Source: Aerococcus mictus
GTDB lineage: Bacteria > Bacillota > Bacilli > Lactobacillales > Aerococcaceae
Reading direction: 5' to 3'
NCBI RefSeq assembly: GCF_003286595.3
Contig: NZ_CP132985.1
Location: forward strand, 186,001 to 250,000
DNA: 64,000 nt
The position numbers were made by a program, and so were the translations under genes. The notes beneath the pieces are model-generated. The model was given only the letters and a program-made list of their open reading frames with translations, did no database searches and was not told the origin of the DNA. Shown piece by piece: positions 1-64,000 of the stretch. Numbering within the stretch: the stretch's first letter is position 1; each line of letters starts with the position of its first letter.

Positions 1-275
1 CCCTTATAACTAACTTCATTGCTGATTAGTTATAAGGACAAGTTGTTTAACCTGCGGTACCACCTTGATTGGCATCCCTCGATGCCCACTTAGGAGCGGT
101 CACTCTGACCACCCGGCTGCTGATAACGCCAGCCTTGCGTCTTGCTTCTGGCTTTAGTTAAAGCCCTTGGCAAGCCTTCCAAAGGTCCATCGCTAAGGCC
201 AACTAAACGTCTCCCATCACCACGTTCTTGCTTTAAGTTAGCTACTTAGCTATTCCTTCGTCATAAGTTTGATTT
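1..275 (-). promoter_or_regulatory. T-box riboswitch A (downstream member of a tandem pair, runs off the left edge)
   Basis: Read on the minus strand, 51-66 gives AAGGTGGTACCGCAGG, the T-box that pairs with the uncharged tRNA acceptor end. A terminator hairpin with 12-bp perfect arms (2-13 and 26-37) follows, and its U-run lies beyond the window edge. Upstream minus-strand sequence to about 275 has Stem I-like elements, with an AAGCAAGAACG stretch and a GGTGATGGGAGACG distal loop. I could not assign the specifier codon. The regulated gene, normally an aminoacyl-tRNA synthetase or amino acid biosynthesis or transport gene, lies outside the window. Confidence 0.85.
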
Positions 276-281
276 GCAAAT

Positions 282-590
282 AAAAAAGCGTTTATCCATA
301 AAACATTAAAAAGTTAATGTTCTAAGGACAAGCGCTTTTCAACCTGCGGTGCCACCTTAATTGATCGTTTGGACGATCCTCTCGAGATAAGCCAAGCAGC
401 TTATCCCTCAACCCAGCTAACGGGGGTCAATCCGTTATGGCTACTCTCCAGTTCACCATACCCTCCAAGGCCCATCCATTAAACTAATCAGACGCTCTCA
501 CCCTTCGTCCTCGCTAATGATTAGTGGTTTAATGTTACTTCCTCTTTAACGGTTTCTCGATTTCATCCATCATAGCCAAGTCTATTGATA
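282..590 (-). promoter_or_regulatory. T-box riboswitch B (upstream member of the tandem pair)
   Basis: Minus-strand 343-358 reads AAGGTGGCACCGCAGG, a second T-box core. Its own terminator lies at 282-339, with outer arms around GCG/CGC, an inner 8-bp stem at 302-309/314-321, and six A residues on the plus strand at 282-287 that give the U-run. Stem I has the distal loop GGGTGAGAGCG and a specifier-like context GGTGAACTGGAGAG (around 445-458). That reads as specifier UGG, tentatively tryptophan. No gene fits between it and T-box A, so both leaders sit on one transcript. Confidence 0.85.
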
Positions 591-623
591 AAAGCAAGAT
601 AAATTTAATTTTTATGAATTTTG

Positions 624-629
624 ATTATA
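624..629 (-). promoter_or_regulatory. possible -10 box for the tandem T-box transcript
   Basis: The minus strand carries a perfect TATAAT here, about 35-50 nt upstream of the Stem I region of T-box B. No convincing -35 box sits at 16-18 nt, so this is only a candidate. The rest of 590-820 shows no gene that I can support. Confidence 0.35.
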
Positions 630-820
630 TGATCTAAATTGATCGCTTGAATCGATCCAGGATAATTCATATGATCCTGACAATAATAGCTAAATAATAG
701 CTAATGGCTTCTTGGACAAATTTTGTCGTACCTTCTCCTGCAAAGTTGTCGATGTTTTGGGGGAAGTTCTAAGAATAAGCTTTTGTGAGTTAATCAGACT
801 TTTTATGATTAGGAAGAGAA

Positions 821-829
821 TGTTATACT
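821..829 (+). promoter_or_regulatory. extended -10 promoter for the response regulator operon
   Basis: TGTTATACT is an extended -10 element (TG-N-TATACT) 35 nt upstream of the ATG at 865. The -35 region is weak, which is common with extended -10 promoters. Confidence 0.5.
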
Positions 830-864
830 TAATAAACCGAGATGTCAGGAAAGGAGCGGTAGAG

Positions 865-1557
865 ATGGCTGAGAGAATATTTGTGGTTGAGGACGATCCG
901 GTGATTGCGGCCGGATTGGAGCGGGAACTGACCAAGTGGCACTATCAGGTCAAAAGGGCAGAAAACTTTGAAGCTATTGATCAGGAATGTCGAAATTTTG
1001 ACCCCCATTTAGTCCTCTTAGATTTGAACTTGCCGTCCTATGATGGTTATTACTGGTGTCAGATGATCCGTAAAGACAGTGCGGTTCCCATCCTTTTTCT
1101 ATCGGCCCGCGATACCAGTATGGACCAGGTCATGGCCATGCAGGTAGGGGGCGACGACTATGTCACCAAACCCATCGACCTGCCCCTCTTGCTGGCCAAG
1201 GTCCAAGCCCTCTTACGCCGGGCCTATCGTTATAGTTCAGCCAGTGAGCTCTTGTCCTTTGCTGGGGTTCAACTGGATCCCACTAAGGCGAGGCTGCTTT
1301 ACCAAGGTCAGGCTAGCGACTTAACTGCTACGGAATTGCTGATCCTCAAGCAACTCTTTCAAGCCCAAGGGGACTATGTCAGCCGGGAAAGCTTGATGGA
1401 GGAATGTTGGTTGGGGGAGAGTTATATTGATGACAATACCTTAGCGGTCAATATTTCCCGCTTGCGTAAGAAATTGGCCCAACTGGGGCTGGCAGACTTT
1501 ATCAAGACCAAGAAGCGAGTAGGCTATGCCTTAAATGAGGAGGTTGCTAGTCAGTGA
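865..1557 (+). CDS. OmpR-family response regulator, BceR/GraR-like
   Basis: A 230-residue response regulator with an N-terminal receiver domain (DDP acidic pocket near the start, phospho-acceptor Asp in LVLLDLNLP, conserved Lys in YVTKP) and a C-terminal winged-helix DNA-binding domain (DDNTLAVNISRLRKKL). The open frame extends upstream to 712. I chose ATG 865 because AAGGAG sits 8 nt before it and the upstream residues do not belong to the fold. Its stop overlaps the GTG of the kinase gene, so the two are translationally coupled. The kinase type and adjacent BceAB-like exporter point to sensing of cell-wall-active antimicrobial peptides, which is inferred from context. Confidence 0.9.
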   Translation: MAERIFVVEDDPVIAAGLERELTKWHYQVKRAENFEAIDQECRNFDPHLVLLDLNLPSYDGYYWCQMIRKDSAVPILFLSARDTSMDQVMAMQVGGDDYVTKPIDLPLLLAKVQALLRRAYRYSSASELLSFAGVQLDPTKARLLYQGQASDLTATELLILKQLFQAQGDYVSRESLMEECWLGESYIDDNTLAVNISRLRKKLAQLGLADFIKTKKRVGYALNEEVASQ

Positions 1558-2459
1558 AAGACTTTTTGAAGCGTCAAGGCTTGACTCTTTTTACTATGAC
1601 TTTTACCTTTCTGGTCTTAGTATTAGCGGTCCTACTCTTTGATTTAGATGCCCTGGTCGCCCGTTTTCTCTTGCTTTTCTTGGCTTTCTTTTATGGATTG
1701 ACCTTGCTGTTGGCTTACTGGCTGACCGGGCGGCAGGTGGACTACCACCAGCTCTATCTGGATAGTCAGGCCAAGGCTGAAGCTGACCGGGTCCAAGCTG
1801 ACCTAGTTAAGCAGGAGCAGCAGGGCTATTTTTTGACTTGGCTCCATCAGATTAAGACGCCAATCGCAGCCGCCAAGCTCCTTATCCAGGACTTGGAGCC
1901 GCAAAGAAAGGATGATTTGGAAGCCCAGCTATTGGCGATCGAAAATTATATCACCATGGTTCTCACCTATTTGAAGGTAAGTAATGAGCAGAAGAACCTG
2001 CAGATTAAGGCCGTCAGTCTGGATGCTCTCATTGCCCCCTTACTTAAAAAGTATCGGCGGATCTTTATTAATAGTCATACCCGTCTCCACTACCAAGCCA
2101 TTCCTGATCAAGTGATGACTGATCCTACAGCTTCTGAAATCATGATTGAACAGGTACTCAATAATGCCCTGAAGTATGCTGCTGGGAGAGAGATTTGGAT
2201 TACTTACCAAGCGGATCAGGCTTGCCTTACTATTAGGGACAATGGCCGGGGAATCAAGGCCAGTGACCTGCCCAAGGTCTTTGACCAAGGGTATTCGGCC
2301 TTCTTAGGCAAGTCTTTGCGACGGTCAACGGGTATTGGTCTCTTTCTAGTCAAGCAATTGGCTGACCGCTTGGATCAACCGGTAGAATTAGAATCTACTT
2401 GGGGTGAGGGGACCACAGTTAGGATTTACTTCCACCAAGATGCCTTCAGCGCGTCTTAG
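1554..2459 (+). CDS. intramembrane-sensing histidine kinase, BceS/GraS-like
   Basis: A 301-residue kinase with two N-terminal membrane helices (about residues 11-29 and 37-57) and almost no extracellular loop, the mark of intramembrane-sensing kinases. The phospho-acceptor His98 lies in WLHQIKTP. ATP-binding boxes follow: EQVLNNALKYA (N box), DNGRG (G1) and STGIGLFLVKQL (G2). The start is GTG in a GTGA overlap with the regulator stop. Such kinases usually sense through their partner ABC transporter, here encoded just downstream. Confidence 0.9.
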   Translation: MKDFLKRQGLTLFTMTFTFLVLVLAVLLFDLDALVARFLLLFLAFFYGLTLLLAYWLTGRQVDYHQLYLDSQAKAEADRVQADLVKQEQQGYFLTWLHQIKTPIAAAKLLIQDLEPQRKDDLEAQLLAIENYITMVLTYLKVSNEQKNLQIKAVSLDALIAPLLKKYRRIFINSHTRLHYQAIPDQVMTDPTASEIMIEQVLNNALKYAAGREIWITYQADQACLTIRDNGRGIKASDLPKVFDQGYSAFLGKSLRRSTGIGLFLVKQLADRLDQPVELESTWGEGTTVRIYFHQDAFSAS

Positions 2460-2475
2460 CTTACAATTTTGTAAG
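2460..2475 (+). promoter_or_regulatory. perfect inverted repeat, candidate operator for the BceR-like regulator
   Basis: CTTACAA-tt-TTGTAAG begins right after the kinase stop codon and lies 53 nt upstream of the TATAAT box of the ABC transporter genes. The regulators of this family bind ACAAA/TTTGT-like palindromes ahead of their exporter genes, so autoregulatory control of the exporter is the likely role. Confidence 0.55.
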
Positions 2476-2480
2476 ATTGG

Positions 2481-2528
2481 GCCCTGCTTTTGTTAGTTTA
2501 GATAAAAGCAGGGCGCTTTTTTTTTTTC
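2481..2528 (+). terminator. intrinsic terminator after the kinase gene
   Basis: Perfect 10-bp stem GCCCTGCTTT/AAAGCAGGGC (2481-2490, 2505-2514) followed by a long T-run. It separates the two-component operon from the exporter genes. Confidence 0.8.
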
Positions 2529-2534
2529 TATAAT
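2529..2534 (+). promoter_or_regulatory. -10 box of the exporter operon
   Basis: Perfect TATAAT directly after the terminator T-run, 28 nt before the ATPase start. No -35 match is present because that position falls in the terminator stem, which fits a promoter needing an activator bound at the upstream palindrome. Confidence 0.5.
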
Positions 2535-2561
2535 AAAGGCAAAGAATGGAGGAGAGAAGAA

Positions 2562-3311
2562 ATGCTATTAAACGTCATTCATTTAGAAAAAATATATGGC
2601 CAGGGCGGCAATGCCACGACGGCCTTACGGGACGTGACTTTTCAAGCAGAAGCTGGTGAGTTCGTGGCTATTATGGGAGAGTCCGGCTCCGGGAAGTCTA
2701 CCCTGTTAAATATTATTGCCACCTTGGATAAGGCGACGGGTGGCCAAGTCTTCTTAAATGATCAATCCTTGGCTGCCTTAGGAGAAAGTGACCTCGCTGC
2801 CTTTCGCCGCCAGGAGTTGGGCTTTGTCTTCCAAGACTTCAATATGCTGGACACTTTCACCAACCGGGACAATATACTCCTGCCCCTGGTGCTTTCCAAT
2901 ATGGATTATCCGGAAATGGAGCGGCGCTTAGCTAAAATTGCTCCCTTACTCGGGATCGAAGACCTTTTGGACAAGTATCCCTATCAAATTTCTGGTGGGC
3001 AGCAGCAGCGGGTAGCCATTGGCCGGGCGATAATTACCCAACCTAGCCTGATTCTCGCTGATGAACCGACTGGGGCCTTGGATTCTAAGAACAGTGAAGC
3101 AATCATGAAGCTCTTTACCCAGTTAAACCAACAGGGTATGACCATCTTCATGGTAACCCATTCCTTACGTTGTGCGGCTTATGCTAAGCGCGTCCTCTTT
3201 ATTAAGGACGGGGTGGTCTACCATGAAATTTACCGGGGTGAGGACTCTTTGGCTGACTTCCAGGAGAAAATCGCCAATAGCCTCTCCTTTTTAAACCGGG
3301 AGGAGGTCTAG
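2562..3311 (+). CDS. ABC transporter ATPase, BceA-like
   Basis: A 249-residue ATPase with Walker A GESGSGKSTLLN (about residue 39), Q-loop in FVFQDFNML, signature ISGGQQQRVAIGRA, Walker B ILADEPTGALDS and switch His in MVTHS. This belongs to the MacB/LolD/Bce class that pairs with FtsX-type permeases. The permease starts one base after its stop. It probably powers removal of peptide antibiotics such as bacitracin-like compounds from lipid targets, judging by the adjacent kinase and regulator. Confidence 0.92.
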   Translation: MLLNVIHLEKIYGQGGNATTALRDVTFQAEAGEFVAIMGESGSGKSTLLNIIATLDKATGGQVFLNDQSLAALGESDLAAFRRQELGFVFQDFNMLDTFTNRDNILLPLVLSNMDYPEMERRLAKIAPLLGIEDLLDKYPYQISGGQQQRVAIGRAIITQPSLILADEPTGALDSKNSEAIMKLFTQLNQQGMTIFMVTHSLRCAAYAKRVLFIKDGVVYHEIYRGEDSLADFQEKIANSLSFLNREEV

Positions 3312-3312
3312 T

Positions 3313-5298
3313 ATGAGTCAACGTTTACTCTGGCAATTAGCCAAACGTAATTTAAAGGTCAGTAAGATGATTATCCTGCCTTTTCTCTTGGTGAATGCAC
3401 TTTTGTTTGCCCTCCAGTATGTGATGATCTCTTTAATTGGTAACCAATTTGTCTTAGAGCGAAATCCTTATTTTCCCACTGTGATGGCCTTTGCCGCCGT
3501 CATTAGCTTCTTCTTAGCCCTAGCCTTTATCCTCTATGCCAATAACTTTATCCAGAAGCGGCGTAGCAAGGAGTTTGCCCTCTATAGTGTTTTGGGTATG
3601 GAGAAGCGGCATATCAAGTCCCTACTCGCTAGGGAGAGTCTCTTGCAACTGGGATTTATCCTCCCCTTATCCCTAATTGGAGGGCATCTGATTGGGACTT
3701 TTGCCTTTATGGCTGTCAACAAAGTCATGCGCCAATCCGGGATGACCTTAATGGACTATCCCTTGAAGTGGGAGGTCGCTTTGATCACCGTCCTGGAAAT
3801 TATCTTGGTACACGCTTTAGTTTATCTTCTGAACCGGCACCGCATTCAGAAAAACAATCCCCTTGAACTCATGCAGAGCGGTCAGGCAGGTGAAAAAGTC
3901 CCTAAGGGGAATATTTTTGTCGCCTTAGTCGGTCTGGCCTTGGTGGGAACAGGCTATTACATTTCACTGACTACAACCAATATTATGCAGGTCATTTATC
4001 AATTGCTCCTAGCCATCGTCTTAGTGGTCTTGGGGACTTATTGCCTTTATAATTCTCTCTCGATCATGTTTTTAAACTGGCAGAAACAACGGAAGTCTTA
4101 TTACTATCAACCCAAACATTTTCTAACGGTTTCTGGGATGCTTTATCGGATGAAGGCCAATGCCTGGAGTTTAGCTTCCATTGCCGTTCTTTCGACCGGG
4201 GTTATGCTGGTCCTTGGTTTAACCGTTTCAACTCAACGGGGCATTGAAAGTTTGATTGACCGTTATCAAGCCAGAGACTATAAAATTGAATTGCGGGGGC
4301 CAGTGGTTGAGGAATCCTTAGACCAGCAACTCGAGCGTTTAGAGACAGCAGTTGATGAGCTTAGTCAGTTCGCCCCTTTGGAAGAGGTTAACTACCAGTT
4401 GAGCTTTGGCCAGTTAGCTGTGAGTGAGGTGAAGGATAATAGCTTAGTCTTACAAGCCTTTACACCCAGGGACCAAGTCACCCAGGGGGTCGTTTTCTTT
4501 GGGGAAAGTTTGGAGGGATATAACCAAAACTATGCCAGTCAGGAAAGTTTGGCAGAAGACCAGGTCTTAATGGCCACTAGCCAGGACCAAATGGAAAAGG
4601 TAGACCAAGTTACAGTGGGGGATAAAACTTACCAAGTCAAGCACATGCCTAAGGACCGTCTGCCTGTGGTTGCAGGCCTGGATGCTTTGATGCTGGTGTT
4701 TCCTAGCCAAGAGGCCTTAACCCAAGCCTACCAAGCGGCCAATACTAGCCAAGATATTGGTTATCTCAAGAGTCCGCTAAGTTATAATGCGACTTTTGAT
4801 GCTAGGGAAAATAAGGATGTGATTGACCAGCACCTGGATGATTATGAAGGAAAAGGGATTGAAATCTCTTCTAAAACAGTCTTTCGGGAATTATTCTATC
4901 AGCTCAATGGCGGTTTTATTAGTATCGGTGCCATTGTTTCCCTGGTTCTATTGATTGGTTGCTTCTTGATGCTTTACTACAAGCAGCTCTCTGAAGGGCA
5001 GGAAGATATGAAGAACTATCGGATTATGCGCCAAATTGGCCTACCCAAGTCGCTGATCAAGTCAACCATTCGCCAGCAGATTTTCTGGGTCTTTGTTTTA
5101 CCACTCTTGACCGCGGTCATTCATATGGGCTTTGCCTATCCGATTCTGCGCCAGGGCTTAGGGCTGATCGCCATTAAGGACCGAATGCTTATTTTAAGCA
5201 GCTTCTTTGCGGTCATTGTCTGCTTTAGCCTGGTTTATTATCTCATGTACGTCTTGACTTCTAAGGCCTATTATCGCATGGTCACTGCTGATCAGTAA
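3313..5298 (+). CDS. ABC transporter permease, BceB/FtsX-like
   Basis: A 661-residue membrane protein with FtsX-type helices in the N-terminal half (one, then a cluster around residues 50-300) and three at the C-terminus (about 530-655). Between them lies a large soluble segment of about 220 residues (roughly 310-525), the extracellular sensor domain typical of Bce-type permeases. It starts one base after the ATPase stop with a GGAGG site inside the ATPase end. Size and topology match BceB (about 640-660 residues). Likely role: peptide antibiotic resistance and signalling to the kinase. Confidence 0.9.
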   Translation: MSQRLLWQLAKRNLKVSKMIILPFLLVNALLFALQYVMISLIGNQFVLERNPYFPTVMAFAAVISFFLALAFILYANNFIQKRRSKEFALYSVLGMEKRHIKSLLARESLLQLGFILPLSLIGGHLIGTFAFMAVNKVMRQSGMTLMDYPLKWEVALITVLEIILVHALVYLLNRHRIQKNNPLELMQSGQAGEKVPKGNIFVALVGLALVGTGYYISLTTTNIMQVIYQLLLAIVLVVLGTYCLYNSLSIMFLNWQKQRKSYYYQPKHFLTVSGMLYRMKANAWSLASIAVLSTGVMLVLGLTVSTQRGIESLIDRYQARDYKIELRGPVVEESLDQQLERLETAVDELSQFAPLEEVNYQLSFGQLAVSEVKDNSLVLQAFTPRDQVTQGVVFFGESLEGYNQNYASQESLAEDQVLMATSQDQMEKVDQVTVGDKTYQVKHMPKDRLPVVAGLDALMLVFPSQEALTQAYQAANTSQDIGYLKSPLSYNATFDARENKDVIDQHLDDYEGKGIEISSKTVFRELFYQLNGGFISIGAIVSLVLLIGCFLMLYYKQLSEGQEDMKNYRIMRQIGLPKSLIKSTIRQQIFWVFVLPLLTAVIHMGFAYPILRQGLGLIAIKDRMLILSSFFAVIVCFSLVYYLMYVLTSKAYYRMVTADQ

Positions 5299-5349
5299 TT
5301 GAGTTGGTCATTTTAGACTGTTAAAGTGATGCCAAAGGAGGTGACAGTT

Positions 5350-6084
5350 ATGACTGAAGAATATCGAAAGGAAGAGAAGGGTTGGGGCCAGCGTTTCTTG
5401 AATATTTTGAAATGGTTGTTATTGATGGTTTGGGGAACCCTGCCTTTTGGATTAATGTTTGTGGTTAACAGCCGTTCCCACATGTTCTCCTGGCCCGTAG
5501 TGGCTGAGCTGACCCTAATAGTTCTGGTTTTTGCCTATCTGACCTATCGCTTTCTTTATAAGTTTTATTACAAGCGTGCCCAAGGCAAGGATAACTTTGA
5601 TCGCTTGGGATGGAAAGATATTGGCATTAGCTTCCTCTATTATCTTGGTTTCCGAGTGGTGGCGGTGGGCTTGACCATGGCCAACCAAGCTCTCTACGGC
5701 AGTGAGCTATCGGCCAATGACCAGCTGCTATTCTCGGGGGACCCCAACCTGGTATCGCCGATATCCAATATTGCCTTTTTCCTAATGATGGGCTTTGTGG
5801 TGCCTTTCCTAGAAGAATTGGTCTTTCGCGGCATCTTTCAGAACCTTTTCTTCAAGGCCGAAAGTTTCTGGTGGCCGCTAGTCTTGAGTTCGCTAATTTT
5901 TGGCCTCAACCACATGTCTAATAACCCCGTTGAGGCGCTCATGTATATTCTCCTGGGTGCCACCCTCTATCTAGCCTACCGACGGCGCAGGAATATTAAG
6001 GACGCCATCCTACTCCATATGATGAACAATGGTGTCGCGGCGACTATGCTGTTAGGCTCCTATCTCTACCAAGTTTTCGGCTAA
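5350..6084 (+). CDS. CPBP family intramembrane glutamic endopeptidase
   Basis: A 244-residue multi-spanning protein with the Abi/CPBP motifs EELVFRG, FGLNHM and a third motif HMMNN. An in-frame GTG/ATG start lies 24 nt upstream, but ATG 5350 is chosen because AAAGGAGG ends about 8 nt before it. Family members process prenylated or membrane proteins and some give bacteriocin self-protection. The position after an antimicrobial peptide exporter agrees with an envelope stress role, though the 27-nt gap leaves operon membership unproven. Confidence 0.85.
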   Translation: MTEEYRKEEKGWGQRFLNILKWLLLMVWGTLPFGLMFVVNSRSHMFSWPVVAELTLIVLVFAYLTYRFLYKFYYKRAQGKDNFDRLGWKDIGISFLYYLGFRVVAVGLTMANQALYGSELSANDQLLFSGDPNLVSPISNIAFFLMMGFVVPFLEELVFRGIFQNLFFKAESFWWPLVLSSLIFGLNHMSNNPVEALMYILLGATLYLAYRRRRNIKDAILLHMMNNGVAATMLLGSYLYQVFG

Positions 6085-6090
6085 GTCACT

Positions 6091-6122
6091 ACTCTCAGTC
6101 TCTTTGGGCTGGGAGTTTTTTA
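6091..6122 (+). terminator. intrinsic terminator after the CPBP gene
   Basis: ACTCTCAG/CTGGGAGT stem followed by six T residues. Confidence 0.7.
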
Positions 6123-6240
6123 CTGCATTCGGTTGACTAGCCTGTTAGAGGGTCTATCTTCAAATGATTGAAAAGACTGTCTTTTTACCATATAAAAATA
6201 TTTGCGGGTAAGATTTTTCATCTAGCGGAATGGTTTTTAC

Positions 6241-6269
6241 TTGAAAATGAAAGCGCTTTATATTAAATT
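6241..6269 (+). promoter_or_regulatory. promoter of the lactate oxidase gene
   Basis: TTGAAA (6241-6246) and TAAATT (6264-6269) are separated by 17 nt, with a cre-like box between them. The transcript would start about 38 nt before the ATG. Confidence 0.5.
6248..6261 (+). promoter_or_regulatory. cre-like box (CcpA) overlapping the lactate oxidase promoter
   Basis: TGAAAGCGCTTTAT fits the cre consensus TGWAARCGYTWNCW at all but one position. Lying between -35 and -10, a bound CcpA would block transcription, implying catabolite repression. Confidence 0.55.
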
Positions 6270-6313
6270 ATACAGGAAGGCTATTTTACTTATTCAAAAG
6301 GAGGAAAAATCAT

Positions 6314-7455
6314 ATGGCAGATTATGTTGCAGGTACTGAAGTTAAGGACTTAAAAATCGTTAACTTATATGATGTAGAAGATGAAGCTAGAGAAATTATC
6401 CCTGAAGCAGGATATGGTTACATTCGTTCTGGTGCAGGGGATGAATTCACTCTAAGAAGAAATATTACCTGTTTTAACAGCAAGGGGATCCTACCACGGG
6501 TGATTGGTGATGTTGAACATCCAGATACATCAACCACTTTCCTCGGAAAAGATTACTCAGCACATTCTTCTATGCACCAATTGCTGCTTTAGGTATTGCT
6601 CATGAAGAAAAAGAAATTGGTATGGCTAAAGCCTTTAACGAATTCGGCACCGCCTTTTCAATTTCCTCTTATGCAGGATCTAGCTGGGATGAAATGGCTC
6701 CTTCCTATGAAGGCTATGAAGACCGCCCACGTTACTTCCAATTATATATGAGTAAGAACCACGGCTTTAACGAAGCCATGTTAAATGAAGCCAAAGACTT
6801 TGGTTGCCAAGCGATTATTTTAACTGCGGACTCTACCGTTGAAGGGAACCGTGAATTAAATAAACGAAACCATTTTACTTATCCATTTGGTATGCCAATC
6901 GTTGAACGCTATTTAGCAGGTTCTGGCGAAGGGATGGCGCTAAAAGATGTCTATGCTTCCTCTAAACAAAAGATTTCACCAAAAGATATTGAATACATTA
7001 AATCCATTTGTGACCTACCAGTGATGCTCAAAGGGGTACAAACACCTGAAGACGCCTTGAAGGGTATTGGTGCTGGTGCGGATGTTATTTACGTGTCTAA
7101 CCATGGGGGACGTCAATTAGACGGGGCTCCTGGATCCTTTGAAACCCTTGAAGCCATTGCTCAAGCCGTTCAAGGTGAAGTGCCAATTGTCTTTGACTCC
7201 GGTATCCGTCGTGGTGAGCATGTCTTTAAAGCCTTGGCAGCAGGTGCAGATGTCGTAGGTATTGGACGTCCAGCCCTATACGGCCTCGCTCTAGGTGGAC
7301 ATAAGGGTGTTCTTTCTGTATTGAACTACTTGAAAGACGACTTAACCCGGATTATGCAATTAACCGGTTGTCAAACCATTGAAGACATTAAGAATGCACG
7401 TCTAACCGACCTACCTGCATATAATGAAGCGGAATTAAGACACCACGGTTACTAA
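6314..7455 (+). pseudogene. lox: L-lactate oxidase (FMN alpha-hydroxy acid oxidase family), interrupted by a one-base deletion
   Basis: Two frames together make a protein of about 380 residues, near the 374 of Aerococcus viridans lactate oxidase, which converts L-lactate and O2 to pyruvate and H2O2. The first 92 codons end at 6592 and the rest continues in another frame from about 6563. Restoring one C at 6563-6564 turns the sequence after LGKDYSA into PFFYAPIAALGIAHEEK, matching the family. The catalytic His lies in SNHGGRQLDG and the FMN-binding region in FDSGIRRGEHV and GIGRPALYG, all intact. AAAAGGAGG precedes the start. Either the gene is recently inactivated or this is a sequencing error. 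Confidence 0.85.
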
Positions 7456-7478
7456 AATCAAATAAATAACTAAGAAGA

Positions 7479-7540
7479 GACGCTAACGGACTTCACCAAG
7501 CTGTTTTTACAGAGCTTTTGGGACCGTTAGGGTCTTTTTT
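7479..7540 (+). terminator. intrinsic terminator after lactate oxidase
   Basis: GACGCTAACGG (7479-7489) pairs with CCGTTAGGGTC (7524-7534), followed by TTTTTT. Confidence 0.75.
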
Positions 7541-7660
7541 GCTTTGAATTTATTTTCACAAACCTAGAAAACTTTGCTAGTGACGACAGCAAAGTCCGCT
7601 ATAACAGCATGTGAAAGCCAATAAAAACTGGGATTTTTTTGTAATTATTTGTCATTTTAA

Positions 7661-7690
7661 TTACCAATCTTTAGTTTAGTAAGGTATAAT
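7661..7690 (+). promoter_or_regulatory. promoter of the aldolase gene
   Basis: TTACCA and a perfect TATAAT (7685-7690) 18 nt apart, 43 nt before the ATG. The rest of 7541-7732 holds no further feature that I can see. Confidence 0.55.
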
Positions 7691-7732
7691 GGGGTTCGTA
7701 CAAGTCGTTATAGATTTTAGGAGGTATATTTA

Positions 7733-8641
7733 ATGGCTTTTTTAGTAAATGGTAATGAAATTTTGAAGGACGCACGTCGCAACCAATATGCGGTGGGAGC
7801 CTACAATACAAACAATCTCGAATGGACCCGTGCCTTAGTGAGCGGCGCTAAAGAAACCAGAACCCCATTATTGATTCAAGTATCTACTGGTGCTGCTAAA
7901 TATATGGGTGGTTACAAATTAGTTCGTGACTTAGTGCTTAACGTGATGGATAGCATGGATGTTGATGTTCCAGTTATCTTGAACTTAGACCATGGTGATT
8001 TCGAATCAGCCAAAGAATGTATCGAGTTAGGTTATTCTTCTGTTATGTTCGATGGTCATAAATTACCAGTTGAAGAAAACCTTGCTAAAACTAAAGAAAT
8101 CGTTCGTTTAGCTCATGAACGTGGTATCGCAGTTGAAGCTGAAATCGGTAAGATTGGTGAAAACCAAGGTGGCGGTGAATTAGCTTCTGTTGAAGATGCG
8201 ATTCGTTTTGCTGAAGCTGGTGTTGACCGTCTTGCTTGTGGGATTGGTAATATCCACGGTGTTTACCCAGAAGGTTGGGAAGGCTTAAACTTCGACCGCT
8301 TGAAAGAAATTTCTGACGCTGTTGATGTTCCACTTGTATTACACGGCGGTTCTGGTATTCCTCAAGACCAAGTGAAGAAAGCTATTTCTTTAGGTATTGC
8401 TAAGATCAACATCAATACTGAATTCCAATTAGCCTTCCAAAAAGCTACCCGTGAATACATCGAAGCGGGTCATGACCAAGACCGTTCAAACAAAGGGTTC
8501 GACCCACGTAAATTGTTAAGACCTGGTACTGACGCAATTACTGAATCCATGAAAGAAATGATTTCTTGGATGGGTACTCGTCCAATTGACGACAGAGACT
8601 CTAAATTTGTCTTCGATGAAGCTTCCTTAAACGAAGAATAA
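7733..8641 (+). CDS. fba: class II fructose-bisphosphate aldolase
   Basis: A 302-residue zinc-dependent aldolase that splits fructose 1,6-bisphosphate into glyceraldehyde 3-phosphate and dihydroxyacetone phosphate in glycolysis. Visible motifs are the zinc region LNLDHGDFESAKECI (about residues 82-97), a second-metal region around VEAEIGKIGENQGG, IGNIHGVYPEG with a ligand His, and the phosphate-binding VLHGGSGIPQDQVKKAISLGIAKININTE region, which ends in the family signature. AGGAGG sits 8 nt before the ATG. Single gene with its own promoter and terminator. The H2O2-forming lactate oxidase just upstream is unrelated in function. Confidence 0.93.
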   Translation: MAFLVNGNEILKDARRNQYAVGAYNTNNLEWTRALVSGAKETRTPLLIQVSTGAAKYMGGYKLVRDLVLNVMDSMDVDVPVILNLDHGDFESAKECIELGYSSVMFDGHKLPVEENLAKTKEIVRLAHERGIAVEAEIGKIGENQGGGELASVEDAIRFAEAGVDRLACGIGNIHGVYPEGWEGLNFDRLKEISDAVDVPLVLHGGSGIPQDQVKKAISLGIAKININTEFQLAFQKATREYIEAGHDQDRSNKGFDPRKLLRPGTDAITESMKEMISWMGTRPIDDRDSKFVFDEASLNEE

Positions 8642-8663
8642 TCAAGTCTATATATATGAAAAG

Positions 8664-8695
8664 AAAGGATTGTGACTTAGTCGCAGTCCTTTTTC
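8664..8695 (+). terminator. intrinsic terminator after fba
   Basis: AAGGATTGTGA/TCGCAGTCCTT stem with a T-run. Confidence 0.7.
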
Positions 8696-8729
8696 TATAA
8701 GCAAAATATTTTTAATTGGTCTGCTGGCT

Positions 8730-8738
8730 TGCTATACT
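8730..8738 (+). promoter_or_regulatory. extended -10 promoter of the nitroreductase gene
   Basis: TGCTATACT, a TG-N-TATACT extended -10 element, lies 47 nt before the ATG with a T-rich but weak -35 region. Confidence 0.5.
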
Positions 8739-8784
8739 CTGTTTATCGTTAATGTAAAAAGCCAAAAAATGGAGGATTTAATTT

Positions 8785-9381
8785 ATGACACAATTTAAAG
8801 ATCTTGCTGCTAAGCGTCGTTCGATTTACCATATTGGAAAGAATACCGACCACACTTCCCAAGAAATCGTTGACGCTTTAAAAGCAGCCTTAAAAGATGT
8901 GCCAACTGCCTTTAACAGCCAAACTTCACGCATTGTGATTGCCTTTGGTGACAAGCACCAAGCTTTATGGGATGAAATTTACCAAGTCCAAGAAGGTGTT
9001 TTAGAAGGCGACATGTGGGAACAAATGTCTGGCGTGATTCAAGGCGCTAAAGAAGGTTTAGGAACCATTCTTTTCTTTGAAGATCTAAATGAAGTTGAAA
9101 ATATGCCGGCTAACCCCGAACGGTCAACTGCTTACAAGGAAAATAACAGTGCCAACCATCAATACGCTGCCTGGTTAACCTTGGCTGAATTAGGCTTAGG
9201 GGCCACCTTGCAACACTTTAATATTGGTTATGAACAAGGCTTCGATAAGTCTATCCGTCAAATGTTTGACTTGCCAGACTCATACGCCATGTTAGCGCAA
9301 ATGCCATTTGGTTCGGTTGAAACTCCAGCAGGTGACAAAGACTATATCGACCAAGATGAAAAAGTGCGTGTTTACGAATAA
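8785..9381 (+). CDS. nitroreductase family protein (Frm2/HBN1-like FMN reductase)
   Basis: A 198-residue FMN-dependent oxidoreductase. Features are the N-terminal RRSIYHIGK substrate and FMN region, TAFNSQTSRIVIAFG, ANPERSTAYKENNSANHQYAAWLTLAELGLGATLQHF and a C-terminal MPFGSVETPAGDKDY. This pattern belongs to the small nitroreductases linked to lipid or oxidative stress signalling in fungi and bacteria. It probably reduces nitroaromatics or quinones with NAD(P)H. ATGGAGG is the ribosome site. Monocistronic. Confidence 0.85.
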   Translation: MTQFKDLAAKRRSIYHIGKNTDHTSQEIVDALKAALKDVPTAFNSQTSRIVIAFGDKHQALWDEIYQVQEGVLEGDMWEQMSGVIQGAKEGLGTILFFEDLNEVENMPANPERSTAYKENNSANHQYAAWLTLAELGLGATLQHFNIGYEQGFDKSIRQMFDLPDSYAMLAQMPFGSVETPAGDKDYIDQDEKVRVYE

Positions 9382-9406
9382 ATCGTGTTTAATGAATTAA
9401 AAGTGT

Positions 9407-9446
9407 AAAAACAACCGGGAGAGAGAAATTTCTGCCGGTTGTTTTT
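9407..9446. terminator. bidirectional terminator between convergent genes
   Basis: AAAAACAACCGG/CCGGTTGTTTTT with T-runs on both strands. Confidence 0.8.
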
Positions 9447-9447
9447 A

Positions 9448-10176
9448 TTAGCCTTTACTTAATTCTTGGGCGGCGCTGATCCAATTTTTCCATTCTAAGG
9501 CCAGGTGGAGGCAGTGGTCTTTAACAATATAGCTGGGGCAAGCAGCGGGAAATTCGACCAGGGTTCTGGCTTCCATGCCGGTCTCGGTATTTCTAAATTG
9601 GTGACGGATGCCACCTACTTGGCTTCCCTTAGCCAAGTAAGCCAGTCCGACCATCTGTAAGGGATAAGCAGGATCCTCTTGACTGACCAGTCCCTGGTCA
9701 CTTGAAAAATCAATCAAAAACTGGATAGGTAAGGGACTGGCCCCGGCGGTTTCAATTACCTCAAATAGCTGTCCTCTAGGTTCGAGGACATAGTGCTCGG
9801 GATTGGCTGCTAGGTTAATTTGACGAATACCAGGACTATCCTTAGTCACAAAATCTTTGACTAGGGGAGCGAATTCTTCGATAGTTAGCCCATCCACTTC
9901 AAGGGTACAAGTGGCATACTTTACCCGACCCAATGAAAGCCAAGCAATAGCTCGCATGAGGGTAGCCATAAGCTTTAACTTCCAGCCCAAATGGCGGAGA
10001 ATTTCCTCATAGGTTAATGATTGCTTCAATTGATTGAGTGAATTTCTCAGTGTCACTAAATTGTCTGCAGGCTTAGGCCGCCTACCGAGATTTTTAAGGG
10101 CCTGTCGGCTGTGTCGGTATTCCCAGTTATCTAGTCTTTCCTGACTGACTACTTGGCCGGCTATGGTTATTTTCAT
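9448..10176 (-). CDS. hypothetical protein
   Basis: A 242-residue protein that I do not recognise. It has a basic N-terminal third rich in Arg/Lys/Leu (EYRHSRQALKNLGRRPKP) and a mixed alpha/beta-looking remainder. No signal peptide, membrane segment or catalytic motif stands out. It ends at the shared terminator, so it is a single-gene unit convergent with the nitroreductase. Intact length, ordinary codon use and a purine-rich site before the ATG (TAGAGGTAAATATC) support it being real. Confidence 0.7.
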   Translation of the reverse strand: MKITIAGQVVSQERLDNWEYRHSRQALKNLGRRPKPADNLVTLRNSLNQLKQSLTYEEILRHLGWKLKLMATLMRAIAWLSLGRVKYATCTLEVDGLTIEEFAPLVKDFVTKDSPGIRQINLAANPEHYVLEPRGQLFEVIETAGASPLPIQFLIDFSSDQGLVSQEDPAYPLQMVGLAYLAKGSQVGGIRHQFRNTETGMEARTLVEFPAACPSYIVKDHCLHLALEWKNWISAAQELSKG

Positions 10177-10258
10177 GATATTTACCTCTAGTTGATTCTT
10201 AGTAATAATGAATTATGGCTTATTTTTGCCTTTAAGTCTACAATTTATTGACAAGGTA

Positions 10259-10267
10259 TGCTATACT
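10259..10267 (+). promoter_or_regulatory. extended -10 promoter of tRNA-Pro
   Basis: TGCTATACT lies 24 nt before the tRNA. A perfect TTGACA at 10248-10253 is too close (8 nt) to act as its -35. Confidence 0.5.
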
Positions 10268-10291
10268 GATCGTATTGATCCATTTTGATCT

Positions 10292-10365
10292 CGGGATGTA
10301 GCACAGTTCGGTAGCGCACTAGCATGGGGTGCTAGGGGTCGCAGGTTCAAATCCTGTCATCCCGA
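10292..10365 (+). tRNA. tRNA-Pro (anticodon GGG)
   Basis: A 74-nt cloverleaf. The acceptor stem CGGGATG pairs perfectly with CATCCCG, the D arm is GCACAGTTCGGTAGCGC, and the anticodon stem CTAGC/GCTAG encloses the loop ATGGGGT, giving anticodon GGG. The T arm is GCAGG-TTCAAAT-CCTGT. Discriminator A; CCA is not encoded. Confidence 0.95.
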
Positions 10366-10406
10366 TTGTATATTTTTCTTTCTAAATGAAAGGAAAGTTA
10401 ACGCAT

Positions 10407-10451
10407 AAAATCGCTTGAGGAGACCATAGATGTCTGCTTAGGCGATTTTTT
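10407..10451 (+). terminator. terminator after tRNA-Pro
   Basis: AAAATCGC (10407-10414) pairs with GCGATTTT (10442-10449) and is followed by T residues. Confidence 0.7.
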
Positions 10452-10589
10452 CATTTATGTGGTTAATTCTATGATCATTTTTAACGATCACAACTAATAG
10501 AATAAATATAGTTATATGGAGAAATCCTATCATATCAAGCTTTCCGTTGATAGGATAAGCAAAACAAGATGGTTTTAATAAAGAAGTCA

Positions 10590-10598
10590 TGCTAGAAT
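10590..10598 (+). promoter_or_regulatory. extended -10 promoter of the MetE-like gene
   Basis: TGCTAGAAT, extended -10 type, 31 nt before the ATG. Confidence 0.45.
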
Positions 10599-10629
10599 AG
10601 ATTGAGTTTGATAGAGGGGGAGAATAACT

Positions 10630-11838
10630 ATGACTAATAAAATTTTGACCACACATGTAGGTTCCTTACCACGGACAGAGGCCTTGTTGGAGGCTAATAA
10701 ACGCCGTACTGCGGGCACGATTGCTGAAGACGAATTTAACCAAATTATTGCTGAGTCGGTTGACCAAGTTGTGAAAAAGCAAAAAGAAATTGGGATTGAC
10801 CAAGTGAATGATGGGGAATACGGTCACGTGACTTCAGGTGCGGTTGACTATGGGGCCTGGTGGAACTATTCCTTCTACCGCTTAGGTGGACTAGAGATGA
10901 CGGATGAAGACCGCTGGGCCAAGAGCGAAGCCATTCGTTCCACTCCTGGAAACATTAAATTGACCAACTTCCCTGACCGTCGTGACCGACAAAAATTTAG
11001 AGCAGCCTATGAAGATCCTGATTCTGGCGTATTAGGCAGACGTAATAAGGTGGCTAACCCAGTCTTTGCCGGCAAGGTGACCTATATCGGCCAAGACCAA
11101 GTCAACCGTGACGTCAAACTCTTGACTGAAGCCTTAGACAAATATGATATCAAGCAAGGTTTTATGGCGGCTATTTCTCCAGGGGCAGCAGCACGTTTGG
11201 AGGACCGTTATTATCACGATGAACAAGCGCTCTTAAATGATGTCGCTGATGCCTTACATGAAGAATACAAAGCCATCACGGATGCGGGCTTAATTGTCCA
11301 ATTAGATGCTCCAGACCTAGCCGAAGCTTGGGACCAAATTAACCCGGAACCAAGTCTGAAGGACTTCCAAGCTTGGCTGCAAAAACGTGTCGATGCAGCT
11401 AACCGGGCCTTGGAAGGTATTGACCCTAGCTTGGTCCGCTTACATATCTGCTGGGGGTCTTGGCATGGTCCACATACCACCGATATTCCATTTGAAGATA
11501 TCGTTGACCAATGCTTACAAATCAAGGCGGGCTCCTTCTCCTTTGAGGCCTCAAGTCCCCGTCATGGTCATGAATGGCGCGTCTGGGAAAAAACAGACCG
11601 CTTGAAAGCCGGGCAAAAGATTGTCCCAGGCTTTGTTTCCCACTCCACCAATGCGGTTGAACACCCACAATTAATTGCAGACCGGATTGAACTTTTTGCC
11701 AAATTAGTGGGGCCAGAAAATGTCATTGCCTCAACTGACTGTGGTTTGGGTGGTCGCTTACATGAGCAAATTGCCTGGGCTAAACTGGAATCCTTAGTTG
11801 AAGGGGCGGCCATTGCTTCTAAGCGTCTCTTTGGCTAA
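10630..11838 (+). CDS. MetE C-terminal-domain-like methyltransferase (cobalamin-independent methionine synthase family)
   Basis: A 402-residue protein corresponding to the catalytic half of MetE, like the YxjG/YxjH group. The zinc ligands of the family are visible: His and Cys in RLHICWG, Glu in FEASSPRHGHEW and Cys in STDCGLGG. The N-terminus has HVGSLPR, and the folate/substrate region includes INDGEYGH-like VNDGEYGHVT. It probably methylates homocysteine or a related thiol to form methionine. Full MetE is about 750 residues; this shorter form may use a different methyl donor. GGGGGAGAA precedes the ATG. Monocistronic. Confidence 0.85.
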   Translation: MTNKILTTHVGSLPRTEALLEANKRRTAGTIAEDEFNQIIAESVDQVVKKQKEIGIDQVNDGEYGHVTSGAVDYGAWWNYSFYRLGGLEMTDEDRWAKSEAIRSTPGNIKLTNFPDRRDRQKFRAAYEDPDSGVLGRRNKVANPVFAGKVTYIGQDQVNRDVKLLTEALDKYDIKQGFMAAISPGAAARLEDRYYHDEQALLNDVADALHEEYKAITDAGLIVQLDAPDLAEAWDQINPEPSLKDFQAWLQKRVDAANRALEGIDPSLVRLHICWGSWHGPHTTDIPFEDIVDQCLQIKAGSFSFEASSPRHGHEWRVWEKTDRLKAGQKIVPGFVSHSTNAVEHPQLIADRIELFAKLVGPENVIASTDCGLGGRLHEQIAWAKLESLVEGAAIASKRLFG

Positions 11839-11871
11839 GCAAAGAGCTTTAATTAGGAATAAGACTTTTCC

Positions 11872-11901
11872 AAAAGCTGTGACTTTGTTCGCAGCTTTTT
11901 T
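11872..11901 (+). terminator. terminator after the MetE-like gene
   Basis: AAAAGCTG/CAGCTTTT stem and a T-run. Confidence 0.7.
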
Positions 11902-12074
11902 GTTTACCAATCTTTTCAGTGATAGTCTTTTAAATTGTTTTTATGGATAGATAAAATTATGAGAAGCAATTTTTTAATGATAAAATAAGCGTAAAGAGTG
12001 AGGAAAGTGTTTTTGGGATCAGGCTAGTCTCGGGTCGTTTGTGTGCTCTTGAAGCATTGAAAGGATGGTTAACC

Positions 12075-12437
12075 ATGCGGATAGGCAAGGTCTTAAAGCG
12101 AATTGACCGTGATGAACGCTATGTGGTGGAGAAAGATAGCGGTTTAGTTCACGGCAAGGTCAATGGTTATACTTTATTAGTCGATATGATGCATTTAGGT
12201 CAAGAATACGATATCGTTTTTCATCTAAGCAAGGAGGGCCAGGTGCCTGACCGGCAAGAACTTCTCTCCAATATGCCTAAGCATAAAAATTTAAAAAATG
12301 TCCAGGTTGAAGGCAATAAGGTTACCTATAAGGCGCGAACGGCTTTTTTAGTCCAGTCCACTGTAGATAGCTTATTTGAAATGGTGGATTTACTTACTCA
12401 AGCCCTTAAAGACTTATCCTACCAAGACGCCTCCTAG
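12075..12437 (+). CDS. hypothetical protein
   Basis: A 120-residue protein that I do not recognise. It is rich in beta-forming segments (VHGKVNGYTLLVDMMHLG, YDIVFHLSK) and has a C-terminal helix (VDSLFEMVDLLTQALKDL). There is no signal peptide or membrane segment. An in-frame start exists at 12039, but AAAGGATGG about 7 nt before ATG 12075 decides for the shorter form. It stands alone, convergent with trhO. Confidence 0.65.
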   Translation: MRIGKVLKRIDRDERYVVEKDSGLVHGKVNGYTLLVDMMHLGQEYDIVFHLSKEGQVPDRQELLSNMPKHKNLKNVQVEGNKVTYKARTAFLVQSTVDSLFEMVDLLTQALKDLSYQDAS

Positions 12438-12466
12438 CTTAGTCGAATGACATGATTAAGCGAAGT

Positions 12467-12501
12467 AAAAAGCCATGTTGGATTTTTCAACATGGCTTTT
12501 A
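12467..12501. terminator. bidirectional terminator
   Basis: AAAAAGCCATGTTG/CAACATGGCTTTT with T-runs on both sides, between convergent genes. Confidence 0.8.
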
Positions 12502-12525
12502 TTGATTTCCTTGCTTGTAAAGATG

Positions 12526-13497
12526 CTAATTTTGCTTGGCGTAGAGGGATTCGCCGATGGCATTGAGCCGGTCTTCCCATTCCGCTTCACTTAATTCGTG
12601 CTCTTTGACGTAGAGATTACGTGGGTGGCGGCGGCATTCTGCAGAACAGCCCCGTAAGTATTTATCTTCATTTTCCTTTGAAGAGAAGAACTGCTTATTG
12701 CATTCGGGGTTAGCACAGTTAACATAGCGGTCACAGGGTTGACCGTCATAGTGGTCGTTGGAGATGATGGTTGGGTCGACATGGTTAATCGGAACTGAGA
12801 TCCGTTCGTCGAAGACATACATCTTGCCTTCCCACAAGTCGCCTTGGACGTTAGGGTCTTTGCCATAGGTATCGATACCACCTTCGAGTTGGCCGACCTT
12901 ATCGCCGATACCTTCTCGTAGCATCCAGCCGGAGAATTTTTCGCAGCGAACGCCACCGGTACAGTAGACGGCGACTTTTTTATCCATAAATTTTTCCTTG
13001 TTATCTCTGACCCACTGGGGGAGTTCACGGAAACTACGGATATCAGGGCGGATGGCACCTTTGAAGTGGCCCAGGTCATATTCGTAATCGTTCCGGGTAT
13101 CTAAGACCACCGTATCCTCATCTAAGAGGGCTTCGTGAAATTCTTCTGGTTTCAAATAGTCACCAGTGATATCCAGTGGACTCAAATCGTCATCCAAACT
13201 CAAAGACACGATTTCGTTACGAGACCGTACAAACATCTTCTTATGGGCGTAGTCATCGGTTTCATCAATCTTGAACCAAACATCTTCAAAACCGGGAAGG
13301 GAGTGTAGGTGGTCCATATATTGGTCAGTTTGTTCTACTGTTCCTGATACCGTCCCATTGATGCCTTCTTCACTGACCAGAATGCGGCCCCTTAAGCCAA
13401 TCCGTTTACAGAAGACCAGGTGTTTCTTGGCGAATTGGTCGGGATCCTCAATATTTTGATACTTGTAATATAGTAATACGCGATAGTCTTTACTCAC
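12526..13497 (-). CDS. trhO: tRNA uridine(34) hydroxylase TrhO (rhodanese-domain protein)
   Basis: A 323-residue protein of the TrhO (YceA/UPF0176) family, which makes 5-hydroxyuridine at the tRNA wobble position. It has an N-terminal acylphosphatase/ferredoxin-like region ([13 protein letters not shown]), then a rhodanese domain with catalytic Cys in [18 protein letters not shown], and a Cys-rich C-terminus ([19 protein letters not shown]), as the family shows. The frame stays open to 13548. The start is set at GTG 13497 because AAAGGAGGAG lies about 8 nt upstream and [11 protein letters not shown] is the usual N-terminus. Confidence 0.92.
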
Positions 13498-13511
13498 GTA
13501 AAATCTCCTCC

Positions 13512-13532
13512 TTTGTAGTTGCAGGCTACAAA
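13512..13532 (-). promoter_or_regulatory. hairpin abutting the trhO ribosome binding site
   Basis: A perfect 7-bp stem (TTTGTAG/CTACAAA) with a 7-nt loop ends directly at the GGAGGAG of trhO. It could tune translation; no known RNA family is recognised. Confidence 0.4.
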
Positions 13533-13546
13533 TCTCTCTTATATTC

Positions 13547-13576
13547 ACTATACTACCCAGGAGCGGGAATTACCAA
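13547..13576 (-). promoter_or_regulatory. trhO promoter
   Basis: The minus strand reads TTGGTA - 18 nt - TATAGT about 50 nt before the GTG. Confidence 0.45.
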
Positions 13577-13633
13577 TTTGCTGGCTGAGTTGGCTACTAT
13601 GGATAGAGTCAGGCATCGTTTGGAGAACGAACT

Positions 13634-13666
13634 CAAAAAAGGCTGCGACACTTGTCACAGCCTGAT
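13634..13666 (-). terminator. terminator of the amidase gene
   Basis: GGCTGCGACA/TGTCACAGCC with one mismatch, followed on the minus strand by a U-run (AAAAAA at 13635-13640). Confidence 0.75.
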
Positions 13667-13677
13667 TTTTTGTTTAA

Positions 13678-16257
13678 TTAATAAACGTTATTAAAGTAAG
13701 CATCGATGGCATTAGCGGTTGCTTGGACTAATTTGTCTTGGTAATTAGCGTTTCTCAAACGACTTAATTCTTGGGAGTTGTCACCAAAACCATATTCAAT
13801 CAATACTGCAGGAATATCGGTTTCACGTAAGACTGCAAAGGTATTGGATTGAACACCACGGTTTACAGCGCCGGTAGAGCCAATCAATTGATTTTGAATT
13901 TGTTTAGCTAAGTAGGCACTATTGGTCAGTCGTTGGGCATTGTTGTGGTAAGGGTTAATTTGAGATGGATAATTGGTAAAGTATTGGTAGTAGTAAGTTT
14001 CAATCCCTTGGGCTGTGCCGCGGTTAGCTGCTCCCATGGAGTTATGGTGCATGGAAACAAAGATATCGGCATTGGATCCGTTAGCGATTCGACTCCGTTG
14101 GGTTAAATCAGTATCGCTGGTGCCAGGACGGGTAGTGATCACTTGGTAGCCCCGATTTTGTAGGACTCGGGTTAATTTATCAGCTAGGTTCTTATTCAAG
14201 GTTCCTTCGTTGACGCCGGCGTATGCAGCACCTGACCAATTACCATGGCCTGGGTCTAATAAGACTGTCCGCACCCCATCATAAGTTTGACTGATGTTCA
14301 TCGGTTTGACCGGTGCGTTTGGAATTTGTAAGACTTGACCATGAGCTAGATAGTTACCGCTGAGGCCATTCGCACTCCGGAGGGATTGAGGGCTGATACC
14401 AAAGGCGTTAGCAATACTATCGACACTTTCATTAGGCCCCACTGTGTAAACTAAACTGGTGGTAACAGTGCTTACTTGGTCCTTAGGAATGGTTAGGACT
14501 TGGTTGGTGTAGAGCACATTACTACTTAAACCACTGGCTTGGCGGATGCCTTCGACCGTTACGCCGTATCTTTGGGCGATGGACCAGAGTGACTCGCCGT
14601 GGCTAACCACGTGTTGGTTAGGGCCAGGCGTCTTGGTGCCGCGTTGGACGATTTGGTCGACGGGTTGCTTAGTCACTTTTTCATCAATTTGTTGACGGCT
14701 GACTTCCTTACCGTCTTGGTAAGTGACTTCATAAGTGACAGTCTTTTCGCCGTTTTCACCTTTTTGTAAGACTTTTTGGCTACCAGCCTTGTAGTCATTA
14801 TTGTCGGTATACTTGGTTTGGAAAGGAATGCTTACTTTTTGGGTAAGGATTTTTTTCGTGGATAATGCCTTAGTGCCCACATGGACCACTTTATCTTCAG
14901 CCGGAACATATTCAATCGCCTTTTCAGAACGGTTAATTTCTTTACCTGCTTGGCTTTGGACGGTGATTTCGACCACGCGTTTGCCGGCCTTACCTTCTTG
15001 AACAACCTTTTCTTGGCCTAGGTCTAATTGGTCATCGGCAACGTATCTCACGCCCGGTTGGATAACAAAGGTCTTTTGGACGCTTACTGAAGCGATTTCT
15101 TCAGCGGGCTTTTCTTGATCCTTATTGGTCTTATCTTCTGGTGCCTTTTCTGGAGCGGGTTGACTAGTTTCGGACTTGTCCTTAGCTGTTTCTTCTGGAG
15201 CCGGTTGACTGCTTTCAGATTTGTCCTTTTCCTTATTGTCGGCTTTGGGTTTGGCCTCTGCTTGAACTTCTTTTTCCTTCACTAACTTTTCAGTTGGTGC
15301 TTGGTCTTTGTTCTTAGTTTCCTGAGCCTCTGAATCCTTATTTGTATCGACGTCTTCTAATTTTTCATCAATAACAGTTGGATTTTCTTCACTTTCTGCC
15401 TTGTTTTGTTCTGGTTCAGCCTTGGCTTCAGTAGCCTCTTGATTTTCCTTACCAGCCTTTTCTTCTGGCAGGGCAGTGTCAACGGATGCAGGATTTTCTA
15501 CGATGTGTCCGCTAAGACCGCTTTCAGGGCTTTCCGTTTGCGGAAGGCTCTGTGCGTTGTTTACGCCTGCTTGTGCTTGGCTTTGAGGGGTTAGGACTGT
15601 AATCTTCACATTTTCAGCTAGGTCTTTTTCAATAGCTGCCTCAGTTTCTGCTGGGCTTAAGTCAGCACTGGCTTGGTCTTGACCTTGACCGCTGGCTGGG
15701 GCCTTTGGTGCGTTAGTTTCACTGGTGGTTGCTGGGCTAACTGTTTTAGCTGATTGAGTCCCACCATTATTTTGGCTAAGTGGAGAGAGAACCCCAGTTA
15801 ATAAGTCACCAGTAAAGATTAGGTGGATATTGCCTAAATGGTTAGCTTGAGCCAAGCTGTTGAGATCTTGACCAGTCGCTTCAGCGAGTACACTGAGAGT
15901 ATCTCCCCATTGAACAACGTAAGCTTGGTAGCCGGCTGCTTGTTGGCGGGCGATCTCCGCTTTGACTTGGTCGACACTATTCTTGGTCCAAGTTCCTTTA
16001 ATACGTTTGAGCGCATCCTGACTAGCTTGTTTGATTTGTCCATTTTCGCTCAGTTGGTCTTTACCCGCAAAGTCAGAACTGGAGAAATTTTTAATTCCTT
16101 GACTGGCCAGGGTGTTGACATTGGCTCTAACTTCTTCATTACCTAATGAAATGGCACCTAGTGAGCCGGCTAGGAGTAAACTAGCGACCACCCATTTACC
16201 TTTTGATTTGTGCATTGTTTTTTTAGATTTTTTCTCTTGGAAAAAATTGTCTTTCAT
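13678..16257 (-). CDS. secreted N-acetylmuramoyl-L-alanine amidase with three LysM and two G5 domains
   Basis: An 859-residue wall hydrolase that cuts the amide bond between MurNAc and L-Ala. Order: signal peptide (about 1-45, KGKWVVASLLLAGSLGA core), LysM 112-157, an acidic Lys/Glu/Ala/Pro-rich low-complexity stretch about 170-390 with repeated SQPAPE units, G5 domains about 393-462 and 472-544, LysM 549-592 and 604-646, and an Amidase_3 catalytic domain from 664. Zinc and catalytic residues are His671 (DPGHG), Glu684, His737 and Glu821 (VLIEYGFG). AAGGAG precedes the ATG. LysM and G5 bind peptidoglycan, so it is probably a daughter-cell separation or surface enzyme. There is no LPXTG anchor. 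Confidence 0.9.
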   Translation of the reverse strand: MKDNFFQEKKSKKTMHKSKGKWVVASLLLAGSLGAISLGNEEVRANVNTLASQGIKNFSSSDFAGKDQLSENGQIKQASQDALKRIKGTWTKNSVDQVKAEIARQQAAGYQAYVVQWGDTLSVLAEATGQDLNSLAQANHLGNIHLIFTGDLLTGVLSPLSQNNGGTQSAKTVSPATTSETNAPKAPASGQGQDQASADLSPAETEAAIEKDLAENVKITVLTPQSQAQAGVNNAQSLPQTESPESGLSGHIVENPASVDTALPEEKAGKENQEATEAKAEPEQNKAESEENPTVIDEKLEDVDTNKDSEAQETKNKDQAPTEKLVKEKEVQAEAKPKADNKEKDKSESSQPAPEETAKDKSETSQPAPEKAPEDKTNKDQEKPAEEIASVSVQKTFVIQPGVRYVADDQLDLGQEKVVQEGKAGKRVVEITVQSQAGKEINRSEKAIEYVPAEDKVVHVGTKALSTKKILTQKVSIPFQTKYTDNNDYKAGSQKVLQKGENGEKTVTYEVTYQDGKEVSRQQIDEKVTKQPVDQIVQRGTKTPGPNQHVVSHGESLWSIAQRYGVTVEGIRQASGLSSNVLYTNQVLTIPKDQVSTVTTSLVYTVGPNESVDSIANAFGISPQSLRSANGLSGNYLAHGQVLQIPNAPVKPMNISQTYDGVRTVLLDPGHGNWSGAAYAGVNEGTLNKNLADKLTRVLQNRGYQVITTRPGTSDTDLTQRSRIANGSNADIFVSMHHNSMGAANRGTAQGIETYYYQYFTNYPSQINPYHNNAQRLTNSAYLAKQIQNQLIGSTGAVNRGVQSNTFAVLRETDIPAVLIEYGFGDNSQELSRLRNANYQDKLVQATANAIDAYFNNVY

Positions 16258-16493
16258 GCTGATACTCCTTTTATGAATTGTTTATTATCTTGTTTTTTAA
16301 AGTTTAAATCTTTTTAAAATTGGTTAGACAAATAATATTGTAACAGGAATTTTAAAAATGTTCATTAAAATACGAAGAAATTCACTGATTTCGTTTTTTT
16401 ATCACCTAATAAAATCGCTTAGCTTTTATAAAAAGACCTGCTTGATGAAGGAGTATCTGCCAGGGGTTTATTTCGCGTGATTATGGGGAAATA

Positions 16494-16502
16494 TGCTATC
16501 AT
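16494..16502 (+). promoter_or_regulatory. extended -10 promoter of the KdgT-like gene
   Basis: TGCTATCAT, extended -10 type, 38 nt before the ATG. The divergent 283-nt gap (16258-16540) must also hold the amidase promoter, which I could not pick out. Confidence 0.4.
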
Positions 16503-16540
16503 AACCTTGATTGTATTAGTTAAAAAGAAAAGAGGTATTT

Positions 16541-17512
16541 ATGTTAAAACGAATTGCGAAAATTCCAGCGGGGACTTTCTTAGTACCAATGATTATTTCC
16601 ATGTTATTGATTTCTTTCTTCCCCGGAATGTACGATGTTTTTGGTGGAACGACGCAGGCGGCTTTCCAGAATGGAACCAGTGTGGTGATTGGCTTCCTGG
16701 TTTTTGCAGCAGGAACGACCTTAGACTTTAAGAAAATTGGCCCCCTGCTTAAGCGCCACTTGCCTATGGTTATTTTCAAATTGATTTTATCGACCCTGTA
16801 TATTTTGGCTTTCTACTGGTTCTTTGGTCTTGAAGGGATTTGGAGGATTAACCTCTTAACTTTTGCCTGTGTGATCTATTCTTTAAATCCAGCTGTGGCT
16901 TTAGCTATCCATAGTGAATACGGTGACCAGCAATTTGGTGCTGTTTATGGCATTTATGGGATCTTGGGAATGTCTTTTACCCCATTAATCTTACTCAGTG
17001 TCCTTACCGCGAGTGGGGGAGGCAGCGCCGGTATTGACTGGAACCCAATTATATCGATCTTTATCCCGCTGATTATTGGAGCCCTACTGGGGAATATTGA
17101 TCCCGATTTTGCGGATTTCTTCTCGCCCCTAATTGCTAAGTTGCTCCCCTTCTTAGGTTGGAATTTAGGGGTGGGGATGAACTTGATGGATGCTGTTTCT
17201 TCTGGATTGTCTGGTTTAGTAATGGCAGGGCTCTTTATGGTCTTGATGTTGCCTTTAATTCTATTTGATAAGTATGTGACTAAGGTCAATGATGGCGTAG
17301 ATGGTGTGGCTATTTGGAATGTAGCAGGGATGTCAGTGGCTAACCCGGCCATTATTGGAGCCGCCTTACCTGCTGCTTTTGCCAATCAAGTGACCTCGGC
17401 GACCGCTATCGTGATGATGGTATGTATTATTACTTCTCTTGCTTCACCAGCCTTGGCTCAAAAGATGTCCAAGGAAAGCGAAGCCGAACGCTTAGAGAGG
17501 GAACTGTCTTAA
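16541..17512 (+). CDS. 2-keto-3-deoxygluconate permease family transporter (KdgT-like)
   Basis: A 323-residue membrane protein with about ten hydrophobic helices. Family-like sequence runs throughout: KIPAGTFLVPMIISML at the N-terminus, FAAGTTLDFKKIGPLLKR and YSLNPAVALAIHSEYGD. KdgT family members import 2-keto-3-deoxygluconate by proton symport. No kdgK, kdgA or uronate genes lie nearby, so the substrate is not secured. AAAGAGGT precedes the ATG. Monocistronic, closed by its own terminator. Confidence 0.8.
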   Translation: MLKRIAKIPAGTFLVPMIISMLLISFFPGMYDVFGGTTQAAFQNGTSVVIGFLVFAAGTTLDFKKIGPLLKRHLPMVIFKLILSTLYILAFYWFFGLEGIWRINLLTFACVIYSLNPAVALAIHSEYGDQQFGAVYGIYGILGMSFTPLILLSVLTASGGGSAGIDWNPIISIFIPLIIGALLGNIDPDFADFFSPLIAKLLPFLGWNLGVGMNLMDAVSSGLSGLVMAGLFMVLMLPLILFDKYVTKVNDGVDGVAIWNVAGMSVANPAIIGAALPAAFANQVTSATAIVMMVCIITSLASPALAQKMSKESEAERLERELS

Positions 17513-17532
17513 AAATTATTGGAATAATAAGT

Positions 17533-17585
17533 AAAAAGCACTTAAACCGAGCTGCTTAGGAGCGGCTGTTTAAGTGCTTTTTTAT
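17533..17585. terminator. terminator between convergent genes
   Basis: AAAAGCACTTAAAC/GTTTAAGTGCTTTT with T-runs on both strands. Confidence 0.8.
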
Positions 17586-17590
17586 TGGCT

Positions 17591-18211
17591 TTAGAAATTA
17601 ATTTCTAGAGGATTTGATGGGAGTTTTTGGAATTCGGGTTCGTTAATAAAGAGTTCCCAATTTAAAGTAATTCCTGAAATGTCAGTGTCTTTAATTTTTT
17701 CGAAGAACCCTGTATCGACCTTAGCTTTCGGTAGAGCAGTGTGGTCTCCAATAAGGTTTGTAGGTGAAATTTGTTCTCCAGAAGACGTTACGATTTTAGG
17801 CATACCAATATTATCAATTTGTGAATCAGTCTGATTATCAAAAGTATAGTTTACTTGAATAATTTTATCGCCATTTTGGTAGCCTGTCACATCATAGAGA
17901 GAGTCCTTTTCGATATCAGATAGTTCTACTATTTTTACAGCATTAACTGAAACAGAAATATTTTCAGCAATATCTTGCTGACCTTCTGGTTTATGGATTG
18001 CTAAAAGAGTTGCCTTAGCTCCATTTCTCGTGGTAAATTCTCCTACATTTTCAAGAGGAGCATTACCTACGTCCTTTAGATCCGTATCATTTTGTTTCTC
18101 TTGAACGGAAGTGGTTGCTGAATTAGATTGATCAGCTTCGGCGTTTTGGTCATTGGATTGACACCCTGCAAGTAATGCTAGACTTGTTAGGAATAACAGT
18201 GCTTTCTTCAT
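17591..18211 (-). CDS. lipoprotein with a DUF4352/DUF5067-like domain
   Basis: A 206-residue predicted lipoprotein. Signal peptide MKKALLFLTSLALLAGC with a classic lipobox (LLAGC, Cys17), a short polar Asn/Gln/Ser linker, then an immunoglobulin-like beta domain with DKIIQVNYTFDNQTDSQI, typical of DUF4352/DUF5067 proteins. The frame is open upstream to 18325. ATG 18211 is chosen because a signal peptide starts exactly there and GGGGTA lies upstream. Function unknown; many such proteins are found near envelope or extracellular stress genes. Confidence 0.82.
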   Translation of the reverse strand: MKKALLFLTSLALLAGCQSNDQNAEADQSNSATTSVQEKQNDTDLKDVGNAPLENVGEFTTRNGAKATLLAIHKPEGQQDIAENISVSVNAVKIVELSDIEKDSLYDVTGYQNGDKIIQVNYTFDNQTDSQIDNIGMPKIVTSSGEQISPTNLIGDHTALPKAKVDTGFFEKIKDTDISGITLNWELFINEPEFQKLPSNPLEINF

Positions 18212-18358
18212 ATAAATACCCCATTTCTTAATAATTATTTTCATAGTATCATTAATGGTTATATAAAAGCTATAAATTACCAATAAAAAGTTATATATTT
18301 TGCGTAGGTATGAAAGGTTAGTCAAAATTTATGATCATAGACCATAAAAATTAAGGGC

Positions 18359-18386
18359 TTGTATCTGGCATAAAAAAATATATAAT
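18359..18386 (+). promoter_or_regulatory. promoter of the DAACS transporter gene
   Basis: Perfect TATAAT (18381-18386) with a weak TTGTAT 16 nt upstream. Confidence 0.5.
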
Positions 18387-18400
18387 AGACCTATTGAAAA

Positions 18401-18417
18401 TTACTTATTATAAGTAA
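18401..18417 (+). promoter_or_regulatory. perfect palindrome just downstream of the -10 box, candidate operator
   Basis: TTACTTA-tta-TAAGTAA begins 14 nt after the -10 and ends 17 nt before the start codon. A repressor bound here would block initiation. No regulator gene is adjacent. Confidence 0.5.
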
Positions 18418-18434
18418 GTGAAAGGGTGACATTG

Positions 18435-19748
18435 ATGTTTGATTTATTGGCATTAATTACGATTCTATTATTATTCTTTGTCTTACGCTGGCAGGCGAGT
18501 CAGGGCAAATCCTTTACGGTGCGGGTATTGACCGCGACCTTTTTAGGAATCGGCGCTGGCTTGGTCTTTGCTGGTCATACGGCCTATGTGGGGGCGATTG
18601 GGACCATCTATGCTCATTTATTGAAGGCGATTGTGGTACCGGTCCTTTTCTTCTCCATTATCTCAACGGTTTCTTCATTAGGGAACCTAAAAACCTTAAC
18701 CACAATTGGGGCTAAGACTATTGGCGTGCTTTCCTTGCACAATGTTTTAGCCTCAGTGACCACCATTGTTGTGGCTTTGACCTTAGGGGTAGGGCGTAAC
18801 GCGCATATTGACCTCCCCAGCAATGTGGAAGTCAAGGAAGTTCCGACTCTCACACAAGCGGTGATTAATTTCTTCCCGCAAAATATTATTGAGGATGCAG
18901 CCAATAACCGGGTGATTCCCATTATTGTCTTTTCCTTATTTGTTGGGATTGCTATTCTGACTTATCAAAATAAGGCAGAAATTAAGGCCTTTACTGATTT
19001 TATCGATGCTGGCCACCAAGTGATCTTTAAGGTAGCGGCTTTGATTACCCGATTTACTCCCTATGCCGTTTTAGCGCTCTTAACGGACAAGGTCGGTGGT
19101 TTGAACTTAGCCTCTTTAGGGTCTTTATTATTAGCTTTAGCGACTCTCTACCTAGTCACTCTCTTCCATTCATCAGTGACCACTGGGGCAATTATTGGCC
19201 TCTTGGGTCGGCTGAATCCCTGGATCTATTTAAAACGTTTCTTCTCAGTGTGGATGATTGCTTTTTCGACCCAAAGTTCAGTAGGCTCGGTTCCTGCTAA
19301 TGTTAGTGCCCAAAAGGAGATGGGGGTTCCAGAACATATCGCTTCCTTTACTTCTTCCATTGGGACTACCTTTGGCATGCCAGGCTGTGCCGCCGCTTGG
19401 CCGGTCCTCTTAGCTATCTTTACTATTAATGCTTTAGGGTTGGACTTTGGTCTACTTGATTATCTTTATATGGTGGTTGTTGCCCTCTTAGTATCAGCGG
19501 GGACAGTCGGCGTTCCCGGCACGGCGACCATAACCGCAACGGCTATGTTTACCGCTATTGGCCTACCGGTAGAAATGATTATTGTATTAACCCCAATTTC
19601 AGCCATTGCCGATATGGCTAGAACCGCAACCAACGTCACTGCTTCGGGGTCGACCGGACTTTTGGTTGCCCGCTTTGAAAAGGTCTTAAACCTTGACCAA
19701 TACTATGACAATGATGGACAAGAAGGTAAGGCTTACGCAAATTCATAA
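18435..19748 (+). CDS. dicarboxylate/amino acid:cation symporter (DAACS family, TcyP-like)
   Basis: A 437-residue membrane transporter. It shows the hairpin-loop serine-rich motif FSTQSSVGSVPANV and the C-terminal GVPGTATITATAMFTAIGLPVE and ARTATNVTASG segments that bind substrate and sodium in this family. Layout and length resemble the cystine/dicarboxylate branch (TcyP, GltT). Substrate cannot be fixed from sequence alone. The frame offers GTG 18426, but ATG 18435 is better spaced from AAAGGG. Monocistronic. Confidence 0.85.
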   Translation: MFDLLALITILLLFFVLRWQASQGKSFTVRVLTATFLGIGAGLVFAGHTAYVGAIGTIYAHLLKAIVVPVLFFSIISTVSSLGNLKTLTTIGAKTIGVLSLHNVLASVTTIVVALTLGVGRNAHIDLPSNVEVKEVPTLTQAVINFFPQNIIEDAANNRVIPIIVFSLFVGIAILTYQNKAEIKAFTDFIDAGHQVIFKVAALITRFTPYAVLALLTDKVGGLNLASLGSLLLALATLYLVTLFHSSVTTGAIIGLLGRLNPWIYLKRFFSVWMIAFSTQSSVGSVPANVSAQKEMGVPEHIASFTSSIGTTFGMPGCAAAWPVLLAIFTINALGLDFGLLDYLYMVVVALLVSAGTVGVPGTATITATAMFTAIGLPVEMIIVLTPISAIADMARTATNVTASGSTGLLVARFEKVLNLDQYYDNDGQEGKAYANS

Positions 19749-19764
19749 GGAATAAGTCGAAAGT

Positions 19765-19813
19765 AAAAAGAGTGTGATTAGTCCACTTGGAATGGACTAG
19801 CCACACTCTTTTC
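19765..19813. terminator. bidirectional terminator
   Basis: AAAAAGAGTGTG/CACACTCTTTT outer stem with AGTCCA/TGGACT inner stem, between convergent genes. Confidence 0.8.
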
Positions 19814-19818
19814 TTTGA

Positions 19819-20259
19819 TTATTGGTTAATCTCGCGTCGATTTTCTACGACTAGGTTACCTAAGAAGCGGTAGAGTGGCAAGATGTCAGTTTGCTTAGGA
19901 AATTCAAAGGTCAAGCTTTGGGTATCTTCCTCACGGGGACGGCGGTAAATGTTATTGAGATAAGTGATGGTGATTTCACTATCATCAAAGGCCAAGCCGG
20001 CACTCTCCATTTCTACATCAACGATATGGCTGAGGTAAAGGGAGCGGAAGGCAGTTTTCTTCCCGCTAGCGCCTTGTTTATCGACTAAGATGATTCGAAT
20101 ATTAGTAAAAATGATGGCGTCCCGGACCAATTGGTAGCCGGAATAAATTTCTTCATCTTTAAAGAGGAAGTCGCCATATTCTTCGTTGAGTTCTTGCTGG
20201 TCTTTCTGGGAAAAGTTTCCCAGGGCCCCTTGCATTAAGTTATTCAAATTAAAAGCCAT
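19819..20259 (-). CDS. bacterial PH-domain protein
   Basis: A 146-residue soluble protein of the bacterial pleckstrin homology (bPH) type, with the strand pattern ETYSGYQLVRDAIIFTNIRIILVDKQ-like (here EEIYSGYQLVRDAIIFTN), then KTAFRSLYLSHIVDVEME and a C-terminal helix. The role is unknown; homologues may bind membranes or stabilise other proteins. The frame runs to 20277, but ATG 20259 has AAGGAG 9 nt upstream and MAFNLNNLMQGALGN is a usual N-terminus. Confidence 0.8.
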   Translation of the reverse strand: MAFNLNNLMQGALGNFSQKDQQELNEEYGDFLFKDEEIYSGYQLVRDAIIFTNIRIILVDKQGASGKKTAFRSLYLSHIVDVEMESAGLAFDDSEITITYLNNIYRRPREEDTQSLTFEFPKQTDILPLYRFLGNLVVENRREINQ

Positions 20260-20340
20260 CCAATCATACTCCTTCATAGATTATTTATCCCATCCTAACA
20301 CAGTCCGTTCGCCAGAGGAAGAAATTGCCCTTTGCTGGAT

Positions 20341-20390
20341 AAAAAGACCGCTAAGGCTTAGCAGATTGCAGCTAAACTTTAGCGGTCTTG
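20341..20390 (-). terminator. terminator of brnQ copy 1
   Basis: AAGACCGCTAA and TTAGCGGTCTT arms with an additional GCTTAGC/GCTAAAC pairing. The A-run at 20341-20345 gives U residues on the minus strand. Confidence 0.75.
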
Positions 20391-20402
20391 ATTAATGAAG
20401 TA

Positions 20403-21722
20403 TTAATTGCTTGCTGACTCTTTATTTTTCATGGCAGCGTAGAGACTGAAGGCGCCAGCAACTAATAATGCTGGCAGAAGCCATTCTAATCCCAGCTGAC
20501 TAAGAGGAAGCTGGTAAGTGAATTGGGCGAGTGGGCCAAAGAGGCTTTCGAGCACACCTAGCCCAGTGCCAGCCAAGGCTTGAACCAGTCCCACGGCCCC
20601 AGCGCCAATAACGGCTCCCGTATAGGTTAAGTCGTAGCTGATTTTTCGGTCAAAGACGGAGAAGAGAATCAGCACCATGAAAATAGGATAGATGGTGGTT
20701 AAGACAAAGGAAGCCAGGTAAATGATCTGGTTAGTTCCTAAGAGAGAAATCAAAAATTCAATGGCGACAGCTACCAGGGTGATGGCTTGGTAGGACCAAC
20801 GTCCCTTGGAGACTTCCACAAAGAAGTTACTAAAGGCTGAGGTGAGCCCAATTGCGGTGGTTAAACAAGCGAGGGCGACACAAATTCCCATAATTAAGTG
20901 CCCCCATTGTCCTAGGATCGCGGTTACCGTGCCATTGAAACTGGCCGTGCGGTCGATATTCGCGCCCATCAAGCTGGAAACCGTTGAACCAGCGTAAGTC
21001 AGGGAGAGGTAAACCACAGCTAAGAGAACAAAGGCAACCAGTCCGACTAAGGCGCCGGCCTTGATCTGGGTCTTCTTGTCACTGTAGCCGCGTGCCCTTA
21101 ATTCTGACATGACGATGCTTGCCATTAAAGAGGCTCCTAGAGCATCCATGGTTTGATAGCCTTCTTTAAAGCCATAGGCGAAAGGTTGGCTAATTTGACT
21201 GGGAGCTGCAGCTGCTGGCGGATTGAATAGGGTAACCAGGACCAAGAAAAAGAGAATAATTAAGATCCCGGGGGTAAGGTATTTACCGATATTATTAATT
21301 ACTTTACTTGGATTTAAGGCTAGATAAGCGGTCAAAGCAAAGAAAACCAGGCTGCTTAGCCAAATCGGAATATTGGGCCAGAGCGACTGGATAAAGACCT
21401 CATGGGTGGTTGCTCCAGTCCGCGGTACTGAAAAGAGGGGGCCGATTAAGATAATAGCGATTCCGGCTAGGACAGTCCCGAATTGAGGGTGGATCCGCTT
21501 ACCCAGGTCGTTAGCCCGGCCTCCCAGGTAGATGGTAACTAAGACCCCTAAAATCGGAAAGAAAGGGTCTGAGGTGAGAAAGCCTAGGGCAGCACTCAGC
21601 CAACTTTCCCCACTGACGATCCCTAAGTAAGGGGGAAAGATTAAATTCCCAGCGCCAAAAAAGATCGCAAAGAGGGCAAAGCCGATAATTAAAATGTCTT
21701 TGGTTTTTATTGTCATGATCAT
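20403..21722 (-). CDS. brnQ: branched-chain amino acid:cation symporter BrnQ (copy 1)
   Basis: A 439-residue transporter of the LIVCS family with about twelve hydrophobic helices. The N-terminus has the hallmark FALFAIFFGAGNLIFPPYLG, and the middle contains the YQTMDALGASLMASIV segment. It imports Leu, Ile and Val with Na+ or H+. A second ATG lies two codons in (21716), and the ribosome site is weak (AGAAAGAGA). A paralogue is at 33881-35230. A striking palindrome covers its promoter. Confidence 0.92.
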   Translation of the reverse strand: MIMTIKTKDILIIGFALFAIFFGAGNLIFPPYLGIVSGESWLSAALGFLTSDPFFPILGVLVTIYLGGRANDLGKRIHPQFGTVLAGIAIILIGPLFSVPRTGATTHEVFIQSLWPNIPIWLSSLVFFALTAYLALNPSKVINNIGKYLTPGILIILFFLVLVTLFNPPAAAAPSQISQPFAYGFKEGYQTMDALGASLMASIVMSELRARGYSDKKTQIKAGALVGLVAFVLLAVVYLSLTYAGSTVSSLMGANIDRTASFNGTVTAILGQWGHLIMGICVALACLTTAIGLTSAFSNFFVEVSKGRWSYQAITLVAVAIEFLISLLGTNQIIYLASFVLTTIYPIFMVLILFSVFDRKISYDLTYTGAVIGAGAVGLVQALAGTGLGVLESLFGPLAQFTYQLPLSQLGLEWLLPALLVAGAFSLYAAMKNKESASN

Positions 21723-21778
21723 TTCTCTTTCTATCTATTTCGTGCTTATTTTTCTCTATAATCAAATCAATAGGACAT

Positions 21779-21787
21779 ATAATAGCA
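21779..21787 (-). promoter_or_regulatory. extended -10 promoter of brnQ copy 1
   Basis: The minus strand reads TGCTATTAT, 57 nt before the start codon. Confidence 0.45.
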
Positions 21788-21795
21788 TAAAATTG

Positions 21796-21814
21796 TTCCC
21801 TTGCGACAAGGGAA
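21796..21814 (-). promoter_or_regulatory. perfect 8-bp inverted repeat over the brnQ -35 region, candidate operator
   Basis: TTCCCTTG-cga-CAAGGGAA, a perfect palindrome with a 3-nt centre, occupies the -35 position of the promoter above. A repressor is probable; its identity is unknown. The rest of the 325-nt divergent gap (21723-22047) shows no other clear signal. Confidence 0.6.
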
Positions 21815-22047
21815 TCAGTAAGCTGGGCAAGTTTTTATAAGAAATCAGTAGATTCAAAAGTTTACTTAGTCGGGCTTTGTTTTTATAAGTCAGACAAAAA
21901 ACTGACCCAAATATTTGCCTAAAGGACTTGTCAACTGGAGGCGATTTGTTTATATTGGCTAGTAATGATTAATCGTGTCTGAATAGAAAGGGGTTTTTAG
22001 TCCAGGCAGATTGTTGGGACAATGATAGGGAGAAAGGAAGAAAGTTT

Positions 22048-22752
22048 ATGGCAATAACGGGCGCATTGGTGAATGCTGGCTTAATTTTACTAGCTGGTGT
22101 CTTGGGAAGGTTCTTTGGGCATTTTATCCAGGATGATTTGGCTAAGGCCATTAATCAGGTCTTGGGTCTGTCGGTGGTTTTGATTGCTATTCAAGGCGCC
22201 TTGACCACAAAGAGTATTATCGTCGTAATTTTATCCATGGTGGTGGGGGTCATTATAGGCCAGCTGATGGATATTGATGGCCGGCTTAACCGCTGGGGCA
22301 ATCGGATTCAAAGTCGACTTGCAGGTCCAGACCCTGAGTCGCAATTTGCGGAAGGCTTAGTCACAGCGATTTTGATTACTTGTGTCGGTGCCATGGGGAT
22401 TGTAGGAGCCATCCAATCTGGCCTATACCATGACCATGCCACCTTATTTGCGAAATCGATTTTGGACTTTATTATTGTCCTTATTCTTGGGGCAACCTAT
22501 GGGATGAGTCCAGCCTTTGCCAGTCTACCGATTCTCTGTTATGAAGGGGGCATTGCTCTCTTAGCTCAGTGGCTAGCCCCTTACTTGCCGGAAGCCTCCC
22601 TCAATGAGTTATCAGCAGTTGGGTCTCTTCTGATCGGGGTGATTGGCCTTAGTCTTTTTGAGGTCAAAGATTTCAAAGTCTCGAACATGTTGCCAGCTAC
22701 CTTCATCCCCCTGATCCTGGTTCCGCTCTTTCAATATTTGGGCTTATATTAA
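22048..22752 (+). CDS. DUF554 family membrane protein
   Basis: A 234-residue protein with six or seven hydrophobic helices and the family pattern: ALVNAGLILLAGVLGRFFG at the N-terminus, GVIIGQLMDID, GSGLVTA-type EGLVTAILITCVGAMGIVG, then IQSGLYHDHATLFAKSILD. DUF554 proteins (YdfK/YqgA type) are uncharacterised, possibly transporters. AGAAAGGAAG precedes the ATG. Monocistronic. Confidence 0.85.
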   Translation: MAITGALVNAGLILLAGVLGRFFGHFIQDDLAKAINQVLGLSVVLIAIQGALTTKSIIVVILSMVVGVIIGQLMDIDGRLNRWGNRIQSRLAGPDPESQFAEGLVTAILITCVGAMGIVGAIQSGLYHDHATLFAKSILDFIIVLILGATYGMSPAFASLPILCYEGGIALLAQWLAPYLPEASLNELSAVGSLLIGVIGLSLFEVKDFKVSNMLPATFIPLILVPLFQYLGLY

Positions 22753-22754
22753 AT

Positions 22755-22798
22755 AAAAATGCTTCCGCAGCTGGAGTGCTAAGCGGAAGCATTTTTTT
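22755..22798. terminator. bidirectional terminator
   Basis: AAAATGCTTCCGC/GCGGAAGCATTTT, T-runs on both strands. Confidence 0.8.
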
Positions 22799-22822
22799 AT
22801 ATTTCAAATGTCTTATGACAAA

Positions 22823-24031
22823 TTATTGGTCACTGGACTTAATTTTTTCCTGGTAGATTTTATCGATAAAGACGGCGATGGCATTGTCTCCAGACACATT
22901 AGCGGCAGTTCCAAAGCTATCTTGGGTAATATATAGGGATATCATAATTTGTTGCATGGCCTGGCTGGCAATCCCAATCATGGGTAGGAAAGGTAGAGCA
23001 GACATAATCGCCCCCCCAGGAGTTCCTGGAGCAGCTACCATAGCAACCCCTAACATTAAGATAAAGCCGAGCATCATCAAGAAGCCATGAGGCATATCAT
23101 AAATTAATAACAGGGTCGTTGCGCAGGAAGTGATGGTGATAATCGATCCTGCTAAATGAATAGTCGCACAGAGTGGCACTACAAAGTTAGCGATCCCTTC
23201 AGAAACGCCATTCTTTAAAGCGCATTTAACATTGACTGGAATGGTGGCGGCTGAGGATTGAGTTCCTAGGGCAGTCATGTAGCCAGGAATTTGGTTTTTG
23301 ATGAGTTCGATCGGATTCTTGCCGGCATAGCTGCCAAAGACAAAGAAGAGGAAAGTAATGTACAGTAAATGCATAATCAACACGCAGATAAAGACCTTCC
23401 AAAAGACATTTAAAATCGCGAAGACCGTCCCCGTGTAGGCCAAGTTGGCAATATTACCAAAGATGTAAACCGGTAGGAGGGGGACAATAATGGTAGCGAG
23501 CACTTGACTGATGATTCCACCGAAGTCACTGAAGGCTTCATAGAGGACTTTCCCGCGACCGTGTTGGCGTAACCAGGAAATTCCCAGCCCCATCATAAAG
23601 GCAAAAATAATCGCTCCCGTCACATCAAAGAAAGGTTCTAAGGGAATGGTAAATAAGGGCTTGATCCCCTCACCGGCTTGACTGAGTTGGTCAACCAGGT
23701 CGGAAGTAATGAAGAGAGGGAAGAGGTTGCTGGCAACCAGATAGGCTAGTAACCCACCAATGACAGTCGAAATATAAGAGGTTAAGACCGTTATCCCCAG
23801 TAATTTCCCTGCCCCGTGGCTCAAGTCAGCAATCCCTTGGACCACAAAACCGATGATCATAAAGGGAATCACAAAGCTGAGGAAGTCAGAAAAAATCGTA
23901 GTGAAAGTTGCAAAAATCTGCAGTACAAATTCGGGAACAATTGGTAGACGGCCCACAATAATTCCTAAAATAATCGCTAAAATAATACGAGGAACCAAAC
24001 CAATTTTCCGTTTTTCAAGACGCTTGGTCAT
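22823..24031 (-). CDS. dicarboxylate/amino acid:cation symporter (DAACS family)
   Basis: A 402-residue membrane protein of the same superfamily as 18435-19748 but of a distinct branch. It has ALGTQSSAATIPVNV (serine-rich reentrant loop), AAPGTPGGAIMSALPFLPMIG, and QDSFGTAANVSGDNAIAVFID near the C-terminus. This resembles the shorter bacterial forms (about 400 residues) often annotated as serine/threonine or dicarboxylate symporters. The second in-frame ATG (24031) is preferred because GGAG lies only one base from the first. Confidence 0.83.
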   Translation of the reverse strand: MTKRLEKRKIGLVPRIILAIILGIIVGRLPIVPEFVLQIFATFTTIFSDFLSFVIPFMIIGFVVQGIADLSHGAGKLLGITVLTSYISTVIGGLLAYLVASNLFPLFITSDLVDQLSQAGEGIKPLFTIPLEPFFDVTGAIIFAFMMGLGISWLRQHGRGKVLYEAFSDFGGIISQVLATIIVPLLPVYIFGNIANLAYTGTVFAILNVFWKVFICVLIMHLLYITFLFFVFGSYAGKNPIELIKNQIPGYMTALGTQSSAATIPVNVKCALKNGVSEGIANFVVPLCATIHLAGSIITITSCATTLLLIYDMPHGFLMMLGFILMLGVAMVAAPGTPGGAIMSALPFLPMIGIASQAMQQIMISLYITQDSFGTAANVSGDNAIAVFIDKIYQEKIKSSDQ

Positions 24032-24252
24032 AATCATGCTCCATTCTAAAAAATTTATTAAGCTTGATCGCCTGATATAATAACTATCCTACCAAACTTC
24101 ATTCAAATTTGGTATAGGCTTTTTTGCGATTTTATAGGATAAGTTAAATTTTTATAAATACTTTTTAGTTTAGAATAATGCAATCTTTTATTTCTTAAAG
24201 TATCGTAAAAAAACGTCGCCTGATGAGTCCCTGTTTCCTAAACTTCCCATAG

Positions 24253-24294
24253 AAAAAAGCCATGATAGCTGGAAGGCTAACATGGCTTTTTTCG
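24253..24294 (-). terminator. terminator of the rhodanese gene
   Basis: AAAAAAGCCATG/CATGGCTTTTTT. The minus strand carries the U-run after the stop at 24317. Confidence 0.75.
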
Positions 24295-24316
24295 CTTATA
24301 TTATGACTTTATTGAT

Positions 24317-24619
24317 TTAAGCTTTTTCCAGTTCTCCTGGGTAGTCTGGAACGCCTTTTTCAACGTTGGTGACATCAAAACCGTTCTCATCTAAAATTTC
24401 GCTGGCCTTTTTGGAGCCTTTGCCATCATGGCAAATCGCATAGTAATGCTTGTCTTTGTCTAATTCATCAAGATGGTCTTCGATTTGTGAAAGAGGAAAA
24501 TGTTTGGCTCCAGGCACGTGACCTTCTTCATAGAGTTCGCGTGGACGAACGTCTAAAATGTTAAGATCATCTTCATTCTCGACAATTTTATGAAATTCTT
24601 CAATAGTAACTTCTTTCAT
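24317..24619 (-). CDS. single-domain rhodanese-like protein
   Basis: A 100-residue rhodanese domain with substrate-binding NILDVRPRELYEEGHVPGAKHFP and active-site Cys in YAICHDGKGSKKA. Family members carry sulfane sulfur. GGAGGT precedes the ATG. In the divergent 301-nt gap up to 24920 an imperfect repeat (ACTTAG/CTAAGT, near 24650-24680) sits in its upstream region and may be an operator. Sulfur handling next to a sulfolipid gene is suggestive but may be chance. Confidence 0.85.
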   Translation of the reverse strand: MKEVTIEEFHKIVENEDDLNILDVRPRELYEEGHVPGAKHFPLSQIEDHLDELDKDKHYYAICHDGKGSKKASEILDENGFDVTNVEKGVPDYPGELEKA

Positions 24620-24836
24620 ATTCTGTACCTCCTCTTAACTATATAACACACTAACTAAGTATAGAATACCAAACTTAGCTATACATATAAACTATTTAGC
24701 CTCTGTTAGCTGCCTTTCACTAAGTCTTCATAAAAATTTGGTGACTTATATGGAAGAAAGGGCAGCATTTAGCCTGTGTAAAGAGGAATTTCTAAGAGCT
24801 AGCTGGATAGCCTATAAAAATCCTTATCATATTTTT

Positions 24837-24864
24837 TTGAAAAGTAAAATCGTCATGTTATATT
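24837..24864 (+). promoter_or_regulatory. promoter of the sulfoquinovose operon
   Basis: TTGAAA and TATATT separated by 16 nt, 57 nt before the ATG. Confidence 0.5.
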
Positions 24865-24905
24865 TAGCGTAAAGGATTTATATTATTTAAAAAAATTATT
24901 CATGA

Positions 24906-26069
<1,164 letters not shown>

Positions 26070-26073
26070 TGCC

Positions 26074-27204
26074 ATGAAGATCGTTATAATCACGGAAACC
26101 TTTTTGCCGGCAACGGATGGGGTGGTGACCCGTTTAACCCATGCCATTGATTATATGTTGGATTGTGGTCATGAGGTGGTAATTTATGCTCCAGAGATGG
26201 AGGATATGCCCATACAATACAAGGAGGCTTTGATTATTCCTTTTAAAGCGGTCTGGTTTCCCTTCTATCGTTACCGGCCCTGGGCCATTCCAACCACTGA
26301 TATTCAAAAGCAGTTAGCTATTGATGAGCCGGATATTGTGCATTCGGTTAATCCAGTAGGCTTCGCTGCTGCCGGAATCCACTACGCGGTCAAGATGGAC
26401 ATCCCTTTGGTGGCGAGTTTCCATACCAACGTTCCCCAATATCTCTCTTATTATCATTTGGATGTGTTGTCTCCAGTCATCTGGTCTTATTTGCGCCACT
26501 GGCATAATTTAGCCGCGGCGAATATGGTGACCAGTCAGGCCATGTATGATTTACTGGCTGACAATGCTATTGAGAACTTGGTCATTTTGCCTAAGGGAGT
26601 GGACCTTGACCAACGTGATCCTAAATTTTATTCAGAGCACATGCGGGAGCGTTTGACGGCTGACCCCAAGCGGGACAAATTATTGCTCTTTGTGGGCCGG
26701 GTTGCTGCGGAAAAGGAGATCGATAGCTTACTCCCTTGGTTAGAGCAACGTGATGATGTTAACTTAGCTATTGTAGGTGATGGCCCAGAAAAAGAAGCCT
26801 TGGAGGAAAAATTTGCCCATCTACCGGTGACTTTTACCGGTTTCTTGCATGGCGAAGAACTGTCAGCAGCCTATGCCAGTGCGGATGCCTTTATCTTTCC
26901 CTCGGTTAGTGAAACCTTGGGCCTAGTGATTACTGAAGCCATGGCTTCGGGACTGCCAGTGATTGCTGCTGAATCAGCTCCAACTAAGGAACAAATTAAG
27001 CACTTAGAAAATGGACTCATTTATCAACAAGGGGATAAGGAATCCTTAGACCAATGCTTGGCGCTCTTAGACCAAGAAGAGGTCGTAAAAAATATTGTAG
27101 CTAAGGGGCAAGACTACGCCCAGCAGTTTTCCTGGGAAAATGCTTCCCGGGCCATGGTGGCTGTCTATGAGTCTGCCTTAGAAAAACAGAAAAAAGTAGA
27201 GTAA
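26074..27204 (+). CDS. GT4 glycosyltransferase, probable sulfoquinovosyltransferase (SQD2/SqdX-like)
   Basis: A 376-residue GT-B enzyme. N-terminal ETFLPATDGVVTRLTHAIDYML and a Glu/Asp-rich acceptor region; C-terminal LLFVGRVAAEKEID and the nucleotide-sugar motif SVSETLGLVITEAMASGLPV. These are the blocks of the SQD2 and MgtA/PimB-like group. It starts 4 nt after the sqdB stop. Directly coupled to UDP-sulfoquinovose synthase, it most simply transfers sulfoquinovose to diacylglycerol to give SQDG at the inner membrane face. A different acceptor or a glucose donor cannot be excluded. Confidence 0.85.
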   Translation: MKIVIITETFLPATDGVVTRLTHAIDYMLDCGHEVVIYAPEMEDMPIQYKEALIIPFKAVWFPFYRYRPWAIPTTDIQKQLAIDEPDIVHSVNPVGFAAAGIHYAVKMDIPLVASFHTNVPQYLSYYHLDVLSPVIWSYLRHWHNLAAANMVTSQAMYDLLADNAIENLVILPKGVDLDQRDPKFYSEHMRERLTADPKRDKLLLFVGRVAAEKEIDSLLPWLEQRDDVNLAIVGDGPEKEALEEKFAHLPVTFTGFLHGEELSAAYASADAFIFPSVSETLGLVITEAMASGLPVIAAESAPTKEQIKHLENGLIYQQGDKESLDQCLALLDQEEVVKNIVAKGQDYAQQFSWENASRAMVAVYESALEKQKKVE

Positions 27205-27254
27205 GGACACTCTAATTAAGGTCGAAATAATTGTAAGGAGAAGGCGGTGGCAGT

Positions 27255-28580
27255 GTGAAAGAAAATAAATGGGAGTTTTCTCAGCTGATCTCGGGAATTC
27301 TTTGGATATTAGCCGGGACCGCCTTTATCTTGTGGCAGGGACAGGCTTTATTAGGCTTGAATAGTTTGGTGGCTTGGGTCATTGGCTTACAAGGGATTTT
27401 TCGTATATTAGCCCAAGTGTTTTTTGACAAGAATGCTGGTGGGGCCAAGAACCGTATTTTTCAGCTCTTTGTTGCTTTAGGACAGGTTGTCGTCGCTTTT
27501 ATTATGCTGTCTTTCCCTATTTCATCGACCTACTTTTTGATGCGGGTGATTGGGATTTACCAACTATTAATGGGCTTGGTGTCCTTTGTAAGTTACTGCT
27601 TAATGCGGCTCGACCATGTGCCTGGCCGACTTAAGCGGCTCTTATTTGCCTTGGTCCATTTGATTTTTGCTTTGGCGAGTTTGTTTTTGCCTATCCAAGA
27701 CCATAATGTCCTCTTCTGGTTAGGCCTTTACCTGGTCTTCATTGGACTGACTTATATCTCTGATGCTAGGACCAGCTTGCCGAGTCGAAGTCAAGATCAG
27801 AAGATTAAGCGGCGCTTTCGTTTTCCAGTGTCTATTGTGTTTAACCTATTAGAGCCTAATCGTTTGGCCAATAAGTTAAATCATTTTATCCGTCAAGAGG
27901 TAGAAGATGAGCTGGCCTTTGGTACGGCTTATCAGGATTATATGGAAGAAAATGAGACTGGTGCGGTTGATAGCCTGCAAGTCTTGGTCCAAACCTCCAA
28001 TGCCCATCTAGACTTGATCGGTCATTTAAATATTGCCTACCATGGAACGGTTTATTCTTATGGTAATCACGACGTCGATTCGGGGCACTTGTTTCGTTCA
28101 ATTGGGGACGGCGTCTTATGTAAGATCGACCACCAAAAAAGCATTGAGTTTGAATTGGCCAATGGGATTACGATTTTTGAATATGATATTCAATTAAACC
28201 AGCGTCAAAAGGAAGCTTTGGAAGCCAAATTAGCTCAAATCGATGACTTACTCATTCCCTGGTCACCGAAAACTGAGAGTCAGTGGGATTCCTTTGGCGG
28301 ACGCTTAAAACGCGCCACCGATTGCGACATGTTTAAGTTTAAAGCCGGCCAGTATAAGACTTATTTTGTCTTTGGGAGTAATTGTGTCCTCTTCTGTGAT
28401 GAAATTATTGGTTCTATTGGCTTGGACCAATTTCTGATGGTGGGAGTGATGACTCCGGGGACCTATTTTGACTATTTTAATAAGCAATATGAGAAAGGCT
28501 CCACACCGGTCATTAATCGGAGAATTTATTCCACTGACTTATTGCAATTTACCCAGCTAGATAAATTGAAAGATCGATAA
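27255..28580 (+). CDS. HdeD-like (DUF308) membrane domain fused to a putative permuted papain-fold domain
   Basis: A 441-residue protein. The first 175 residues hold six hydrophobic helices in three pairs, like HdeD/DUF308. After a basic linker (SRSQDQKIKRRFRF), residues about 235-420 resemble permuted NlpC/P60-type enzymes (YiiX, Lnb/DUF4105): a His-containing strand AHLDLIGHLNIAYHG (His257), VYSYGNHD, and a Cys motif VFGSNCVLFCDEIIG (Cys377). That order, His then Cys, fits the permuted fold. Such domains hydrolyse or transfer acyl groups. GTG start with TAAGGAG upstream. It follows the glycosyltransferase by 50 nt and probably shares its transcript. The fold assignment is my inference. Confidence 0.6.
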   Translation: MKENKWEFSQLISGILWILAGTAFILWQGQALLGLNSLVAWVIGLQGIFRILAQVFFDKNAGGAKNRIFQLFVALGQVVVAFIMLSFPISSTYFLMRVIGIYQLLMGLVSFVSYCLMRLDHVPGRLKRLLFALVHLIFALASLFLPIQDHNVLFWLGLYLVFIGLTYISDARTSLPSRSQDQKIKRRFRFPVSIVFNLLEPNRLANKLNHFIRQEVEDELAFGTAYQDYMEENETGAVDSLQVLVQTSNAHLDLIGHLNIAYHGTVYSYGNHDVDSGHLFRSIGDGVLCKIDHQKSIEFELANGITIFEYDIQLNQRQKEALEAKLAQIDDLLIPWSPKTESQWDSFGGRLKRATDCDMFKFKAGQYKTYFVFGSNCVLFCDEIIGSIGLDQFLMVGVMTPGTYFDYFNKQYEKGSTPVINRRIYSTDLLQFTQLDKLKDR

Positions 28581-28596
28581 ATCAGTCTAGAGAGAC

Positions 28597-28632
28597 AAAC
28601 AAGCTAAGCCTTAGGGCCCGGCTTGTTTTTTA
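28597..28632 (+). terminator. terminator of the sulfoquinovose operon
   Basis: AAACAAGC (28597-28604) pairs with GCTTGTTT (28621-28628) and ends in a T-run. Confidence 0.7.
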
Positions 28633-28678
28633 ATGCTTGAATCGCTAAGCTTAAGGGAGTAGAGAAAGGGTGGCATGT

Positions 28679-29296
28679 ATGGAAGAAGATAAATTAGTTG
28701 AGATTGCTATCGAATTACAAAGTATTGCCCAGGCCGGCTTGCATTACGGGCGGGATGATTTCGACCGGGAACGTTATCAAAGGATTCGCGATATTGCGGC
28801 AGAGATTATGGCTGAGAAAGCTCAGCTCAATTGGCAAGAAGTCCAAGACCTCTTTTGTGGGGATGAGGGTTATCAAACCCCGAAAGTGGATACTCGGGCA
28901 GCTATTATCCAAGATGATGAGATTTTATTAGTGAAGGAACGCAATGGTCTATGGTCCTTACCTGGCGGCTGGTGTGAGATGAATATGTCTCCCATGGAAA
29001 ATACCATCAAGGAGGCCCAGGAAGAAGCTGGGCGTAAGGTGAGGGTGAAGTCGGTCATCGCTGTCCAAGACCGCGACAAACATAACCAACCGCCTTATGC
29101 TTATAGCATTGTAAAAATATTTTATCTGTGTGAGGACTTGGGTGGTCATTACCAAGAGAATATTGAAACCAGTGCCAGTCAGTATTTTAAAGCCGACCAA
29201 TTGCCGGAACTGGACCCAGAACGAACTACCGCAGAACAAATTGCTATGTGTTTTCAAGCTTACCAAAGTGAGAACTGGCAGACCCAGTTTGATTAA
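28679..29296 (+). CDS. Nudix hydrolase with N-terminal NUDIX_N domain
   Basis: A 205-residue protein. The N-terminal helical region (about 1-60, LVEIAIELQSIAQAGLHYGRDDFDRERYQRI) is the hydrolase N domain seen in ADP-ribose/NAD-related Nudix enzymes. The Nudix box is GGWCEMNMSPMENTIKEAQEEAG, keeping the catalytic EAQEEAG end, while the first box Glu is Met, as in some members of this subgroup. It probably cleaves a nucleoside diphosphate derivative. The frame is open from 28670, but ATG 28679 has AGAAAGGG 8 nt upstream. The next gene starts 41 nt on. Confidence 0.85.
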   Translation: MEEDKLVEIAIELQSIAQAGLHYGRDDFDRERYQRIRDIAAEIMAEKAQLNWQEVQDLFCGDEGYQTPKVDTRAAIIQDDEILLVKERNGLWSLPGGWCEMNMSPMENTIKEAQEEAGRKVRVKSVIAVQDRDKHNQPPYAYSIVKIFYLCEDLGGHYQENIETSASQYFKADQLPELDPERTTAEQIAMCFQAYQSENWQTQFD

Positions 29297-29337
29297 TTCA
29301 GAGAGAATATAGTTGAAGTAAGAAGGGAGTGAGGGGA

Positions 29338-29640
29338 ATGATGCCTTATAAAAATCCTAGTCCAGGTAAGATTAAAAACGCCCACCCACTCTTAGTGACT
29401 TGTATGCAGTGTAAACATGATCTCTGTGTTTACTGGAAGGTTGGCCGTGGTAATCTGATCAAATTACAAATTTACCGGATTATTGAGTCAGCGTATGACT
29501 TTGGCCGGCGTGACAATGCCTTATTATGTCCGTACTGTCAGGAACAGCTGGGCTCCTTGAGTGAACATAAGGGCCGGCCGTGTTATTTCTTGCATCGGGG
29601 GCGAGTACAGACCAAACGTTTGCAGCGTTATAAATGCTAG
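29338..29640 (+). CDS. small zinc-ribbon-like protein
   Basis: A 100-residue basic protein with two Cys pairs, TCMQCKHDLC and LLCPYCQEQLG, spaced as in a zinc ribbon, and a strongly basic C-terminus (RGRVQTKRLQRYKC). I do not recognise a named family; nucleic-acid binding is a guess. It follows the Nudix gene by 41 nt with GGGAGTGAGGGG upstream, so the two may be co-transcribed. Confidence 0.65.
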   Translation: MMPYKNPSPGKIKNAHPLLVTCMQCKHDLCVYWKVGRGNLIKLQIYRIIESAYDFGRRDNALLCPYCQEQLGSLSEHKGRPCYFLHRGRVQTKRLQRYKC

Positions 29641-29721
29641 CCAAAACTGTTGTCTTTTTGTTATGATAAAATAAAAGTAAATGAAATTGGGTAGGTTAGG
29701 AATTACAAAGCTTGAAGTTAT

Positions 29722-29735
29722 AGGGATCTTTTAGT
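29722..29735 (+). promoter_or_regulatory. leader-proximal motif of CRISPR array 1
   Basis: AGGGATCTTTTAGT directly precedes the first repeat and is identical at 13 of 14 positions to the sequence before array 3 (48591-48604). It is probably read by the Cas1-Cas2 integrase at the leader end. Confidence 0.6.
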
Positions 29736-30068
29736 CTTTTTCCCGCACACGCGGGGGTGATCCTATTAGAAAGGAATTAAGGAATGACACCAGGAGCTTT
29801 TTCCCGCACACGCGGGGGTGATCCTATATGGTGACGATGTATTAGTTTTCAGTAAAGCTTTTTCCCGCACACGCGGGGGTGATCCCTATGAAACATGGAA
29901 CGTTATGATGTGGATTTACTTTTTCCCGCACACGCGGGGGTGATCCTGAATTACCTATTAACTCTTGAAAACCAATACGCTTTTTCCCGCACACGCGGGG
30001 GTGATCCGGACCGCTAAGATCCCCATTTTGCAATACCTTACTTTTTCCCGCACACGCGGGGGTGGTAA
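29736..30068 (+). CRISPR. CRISPR array 1, type I-E, 6 repeats and 5 spacers
   Basis: 28-nt repeats start at 29736, 29797, 29858, 29919, 29980 and 30041, exactly 61 nt apart with 33-nt spacers (29/32 if the PAM-derived base is counted in the repeat). Hairpin core CCCGCACACGCGGG. The last repeat is degenerate at its 3' end (GGTGGTAA instead of GGTGATCC), so the leader is on the left and the array reads along the plus strand. It lacks its own cas genes and probably uses the I-E set at 39-48.6 kb. It differs from array 3 by a C for T in the stem. Confidence 0.97.
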
Positions 30069-30127
30069 TCGAAATGGTGCTTTACTTACAAGCGTATTAT
30101 ATGATGATAGAAAGTAGGTAAGAATTA

Positions 30128-30310
30128 ATGACAGAAGATAAGAAAAGACCTCGTGGCCGCCCAGCAACAGGGCGGAAGCGCTATAAAACTTTGAATATGA
30201 AATTCACGGAAGAAGAAAGAATGTACTTAAAAAATCAAGCAAAAATACATGATCTTACCTTATCTGACTATTTTCTAACAATAGCCAAGGAATATGAAAA
30301 GAAGCATTAG
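30128..30310 (+). CDS. small ribbon-helix-helix-like DNA-binding protein
   Basis: A 60-residue, very basic protein. The N-terminus has AT-hook-like RPRGRPATGRKR, followed by a strand and two helices (TLNMKFTEEERMYLKNQAKIH, LTLSDYFLTIA) as in ribbon-helix-helix repressors and antitoxin DNA-binding parts. It starts 60 nt after the degenerate last repeat of array 1 with AGTAGGTAAG upstream and is followed by a terminator, so it forms a one-gene unit with no toxin partner. The target is unknown. Confidence 0.6.
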   Translation: MTEDKKRPRGRPATGRKRYKTLNMKFTEEERMYLKNQAKIHDLTLSDYFLTIAKEYEKKH

Positions 30311-30360
30311 CTGTTAGATTTTTCCGCGCTTATTTGGAAATTGATAAAATTTGATTCAAT

Positions 30361-30388
30361 AGAGGCTTTAAAGAAGTCTCTTTTTTAT
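30361..30388 (+). terminator. terminator after the RHH-like gene
   Basis: AGAGGCTT/AAGTCTCT stem plus TTTTTT. Confidence 0.6.
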
Positions 30389-30451
30389 TAGGCTTGATCA
30401 TTTTTTCTTTTGAAATCTTCAGCTCCAATTATCCAAGCTTAGTAATGAACA

Positions 30452-30460
30452 TGCTATAAT
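30452..30460 (+). promoter_or_regulatory. extended -10 promoter of the SLOG/PRTase operon
   Basis: TGCTATAAT, a perfect TATAAT with TG extension, 93 nt before the SLOG gene. The leader of about 85 nt contains no obvious riboswitch. Confidence 0.6.
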
Positions 30461-30553
30461 ATAAAAGTAAAATAAGTTTATCATCCTTTCCTGTGCTAGG
30501 GAGGAGATTTAAAGCAAATAGGCATCATTGTAAACTTTAGGAGGTAGTAGCTT

Positions 30554-31267
30554 ATGGCTGAATCTACTCGGAGTGTTTTCATATCTGGGTCGAGAACGCA
30601 AAACCAATTATCCCAAGAAGTACTAGATTCTATTGACACAATTATTGACCAAGGCATAAAGATTAACCTAGGGGATTCCAACAAGGGGGTCGATAAGGAG
30701 GTGGCTGACTTACTTCGACTCGAAAATTATCAGGCGGTTGAAATCTTCACCATTAATCAAAAGCCACGGATTGCCATTGAAAAGGACTGGAAGGTCCGCT
30801 ATGTTCATCCTGATGACAAACTTAATGGCCAAGAGCAACAAATGATGAAAGACCGGCAAATGGTCAATGACTCCCATTGGGGCTTAGCGATTTTTGACCC
30901 TATCAAGAAGAACCGTTTTGGCGCCCTGCAGGTTTCTTCCGGCACCCTAAGGAACACGATTCAGATGCTCTTGCAAGGCAAGTCGGTGAAGTTTTTTTAT
31001 GTCTTTGAGAATGCTATGCGCTATCACAATTTAAAGGGCCAGGACGGGCTCATGCAATTAGAAACATTGATTAATAGCTACCAAGAGGAGAAATTGACTG
31101 GAGAAGAAACAGACTTAATTCTCTCCTCTCGCGGTGTAAATACAAACGACCATCCCGCTACAATCAAGCGCAATAAAATTTTTAGCAAATTTACTAATTT
31201 ATTACAAAGCGAACTTCAATTGACGGATAGTGAAGATTCTGATTTTCAACAAACGACGCTTTTTTAG
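30554..31267 (+). CDS. SLOG-superfamily (YspA/DprA-like Rossmann) protein with C-terminal clamp-like peptide
   Basis: A 237-residue protein. VFISGSRTQNQL near the start and NLGDSNKGVDKEVADLL (about residues 38-54) form the G-S-R and GxxxGxD nucleotide-binding pair of SLOG proteins such as YspA/YpsA, LOG and DprA. Later RQMVNDSHWGLAIFDP and ALQVSSGTLRNTIQMLLQGKS fit the rest of the Rossmann sheet. The acidic C-terminus ends QTTLF, matching the QxxLF sliding-clamp-binding pentapeptide at the very end of the chain. AGGAGGT lies 8 nt before the ATG. The PRTase gene begins 18 nt later. No characterised homologue comes to mind. Confidence 0.75.
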   Translation: MAESTRSVFISGSRTQNQLSQEVLDSIDTIIDQGIKINLGDSNKGVDKEVADLLRLENYQAVEIFTINQKPRIAIEKDWKVRYVHPDDKLNGQEQQMMKDRQMVNDSHWGLAIFDPIKKNRFGALQVSSGTLRNTIQMLLQGKSVKFFYVFENAMRYHNLKGQDGLMQLETLINSYQEEKLTGEETDLILSSRGVNTNDHPATIKRNKIFSKFTNLLQSELQLTDSEDSDFQQTTLF

Positions 31268-31285
31268 TCTAGAAAGGCTACCATT

Positions 31286-32362
31286 ATGACAGTGAATCAA
31301 GCAGAAAAACTAAAGCATATTCATCCCATTGAAGAAATTACCGATTTTGAGGCTTATTATCTGGATTGGTATAAGGACAAAATCATTGAGGATAGAGGTC
31401 CAGAGCATACCGACATTGGCAAGTGCGTTTATCAATTAAAATATGTATATACGCCGCAAATGTGTCAGCCCTATAGTGATTTACCCAACTGGCTGGAGGA
31501 AGCTTATATGGAAGAGTTAATCAAATTAGCGGATTTTGTCGTCCAAGGGCTTAAAGAAATTGACCTTGCCTTTGATTTCATTATTCCGGCTCCTTCTTTC
31601 AATCCGAGGACAGAATTTAATCCTCATGGGCAAGTGAAATTTATCTATGATTTAGTCAATGTTCTCTCTGCAAAATTAGGACTTCCCTACCACAAACGCT
31701 GTCTCTTTAAAAAAGATAATGTGACGGCAAAAGATAGCATCGTCAGCAGTGAAAATTTCGCAGCAAGCAGTATTCGACTCCCTAAAAATTTTTCCAGCCA
31801 TTCAAGAACTGGTTCAGCGCAACCGATTGGCTTAGTGATTGATGATCTCTTTGAAAGAGGGGACACGGCTAAGATTTCGCTGGGGTTGTTAAAGGCGAAG
31901 AACCCGGGAATGCAATTTAAATTTTTATCCTGTACTAAGAATAAATACCATGGCCTAGGGAAGAAGGTTCAAGTGAAAATCTCTTCTTTCCAAGAGTTTA
32001 CCGCAAAAAATGACAGTCAATTTATTAAATTAAAAGTTGTTTCTCCTGGCGAATTTCAGGGCAAGATAGTCCGTGTATTTTCTGATAATGCGGGTTATGA
32101 CATCTTTAAAGAACAGCTGGTAAAACATAATACAAATCCCTATAATAATATCTCTTTCCCAGTTGACCCGACCTTTAATATCAAGATTAAGGAAGGAAAG
32201 GGTGGCTATATCGACTTTTTTGGCCTCTTAGATAGTCCCCAAGAGCCAAGCAATCAACCCCTTGACCTTGCCCCACACGTTGATTTTAATCCTGCCCCTA
32301 ACTTTGATCCTTCCCCTGTTCCTGACCCGGATCCCTATTTTGACTTTGACCTACCTTTTTAG
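31286..32362 (+). CDS. ComF-like phosphoribosyltransferase with an SSB-like acidic C-terminal tail
   Basis: A 358-residue protein. FDFIIPAPSFNP (about 96-107) and the PRPP loop IGLVIDDLFERGDTAKIS (181-198) are type I phosphoribosyltransferase features, closest in layout to ComFC. A C-terminal beta-rich segment follows. The last 40 residues are proline-rich, carry no Lys or Arg, and end PYFDFDLPF, which copies the acidic tip of single-stranded-DNA-binding protein (DDDLPF or DDDIPF). The start has a GAAAGGCTACC context. Co-transcribed with the SLOG gene. PRTase and SLOG folds are also those of competence factors ComFC and DprA. Confidence 0.75.
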   Translation: MTVNQAEKLKHIHPIEEITDFEAYYLDWYKDKIIEDRGPEHTDIGKCVYQLKYVYTPQMCQPYSDLPNWLEEAYMEELIKLADFVVQGLKEIDLAFDFIIPAPSFNPRTEFNPHGQVKFIYDLVNVLSAKLGLPYHKRCLFKKDNVTAKDSIVSSENFAASSIRLPKNFSSHSRTGSAQPIGLVIDDLFERGDTAKISLGLLKAKNPGMQFKFLSCTKNKYHGLGKKVQVKISSFQEFTAKNDSQFIKLKVVSPGEFQGKIVRVFSDNAGYDIFKEQLVKHNTNPYNNISFPVDPTFNIKIKEGKGGYIDFFGLLDSPQEPSNQPLDLAPHVDFNPAPNFDPSPVPDPDPYFDFDLPF

Positions 32363-32370
32363 TAAAGGAC

Positions 32371-32411
32371 AAGAGTTCGCTAGTTCGTTGATAGTGAGCT
32401 CTTTTTTATTG
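32371..32411 (+). terminator. terminator of the SLOG/PRTase operon
   Basis: Imperfect hairpin (AAGAGTTCGCT with AGTGAGCTCTT) followed by six T residues. Confidence 0.55.
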
Positions 32412-32503
32412 CTTTAGGGCTCTGTCAATTAGGCTTTTATTACTATAAAAGTACCGGATTTAGTATAATTAAACTGAATAAGTAAACGAAGGCGGTGGAG
32501 CTC

Positions 32504-32848
32504 ATGGAAGAGGATTCTAATCATTTTCAAAAGCGCAGGCACTTTATCCGCTCGCTGTGGCAGAGAGACCGATATTTCTGTCTGGCGGCAATCATCTTAG
32601 AAATTGTCTTTGTAGTGATTATGGTAGAATTTACAGTCAATCCTTCCTGGTCGATTACCCTAGTTTTTCTATTTTTAATTTGGCTGCTTTTAACTGCTTT
32701 TGTCAATGGTTCCTTACTAGTGCGGAATGCGCCTAAAGGGCACTATTGGCACCGGGTGGGCAACATCTTGATAGAAAAATCCATTGAAGCCCTTTTGGTG
32801 GGCTTAGTGGCTGCAGGAGCGATTATGATTTTAACGATGGCTAGTTAA
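32504..32848 (+). CDS. small integral membrane protein
   Basis: A 114-residue protein with three hydrophobic helices (about 27-47, 52-72 and 92-112) and a basic N-terminal cytoplasmic segment (KRRHFIRSLWQRDR). I do not recognise the family. An in-frame GTG at 32495 is possible, but ATG 32504 is better spaced from the GAAGGCGGTGGA site. Single-gene unit. Confidence 0.65.
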   Translation: MEEDSNHFQKRRHFIRSLWQRDRYFCLAAIILEIVFVVIMVEFTVNPSWSITLVFLFLIWLLLTAFVNGSLLVRNAPKGHYWHRVGNILIEKSIEALLVGLVAAGAIMILTMAS

Positions 32849-32957
32849 GTAAACTTAGTAAAAAATATCGTCTTGAGCGGGAAACTATTATCAGTTTTGT
32901 CCCTCTTATATAATAAGAGAGTAAGAAGACGTGAATTTAACCAAGAGGAGGGCTTTT

Positions 32958-33815
32958 ATGACAACCGTTTATGCCAAAGATTATGATTATCCTGCTGAGA
33001 GTGGTCGCTATCAGTTAGTGATTTCCCAGTCTTGTCCCTTTGCCCAAAGAACCGATATTGTGCGCTCTTTGTTAGGATTGGAGCAAGTGATCGGAAAATC
33101 AGTCACCTCACCGATTAAGACAGATAAAATTTGGGACTTTTCCAACCAAGCAGGTAATAAAGATGCTGTCTTAGGAGTGGAATATTTAAGTGAGCTTTAT
33201 CATAATACTGATCCCGATTATGATGGGCCTTATTCAGTGCCGGCCTTAGTTGACTTGACCACTAAAAAGGTGGTCAACCAAGAATCTTTAGATATTATCA
33301 AAGATTTTGCTTGTCGTTTTAAGGCCCTAGGGACGGGTCAAGTGGAGGACTTATATCCCCAAGACCAAGCCCAAGCAATTGACCAAAGCTTTGACTGGAT
33401 TGGCGCTGATCTCATTGGAGCTCCAGCGAAGGCCCACCAAGCCAATAATCAGGCAGAATACGAACAATATGCCGACCAATTCTTTGACCGACTAACAGAA
33501 ATCGACCAGGTCTTAGCTGACCAGGATTATTTAGTGGGCGACCACTTGACCCTAGCGGATGTGGTTCTCTACACCCCCTTAGTTCGTTTTGATACCACTT
33601 ATTACACGGCCTTTCAGGTCAATAAGTACCGCTTAAGTGACTTCCCCAATTTATGGAGTCATTTACAGAAATTACACCAAATTCCTGCCTTCCAGCAATC
33701 GACTAACTTTCAAGCCATCAAGGAAGGTACCTACCTGGGTAAGAATGGGCGCGATTCCTTTGGTAAAGAAATTCTCCCCCAAGGGCCAGTTTTGGATATG
33801 TGGGAAGTGAAATAA
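32958..33815 (+). CDS. glutathionyl-hydroquinone reductase (Xi-class GST, YqjG/ECM4 family)
   Basis: A 285-residue glutathione transferase-fold enzyme. The catalytic Cys is in SQSCPFAQR, with PYSVPALVDL cis-Pro and NQESLDI glutathione-binding motifs, and the C-terminal helical domain has LVGDHLTLADVVLYTPLVRFD. Xi-class enzymes reduce glutathionyl-hydroquinones. Many Lactobacillales import rather than make glutathione. The frame is open from 32931; ATG 32958 follows AGAGGAGG at 8 nt. Confidence 0.88.
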   Translation: MTTVYAKDYDYPAESGRYQLVISQSCPFAQRTDIVRSLLGLEQVIGKSVTSPIKTDKIWDFSNQAGNKDAVLGVEYLSELYHNTDPDYDGPYSVPALVDLTTKKVVNQESLDIIKDFACRFKALGTGQVEDLYPQDQAQAIDQSFDWIGADLIGAPAKAHQANNQAEYEQYADQFFDRLTEIDQVLADQDYLVGDHLTLADVVLYTPLVRFDTTYYTAFQVNKYRLSDFPNLWSHLQKLHQIPAFQQSTNFQAIKEGTYLGKNGRDSFGKEILPQGPVLDMWEVK

Positions 33816-33833
33816 GGCATTCATGACCATAAG

Positions 33834-33882
33834 AAAATAGCGCATCTCGCCTCTACGTAAAGGTCAGATGCGCTATTTTTTT
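33834..33882. terminator. bidirectional terminator
   Basis: AAAATAGCGCATCT/AGATGCGCTATTTT with T-runs on both sides; it touches the brnQ2 stop. Confidence 0.8.
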
Positions 33883-35230
33883 ACTGTTTGCTTTTACTTA
33901 TCTTTTGCCCTATTAAACAAAGAACAATGGTTAACGTAGCTGGGAGGAGCCAGGCGAAGCCGAGGTCGAAGAAGGGCAGGTAATGACTGGCCCATTGAGT
34001 TAGACTACTTCCCAGGGCGCTTTGGCTAATAAAATCAGGCGAAGCCTTGATAAAGTCTAAGCAGGCTGGGATGAAGGTCACCGCCATAGAAATTTGGTAG
34101 AGAGCGGGACTTTGCCAGCGATTGGGCAGCAGACTGAGTAAGATTAACACACAAGCCAAAGGATAAAGTAACATCAATACTGGCAGGGATAGGGATAGAA
34201 TCGCTTCAAAACCGATATTGGCCACCAGAAAGGCTAATAGGCAGGCGATAATGGTCCAGTGATGTTGCTTGAGATTAAAAAAGTGAAATTTAGCAAAGGT
34301 TTCTGCTAGAGCTACCACTAAGCCAATGGCGGTCTTTAAACAAGCGACGGTGATCATCACTGCCAAGAGGACCTGCCCCGCTAAACCAAAATAGTGACGG
34401 GTAATCAGCGACAAAGCCTGGCCACCGTTTACGGATAGGGGGATAAATTGTAAGCTGTGGGTGCCAAGTAAGGCTAGGGCAATATAGATGAAAGCCATTA
34501 AGAGAATACTTAGGCTGCCCGACGTCATCACTTCTCGGGAGATTTGCCGAGGTTGTTGAATGCCAAATTCACGAATCGATTGAATAATAATAATCCCAAA
34601 GGCTAGCCCGGCTAAGCTATCCATGGTGTTATAACCTTCTAATAAACCCATGGCTAAAGGGGCCATCTGGTAGGCTGGGGTAGGATAGAGCACCTGGCGA
34701 AAGCTACCCGTGTCAAATAGGGCTCTAATTAAGATTACTGCCAACAAGATGAGAAAGGCTGGGGTTAAGTATTTTCCCACCCATTCAATGATCTTGGAAG
34801 AGCGTAAACTAAAGAAAAGGACCAAAAGGAAGAAGAGCGCCGAATATAGGAACAGGGCGGGAGTTTCTAAGTGGTCAGGGACAAAATCAGTGATGCCGAC
34901 CTCGTAGGACACGGTGGCTAAACGCGGTGTGGCAAAGAGTGGCCCAATGGTAAGGTAGAGGGCAATGGTAAAGAAATAGGCAAAGGGGCGGTTGACCTTA
35001 TTGGCGATTTGGAAGACAGATTCCGTTTCCGAAAAGCCCATGGCCGCAATGGCGAGTAAGGGTAAGCCGACCGCCGTAATATTAAAACCGGTCACGGCCA
35101 GTCCCACATTGCCAGCGGCTTGTTGACCTAAGGAGACGGGAAAGATAATATTACCGGCTCCAAAAAAAAGGCCAAAGAGCATGAGAGCGATGATCAGCCG
35201 CTCTTTCCAATTTAAAGCAATTTTAGACAT
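33881..35230 (-). CDS. brnQ: branched-chain amino acid:cation symporter BrnQ (copy 2)
   Basis: A 449-residue paralogue of 20403-21722, with the same N-terminal LMLFGLFFGAGNIIFPVSLGQ hallmark and EGYNTMDSLAGLAFGIII segment. The frame stays open to 35302, but ATG 35230 with GAGGAA upstream starts exactly where family proteins start (MSKIALNWKERL). Two divergent copies may differ in affinity or specificity among Leu, Ile and Val. The 250-nt gap to 35480 holds the two divergent promoters, which I cannot place exactly. Confidence 0.9.
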   Translation of the reverse strand: MSKIALNWKERLIIALMLFGLFFGAGNIIFPVSLGQQAAGNVGLAVTGFNITAVGLPLLAIAAMGFSETESVFQIANKVNRPFAYFFTIALYLTIGPLFATPRLATVSYEVGITDFVPDHLETPALFLYSALFFLLVLFFSLRSSKIIEWVGKYLTPAFLILLAVILIRALFDTGSFRQVLYPTPAYQMAPLAMGLLEGYNTMDSLAGLAFGIIIIQSIREFGIQQPRQISREVMTSGSLSILLMAFIYIALALLGTHSLQFIPLSVNGGQALSLITRHYFGLAGQVLLAVMITVACLKTAIGLVVALAETFAKFHFFNLKQHHWTIIACLLAFLVANIGFEAILSLSLPVLMLLYPLACVLILLSLLPNRWQSPALYQISMAVTFIPACLDFIKASPDFISQSALGSSLTQWASHYLPFFDLGFAWLLPATLTIVLCLIGQKISKSKQ

Positions 35231-35480
35231 AGATAATTCCTCGTTTCTAACATTGAGGATTATAGCATTAAAGCCACTTGGCTGAACAGTAAGAAAGTAC
35301 AAAATCCTGAGATAATTGCTATATTGCGCTTGAAGATTAGTGCTAGTGGAGTTTGAGTATATTGGATCATTTCTGTTTTTGTTTGAAAGAGCTCAATGTG
35401 GAATTGGTTTTGGAAGAAGTTATTATAGCCAAAGCCTAATTTTCATAGTACTATTATTAAAAAGTGAAAGAGGCGATTTT

Positions 35481-36476
35481 ATGACTAAAATTATTGTTTA
35501 TGCTGTGACTGCTGAAGAGAAACCTTTGGTAGAAGCCTGGGCTAGTCGTCATCAAGTTGAGGTGAAACTGGTAACAGAAGAGTTGACAGTGGATACGGTG
35601 GACTTAGCGGCAGGTTTTGACGGAGTATCGACTTCTCAAGTGCCTCGGATTGAAGAACCGATTTTTTCGCGTTTACATGACTTAGGTATCAAACAAATCG
35701 CCCAACGTTCAGCAGGTGTGGATATGTATGACTTAGACCAAGCCAAGGAAAATGGTATTATTATTACTAATGTCCCTACCTATTCCCCGGTTTCTATTGC
35801 AGAATACACCTTGGGGACAATTATTTATTTAAACCGCCGTTTGAATAATATTCTGCCGCGGACCAAAGCCCACAATTTCTCGCGGTCTCCTGAGGTACGC
35901 GGTCGGGTCTTAAAAGACTTAACCCTCGCGGTCATTGGGGCTGGACATATTGGGAAAGAATTAGCCCGTATTTATTCCGGTCTAGGTGGTAAGGTTGTGG
36001 CCTATGATATTGCCCCTGACCCAGCGGCTGAAAAATATTTAAGCTTTGTTGATTCGGTCGAAGAAGCGGTAGCTCAAGCAGATATTGTCAGCTTGCATAT
36101 GCCATTAACCAAGGATAATCATCATATGTTTGATGCTGACCTATTGGCTCAATGTAAGGAAGGCACCATTCTGGTTAACAATGGTCGGGGCGCTTTAGTC
36201 GATACTGATGCCTTGTTAGCAGCTATTGATTCCGGCCATATTGCTTCAGCAGCTTTGGATACCTATGAGTCTGAAGGACCTTACGTCTTCAAGGATTGGA
36301 GCGATAAAACTGTTGAAGATGAACGGCTAAAAACGCTGATTAACCATCCTAAGATTCTCTACACCCCTCACTTGGCTTACTACACCGATGACGCCATTAA
36401 GGCCCTAGTGGATGGCGGTTTAGATAGTGCCCTTGAAGTCATTGAAACTGGGGACGCCAAGAATCGGGTCAATTAA
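35481..36476 (+). CDS. ldhD: D-2-hydroxyacid dehydrogenase, probable D-lactate dehydrogenase
   Basis: A 331-residue NAD enzyme reducing pyruvate to D-lactate. NAD-binding VIGAGHIGKELARIY (about 150-164), the catalytic trio Arg in NNGRGALVDT, Glu in YESEGPYVF and His in TPHLAYYTDDAI, and the early QRSAGVDMYDLDQAK block typical of D-LDH. The frame extends back to 35340, but ATG 35481 follows AAAGAGG and starts at the usual MTKIIVY. D-lactate from this enzyme would not be a substrate for an L-lactate oxidase. Confidence 0.88.
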   Translation: MTKIIVYAVTAEEKPLVEAWASRHQVEVKLVTEELTVDTVDLAAGFDGVSTSQVPRIEEPIFSRLHDLGIKQIAQRSAGVDMYDLDQAKENGIIITNVPTYSPVSIAEYTLGTIIYLNRRLNNILPRTKAHNFSRSPEVRGRVLKDLTLAVIGAGHIGKELARIYSGLGGKVVAYDIAPDPAAEKYLSFVDSVEEAVAQADIVSLHMPLTKDNHHMFDADLLAQCKEGTILVNNGRGALVDTDALLAAIDSGHIASAALDTYESEGPYVFKDWSDKTVEDERLKTLINHPKILYTPHLAYYTDDAIKALVDGGLDSALEVIETGDAKNRVN

Positions 36477-36510
36477 TCCGAGTTAATCACTCACAAAATT
36501 GAGCGACAAT

Positions 36511-36548
36511 AACCTCTGCAGGTGAAGACTGACTTGCAGGGGTTTTTC
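36511..36548 (+). terminator. terminator of ldhD
   Basis: AACCTCTGCA/TGCAGGGGTT stem followed by a T-run. Confidence 0.7.
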
Positions 36549-36617
36549 TTTACTTACTAGTCGCATTCATTTTAGTATAATGATGATAAGAAGATGAAGG
36601 AAAGGAGGGCAATCGTC

Positions 36618-37925
36618 ATGCGCATACTCGGTCAAGAATTTCCTAAAAAAATCTATGAACGCGGCTATCGCTATTATGCTGATGATCGGGTAGAAGATAG
36701 CTATGTCAAGAATCAGACCTACCATTTCTGGGTTAGGGGTAGCGAAAAGTATCAGGTGCAATTAAACCTGGACCCAAAAGAAGAAGTCTCCAAGATGACC
36801 TGTGACTGCCCCTATGCGGATAGTGGAAAAGCCTGTAAACACATGGCGGCAGCCGCTTTGTATTATCAATTCGGGCCCTATAGTGAATATGCCATGAGCC
36901 ATCACTTTCCTGAATTAGACCGCTTGCTTTCCCAATTGCCGCGGTTAAGTTTGCTTCATTATTTTAAGCAAGTCCTTCTTGACCATCCTCAACTTGTTCA
37001 TGATGTTTATGATAGCCTCCTAGAAAGAGAAGATGAAGTCGCCGATGACGAGATAAATGTTATTCTTGATTTGTTTGATGAAATCGACGACATTTACTAT
37101 AAACATAGCCAGTCTGGAAAAATTCCTATTTTTAAGGGTTTTGCTTTAATTGAGGACTTGACCAAGTATTTAAACAACAACCTGAATGACATTCTCCACC
37201 ATGGTCAGACCCTTATTGCTCTGATGTTATTAAATCATGTCATTGAAATGGTCGACCAGGTCGAATTTGAAGAGGAATTTGGCCAAGCCGCGATTGTGAT
37301 CAACCTCTGCGACCAGGCTTATGGGTCAATCGTGGATTACCTCAGCCAGGAAGAACGCGAAGAGGGGCTAGCCATGCTGCTGGCTCTATTAAACAACCAT
37401 CATAGCTTCTGGATTGACCTCCTCCTCCCCCAAGTAATTGGCCGTCATTTTGATCGTTTCCATGAGCGCCAAGGCTTACTGAGAACGTGTTTGTATCGTA
37501 TGGAGACCTTGCAAGAAAAGTTTCCCGACCAGGATTTAGAATGGTATTTTGAGGCCCTGTTTAAACTCTACCAAGACTTAGAGCCTAGTGAGAAAGTGGT
37601 CGACTTTGCTAGCCAACACCTAGATTATCTGGCCAGTGTCGATTATTTGCGCCGTTTTGCCCTTAACGATAGTGAGGATAGTGGACAAGTTCCTGATAAA
37701 ACGGAGAAATATCCTGTACAAATTTTAACCGGTTACTTGAAACAAGCGGTGCTAGAAATTGAGTCTTCCAATAGTCGAGCCCAATACCAAAAAATTGCAA
37801 CTTTTCTTAAGAATATGGATACCATCAGCGGGGGCCGATTTGTACGCCACTGCTTTATTAACCAATTGAAAGAAGACTATCCTCACCGTCAAGCCTTATT
37901 AGAAGAATTTAGTCGGTCCTGGTGA
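36618..37925 (+). CDS. SWIM zinc finger protein
   Basis: A 435-residue protein with an N-terminal SWIM domain, CDCPYADSGKACKHMAAAAL (CxCx8CxH, about residues 56-70). The remainder is mainly helical and rich in Asp/Glu/Leu without a helicase or MuDR motif. SWIM domains bind DNA or protein; some precede Snf2 helicases, which is not the case here. AAAGGAGGG lies 8 nt before ATG 36618. Followed by exoA after 113 nt, possibly independent. Confidence 0.8.
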   Translation: MRILGQEFPKKIYERGYRYYADDRVEDSYVKNQTYHFWVRGSEKYQVQLNLDPKEEVSKMTCDCPYADSGKACKHMAAAALYYQFGPYSEYAMSHHFPELDRLLSQLPRLSLLHYFKQVLLDHPQLVHDVYDSLLEREDEVADDEINVILDLFDEIDDIYYKHSQSGKIPIFKGFALIEDLTKYLNNNLNDILHHGQTLIALMLLNHVIEMVDQVEFEEEFGQAAIVINLCDQAYGSIVDYLSQEEREEGLAMLLALLNNHHSFWIDLLLPQVIGRHFDRFHERQGLLRTCLYRMETLQEKFPDQDLEWYFEALFKLYQDLEPSEKVVDFASQHLDYLASVDYLRRFALNDSEDSGQVPDKTEKYPVQILTGYLKQAVLEIESSNSRAQYQKIATFLKNMDTISGGRFVRHCFINQLKEDYPHRQALLEEFSRSW

Positions 37926-38038
37926 CGAGCTTTTAAATGATGAGTTTAATGAGGATCCCACTACAGCGATCCTTAAGAATAGGGCTTGGGAAGGCTTTAT
38001 GATAAACTGATAGAAAAACTAAAGGAGCCGAAAAATTA

Positions 38039-38884
38039 ATGAAATTTATCTCATGGAATATTGATTCTTTAAATGCTGCCTTAACCAGTGATTCCAACCG
38101 GGCTCAATTGTCACGGGAAGTCTTACGGACAATTGACCAATACGATCCTGATATTATCGCCATTCAAGAAACCAAGCTATCCGCCAAAGGGCCTAGCAAA
38201 AAGCACCAAGAGGCCTTGGCCGAATGGTTCCCTGACTATAATAACGCCTGGGTCAGTTCAGTCGAACCAGCCCGCAAATCCTATGCTGGAAACATGGTTC
38301 TCTATAAAAACGATCTTGAACCGACTATTTCCTATCCTAAGATCGGGGCGCCAGAACCCATGGATAGCGAAGGCCGGATTATTACCCTTGATTTTGGGAG
38401 CTTTTACTTTACCCAAGTTTATACGCCTAATGCCGGGAATGGCTTGAAACGTTTAGAAGAACGTCAAGTTTGGGATGAAAAATATGCCCAATACCTCAGT
38501 CAACTGGACCAAGAGAAGCCTCTTATTGCGACGGGAGACTTTAATGTGGCCCATAAGGAAATTGACCTGGCTCACCCAGAAAACAACCATAAGTCAGCCG
38601 GCTTTACGGATGAAGAACGGTCCGGTTTTACCAAGCTCTTGGATTGTGGTTTTACTGATACCTTCCGTCATATTCATGGGGATGTAGAAGGCGTCTATAG
38701 CTGGTGGGCACAACGGGTCAAGACCAGCAAAATCAATAACTCCGGCTGGAGAATTGACTATTTCTTGGTCAGTGACCGTATCGCTGATGCCGTTAAAAAG
38801 TCGGAAATGATTGATTCCGGCACCCGCCAAGACCATACCCCAATTTATCTAGAGCTTTCTGATGAAATCAAAGCAGGGGATTAG
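38039..38884 (+). CDS. exoA: exodeoxyribonuclease III / AP endonuclease
   Basis: A 281-residue EEP-fold nuclease. Motifs: FISWNIDSLNAA, IIAIQETKLS (metal Glu), YTPNAGNGLKRLEER, ATGDFNVAHKEIDL (Asp and Asn), SGFTKLLDCGFTDTFRH, SWWAQR, WRIDYFLVS and the terminal QDHTPIYL (His). It cuts DNA at abasic sites in base excision repair. GGAGCC site before the ATG. The stop is 50 nt upstream of the crRNA-like mini-array. Confidence 0.93.
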   Translation: MKFISWNIDSLNAALTSDSNRAQLSREVLRTIDQYDPDIIAIQETKLSAKGPSKKHQEALAEWFPDYNNAWVSSVEPARKSYAGNMVLYKNDLEPTISYPKIGAPEPMDSEGRIITLDFGSFYFTQVYTPNAGNGLKRLEERQVWDEKYAQYLSQLDQEKPLIATGDFNVAHKEIDLAHPENNHKSAGFTDEERSGFTKLLDCGFTDTFRHIHGDVEGVYSWWAQRVKTSKINNSGWRIDYFLVSDRIADAVKKSEMIDSGTRQDHTPIYLELSDEIKAGD

Positions 38885-38934
38885 CTTGTGGCTTTTTAGT
38901 AAGCTAACAGCATAGTTAGCTATGTCCTAGATTA

Positions 38935-39049
38935 TATATTCCCGCACTTGCGGGGGTGATCCTATTGTCATTTTGATAAGATGGAGCGCATATATTATTT
39001 CCCGCATTTGCGGGGGAAACTTCTTGATTTTTTATCAAGAAGTTTTTTG
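38935..39049 (+). ncRNA. CreR-like single-spacer crRNA gene upstream of cas3
   Basis: Two degenerate repeats 61 nt apart. Repeat A (38935-38962) keeps the hairpin CCCGCACTTGCGGG and the exact 5'-handle source GGGTGATCC, but its first six bases have diverged. Repeat B (38996-39023) keeps only the hairpin CCCGCATTTGCGGG and loses the handle. Thus exactly the parts needed for one mature crRNA are retained. A terminator follows. The spacer (38964-38995) matches minus-strand positions 39117-39102 in the cas3 promoter at spacer positions 1-5, 7-11 and 13-16, mismatching only at 6 and 12. The PAM is AAC. I could not identify its promoter. Confidence 0.75.
39017..39049 (+). terminator. terminator of the crRNA-like gene
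   Basis: Perfect 12-bp stem (39017-39028 with 39034-39045) and TTTTTT-type tail; the 5' arm overlaps the end of repeat B. Confidence 0.8.
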
Positions 39050-39076
39050 TATAAATTAAAATTATATGGAAAACGG

Positions 39077-39105
39077 TTGTAATTAATCTTTTGATCATTT
39101 ATTAT
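39077..39105 (+). promoter_or_regulatory. cas operon promoter
   Basis: TTGTAA (39077-39082) and TATTAT (39100-39105) with 17-nt spacing, predicting a start near 39112, about 50 nt before the cas3 ATG. Confidence 0.6.
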
Positions 39106-39117
39106 AAAAATAACAAT
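39086..39117 (-). promoter_or_regulatory. partial protospacer for the CreR-like guide, over the cas promoter
   Basis: The minus strand from 39117 reads ATTGTTATTTTTATAA; the guide reads ATTGTCATTTTGATAA. The preceding bases on that strand (39120-39118) are AAC. The 32-nt footprint covers the -10 box and most of the spacer region, so Cascade binding would block RNA polymerase. Identity ends after position 16 apart from scattered bases, which should allow binding but not Cas3 cleavage. Confidence 0.7.
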
Positions 39118-39162
39118 GTTTTAAAAATAAAAAGTGAGAAAGGGGGTGATCGTATCGATCAG

Positions 39163-41913
39163 ATGATTTCTGCTTTATGGGGCAAAAAAAGCGAAAAATT
39201 TGGACAGTTCTATTGGCTTCCTTTAATACAACATTTAAAGGATACTTATGGCGTTGCTGGAGCACTTTGGGAACATTGGATGAGCCCAGGACAAAAAGAA
39301 TTTATCCAAATAGCTTCCCATACTGATAGTGACGGTGCTAAAAAACTCTATCAATACCTTGCTGCAATCCATGATGGGGGCAAGGCTAGTCCCGCTTTTC
39401 AGGCTATGCCTAACTTTTCCCATCATTCAGAAGATCTTGAAAAGACACTGTTAGAAAAGTTAGAGAGAGCTGGTTTTGTTGGTATAAGTAAGGTACAGTT
39501 ATCCGATCGTCAAAAAAGCCACCATAGCTTAGCAGGGCAAGCGCTTCTGATAGATGATCAAATCAATAAGGATATCGCTTCTATTGTTGGAGCCCATCAC
39601 GGCAAGCCGTTGGATTCTAATCGAGACTACAAACATCAGTTAAAATCCTATGGTAATAATTATTTTCAAAGTGACAATCCAGATGAGCCTATTTACCAAA
39701 CTTGGCAAACAACACAAGAAGCTATTTTTAACTGGGCTTTAAATTTATCAGGTTATACCCAGGTGGAGGAACTTCCTGAGATTAGTCAAGCAGGGCAAGT
39801 TTTGTTAGCAGGAGCCTTAATTATGGCTGACTGGATTGCTAGTAATGAACATTATTTTCCTTTAATTCCAATTGATCAAGCATCCATTTTAGACTCGCAA
39901 AGTCGACTTGAAAATGGATTTACACAGTGGAAGAAGACTGATCTCTGGCAACCTCATGGAGCTATTGATATTAACAATTTTTATTATGATCGTTTTAAGT
40001 TTCTACCGCGAGATATGCAGCGAGTATTTTCAGAAACCATTGAAGCGACTGATCAACCAGGAATCTTCATTTTAGAAGCACCTATGGGGTTAGGCAAGAC
40101 AGAAGCTGCCCTTGCAGGGGCAGAGCAATTAGCCTTTAAAACTGGGCGTTCTGGTGTGTACTTTGGCTTGCCTACTCAAGCGACTTCAAATGGTATTTTC
40201 CCTCGTATAAAAGACTGGTTAGAAAGAATCGAAGAACTAAATGGCGACAAAGCGTCCCTGCGCTTAGCTCACGGAAAGGCAGCCCTTAATGATGATTTTG
40301 CCAAATTAGCTCATCAAGTTGACCCTGATGGCGAAGAAGAGAGTACGATTATTGCCAATGAATGGTTTGCTGGTAGAAAAACAACTGCTTTAGATGATTT
40401 TGTCGTCGGAACTGTCGATCAGTTTCTTTTATTGGCACTTAAACAAAAACATTTAATGCTTCGTCACTTGGGGTTTAGTAAGAAAGTCGTTATTATCGAC
40501 GAAGTTCACTCGTACGACGCTTACATGAGTACTTATTTATATCGAGCTCTTGAATGGATGGGGGCTTACCAGGTACCTGTTATTATTTTATCAGCTACTT
40601 TACCAGCGGATAGACGACTAAAAATGATACAGTCCTACTTAAAAGGAAGAAATAAACAAGTAAAGAAAATTGATTTATCTGACCAATTAGAAACGATTGA
40701 TTATCCTTTAATCACTTATACTGATGGAGATGCTATCCATCAAGAGACGCATTTTGATAAAAATAAGATTGAGCATAAGACTGTAAAGATTCATAAATTA
40801 CCTGTTATGGAACAAATGGACGCTCTTATAGAATTAGTGGAAGGTTTGTTACAATCAGGAGGAGTCATTGGTATTATCGTGAATACTGTCAAACGGGCTC
40901 AAGCTCTAGCAAACGCTCTTTCTGAAAGAATAGGGGAAGAGTTCGTTGAATTGCTCCATTCTAATTTTATTGCGACTGACCGCGCTGATAAAGAAAATCA
41001 GCTTCTTCAGCAAATTGGTAAAGACAAAAAACGGCCAGAAAGAAAAGTAATTATTGGTACTCAAGTGATCGAGCAATCTTTAGATATCGATTTTGATGTA
41101 TTAATTAGTGATTTAGCCCCTATGGATTTACTAATTCAAAGGGTTGGCCGCATGCACCGTCATGATATTGACCGGCCTAGTAAACATCATGAGCCCATTT
41201 TCTATGTTTTAGGAATAAGTGAATCTTTAGATTTTGAAAAAGGATCAGAAGCGGTGTATGGTGGCTACCTTTTAGCTAGGACGCAATATTTCTTGCCGAA
41301 TAAATTATATATACCAAGCGATATTTCCTCATTGGTGCAAGCTGTTTATAGTAATCAAACCATAGATTTAAATCATGACATACAAGTAAAATATGATGAA
41401 ATGGTTTTAAAACATGAGCGCTATCTTAAAAGTAAAAAAGCCAAGGCAAAAGGTTATTTACTAGCGTCACCTGATCATAGTGGAAGAAAATCTTTAGTTG
41501 GGTGGTTAAAAAGTCCTTCTACTGAAGAGGGAGAAGAAAAAGCTTATGCACAAGTCCGCGATAGCCAAGAGACTATTGAGGTGATTGCACTTAAGAAAGT
41601 TGGAAGTGGTTATGGTACTTTTGCTGAACAGGTGGATCTTTCTGAAAGAATCGATGATCCGCTTGTAGCCAAAGAAATTGCTAAAGAAACACTGCGTTTA
41701 CCGTATCAATTAAGTGTTTTATATAACAATATAATTGATCAAAGTATTAATTTCCTAGAAAGCTATAATCTTAAGTATTTACCAGACTGGCAAGAACAAA
41801 GTTGGCTAAAAGGCAGCCTAGGTATTATATTTGATGAAAATAATGAATTTGTAATTAACGATTATAAATTAATTTATGATCGTAAATATGGTTTGATTTG
41901 TGAAAGGATGTGA
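39163..41913 (+). CDS. cas3: CRISPR-associated nuclease-helicase Cas3 (type I-E)
   Basis: A 916-residue HD nuclease fused to a superfamily 2 helicase that degrades DNA marked by Cascade. HD motif HDGGKASPAF (His70-Asp71), later HHSLAGQALL and GAHHGKP; Walker A MGLGKTEAAL (about 307), DEVH box IIDEVHSYDA (about 445), SATLP, and motif VI QRVGRMHRH. The frame is open back to 39091, but that stretch is the promoter and leader. ATG 39163 is chosen, although AAGGGGGTGAT lies about 15 nt away, longer than usual. First gene of the cas operon; the cse1 start overlaps its end. Confidence 0.95.
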   Translation: MISALWGKKSEKFGQFYWLPLIQHLKDTYGVAGALWEHWMSPGQKEFIQIASHTDSDGAKKLYQYLAAIHDGGKASPAFQAMPNFSHHSEDLEKTLLEKLERAGFVGISKVQLSDRQKSHHSLAGQALLIDDQINKDIASIVGAHHGKPLDSNRDYKHQLKSYGNNYFQSDNPDEPIYQTWQTTQEAIFNWALNLSGYTQVEELPEISQAGQVLLAGALIMADWIASNEHYFPLIPIDQASILDSQSRLENGFTQWKKTDLWQPHGAIDINNFYYDRFKFLPRDMQRVFSETIEATDQPGIFILEAPMGLGKTEAALAGAEQLAFKTGRSGVYFGLPTQATSNGIFPRIKDWLERIEELNGDKASLRLAHGKAALNDDFAKLAHQVDPDGEEESTIIANEWFAGRKTTALDDFVVGTVDQFLLLALKQKHLMLRHLGFSKKVVIIDEVHSYDAYMSTYLYRALEWMGAYQVPVIILSATLPADRRLKMIQSYLKGRNKQVKKIDLSDQLETIDYPLITYTDGDAIHQETHFDKNKIEHKTVKIHKLPVMEQMDALIELVEGLLQSGGVIGIIVNTVKRAQALANALSERIGEEFVELLHSNFIATDRADKENQLLQQIGKDKKRPERKVIIGTQVIEQSLDIDFDVLISDLAPMDLLIQRVGRMHRHDIDRPSKHHEPIFYVLGISESLDFEKGSEAVYGGYLLARTQYFLPNKLYIPSDISSLVQAVYSNQTIDLNHDIQVKYDEMVLKHERYLKSKKAKAKGYLLASPDHSGRKSLVGWLKSPSTEEGEEKAYAQVRDSQETIEVIALKKVGSGYGTFAEQVDLSERIDDPLVAKEIAKETLRLPYQLSVLYNNIIDQSINFLESYNLKYLPDWQEQSWLKGSLGIIFDENNEFVINDYKLIYDRKYGLICERM

Positions 41914-41917
41914 CATA

Positions 41918-43648
41918 GTGGCTAAATTTAATTTAATTGACGAGCCTTGGATAGCAGTCATTAATAAAGAAAGCGGAGATAATTTACTTCTTTCTTTACG
42001 CGATGTCTTCGAAAAAGCACCAACGTTAAGCCAGTTAGCTGGAGATAGCAAAACTCAGGATTTTGCGGTTTTACGCTTATTACTTGCTATTTTACAAACA
42101 GTATATTCACGAATGGATGCTAGTGGACAAGCCTATGACCAAGTTGATTTAACGGAACGCTATCAACAAATAAAAGATGTTGATGAGTTCGATGAAGATG
42201 ATTATGTTCAGAGTTTAGAAGAAACTTGGCAGTTAATCTGGGAAGAGGGAGAATTCTCTGAAGCGGTTAATGATTATTTAGAGGCATGGTACGATCGATT
42301 TTATCTTTTTGATGATCAATATCCATTTTTTCAGGTGACTCAAGCTGATATTGCAGAAGATAAGATTAGTAAGTCTAAAGCAAGTAGCATACAAGCTAAA
42401 AATATTAACCGCACTATATCAGAGAGTGGAAATAAAATAGCTTTATTCTCTCCTAGCTATGGAGAAAATAAGGAACTGTTGTGGGCTGATCAAGTAGCTC
42501 GTTGGTTGTTAACTTTTCAGGGCTATTCAGGTTTGTCAGATAAAGTTATATTTGGAAAAGAAAAATATAAAGCTTCTAAGGGCTGGTTATTTGACATTGG
42601 AGGACTTTATTTAGGGGGGAGAAATTTATTTGAAACTTTGTGGTTGAACACTGTCCTAGTACATCCACGTGAAGAGTATCGCTTAAATAGACAAAAACCT
42701 TGTTGGGAATTTACTGGGTCAGAAATCATTGATCATTATTTTTCAGGTGATAATTGTGATAATCTGGCTGAGCTCTATTGCGCTTGGAGTCGAGCGATTT
42801 ATATTGATCCGGAAAGCGATTTAAATAAACCTTTCTCTTTTGAAGTGGTTAAGCTACCGGAAATTAATCACGTAGATAATTTCTTAGAACCTATGACAGT
42901 CTGGCGTAAAAATGCTAGTGGTGAAAATAAAGGAAGGTATACTCCCAGGAAGCATGTTGCCGGACAATCGTTATGGCGGTCTTTTGGTTTAGTCCTTCCA
43001 TCGAATTCTAAAAAGGAAGAGAATGAGGGGGAAAGTCATCGTCCAGAAATAATAACTTGGCTTGATTATCTAGATGATATTACCGATTCTTTGTTGGATG
43101 ATTATCCTCTAACTATACATGCTATAAGTATGCAAGATGATGGGAATGCTACTTCCTGGGTGCCTACCGATGAAATTTACGATGAACTAAAGATTGATGA
43201 CCAAGTAGCTGCTGATGTCAGTTCGGCAGGTTGGATTCCGCGGATCAATGATACTGTAACAGAAACTAAAGAAGCTATTGAACGCACTTTTCGCTATTTT
43301 TTGATGGAAATAAAAGATATACGAAACTTAGGAAGTAATGATTTTGTTGACCAAAAAATTGAGGAGTTGTATTTCTTAATCGATTTACCCTTTAGAGACT
43401 GGTTAATTGAGATAAAACCAGAAGATGCTAAAGATCAGAAGATCATTCAGTGGCGTCAAGTTTTGCGAAAGATTGTAATGAATAAAATTAATCACATGGT
43501 TCAAGAGGCTGGCCCACGGGATTATAAAGGAAAGGTTTATGAAGCTAAAGACGGCCAGACTTATTTAAAAAACATCGCTACGGCCTATAATACTGTAACC
43601 TATTTTATTAATAAAAAATTAAGTGTAAGGGAGGATAGACATGACTGA
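41918..43648 (+). CDS. cse1: Cascade large subunit Cse1 (Cas8e)
   Basis: A 576-residue protein with the conserved N-terminus FNLIDEPWIAV and the block LLRLLLAILQ. Cse1 reads the PAM and recruits Cas3. Start GTG 41918, after AAGGATGTG, 4 nt past the cas3 stop; the frame itself begins earlier at 41900. It overlaps cse2 by 8 nt. Length is slightly above the usual 500-560. Confidence 0.93.
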   Translation: MAKFNLIDEPWIAVINKESGDNLLLSLRDVFEKAPTLSQLAGDSKTQDFAVLRLLLAILQTVYSRMDASGQAYDQVDLTERYQQIKDVDEFDEDDYVQSLEETWQLIWEEGEFSEAVNDYLEAWYDRFYLFDDQYPFFQVTQADIAEDKISKSKASSIQAKNINRTISESGNKIALFSPSYGENKELLWADQVARWLLTFQGYSGLSDKVIFGKEKYKASKGWLFDIGGLYLGGRNLFETLWLNTVLVHPREEYRLNRQKPCWEFTGSEIIDHYFSGDNCDNLAELYCAWSRAIYIDPESDLNKPFSFEVVKLPEINHVDNFLEPMTVWRKNASGENKGRYTPRKHVAGQSLWRSFGLVLPSNSKKEENEGESHRPEIITWLDYLDDITDSLLDDYPLTIHAISMQDDGNATSWVPTDEIYDELKIDDQVAADVSSAGWIPRINDTVTETKEAIERTFRYFLMEIKDIRNLGSNDFVDQKIEELYFLIDLPFRDWLIEIKPEDAKDQKIIQWRQVLRKIVMNKINHMVQEAGPRDYKGKVYEAKDGQTYLKNIATAYNTVTYFINKKLSVREDRHD

Positions 43649-44252
43649 GACAAACAAAAAGCAAGTATCTGTTTACCAGGTAACAGCTAGAATGATTAAT
43701 GATTTGGCCCGAAATGATGGGACAACTATAAGTAAAGCTCACCTAGCTAGATTACGCCAGTCAATTGGTAAACCTTTAAGTCAGACGGTTGATATTTGGC
43801 CATTACTATTTCAATATCTACCAGAAGAATTTCTAAGCAAGAGTGGGAAAACAACTTTAGAGCAAAAAGCGATATTAACGACATTGCAACTTTATGCTTT
43901 ATACCAGCAAGGAAGTCAAAATGCAGAGGTTAAACTTAACAAACAAGAAAACACACCCAATATTGGTGCTTCACTCGCTTACTTGCGAAGAGAAAAGGAT
44001 CAACGAGTTGCTAGCGATCGCCGTTTTAACACTTTAATTACGGCAACAGATTTTACAGAATTAATCTATTATTTACGCCAAATGGTTAAATTATTAAAAG
44101 GAAAATCGCAGGGGCAAGTTCTTATTAACTATCCACGTTTGGCTGAAGATCTATATTGGTATTTGAGAGGATACGAAGAAAACGTGCGTATTCGTTGGGC
44201 ACAGAGTTACTATATGAACAGAGAAGAAGGAGTAAATAGTGATGAAGAATAA
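43641..44252 (+). CDS. cse2: Cascade small subunit Cse2 (CasB)
   Basis: A 203-residue, mainly helical basic protein with ARNDGTTISKAHLARLRQSIGKPL and the C-terminal FTELIYYLRQMVKLLK block of CasB. It stabilises the displaced strand in the R-loop. Overlaps cse1 by 8 nt and cas7 by 11 nt, so translation is coupled. Confidence 0.92.
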   Translation: MTETNKKQVSVYQVTARMINDLARNDGTTISKAHLARLRQSIGKPLSQTVDIWPLLFQYLPEEFLSKSGKTTLEQKAILTTLQLYALYQQGSQNAEVKLNKQENTPNIGASLAYLRREKDQRVASDRRFNTLITATDFTELIYYLRQMVKLLKGKSQGQVLINYPRLAEDLYWYLRGYEENVRIRWAQSYYMNREEGVNSDEE

Positions 44253-45366
44253 TGAGAGAATTTTTGTTGATATCCATGCCATTCAAACCGTTCCGCCTTC
44301 TAATATCAACAGGGACGATACGGGATCCCCAAAGACAGCCCAATACGGTGGGGTTAGACGGGCACGCGTTAGCTCTCAGTCTTGGAAACGGGCGATGAGA
44401 GAATATTTTTATGAAAAGAGTGTCCAAAGTAATGTAGGGGTACGGACGTTACAAATTGTTCGTTATTTAGCAGATAAAATTCAAATTTTGGATGATACTC
44501 TGGATGATGAATCAGCAATGAAATTAGCTGATGAAACGATCAATAAGGCTGGAATTAAAACTGCAGCGCCTAAAGGATCTAAAGATAAGAATCATAAACA
44601 AGCTAAAGCGCTATTCTTCTTGGGAGATACTCAGGCAAACGAATTGGCTCAAGCGGCTGTTGATGGAGTGACTGATAAAAAGGCGCTTCAAAATATCTTG
44701 CGAGATAATCCAGCAATTGATATTGCTCTTTTTGGGCGCATGGTAGCCGATGATCCGTCTCTTAATGAGGATGCTTCTTCCCAAGTAGCTCATGCTATTT
44801 CTACTCATGCGGTTCGGCCAGAATTTGATTTCTATACTGCTGTCGATGATTTAGCACCAGAAGATAATGCTGGAGCCGGAATGCTAGGTACAGTTGAATA
44901 TAACTCGTCAACACTCTATCGCTATGCTAATGTAGCTGTTCATGAGTTGAGCCGACAACTCAATAATCCTCAAGCTACCTTGAATACTTTAAAACTATTT
45001 ATCGAATCTTTTACTAAATCGATGCCGACTGGGAAAATCAATACTTTTGCGAATCAAACCTTACCTCAGGCACTCTTAGTAACGGTTCGAGATGATCGCC
45101 CAGTGAACCTTGTTTCAGCATTTGAAAAACCGGTTAAAACACAGGATGGTTATGTTGAAAAATCTGTTGAAAACTTATTCAGCGAATATCATAAAGTTCA
45201 AAAAATAATGGATCAACCGTTAAAAACCTTCTATCTTGTTTTAAATGATCAGAACATTGATTGTGATGAAGGAAAGCAAGAAGATAGTCTCTCCCAATTA
45301 TTGAATGATTTTGATGAATTTGTTGGACCACTTATTGAGAAAGTACAGGATCAAGGTGATGCATAG
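44242..45366 (+). CDS. cas7: Cascade backbone subunit Cas7 (Cse4/CasC)
   Basis: A 374-residue protein with FVDIHAIQTVPPSNINRDDTG and RRARVSSQSWKRAMRE at the N-terminus, the standard Cas7e opening, and AHAISTHAVRPEFDFYTAVDD later. Six copies coat the crRNA and force the base flips every sixth position. ATG 44242 has AAGGAG 9 nt upstream; GTG 44239 is the alternative. Confidence 0.95.
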   Translation: MKNNERIFVDIHAIQTVPPSNINRDDTGSPKTAQYGGVRRARVSSQSWKRAMREYFYEKSVQSNVGVRTLQIVRYLADKIQILDDTLDDESAMKLADETINKAGIKTAAPKGSKDKNHKQAKALFFLGDTQANELAQAAVDGVTDKKALQNILRDNPAIDIALFGRMVADDPSLNEDASSQVAHAISTHAVRPEFDFYTAVDDLAPEDNAGAGMLGTVEYNSSTLYRYANVAVHELSRQLNNPQATLNTLKLFIESFTKSMPTGKINTFANQTLPQALLVTVRDDRPVNLVSAFEKPVKTQDGYVEKSVENLFSEYHKVQKIMDQPLKTFYLVLNDQNIDCDEGKQEDSLSQLLNDFDEFVGPLIEKVQDQGDA

Positions 45367-46076
45367 TGAGAACCTTAGTTTTGAAGTTTGCTGGTCCCCT
45401 CCAAGCTTGGGGTACGAACTCTCATTTTGAAACTAGACATACTGATCTCTATCCATCGAAAAGTGCCGTCATTGGATTAATTAGTGCTTGTTTAGGCTAT
45501 CAACGTGACGATGATAAACATATCCAAGCTTTAAATGCCTTAAATTTTGCTGTTCGAATTGATCAACAAGGTAATTTACTTCGCGATTACCATACGGCAA
45601 AGAAGTACAAGAATAGTGGAAAATTAGAGCGAACTTATGTGACGAATAGATATTATTTAGAAGATGCTATTTTTTTAGTGGCAATTGGTTCAGAAGATGA
45701 AGAATTGATGAAAAAAATTGAGGCAGGGCTAAAATCTCCCTATTATCAACCCTTTATGGGACGTCGTGCCCTACCTTTGAACGTTGATTTTATTTTTCAA
45801 TCGACAGACAAGGACGTGTTGACGATTCTAAAGGAAATTACTTGGCAAGCGGCTTCTTGGTATAAAAAGAACCATAGTAAACGACTATCTATCTATGCTG
45901 ACGCGTATTTACAAGCTGATAGTCCAACACATCAGCGTAGAGATAGAGTTAATTCCTTTTCGCAAAAAGAACGTAAATTTTCCTATCGAAGTGAATGTCG
46001 TATCGACACCATAGTTAAAGATTCTAGTGGGGTTGGGGATCATGATGCCTTTTCTGTTTTGAAGGAGGTTGATTAA
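45366..46076 (+). CDS. cas5: Cascade subunit Cas5e (CasD)
   Basis: A 236-residue RAMP protein with LVLKFAGPLQAWGTNSHFE and PSKSAVIGLISACLGY. It caps the crRNA 5' handle. The GTG start shares a base with the cas7 TAG stop (TAGTG), giving tight coupling. Confidence 0.93.
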   Translation: MRTLVLKFAGPLQAWGTNSHFETRHTDLYPSKSAVIGLISACLGYQRDDDKHIQALNALNFAVRIDQQGNLLRDYHTAKKYKNSGKLERTYVTNRYYLEDAIFLVAIGSEDEELMKKIEAGLKSPYYQPFMGRRALPLNVDFIFQSTDKDVLTILKEITWQAASWYKKNHSKRLSIYADAYLQADSPTHQRRDRVNSFSQKERKFSYRSECRIDTIVKDSSGVGDHDAFSVLKEVD

Positions 46077-46078
46077 TT

Positions 46079-46714
46079 GTGTATATGTCTCGCGTCGCTA
46101 TTGATACTAAAAATCCAATGAAAATGAGATCTTTAAATCATCTTGGAGCTTATCATAACTGGGTGGAAAGTAGTTTTCCTGAGGAATTTGATGCTAATAT
46201 CCGTACACGAAAATTGTGGCGGATTGATAAAGTAGATGGTCAAGAATATTTACTAATAGTGAGTCCTAGTAAACCGAATCGAGAAGCATTGGAGAAATAT
46301 GGTATTACTGGCAGTGCCCAAGTGGCTGATTATTCTTCTTTTCTAAATAACTTGGAAGAGGGGATGGAAGCGCAATTTCGAGTACGGTTAAACCCTGTAG
46401 TTTCTGAGTCCCAACCAGGAAAAAAGAGAGGTCGTGTTGTCCCTCTATATGGAGATGAGAAACAATTGAACTTTCTGCTAGATAGAGACAAAAAGAATGG
46501 TTTTCAAATTAATCCAGTGACACTATGTATTGTAGAAAAAGGTTTTGAACCAGTAAAAAAGCGAAATGAAGCTACTATAAAGCTTAGTTCTGCCACCTAT
46601 GAAGGTGTATTAAAAATTACAGATCTTAATCAATTTAAGCAAACTTTGAAGGAAGGTTTTGGTCGGAAGAAGGCTTATGGTTTTGGTTTAATGACAATTA
46701 TTCCTATGAGGTGA
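46079..46714 (+). CDS. cas6e: crRNA endoribonuclease Cas6e (CasE)
   Basis: A 211-residue RAMP endonuclease that cuts at the base of the repeat hairpin. N-terminal MYMSRVAID, catalytic-region His in LGAYHNWVESSFP, and the C-terminal glycine-rich loop EGFGRKKAYGFGLMTI. GTG start 10 nt after AAGGAGG; the alternative ATG at 46085 would lose the canonical N-terminus. Substrates here include repeats with a full 6-bp stem (array 3, mini-array) and one with a broken pair (array 1). Confidence 0.95.
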   Translation: MYMSRVAIDTKNPMKMRSLNHLGAYHNWVESSFPEEFDANIRTRKLWRIDKVDGQEYLLIVSPSKPNREALEKYGITGSAQVADYSSFLNNLEEGMEAQFRVRLNPVVSESQPGKKRGRVVPLYGDEKQLNFLLDRDKKNGFQINPVTLCIVEKGFEPVKKRNEATIKLSSATYEGVLKITDLNQFKQTLKEGFGRKKAYGFGLMTIIPMR

Positions 46715-46718
46715 GTGA

Positions 46719-47669
<951 letters not shown>

Positions 47670-48590
47670 ATGCCATTAACAGTAATTACTATGAAGAACT
47701 GCCCACCGTCTTTGCGTGGGGACCTTAGTAAATGGATGCAAGAAATTGCCACTGGTGTTTATGTTGGTAATTTTAATAGCCGTGTTCGTGAAGCCCTCTG
47801 GGAACGCGTGAGTCAAAATGTGGGGGTAGGAGAAGCTACTATGTCCTATGCTTACCGCAATGAAATAGGATACCAATTTGAAACAATTAATGCTAAACGC
47901 CAAGTAGTGGATTATGAAGGAATTCCTCTAGTCTTGCTTCCTAATACTTTGGTAGATAATAAAACGAATAAGAAACATGGCTTTAGTAAGGCTGCTAAGC
48001 AACGGCAGGCTAGGAAGTATTCGGCTTCTTCAAAAAATAGACGAAATGAAAAAGAACAGTCGTCATACATAATTGTTGATATTGAAACATCTGGGCTAGA
48101 TCCAATGAAAGATTCGATTATCGAAGTTGGAGCACTTGCTATAAAAAATGGAGAAATTGTTAAAGAATTTGAATGTCTTATAAATTATGAGGGGATTTTA
48201 TCTAATGAAATCATTTCGTTAACAGGCATTGATGATCAACTATTGAAAAAAGAAGGCCAGGACTTAGAAAAGGTTCTGCAAGATTTTAAAACCTTTATTG
48301 GTGAGGAAGATCTTGTTGGCTATAATATCTCCTTTGATATAAAATTTATTAATTATTATTTAAAGAAGCTAAATCTGCCAAAATTAAATAATAAAAGTGT
48401 TGATTTAATGAATTTCGTAAAAAAAGAAAAATTGTTTTTACCTAATTATAAATTAGAATCAGCCTTGTCAGCTTATGATATTGACGAAGAAGTTCCTCAT
48501 AGAGCTTTAGGTGATGTGCATTTGATCTATCGGTTATCGTTGAAAGTAAATAAATTTATAAAATTTATGAATCGAAAAACGCATAATTAA
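47670..48590 (+). CDS. cas2: Cas2 fused to a DEDDh (DnaQ-like) exonuclease
   Basis: A 306-residue fusion. Residues about 1-95 are Cas2e (LTVITMKNCPPSLRGDLSKWMQEI, NVGVGEATMSYAYRNEIGYQ). A basic linker with KKHGFSKAAKQRQARK follows, then a DEDDh exonuclease with all ligands: IIVDIETSGLD, GYNISFDIKFI and PHRALGDVHLIY. Similar fusions in streptococcal I-E systems trim prespacers. Its stop lies only 14 nt before the first repeat of array 3, so the array leader must overlap this coding sequence. Confidence 0.93.
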   Translation: MPLTVITMKNCPPSLRGDLSKWMQEIATGVYVGNFNSRVREALWERVSQNVGVGEATMSYAYRNEIGYQFETINAKRQVVDYEGIPLVLLPNTLVDNKTNKKHGFSKAAKQRQARKYSASSKNRRNEKEQSSYIIVDIETSGLDPMKDSIIEVGALAIKNGEIVKEFECLINYEGILSNEIISLTGIDDQLLKKEGQDLEKVLQDFKTFIGEEDLVGYNISFDIKFINYYLKKLNLPKLNNKSVDLMNFVKKEKLFLPNYKLESALSAYDIDEEVPHRALGDVHLIYRLSLKVNKFIKFMNRKTHN

Positions 48591-48604
48591 AGGGATCCTT
48601 TAGT
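48591..48604 (+). promoter_or_regulatory. leader-proximal motif of CRISPR array 3
   Basis: AGGGATCCTTTAGT fills the entire gap between the cas2 stop and the first repeat, and matches the array 1 motif at 13 of 14 bases. Confidence 0.6.
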
Positions 48605-49669
48605 CTTTTTCCCGCACATGCGGGGGTGATCCTATATTTGTTCACAACCAGCGTCCTGAAAAGGGCTTTTTCCCGCACATGCGGGGGTGATCCTAAGCCC
48701 CTCTGAGAGCTTGTCAAAGCCTTTCTCTTTTTCCCGCACATGCGGGGGTGATCCAGCGACTTTGAAAACAATTAAAGAACGATCTGACTTTTTCCCGCAC
48801 ATGCGGGGGTGATCCTAAGGCCTTGTGGACAAGAGAAGAATCAGTTAGCTTTTTCCCGCACATGCGGGGGTGATCCTAAAGACCACTAGGGCAATTCCTA
48901 CCCTTTGCCCTTTTTCCCGCACATGCGGGGGTGATCCTCAATCTCTTGCATGATCGTATAGGTAGTCCAACTTTTTCCCGCACATGCGGGGGTGATCCCA
49001 AAAGCGGCAATAAATTTCTCCCAATCATCTACTTTTTCCCGCACATGCGGGGGTGATCCTGACAGGATCGCTGCCAAAGCTTCACAAAATACCTTTTTCC
49101 CGCACATGCGGGGGTGATCCTGACAGGATCGCTGCCAAAGCTTCACAAAATACCTTTTTCCCGCACATGCGGGGGTGATCCTTCATCAAAAACTCTCTCT
49201 GACTTTTAAATTTTCTTTTTCCCGCACATGCGGGGGTGATCCTTTTGTTAACCTCAACAAAATTGGGCTTAGGCACTTTTTCCCGCACATGCGGGGGTGA
49301 TCCTACTGACTCTATGCACGACTGGCTTGAAAGAAACTTTTTCCCGCACATGCGGGGGTGATCCTGAAAAAGGACTCCGGCGTTAATAACATTTTTACTT
49401 TTTCCCGCACATGCGGGGGTGATCCCTACCCTCACTAAGGATAGCCCACAAGCCTACACTTTTTCCCGCACATGCGGGGGTGATCCTTTTTAGCGATCCA
49501 GTTAGCCCCTCCAATGATCCTTTTTCCCGCACATGCGGGGGTGATCCTAAAAGGAAAAATCACCTTGTTATAACTAATAACTTTTTCCCGCACATGCGGG
49601 GGTGATCCTGGGCCGGCAGTACAGGATCACTATTGATTTCTCTTTTTCCCGCACATGCGGGTGAAAATT
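48605..49669 (+). CRISPR. CRISPR array 3 (main), type I-E, 18 repeats and 17 spacers
   Basis: Repeats of 28 nt start at 48605 and recur every 61 nt to 49642, with hairpin core CCCGCACATGCGGG. All are alike except the last, which is degenerate (GCGGGTGAAAATT), placing the leader on the left next to cas2. Spacers 8 (49060-49092) and 9 (49121-49153) are identical. Fourteen of 17 spacers begin with T, so the true repeat is probably 29 nt with a PAM-derived last base. Short minus-strand reading frames across the array are artefacts of the repeat. Confidence 0.98.
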
Positions 49670-49738
49670 AATGTGATTGAGTTACTGTGCAATTTATTAT
49701 TTGAATCATCGATACAAATGCTATCGTCCTTTTTGATG

Positions 49739-49744
49739 TATAAT
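49739..49744 (+). promoter_or_regulatory. -10 box of the first HicB-like gene
   Basis: Perfect TATAAT, 36 nt before the ATG and 70 nt past the last CRISPR repeat; no good -35. Confidence 0.45.
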
Positions 49745-49780
49745 CAGCTTGAAACTTACAGTGTAAGAAAGGAGCAAACT

Positions 49781-50224
49781 ATGAAGAGATCTTATCCGGC
49801 CCTTTTCTATTTTGATAAAGAATTTGACGGCTATTACATAGCATTTCCTGATCTGGACAACGGCGCTACTCAAGGAGAAAATATTTCTGATGCTTTATAT
49901 ATGGCCTCTGAATATTTAGGCCTTGTTTTAGCGGATGCGCTCGAAAGTAACGAAGAGATCCCTCAGCCGTCCAATATTAATGATTTATCTTTGATTGAAA
50001 ATTATCCCTATAAAGAGGATAGTAATTGGACGGACGACTATGATATGGAAAGATCATTTATATCGATGGTGATGACGGATGTTTCTGAGTATTTAAATCT
50101 TGATGATTTAGTTGATATCAGCCTAAGTATCCCTCGATGGGCTGAAAGTTTAGCAGAGGGGGATGGATTTGATTTATCGAAGTTACTTACTGAAGCGATA
50201 AGTGATAAACATTCCAATATATAA
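49781..50224 (+). CDS. HicB-like antitoxin-family protein (first of two, no HicA seen)
   Basis: A 147-residue protein. N-terminal HicB fold MKRSYPALFYFDKEFDGYYIAFPDL and TQGENISDALYMASEYLGL; the C-terminal part (DISLSIPRWAESLAEGDGFDLSKLLTEAI) is a ribbon-helix-helix DNA-binding segment. The frame is open from 49655, but AAAGGAG 6 nt before ATG 49781 decides. HicB normally neutralises the small RNase HicA, which is absent between array 3 and 50806. It may act as a stand-alone regulator. Confidence 0.8.
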   Translation: MKRSYPALFYFDKEFDGYYIAFPDLDNGATQGENISDALYMASEYLGLVLADALESNEEIPQPSNINDLSLIENYPYKEDSNWTDDYDMERSFISMVMTDVSEYLNLDDLVDISLSIPRWAESLAEGDGFDLSKLLTEAISDKHSNI

Positions 50225-50318
50225 TTTCTAAAGCATTTTGTTTAGGTGCTTAATCTATTTGGATTAGGTGCCTTTATTTAAAGTAGAGTGGTTATTCGTT
50301 TAGAAAGGGTTGAAAGGC

Positions 50319-50696
50319 GTGTTAGTTTATCCAGCTGTCTTTAAAAGAGAAGATCAATATATTATTGTCAAATTTCCTGATATTCCTGCGGCAATGACGC
50401 AAGGCGAGGATTTGTCACAGGCCTATGAAAAGGCTGTTGAAGTCTTAGGAGCTGCACTTGAGGATTATGATGATTATCCTGAACCAAGCCCTATCGAAAA
50501 GATAAGTGAAGCGTTTCCGGATAATGTTATTGCCCTTATTGGTGTTGACTTAATCGCTTATCGGCGTAAATATCATTCTAAAACAGTGCGCAAGACTGTT
50601 ACCATACCTGAATGGCTGAATGATTTAGCAATCGCCAAGCAAATTAATTTCTCTCAAACTTTAACTGAGGCGCTCAAAGAAAAATTAGGCGTCTAA
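50319..50696 (+). CDS. HicB-like antitoxin-family protein (second of two)
   Basis: A 125-residue protein with the same architecture as its upstream neighbour: VYPAVFKREDQYIIVKFPDIPAAMTQGEDLSQAYEKAVEVLG, then KTVTIPEWLNDLAIAKQINFSQTLTEALKEKLG (ribbon-helix-helix type). TTG at 50310 is an alternative start, but it sits right against AGAAAGGG, so GTG 50319 is preferred. Again no HicA partner. Probably a tandem duplication with divergence; both may dimerise together. Confidence 0.78.
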   Translation: MLVYPAVFKREDQYIIVKFPDIPAAMTQGEDLSQAYEKAVEVLGAALEDYDDYPEPSPIEKISEAFPDNVIALIGVDLIAYRRKYHSKTVRKTVTIPEWLNDLAIAKQINFSQTLTEALKEKLGV

Positions 50697-50710
50697 TGCC
50701 TAGATACAAA

Positions 50711-50769
50711 AACAGCTGCCAATAGTGGTCACCAGTATGCATCATACCGGACCACTATTGGCAGCTGTT
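50711..50769. terminator. bidirectional terminator with a 20-bp perfect stem
   Basis: Arms 50711-50730 and 50750-50769 are perfectly complementary. It lies between convergent genes. The stem is longer than any other terminator in the window. Confidence 0.75.
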
Positions 50770-50805
50770 TATCTATTATTCATTTAGCGGTTTTAAGAAA
50801 AAGGA

Positions 50806-51045
50806 TTATTTTGTTTGTCCTTTTCCGTGGTGTTCCGCTTGGGCTTGTTTGAGTTTTTCTGGGGTGATATCGGTGCCTTCAGGGTCGATGACTTTGGTAT
50901 TCATCATGATGTTTTTGAAGTTACCGCGGAAGATCTTCAAGTATTCTTGACGAAGTTGAGCTTGTTCTTCCTTTTCTTCGGCAGTTAAGCCGTCTTCTTT
51001 TTGTTTTTTAGCTAATTCATTGATGCGTTTGAGTAATTCGTCCAT
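50806..51045 (-). CDS. DUF896 protein (YnzC family)
   Basis: A 79-residue helical protein with the DUF896 pattern: LLKRINELAKKQKEDGLTAEEKEEQ, LRQEYLKIFRGNFKN and VIDPEGTDITPEKLKQ. Homologues in Bacillus are small SOS- or sporulation-associated proteins without a firm function. AAGGAGGT precedes the ATG. Monocistronic. Confidence 0.9.
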   Translation of the reverse strand: MDELLKRINELAKKQKEDGLTAEEKEEQAQLRQEYLKIFRGNFKNIMMNTKVIDPEGTDITPEKLKQAQAEHHGKGQTK

Positions 51046-51172
51046 ATTAAGACCTCCTTTAATCTTGGTCAGTTGACCTTAAGCTTTTTGTAGCTAGTAC
51101 AATATACCAAGTATCTGATTAGCCTGCAACTTTCTTGCTTTTAAGGGTCAAGCTAGCACCTAGCCCCATTCC

Positions 51173-51178
51173 TATAAT
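51173..51178 (+). promoter_or_regulatory. -10 box of the tsaB-tsaD cluster
   Basis: Perfect TATAAT 47 nt before the tsaB ATG; -35 not clear. Confidence 0.4.
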
Positions 51179-51225
51179 AATGTTAGAATAGACCTACATG
51201 AGTTTGAAGCACAAAGGGGATTATC

Positions 51226-51957
51226 ATGCGAACATTAGCTATCGATACATCAACGGTTTCTATGAGTATTGCGCTGATTGAAGATCAGACCACTAAAATG
51301 GAAATCACCACAAATACTAAAATTAAACATTCTAAAGCCCTTTTACCCTTGATTAAACAGTTGTTTACTACGGTTGCTTGGGAAGTAAGTGACCTGGACC
51401 GAGTGATTGTTACCCGGGGACCGGGTTCTTATACTGGACTTCGAATCGGGGTGACCACTGCCAAAACCTTGGCTTGGACCTTAAATATTCCACTTTATTC
51501 AGTGACCAGTTTAGAAGCCATTGCTGCCAATGTCGTTGGGGAGGAAGGCATCATTTGTCCTCTGATTAATGCTAGACGCCAAACCGTTTTTGCTATGGCT
51601 TATGATAGTGATGGGCAGGAAGTAGAAGGACTAACTATGGGGCATTACCGTCTAGCAGACTGGCTGGACCAGTTAAAGACAGCTTATCCAGACCAAAACT
51701 TGTATTTCATCAGTTCGGACATTGACCAGTTTGAGGAGCTGATTCAAGAACATTTAGGCGAGCAAGCCAAATTATTGCCGGCAGAAAAAGGGGTTATCCA
51801 CGCTCCCTTACTGGCTAAGCTAGAACTAGAGGAAGAGGATGTCGCCACTTTCTTACCAGACTATGCTAAATTAGCAGAAGCCGAAGAGCGTTGGGAGGAG
51901 AAACACCCCGAAGAAGCGGAAGCAAACCGAGGCCATTATGTGGAAAGAATGCTTTGA
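51226..51957 (+). CDS. tsaB: tRNA threonylcarbamoyladenosine biosynthesis protein TsaB
   Basis: A 243-residue ASKHA-fold protein. LAIDTSTVSMSIALIED at the start, VTRGPGSYTGLRIGVTTAKTLAWTL, and CPLINARRQTVFAMAYD are the standard TsaB blocks. It supports TsaD in making t6A37 on ANN-decoding tRNAs. Overlaps the next gene by 20 nt. Confidence 0.94.
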   Translation: MRTLAIDTSTVSMSIALIEDQTTKMEITTNTKIKHSKALLPLIKQLFTTVAWEVSDLDRVIVTRGPGSYTGLRIGVTTAKTLAWTLNIPLYSVTSLEAIAANVVGEEGIICPLINARRQTVFAMAYDSDGQEVEGLTMGHYRLADWLDQLKTAYPDQNLYFISSDIDQFEELIQEHLGEQAKLLPAEKGVIHAPLLAKLELEEEDVATFLPDYAKLAEAEERWEEKHPEEAEANRGHYVERML

Positions 51958-52600
51958 TCGTTGGCTATTTCAGCTGGGCAATAAAATTACCCAGTTATTT
52001 GCTGATGAACCCGGCCAGGCTTTGAGTCAGCAGATCGATTTGGATAAGGCTACTTTGACTTTTGGCCTAGACCAGGAGCTTGATTTAGCTATCTCCGATT
52101 CGGAGTGGATTGACCAAATGGTGGCTTTGGAGCGGGCGGCTTATGATGGGCATCAGATGTGGTCCAAGAAGGATATCTATAATGATATGCTTTACAATCC
52201 GTCAACATTTTACCTACAAGCCTTTAAGGAAAAAGAACTGCTGGCCTTTGTGGGTTGTCGGCGGGACAAAGAATCGATTCACATTTCGAATTTAGCGGTA
52301 CTACCAAGCTACCAGTCCTTAGGGATTGGGTCCAAGCTCTTAGACTTGGTCAAACACTTAGCTCCTGAGCTGGAACGTGACTCGATAACCCTAGAAGTGC
52401 GTTTATCCAATGAAGGTGCCAAGAAATTCTATCTACGAGAGGGGTTTAAGGCAACAGGAAAGATGGTGCGTTATTATCGTGATAATCATGAAGATGCGCT
52501 TACTTTGACTTGGCAAAATGAAGCCCACCAGGTTGCCCAAGAAGATGAAGCAAATCATAGTCTACCACCGACCGGAGGCCAAACAGATTCCCGGGATTAG
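51938..52600 (+). CDS. RimI-like GNAT acetyltransferase (copy 1)
   Basis: A 220-residue GNAT protein. An N-terminal extension of about 50 residues precedes the core IHISNLAVLPSYQSLGIGSKLLDLV (acetyl-CoA loop QSLGIG) and LEVRLSNEGAKKFYLREGFKATGKMVRYYRDNHEDALTLTW, the C-terminal signature of RimI, which acetylates ribosomal protein S18. Overlaps tsaB by 20 nt and the next RimI by 56-83 nt, so the four genes form one translational unit. Confidence 0.88.
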   Translation: MWKECFDRWLFQLGNKITQLFADEPGQALSQQIDLDKATLTFGLDQELDLAISDSEWIDQMVALERAAYDGHQMWSKKDIYNDMLYNPSTFYLQAFKEKELLAFVGCRRDKESIHISNLAVLPSYQSLGIGSKLLDLVKHLAPELERDSITLEVRLSNEGAKKFYLREGFKATGKMVRYYRDNHEDALTLTWQNEAHQVAQEDEANHSLPPTGGQTDSRD

Positions 52601-53051
52601 TCAGCAGGTGCTGGCTTTTTACCAGGAGGCTTTTGACCATATGCCCCATATCGCCAGGGATTGGTTGGAGCGGGGCTTAGCCAGTCCGCGACTCTATTTA
52701 TTCTTCTTGCTAGATGAAAAGCAAGTTGTTTTAGCGGCAGCCACTTTTCAATTGTTGGCTGATGAAGGGGAATTACTGCATTTTGCAGTCAGCCCCCAAA
52801 GACGGCGCCAGGGTTTGGGGGCCTTTCTTTTGGCTCAGGCCCTGGTCCACTTGGAAGAACAAGGCTTAACCCGTTGTTTCTTAGAAGTCCGCGCTCACAA
52901 TATCCCTGCTCAGGCCTTGTATGAGAGCCAGCGCTTTAAGTGTATTGACCAACGCAAAAACTATTATCAAGATAATCATGAAGATGCAAAAGTTTATTTA
53001 TGGGAGAGATCGACCAGTGACAACAATATTGGGAATCGAATCAAGCTGTGA
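52545..53051 (+). CDS. rimI: RimI-like GNAT acetyltransferase (copy 2)
   Basis: A 168-residue GNAT protein with [21 protein letters not shown] (acetyl-CoA loop RRRQGLGA) and [21 protein letters not shown], ending [16 protein letters not shown]. Its compact length and typical VSPxxRRQGxG motif make it the better match to RimI. The frame also offers ATG 52518. It starts inside copy 1, and tsaD starts inside it. Two RimI-like genes in one cluster is unusual but known in lactic acid bacteria. Confidence 0.85.
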
Positions 53052-54033
53052 CGAAACCGGTGCAGCAATCGTTATTGATGGCAAAGAGATGAAGTGTAAT
53101 GTCGTTGCCACACAAATAAAAAGTCATATGCGGTTTGGTGGGGTAGTCCCAGAGATCGCTAGCCGCCACCATGTTGAGCAAATTACTCAGGTGATTGATT
53201 ACGCCATGAAGGAAGCAGACGTGACCTGGCCAGAGATTGATGCTGTGGCGGTTACCAAGGGGCCTGGCTTAGTAGGCTCTTTACTTATTGGGATCACTGC
53301 CGCCAAAACCCTGGCCTTTGCCCATGACAAACCCTTAATCGGCGTCAACCATATGGCAGGGCATATCTACGCCAATAATATATCTGATCAAATGGTTTTC
53401 CCTTTATTAGCCTTAGTGGTTAGTGGGGGACATACTGAATTGGTCTATATGAAAGAAGACGGCCACTATCAAAAAATCGGTGATACCCGTGATGACGCTG
53501 TGGGGGAAGCCTATGATAAGGTCGGCCGTATTTTAGGGGTTCCTTATCCTGGGGGTAAACGCATGGATGAAATGGCCCAAGAAGGGCAGGCCATTTATGA
53601 CTATCCACGTCCCATGATCAATGAGGATAATTTTGACTTTTCATATAGTGGACTGAAATCAGCGGTCATTAACCATGCCCATAATGCGGAACAAAAAGGG
53701 GAAAAATTAAATCCTAATGATGTGGCAGCCAGCTTCCAAGCAGCGGCTGTTGAGGTCCTAGTAACTAAAACCATGCGGGCCATCGCTGCTTACCCGGTCA
53801 AACAATTAGTGGTTGCCGGAGGCGTGGCCGCGAATTCTTCACTTAGACAGGAACTAGAAAGTCATCTAGCCAAAGAACATCCTGAAGTGCGCCTCTCCTA
53901 CCCACCATTAAGTTTATGTGGGGATAATGGCGCCATGATTGCAGCAGCTGCCTACCCGCAATACCAAAAGGGCGACTTTGTCGGCTTGGACTTGGATGCT
54001 AACCCTGGTTTAGACTTAGGTGATGAAAATTAG
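53017..54033 (+). CDS. tsaD: tRNA N6-threonylcarbamoyltransferase TsaD
   Basis: A 338-residue catalytic subunit for t6A synthesis. [41 protein letters not shown], the iron-binding [11 protein letters not shown] (His-x3-His) and VSGGHTEL are all intact. The frame begins at 52921, but GTG 53017 with GGGAGA 9 nt upstream gives the canonical N-terminus. Overlaps rimI copy 2 by 35 nt. Confidence 0.96.
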
Positions 54034-54085
54034 TCGCCTTTAAGCAACGGCCAATTGATTGTCAGGGAAAGCTTGAGGAGGAAAG

Positions 54086-54367
54086 ATGGTCTTAATTGGT
54101 TTAGAAGTTACTTTTATCATTGACCAAGCTTATACTTTGAAGGATAAGCGCCGGATCGTCAAAAGTATGGTGGAACGGGCCCAACAACGAGAAAAGATGA
54201 CTGCTGCTGAAATTGCTGACTTAGACTTAGTCAACCAAGCGGTGGTAGCTTTTGGCCTAGTCTCTAATTCATACAGCAAGAGCCGGCAACGCTTGCTGAA
54301 CTATCTCGATAAAATTGAAGACTGGTATCCCATTGAGGTCATTCATACCGAATGGCTTGAAGCTTAA
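54086..54367 (+). CDS. DUF503 protein (YlxP-like)
   Basis: A 93-residue protein with IGLEVTFIIDQAYTLKDKRRIVKSMVERAQQR and VAFGLVSNSYSKSRQRLLNYLDKIE, the DUF503 pattern of Bacillus YlxP, which is encoded near rbfA and linked to ribosome assembly. GAGGAGGAAAG precedes the ATG. It follows tsaD by 52 nt and may be co-transcribed. Confidence 0.88.
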   Translation: MVLIGLEVTFIIDQAYTLKDKRRIVKSMVERAQQREKMTAAEIADLDLVNQAVVAFGLVSNSYSKSRQRLLNYLDKIEDWYPIEVIHTEWLEA

Positions 54368-54372
54368 AAAGA

Positions 54373-54429
54373 AAAGGTATGCTTACAGGAGGACTGCTTC
54401 TTGAGTCCTGGTGTAGGCATGCCTTTTTA
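54373..54429. terminator. bidirectional terminator
   Basis: Long imperfect stem from AAAAGGTATGC to GCATGCCTTTT with GGACT/AGTCC inside; convergent genes on either side. Confidence 0.75.
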
Positions 54430-54432
54430 TCT

Positions 54433-56382
54433 TTATTGGTCAAAGTCTTCCAACTGACTTTGAACGGTTTCCCATTCCTTAAAGAGCGCTTCTTGTTGGG
54501 CTTGTTTGTCTTTAAGAGATTGGTCGAGTTGGTTTAATTCATAGTAATTTTGTAAAATGTCAGGATCAGTCATTTTTTCCTGGATCTCTGCTATTTCTTC
54601 ATCTAAGCTTTCAATATTTGCTTCGATTTTTTCGCTTTGTCGTTGGAGTTTTCTTTCTTCTTTTTGGCGTTCCTTACGATTTTGATAGGCTTGGGCGGAT
54701 TGGCTGGGTGCTGGTTTTTCTTCAGAAAGACTAGACTGGTCTGCTTTATTTTCTTCAGCTAGCCGTGCTTCCTGCTCGGCTTTTTTATTGAGGTAATAAT
54801 CGTAATCGCCTAGGTAGAGGGTGGAACCCTCCGGACTGATTTCAAGCACTTGGGTGGCAATCCGATTAATAAAGTAGCGGTCGTGGCTGACGAATAGCAA
54901 GGTTCCATCATAGGCAATCAGGGCATTCTCTAAAATCTCCTTAGAATCGATATCCAAGTGGTTGGTCGGTTCGTCCAGTACTAAGAAATTATCATGATTA
55001 AAGGAAAGTTTGGCGAGGGCAAGCCGGGCCTTCTCGCCCCCACTCAGCATGGCGACAGATTTTTCCACGTCTTGGCCGGAGAAGAGGAAGGAACCCAGGA
55101 TGGTACGAATGTTTTCCTCGTTAATGGTCGGATGGTCATCCCAAAGTTCATGGAGGACATCCTTATTGCTGTGGAGCTTGGCTAATTCTTGGTCATAGTA
55201 GCCAATAGTCACATTAGCCCCATAGTGGATTTCCCCCTTGATGGCAGGGATTTCTTGGATAATGGTTTTTAAGAGGGTAGATTTACCCACGCCGTTGGGC
55301 CCCACCACTGCGATAGCTTGTTGCTTTCTAATATCCAGCTCAATCGGGTAGGAGAGTAAGTGATCATCGTAACCAATGCCTAGCTGGTCGGCGGTAAGGA
55401 CCACATTGCCACTAGACTTGTCCGTGAGGAATTGAATATGGGGACTTTTTTCGTCTTGCTTAGGCTTTTCGATTTTGGGCATCTTTTCGAGTTGCTTACG
55501 TCGACTCTGGGCCATCTTAGTGGTCGAGGCTCTAACAAGGTTACGGGCCACATAGTCTTCTAACTTAGCGATTTTCTTTTGTTGTTTATCATAGGCCTTT
55601 TGCCAGCTTTCGAGGCGGACGGCTTTTTCTTTGAGGTAGAAGGAATAATTGCCCTTATAATATTCCATACTGTGGTTGGTCATTTCATAGGTTTCATTGG
55701 TGACATGGTCTAAGAAATAACGGTCGTGGCTGACAATTAATAAGGCTCCTGGATAAGAAGGCAGGTAGTCTTCTAGCCAGGTCAGGGTTTCAATGTCTAA
55801 GTGGTTGGTGGGTTCGTCGAGGATGAGAATATCGCGCTTTTCGAGGAGGACCTTGGCCAGGGCTAGCCGGGTCCGTTGACCACCAGATAATTGATTGATG
55901 GGTTTGTCGTAATCTGATTCGGGAAATTGAAAGCCGTGGAGGACCATGCGAATTTCGGAATCATAACCGTAAGCATTGCTTTGGTTGACTTCTTCTTGTA
56001 ATTGGTCATAGCGTTTGAGGGCCTCTTGGTAGCTTGCTTCATCCTGGGCATCGGCCAAGTCTTGAGCGGCTTGCTCGGCATGGTGGATGAGGGCAATAGA
56101 TTCTTTAAAAACCGACCGCATTTCTTCATAAATCGTCCGTTGACTGTTTTCAATGGCGGCATGTTGGTCCATGTAGGCAATGGTCTTACCCTTAGCCCGG
56201 GTGACTTGCCCTTGGTCAGGTTCTTCAATGCCTGCTAAGATTTTGAGTAGGGTGGATTTGCCGGTGCCGTTTCGCCCGACTAAGGCAGTACGACTATTAT
56301 CTTGGATGGTCATTTGGACATCTTGGAAAAGAATATCGGAGCCAAAACGTCGCATGAGTTTTGATCCTTGTAATACAATCAT
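54433..56382 (-). CDS. ABC-F family ATPase (YdiF-like translation/resistance factor)
   Basis: A 649-residue protein with two ABC domains and no membrane segments. Walker A VGRNGTGKSTLLK and VGPNGVGKSTLLK, signatures LSGGQRTRLALAK and LSGGEKARLALAK, Walker B DILILDEPTNHLD and NFLVLDEPTNHLD. The inter-domain linker is the ribosome-contacting segment, and the C-terminus is a charged coiled coil (about 560-645). ABC-F proteins act on the ribosomal E site. The frame runs to 56421, but ATG 56382 follows GGAGGAAAGG. Confidence 0.92.
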   Translation of the reverse strand: MIVLQGSKLMRRFGSDILFQDVQMTIQDNSRTALVGRNGTGKSTLLKILAGIEEPDQGQVTRAKGKTIAYMDQHAAIENSQRTIYEEMRSVFKESIALIHHAEQAAQDLADAQDEASYQEALKRYDQLQEEVNQSNAYGYDSEIRMVLHGFQFPESDYDKPINQLSGGQRTRLALAKVLLEKRDILILDEPTNHLDIETLTWLEDYLPSYPGALLIVSHDRYFLDHVTNETYEMTNHSMEYYKGNYSFYLKEKAVRLESWQKAYDKQQKKIAKLEDYVARNLVRASTTKMAQSRRKQLEKMPKIEKPKQDEKSPHIQFLTDKSSGNVVLTADQLGIGYDDHLLSYPIELDIRKQQAIAVVGPNGVGKSTLLKTIIQEIPAIKGEIHYGANVTIGYYDQELAKLHSNKDVLHELWDDHPTINEENIRTILGSFLFSGQDVEKSVAMLSGGEKARLALAKLSFNHDNFLVLDEPTNHLDIDSKEILENALIAYDGTLLFVSHDRYFINRIATQVLEISPEGSTLYLGDYDYYLNKKAEQEARLAEENKADQSSLSEEKPAPSQSAQAYQNRKERQKEERKLQRQSEKIEANIESLDEEIAEIQEKMTDPDILQNYYELNQLDQSLKDKQAQQEALFKEWETVQSQLEDFDQ

Positions 56383-56455
56383 TGGATCCTTTCCTCCTAA
56401 ATCGTTTATTATTGTCTTCACTAGTGTATCATATTTTATCGACAGATATTTTTTG

Positions 56456-56554
56456 ACTTTGTGAACTTTCCCTTAGAAAGGGGCGGGATTATTCACAAAG
56501 TTTTAAAATTAATGAAAATTAGCAGAAAAGATTTATGTGATTTTTCACAAAGTT
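56456..56554. promoter_or_regulatory. cluster of Rex-like half-sites between the ABC-F gene and rex
   Basis: ACTTTGTGAA (56456-56465) is the exact inverse of TTCACAAAGT (56492-56501), which recurs at 56544-56553. A perfect TGTGA-TTTT-TCACA palindrome occupies 56536-56549, just upstream of the rex -35. TTGTGAA is the Rex half-site, but the 4-nt spacing is shorter than the usual palindrome (TTGTGAA-N4-TTCACAA). Autoregulation by Rex is likely. Confidence 0.5.
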
Positions 56555-56555
56555 C

Positions 56556-56584
56556 TTTCCATTTTATGATTTAGGTGATAAAAT
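56556..56584 (+). promoter_or_regulatory. rex promoter
   Basis: TTTCCA - 17 nt - TAAAAT, 33 nt before the ATG. Confidence 0.5.
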
Positions 56585-56616
56585 GTATTTGATATCTTGT
56601 GAAAAGGAGTGGAAAC

Positions 56617-57261
56617 ATGAAGGAAATTCCACGTGCAACGGCTAGGCGGTTACCGCTTTATTACCGTTACTTGCATAATTTTAAGAATATGGGTAAGACA
56701 CGGATTTCTTCCAGCGAACTCAGTGAGGCGATCAAAGTGGACAGCGCCACTATTCGCCGGGATTTCTCACATTTTGGTGCCCTAGGGAAGCGTGGTTATG
56801 GCTATGATGTTGAAGCTCTATTGGACTTCTTTAGTCGCCAACTCTACCAAGACCGCCTCACCACAGTGGCTTTAATCGGGGTCGGTAATTTAGGGAACGC
56901 CTTATTAAATTATAACTTTAAACGGACCAATAATATCCGGATTGGGGCGGCCTTTGATATTAATCCTGAGATTGTAGGAACCGTCCATAGTGGGGTACCG
57001 GTTTACCCTATGAGTGAATTAAAGGAACGGATTCAAGAAATGGAAATTCTGATTGCTATTATGACCGTTCCGGAAAAAGTCGCTCAAGATACCGTGAGTG
57101 AATTAGGTGAAGCCGGTATTCAAGGCATCTTGAACTTTACGCCGGTGGTTTTAGATGTTCCTGAAGATATTCATGTCCAAAACGTCGATTTAGCCAATGA
57201 GTTGCAAACCCTGATTTACTATATCGGTAATCGAAATGGCAACAATAAAAAGAAAAATTAG
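56617..57261 (+). CDS. rex: redox-sensing transcriptional repressor Rex
   Basis: A 214-residue regulator. Winged-helix N-terminus with [49 protein letters not shown], then a Rossmann domain with [14 protein letters not shown] that senses NADH/NAD+. It represses fermentative genes when NAD+ is plentiful. The frame opens at 56599; ATG 56617 has AAAAGGAG 7 nt upstream and a usual N-terminus. Confidence 0.95.
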
Positions 57262-57330
57262 TAGAACTAGCAAAAGTTAGCTAGAAACTGGTCAGACGAT
57301 CAGGTCTAACTTATGTCAGTCGCTTAGTAA

Positions 57331-57356
57331 AGCCCTCTTAATGGAGGGCTTTTTCT
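57331..57356 (+). terminator. rex terminator
   Basis: AGCCCTC-TTAATG-GAGGGCT perfect stem with TTTTTC. Confidence 0.8.
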
Positions 57357-57395
57357 TGTCATCAGTTTTTATAGAAAATTTTGCTTCTCTTTTAA

Positions 57396-57630
57396 ATGCT
57401 ATTGATGAGCATTCGTTCTGCTTTTGAATTTTGGTCGTTGAAAAGCCATGGCATCGGCTCGAGCCGAGGTCTCTCGCTTAGCGAACTTCAAACGTTTAGT
57501 ACGGCTAATGCCTACTAAACGTAATTCACATCGCTTGCTTATTCATGGCTAACTACCTCATTCAAAGCGCCACTACTGCTCAACGCTATTTATCAAATAA
57601 ATGCTATCAAAACATTACTCATCAATAGTA
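57396..57630. repeat. structured non-coding element with inverted ends
   Basis: CTATTGATGAG (57399-57409) and its exact complement CTCATCAATAG (57618-57628) frame about 230 nt. Inside are a perfect 14-nt palindrome (57454-57467, TCGGCTCGAGCCGA), TCGC-tta-GCGA (57474-57484) and a perfect 10-bp hairpin (57492-57501 with 57513-57522, 11-nt loop). No gene is visible. It could be a miniature inverted-repeat element or a structured RNA. Flanking stretches 57357-57395 and 57631-57735 are AT-rich without clear content. Confidence 0.5.
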
Positions 57631-57735
57631 AAAATGAAAGTGCAAAGAGTTTAATCTATCTCAATTTCCTAATTTCAAAGATATATATACTTTTTAAATG
57701 ATATTTTATATTTTTAAAGTGATAACAAGAAAAAA

Positions 57736-57752
57736 GGTCAAAAAAAGTCAAC
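57736..57752 (+). promoter_or_regulatory. CtsR operator upstream of groES
   Basis: GGTCAAA-aaa-AGTCAAC fits the CtsR tandem heptad (A/GGTCAAA-N3-A/GGTCAAA) except the last base. Confidence 0.75.
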
Positions 57753-57759
57753 GAATTAC

Positions 57760-57788
57760 TTGATTTATATCTGGAAATGTTTTACTAT
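57760..57788 (+). promoter_or_regulatory. groESL promoter
   Basis: TTGATT - 17 nt - TACTAT, with CIRCE starting 12 nt downstream. Confidence 0.45.
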
Positions 57789-57800
57789 AAATATTGTAAG

Positions 57801-57827
57801 TTAGCAGTCGGAGATGATGAGTGCTAA
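57801..57827 (+). promoter_or_regulatory. CIRCE element (HrcA operator)
   Basis: TTAGCAGTC - 9 nt - GAGTGCTAA, matching the CIRCE consensus with a single base change in the left arm. Confidence 0.92.
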
Positions 57828-57881
57828 CAAATCATTAAAAGTGTTATTAATTAGTATGTGAAATTTGGAGGGATATTTTAA

Positions 57882-58151
57882 ATGTTAAAGCCGTTAAATG
57901 AACGTGTGATTATTCAAGTCCAAGAAGAGGAAGAAAAAACTGCTTCTGGTATCGTTTTACCATCTGCTGCTAAAGAAAAACCTCAAGTAGGTCAAGTGGT
58001 AGCTGTTGCTGATGCTACTGATGATTACACCCCTCAAGTTAAAGTGGGCGACCAAGTTATTTTTGAAAAATACGCAGTAAGCGAAATCCGCTATGAAGGG
58101 GAAGATTACCTCATCATTAAAGAAAAAGATTTAACTGCTGTAGTTGAATAA
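57882..58151 (+). CDS. groES: co-chaperonin GroES
   Basis: An 89-residue GroES with [12 protein letters not shown], the mobile loop [20 protein letters not shown] that contacts GroEL, and a C-terminal [14 protein letters not shown]. It caps the GroEL cavity. TTTGGAGGGA precedes the ATG. Under CtsR and HrcA control by the upstream sites. Confidence 0.97.
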
Positions 58152-58220
58152 TCATTGACTGAACTTCGACAATCAACATAAAAAACATTGAATTCTCGAT
58201 CATGCTTAGATTTAGAATAG

Positions 58221-59861
<1,641 letters not shown>

Positions 59862-59888
59862 TCCGAAAACTGAATAGGATAAAGATTG

Positions 59889-59921
59889 AAAAGCGCTTGG
59901 GAATTTCCCAAGCGCTTTTTC
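59889..59921 (+). terminator. groESL terminator
   Basis: AAAAGCGCTTGGG-aatt-CCCAAGCGCTTTT, perfect stem. Confidence 0.85.
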
Positions 59922-59927
59922 ACAAAA

Positions 59928-59977
59928 AAAAGTAAGCTCAGATTAAGGAAATTTTCCTCAGTCAGAGCTTACTTTTT
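59928..59977 (-). terminator. purA terminator
   Basis: AAAAGTAAGCTC/GAGCTTACTTTT stem; the minus strand has the U-run. Confidence 0.8.
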
Positions 59978-59990
59978 CTCTTTATCGTTT

Positions 59991-61277
59991 TTACCAAATA
60001 TTATCTAAGATTAAGGTTTGGGTCCGGTCAGGTCCTACTGACACTGTGGCAATGGGGGCCCCTACGATTTCACTGATGCGACGGACATAAGCTTTAGCAT
60101 TTTCAGGAAGTTGGTCAAAGTCTTGACAGCTAGTTATGTCTTCTTCCCAGCCAGGTAAACTTTCATAGATGGGTTGACATTGAGCTAGGTAGCGCAAGTT
60201 AGCGGGGTAAGATTTGGATACTTGGCCATTAGGGGTTTGATAGCCTACACAGACCTTGATTTCATCCAGGCCAGTTAAGACGTCTAAACAGTTCAAGGAA
60301 AGTTTGGTTAAACCAGAAACCCGGCGAGCATGGGCCGTCACCACCCCGTCGAACCAACCTACCCGGCGCGGACGACCTGTAGTGGTACCATATTCATGGC
60401 CAACTTCACGGATGCGGTCCCCAATAGCATCATGCAATTCGGTTGGGAAGGGACCGTCACCTACTCGAGAGGTATAGGCCTTCATCACTCCGATAACCGT
60501 ATTGATTTTGCTTGGTCCAATCCCACAACCGACTGTAGCACCACCGGCAATGGGGTTAGAGGAAGTCACGAAGGGATAGGTCCCATGATCAATATCCAGT
60601 AAGACCCCTTGGGCCCCCTCAAAAAGAATGTTTTCCCCTTGGTCATAGGCATCATTCATCAATAAGGAAGTATCCGTGACATATTTTTTCAGATTTTGGC
60701 CATATGCTAGATATTCCTGGTAGATGGTGTCGTAGTCTAATGGTTCTTCGTCATATACCTTGGTTAAGAGTTCGTTTTTGATTTGAATTTGTACAGATAA
60801 CTTTTCCGCGAAAGTTTCGGGGTCAATGAGGTCAGCCATCCGGATACCATTACGGGCAATTTTATCCATATAGGCGGGACCTATCCCTTTTTGGGTAGTA
60901 CCGATCTTATTGTCGCCTTTACGTTCTTCATCCAAGCGGTCGATCAGTTGATGGTAGGGCAAGATCACTTGAGCCCGTTCAGAAATGCGGAGGTTTTCAC
61001 AAGAGATTCCTGCTTGGCGCAAATAGGCCAATTCTTCAAGTAAAGATTTAGGGTTAACAACCACGCCATTTCCGATCACACTCAGTTTATCTTCTGAAAA
61101 AATTCCTGAGGGAACGAGGTGGAGCTTAAAAGTTTGCTGGTTGAATTGGATCGTGTGGCCAGCATTATCTCCGCCTTGGTAACGGGCAATAATATCGGCT
61201 TGGCTACTGAGGTAATCGGTGATTTTCCCTTTTCCTTCGTCGCCCCATTGAGTACCTACAACAACAACTGATGGCAT
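59991..61277 (-). CDS. purA: adenylosuccinate synthetase
   Basis: A 428-residue GTP-dependent enzyme joining IMP and aspartate. [17 protein letters not shown]-loop at the N-terminus, [34 protein letters not shown], and [18 protein letters not shown] precedes the ATG. Divergent from purB, which catalyses the next step, across a 610-nt repeat-filled gap. Confidence 0.97.
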
Positions 61278-61349
61278 ATGCGTTCTCCTTTATCTATTCG
61301 ATCTTAATAATGTCTTCATCATGTTAGCTTGTGGCATAACACCCAAAAT

Positions 61350-61355
61350 ATTATA
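61350..61355 (-). promoter_or_regulatory. -10 box of purA
   Basis: The minus strand reads TATAAT 73 nt before the purA ATG; the -35 is weak. Confidence 0.45.
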
Positions 61356-61458
61356 CCGCAATTTTTTTTGAAGAAAACCTTTTTTTAGGCTCTGACCTTT
61401 TTAATAATAAAAAAAGTCCTTGCTTGCCCTAAAAAAATAGCATACATTTATAAAGTAA

Positions 61459-61826
61459 GAGTGCGACAGTCACAACGAAGGACGAAATCATTGGAGAAAA
61501 CTGTCATAAGCTCAGCTAAAAGGATGTGAGGACGCCGTTAGAGACTTGAATCACTGGAGGAAAATACCATAAGCACAGCACGCCTGTGCGTTGGAGTTTT
61601 CTGAAGTGACTTCAAGGCTGGCGTACGAACTCAGCTAGCCTGAGCGTTGGCAGTTTTTGAAATGGACGTTCGTCCTGTGACTGGAGCAGGTTTGGTAAGG
61701 ATGTGAGAACGCCGTCAGAGACATGAATTGCTGGAGGAAAATACCATAAGCACAGGAAACTGTGCGTTGGATTTTCTGAAGCAACTTCAAGTCTGGCGTC
61801 CGAACTCAACTAAACAGAGTGCGACA
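61459..61826. repeat. imperfect tandem repeat of about 177 nt with conserved hairpins, between purA and purB
   Basis: Two similar units, 61520-61637 and 61697-61812, start AAGGATGTGAG and share CTGGAGGAAAATACCATAAG. Each has a GCACAG/CTGTGC hairpin whose loop differs (CACGC in the first, GAAA in the second), so the stem is kept while the loop varies. A second small stem GAAG/CTTC follows. A related partial unit lies at about 61485-61520. GAGTGCGACA flanks the block at 61459-61468 and 61817-61826. No coding frame is supported. Confidence 0.7.
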
Positions 61827-61887
61827 AGCGCATCAGAAGGCAAGAAGCACAAGGCAGAGAGAACTGCCAGAAAAGGAGTCAAATTAG

Positions 61888-63183
61888 ATGATTAATCGCT
61901 ATACCCGTCCAGAAATGGGACAATTGTGGTCGGATGAGAACAAGTACCAATCGTGGTTGGAAGTGGAAATTTTAGCTGTTGAAGCTTGGGCCGAATTAGG
62001 AGAAATCCCCCAAGAGGATGCCCAAGCGATTCGTCAGCGTGCCAAGTTCGATGTCAACCGTATTTTAGCGATTGAAGCTGAAACCAAGCATGATGTGGTG
62101 GCTTTTACCCGCTGTGTTTCAGAGTCATTGGGTGATGAGAAGAAATGGGTCCATTATGGTCTGACTTCTACCGATGTGGTGGATACGGCTTATGGCTACC
62201 AATTAAAGCAAGTGAATGACCTCCTCCGCCAAGACTTAGACGATTTCTTAGCGATTCTTAAAAAGCAAGCCCTCAAATATAAAAACACCCTCTGCATGGG
62301 GCGGACGCACGGGGTTCATGCGGAGCCGACAACTTTTGGCTTAAAAGTGGCCCGTTGGTATAGTGAATTTAAGCGTCATCGTGAACGTTTTGAACATGCA
62401 GCTAAGGGAGTCGAAGCGGGAAAAATTTCTGGTGCAGTGGGGACTTTTGCTAATGTTCCCACCCAGGTGGAGGCCTATGTTTGTGAACATTTAGGAATTC
62501 GTGCCCAAGAGATTTCGACCCAAGTCCTCCCGCGTGATTTACATGCAGAATATATTTCAGTCTTAGCCCTAATTGCTACCGGAGTGGAAAATATGGCGAC
62601 CGAAATCCGCCACTTACAAAAGTCCGAGGTAAGGGAAGTGGAAGAATACTTTGCTGCGGGTCAAAAGGGCTCTAGCGCCATGCCCCATAAGCGTAACCCG
62701 ATCGGTAGTGAGAATGTTACTGGGCTGGCCCGGGTCATTCGCGGTCATGTAGTGACTGCTATGGAAGATGTCAGTCTCTGGCATGAACGAGATATTTCTC
62801 ATTCCTCAGCTGAGCGGATTATTTTACCCGATACCACCATCTTAGTGGACTATATCCTCCATCGTTTCGGTAATATCCTAGCCAATCTAACCGTATTTCC
62901 AGAAAATATGAAGCGCAATATGCAGGCTACCCATAATTTGATTTTCTCCCAAAGGGTGCTGTTAAAATTAATTGATGCAGGTCTTTCTAGGGAGGCGGCT
63001 TATGATTTAGTCCAACCCCTAACCGCTAAGTCTTGGGACCAAGGCCTTGATTTTAAAGGCTTAGTCGAAAATAATGCGGAAATTCGCCAGTCTCTTGACC
63101 AAGCAGCCATTGATGATGCCTTTGATCCGGCTTATCACTTGCGCCGAGTGGATGAAATTTATGCACGTTTGGGATTAGCTTAG
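61888..63183 (+). CDS. purB: adenylosuccinate lyase
   Basis: A 431-residue fumarase-superfamily enzyme that releases fumarate from adenylosuccinate and SAICAR. Family signature [11 protein letters not shown], catalytic-region TSTDVVDTA and [24 protein letters not shown] precedes the ATG. Transcribed away from purA. Confidence 0.97.
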
Positions 63184-63239
63184 TTGGTTATTCTTAAATG
63201 ATCGCTTTTTCCTTCTCCACTTATCCTCTAATATGCTAT

Positions 63240-63253
63240 TGAAAACGTTTACT
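63240..63253 (+). promoter_or_regulatory. cre box upstream of the acetamidase-like gene
   Basis: TGAAAACGTTTACT fits the cre consensus TGWAARCGYTWNCW at every position and lies 66 nt before the start codon, so CcpA control is likely. Confidence 0.65.
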
Positions 63254-63319
63254 ATTTATAAGCAATATGAGATGATAGGACTATATCAAATCTTAAATAG
63301 ACATATTGGAGGTAGGCTT

Positions 63320-64000
63320 ATGCATATTACAAAAGATCACTATGTGTTCTCTATGGACAAAAACCATGAACCCATTGCTAAGGTAGCTAGTGGCCAGCGT
63401 TTGCAGGTTGATGTCTGGGATTGCTTCAAGGGCAGTGTCCAGGATGAAAAGGACTTAATTTCTGGGATTGACTTTAATGAAATTAACCCAGCAACTGGTC
63501 CGATTTATGTGGAAGGCGCTCAACCAGGCAATGTGCTGAAAGTGACTATTCACAGCATTGACTTAGATCCCCAAGGAGCTATTATGACTTCTCCAGGGCT
63601 CAACAAATATTTCTCCAAGGAAATTACTGAAGAGGAGACTGCCATCTGTAAGGTCAGCGAAGACCAAAAAAGCTTTGACTATTACGGAGCAACTTTCCCG
63701 GTTCATAAGATGATTGGTGTGATCGGGACAGCACCCAAGGGCGAAGCGGTGGCTACTGGATTGCCTGACTTACATGGTGGCAATATGGATAATAATCAAA
63801 TTACCGAAGGCTCTGTGGTTTACCTGCCCGTTGAAGTCGAAGGAGCGCTCCTGGCTTTAGGTGACATGCATGCAGCCATGGGCGATGGTGAGATTTGGGG
63901 CAGTGGCGTTGAGATCGGTGGGTCGGTTGACTTAACCGTTGAAGTTCTTGAGTCCTTCCCTTGTCCAACGCCTTTTGTGGAAACTGACCAAGCTTATTAT
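63320..64000 (+). CDS. acetamidase/formamidase family protein (cut by the right edge)
   Basis: At least 227 residues; the stop is outside the window. It starts MHITKDHYVFSMDKNHEPIA with GGAGGTAGG upstream. VWDCFKGSVQ, INPATGPIYVEGAQPGNVLKVTI, DLHGGNMDNNQI and LGDMHAAMGDGEIWGSGVEI are the blocks of the FmdA/AmdA family, which hydrolyses formamide or acetamide to ammonia and an acid. The metal or catalytic residues in GDMHAAMGDGE are intact. A cre box upstream suggests catabolite repression. Confidence 0.9.
   Translation, partial: MHITKDHYVFSMDKNHEPIAKVASGQRLQVDVWDCFKGSVQDEKDLISGIDFNEINPATGPIYVEGAQPGNVLKVTIHSIDLDPQGAIMTSPGLNKYFSKEITEEETAICKVSEDQKSFDYYGATFPVHKMIGVIGTAPKGEAVATGLPDLHGGNMDNNQITEGSVVYLPVEVEGALLALGDMHAAMGDGEIWGSGVEIGGSVDLTVEVLESFPCPTPFVETDQAYY

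Follow-up and report, generated by a model that had tools for sequence, protein, structure and literature searches.

A two-repeat mini-CRISPR located between xth and cas3 (38935-39022) in the window, i.e. the whole 64-kb stretch of Aerococcus mictus DNA analysed here, is very probably the gene of a type I-E cas-regulating RNA (creR), as judged from sequence comparisons. It ends in a terminator-like hairpin, and its guide matches the promoter region of the adjacent cas3 gene. An earlier note on this DNA had proposed that such an RNA makes Cascade repress its own cas operon; this interpretation is strongly supported by the present comparisons and is the best reading of the locus.

The type I-E locus and its mini-CRISPR

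The window harbors a type I-E system composed of cas3, cse1, cse2, cas7, cas5, cas6, cas1 and a cas2-DnaQ fusion, followed by a CRISPR array. The operon behind the mini-CRISPR carries a complete set of Cascade genes (NCBIfam models, above cut-off).

39163-41913, + strand: cas3 (ORF list and NCBIfam)
41900-46714, + strand: Cascade genes cse1, cse2, cas7, cas5 and cas6 (NCBIfam models above cut-off)
46719-48590, + strand: cas1, and cas2 fused to a DnaQ-like exonuclease domain (NCBIfam)
48605-49670, + strand: CRISPR array, 17 identical repeats with a period of 61, plus a degenerate last repeat

The window Cas3 shares 90% and 88% identity with two Aerococcus urinae proteins. The cas2 gene with the fused DnaQ-like exonuclease domain lies at 47670-48590; such a fusion is a feature of streptococcal type I-E systems. 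In the array, repeats of 28 nt alternate with spacers of 33 nt, and two neighboring spacers (49060-49092 and 49121-49153) are identical, reflecting a repeat-spacer duplication. Compared with phages, the array spacers gave no convincing protospacer (one weak match, E 0.3). Within the literature collection searched, no paper joins Aerococcus, CRISPR and type I-E.

The intergenic gap between xth and cas3 measures 278 nt and holds the mini-CRISPR, whose parts are the following.

38904-38933, + strand: candidate creR promoter CTAACA-18-TAGATT, 8/12 consensus bases (by eye)
38935-38962, + strand: repeat A, degenerate type I-E repeat whose stem and handle GTGATCC (38956-38962) are intact, 4/28 bases off the array repeat
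38963-38994, + strand: spacer (guide), 32 nt against 33 in the array; position 1 is 38964 and the paired block is 38964-38979
38995-39022, + strand: repeat B, stem retained and handle gone, 9/28 bases off the array repeat
39016-39046, + strand: terminator-like hairpin of 13 bp, its 3' arm rich in T and continued by two further T (39047-39048) (predicted fold)

Two degenerate repeats with one spacer had been described directly before cas3, the first with a hairpin and the exact handle and the second reduced to a hairpin running into a terminator, and this anatomy is borne out in each respect. The terminator-like hairpin comes from the predicted fold and is absent from the output of a simple terminator scan. 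The mini-CRISPR stretch folds far better than its own shuffles (z -6.85). The fold of lowest energy has repeats A and B paired with each other instead of folded into two separate hairpins; since Cas6 would need the latter, the predicted fold counts against the creR reading. The creR promoter candidate is weak, because the consensus scan did not find it; both of its hexamers are unchanged in the close relative described below (alignment). We also considered the mini-CRISPR as a canonical CRISPR array and rejected this reading, its repeats being 4 and 9 of 28 bases off and its spacer having been kept while the array turned over. Rfam gave no family overlapping the mini-CRISPR at the gathering threshold, only weak matches (E 0.34-3.5) taken as chance.

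Match between the guide and the cas3 promoter

Read from 38964, the guide is ATTGTCATTTTGATAA; the minus strand from 39117, following AAC, is ATTGTTATTTTTATAA. Guide and minus strand (39117 to 39102) are identical at positions 1-5, 7-11 and 13-16 and differ only at positions 6 and 12, so that the match and AAC PAM claimed in the earlier note are exact. A register starting at the first spacer base (38963) was rejected, reaching 12/15 versus 14/15 from 38964.

39077-39105, + strand: cas3 promoter candidate TTGTAA-17-TATTAT (consensus scan, 9/12 consensus bases)
39086-39117, - strand: 32-nt protospacer with the matched block at 39102-39117 (guide scoring)
39118-39120, - strand: PAM 5'-AAC (AAT in the close relative L085)

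AA-type PAMs are reported for streptococcal type I-E systems, as the earlier note also states. With an AA PAM, none of 3000 dinucleotide shuffles of 39021-39165 reached all 14 scored positions, and one of 3000 did so when no PAM was required; for a wider region the result was 0/3000 both with the AA PAM and without any PAM requirement. Across the 64 kb, the cas3 promoter target has no equal among AA-flanked sites, the others scoring at most 11; in the same cas3 leader the 17 array spacers reach 6-9.

The cas3 candidate is the sole consensus promoter in 38850-39200; about 1.4 such sites are expected there by chance, and the call is therefore plausible rather than proven. This chance-level hit, like the lack of a creR promoter in the scan output, counts against the creR reading. 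The target had been placed over the TATTAT box, and this holds for all six bases of the -10 box when the 32-nt protospacer is considered and for four of them within the 16-nt match.

This promoter also bears on a first alternative, a CreTA-type addiction module in which the RNA would repress a hidden toxin with an overlapping promoter and not cas expression. The anatomy equals that of creA in the available text of PMC9458426, and RNA toxins of that kind are small. However, cas3 is the gene that follows the matched promoter candidate, the list of ORFs of at least 80 aa showing no separate one there, and we consider such a module very unlikely.

Conservation in a close relative

A contig search of genomes with the window Cas3 alone yielded no relative. 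Among 76 genomes from the family of an Aerococcaceae locus, one close relative was found (locus L085 of genome G019), with a Cas3 90% identical to that of the window. A relative keeping the mini-array and losing the match was the outcome that the earlier note had named as adverse to its proposal; this single close relative instead keeps both the guide and the matched target, while promoter, leader and array diverge. Its spacer is identical (33/33 columns counted), 25/28 bases of repeat A are kept, and the matched target block is kept at 15/16 positions, versus 9/16 in the remaining protospacer and 28/45 columns in the leader beyond the PAM (14 end-gap columns excluded). The pairing of the terminator stem is retained via changes on both sides (alignment, by eye); the value of 23/35 columns for the terminator in this alignment arises from a poor local alignment of the second arm. 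The pattern AA-N plus 12 positions occurs once in the 2.0-Mb genome of L085, at the cas3 promoter, and four times in nine other genomes together, hence about 0.4 occurrences are expected by chance per 2-Mb genome.

Two features of this comparison count against the creR reading. The conserved block shares bases with a -10 box whose conservation would be expected in any case, though the block extends to the PAM, 12 nt beyond the box. Moreover, the unpaired half of the guide (38980-38994) is unchanged in L085 and as conserved as the seed, although the protospacer half facing it is kept at 9/16, and the CreR model leaves this conservation unexplained.

The same data allow two further alternatives to be weighed. 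The mini-CRISPR could be the decayed, functionless end of an old CRISPR array with an AT-rich spacer matching an AT-rich promoter by chance: both repeats are degenerate, match and promoter are indeed AT-rich, and the single narrow-leader shuffle reaching the score without a PAM fits such an origin. We give this very little credence, as the spacer is unchanged while the array spacers have fully turned over (17 in the window and 12 in L085, with none in common), the terminator stem shows paired changes (by eye), and the same pairing arises from other guides in other lineages (see below). Ordinary immunity to a phage or plasmid would account for the presence of the array's handle and of almost the array's spacer length, but appears extremely unlikely: the spacer stands alone at the cas3 leader with no turnover, searches of phages and plasmids gave nothing convincing (best E 7 and 0.5, with less than 80% of the query covered throughout), and a viral contig collection contained no identical stretch of 20 bases (exact matches only; the host's phages may be missing from collections). 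A plasmid search with the whole xth-cas3 gap returned one record, which matches xth only.

Survey of mini-CRISPRs upstream of cas3

A second contig search, based on an alignment of 16 Cas3 proteins, retained the 80 best-scoring of 414 loci. The survey counts 151 loci in which the Cas3 match reaches 300 bits or more, and 119 after removal of 3 with short upstream sequence and of 29 duplicates. A handle-bearing repeat lies at most 400 nt upstream of cas3 in 32 of these 119 loci and in none of the other 87 (loose hairpin filter). Six of the 32, with at least three handle-bearing repeats, are arrays and were set aside, which leaves 26 mini-CRISPR loci with 27 guides, L152 having two. In addition, L028 has all 12 positions paired beside AAC and was left out of the count for failing the hairpin filter, and the target of L053 was missed when the repeat was masked and found without masking.

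In 16 of the 26 mini-CRISPR loci the guide pairs at positions 1-5, 7-11 and 13-14 within its own leader (up to 560 nt), beside AAC in nine and AAT in seven. Two other loci reach 11/12, two 10/12 and six 7-8/12. The 87 loci without a handle-bearing repeat and the 10 of 26 below 12/12 count against the creR reading. Scoring covered positions 1-5, 7-11 and 13-14 and the AA of the PAM, and left positions 6, 12, 15-32 and the third PAM base free; the full match at the scored positions is therefore by selection, since these positions defined the score. Against 118 foreign leaders, 12 of the 16 guides have no full match and four have one, i.e. four full matches in 16 x 118 guide-leader combinations, which are explained by the sibling pairs window/L085 and L088/L091, each sharing one guide. 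Among the best matches, 17 have 10/10 at positions 1-5 and 7-11, and 16 of these pair at 13-14 too.

At the unscored positions of 14 independent guides, position 6 is matched in 6 and position 12 in 2, with about 4 expected; both are thus apparently unconstrained. The earlier note had named them as the bases flipped out by Cascade. Position 15 is matched in 10 of the guides, 16 in 6 and 17 in 2, and at positions 18-32 the matches number 70/210 (0.33 versus 0.31 expected), so that pairing has dropped to the background level at about position 17. The targets of the 16 perfect loci divide evenly, 8 lying upstream of the mini-CRISPR and 8 between mini-CRISPR and cas3.

The earlier note had called for an alignment across relatives to see whether guide and promoter covary. 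The guides differ by lineage, yet pair at the same positions with their own local leader, and guide and cas promoter thus appear to evolve together. The survey also makes barely credible a Cascade-independent antisense RNA pairing with the cas3 mRNA leader: the window guide is complementary to the cas3 sense strand, but few matched bases would be in the mRNA if transcription starts about 7 nt past the -10 box, 10 of the 16 perfect loci have their match on the + strand and 6 on the - strand, and AAC or AAT always adjoins the target (AA required in scoring, third base free).

Some features of the PAM and of the array could be compared. The first base of the array spacers is T or C in 16/17 cases in the window (48605-49670) and in 12/12 in the relative (L105:11571-12391), and the third PAM base of the 16 perfect CreRs is likewise C or T in 16/16. 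This suggests an AAY PAM whose last base may enter with the spacer. In the 16 perfect CreRs, the handle is succeeded by T in 8, A in 5 and G in 3, a base that does not follow the third PAM base.

A possible common register in several circuit layouts

It is conceivable, at slightly less than an even chance in our estimation, that one strict register governs type I-E CreRs in many Bacillota and in some Actinomycetota (AAC or AAT PAM; pairs at positions 1-5, 7-11 and 13-14, no constraint at 6 and 12, and an end of pairing by about 17), within several circuit layouts. The first of these proposed layouts is that of the window, with creR, a terminator-like hairpin and a separate cas3 promoter as the target. 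In the second, the target lies upstream of creR, and a single repressed promoter would serve creR, cas3 and sometimes a small HTH gene. For example, L088, L090 and L091 carry an ORF of 55-63 aa with an HTH_3 domain between the guide target and creR, and a single repressed promoter may there drive the regulator, creR and the cas genes.

In the third layout (Gardnerella, Arcanobacterium) the target lies in the cas3 3' end, and the RNA would control how much Cascade is made separately from Cas3. No guide target was found in the cas3 leader of Gardnerella vaginalis (L038, L040) and Arcanobacterium (L051); these three loci have 10/10 seed positions and AAC in the cas3 3' end, 66-68 nt before cse1. 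Positions 13-14 are not both paired at the cas3 3'-end targets. The guides of five Gardnerella-family genomes (L189-L193) and of L051 match the cas3 3' end with an AAC PAM, 66-68 nt before cse1 where measured, and their variable seed position 4 is the same in guide and target in 6/6 (three G, three A). A seventh locus examined for such targeting, L194, has no handle. From these sequences, targeting of the cas3 3' end may set Cascade apart from Cas3. The Cas3 of L051 (G835:C4:50784-53587) matches in two pieces joining near residue 785 and may be frameshifted.

Proposed mechanism

From a short transcript carrying the two degenerate repeats, Cas6 would release a crRNA-like RNA whose 5' handle is normal. 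Within Cascade, this creR RNA would use the AAC PAM to engage the cas3 promoter, with pairs at positions 1-5, 7-11 and 13-16. Cascade would then cover the -10 box and the start region, keeping RNA polymerase out and restricting expression of the operon from cas3 to cas2. The pairing stops near position 16, which is probably too short for Cas3 cutting, and promoter repression without self-cleavage would therefore be expected. In the available text of PMC5904413, E. coli Cascade already binds with a PAM and 5 seed pairs and flips out every sixth base, and interference requires extensive pairing; on these thresholds, 12-14 pairs would fit binding without cutting. Repression would ease when Cascade is scarce, loaded with ordinary crRNAs or blocked by an anti-CRISPR, following the published CreR model, as far as the accessible parts of its sources (PMC12737573, PMC12948488) describe it.

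The locus would offer a compact example, from a Gram-positive lineage, of an immune system held in check by its own guide RNA through a directly testable 16-base target. The comparison yields a rule (which positions are paired, and where pairing ends) usable for finding such RNAs in other genomes, and hints at where evolution sets the line between Cascade binding and Cas3 cutting.

Comparison with known systems

CreR was reportedly described as a cas-regulating RNA by Liu et al. 2023 in Cell Host Microbe. Cas9 autoregulation by a natural single guide and the scaRNA are likewise said to be cases where a CRISPR-derived RNA makes the effector a repressor via a shortened match. The locus would resemble these Cas9 systems in that respect and differs in that they are Cas9-based, with no Cascade mini-CRISPR, and in that scaRNA targets lipoprotein genes.

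With CreTA (CreA RNA and CreT toxin; PMC9458426), as characterised in the available text of that study, the mini-CRISPR shares two degenerate repeats, one spacer, a partial promoter match and Cascade-mediated repression, the last predicted here from sequence. CreA, however, represses a toxin gene, whereas the target in the window is the cas3 promoter; the first repeat is the more diverged one in CreA and the second in the window (9 versus 4 changes).

CreR itself provides the closest parallel. According to the accessible portions of PMC12737573 and PMC12948488, it is a crRNA-like RNA that forms a complex with Cascade; this complex represses the cas promoter, and the repression yields when crRNAs or anti-CRISPRs draw Cascade off. 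CreRs are reported in types I-B, I-E and V-A, those of type I-E repressing cas promoters via partial complementarity (PMC13131331, text available in part), which agrees with the earlier note's statement that CreRs with partial matches to cas promoters had been described. The window locus would share with CreR a crRNA-like RNA from a mini-CRISPR beside cas genes, a partial cas-promoter match and Cascade as the repressor; as with CreR, no linked toxin is seen (here among ORFs of at least 80 aa). The type I-E CreR is already a known kind, to which the window locus would add a further member, in what may be a new host lineage.
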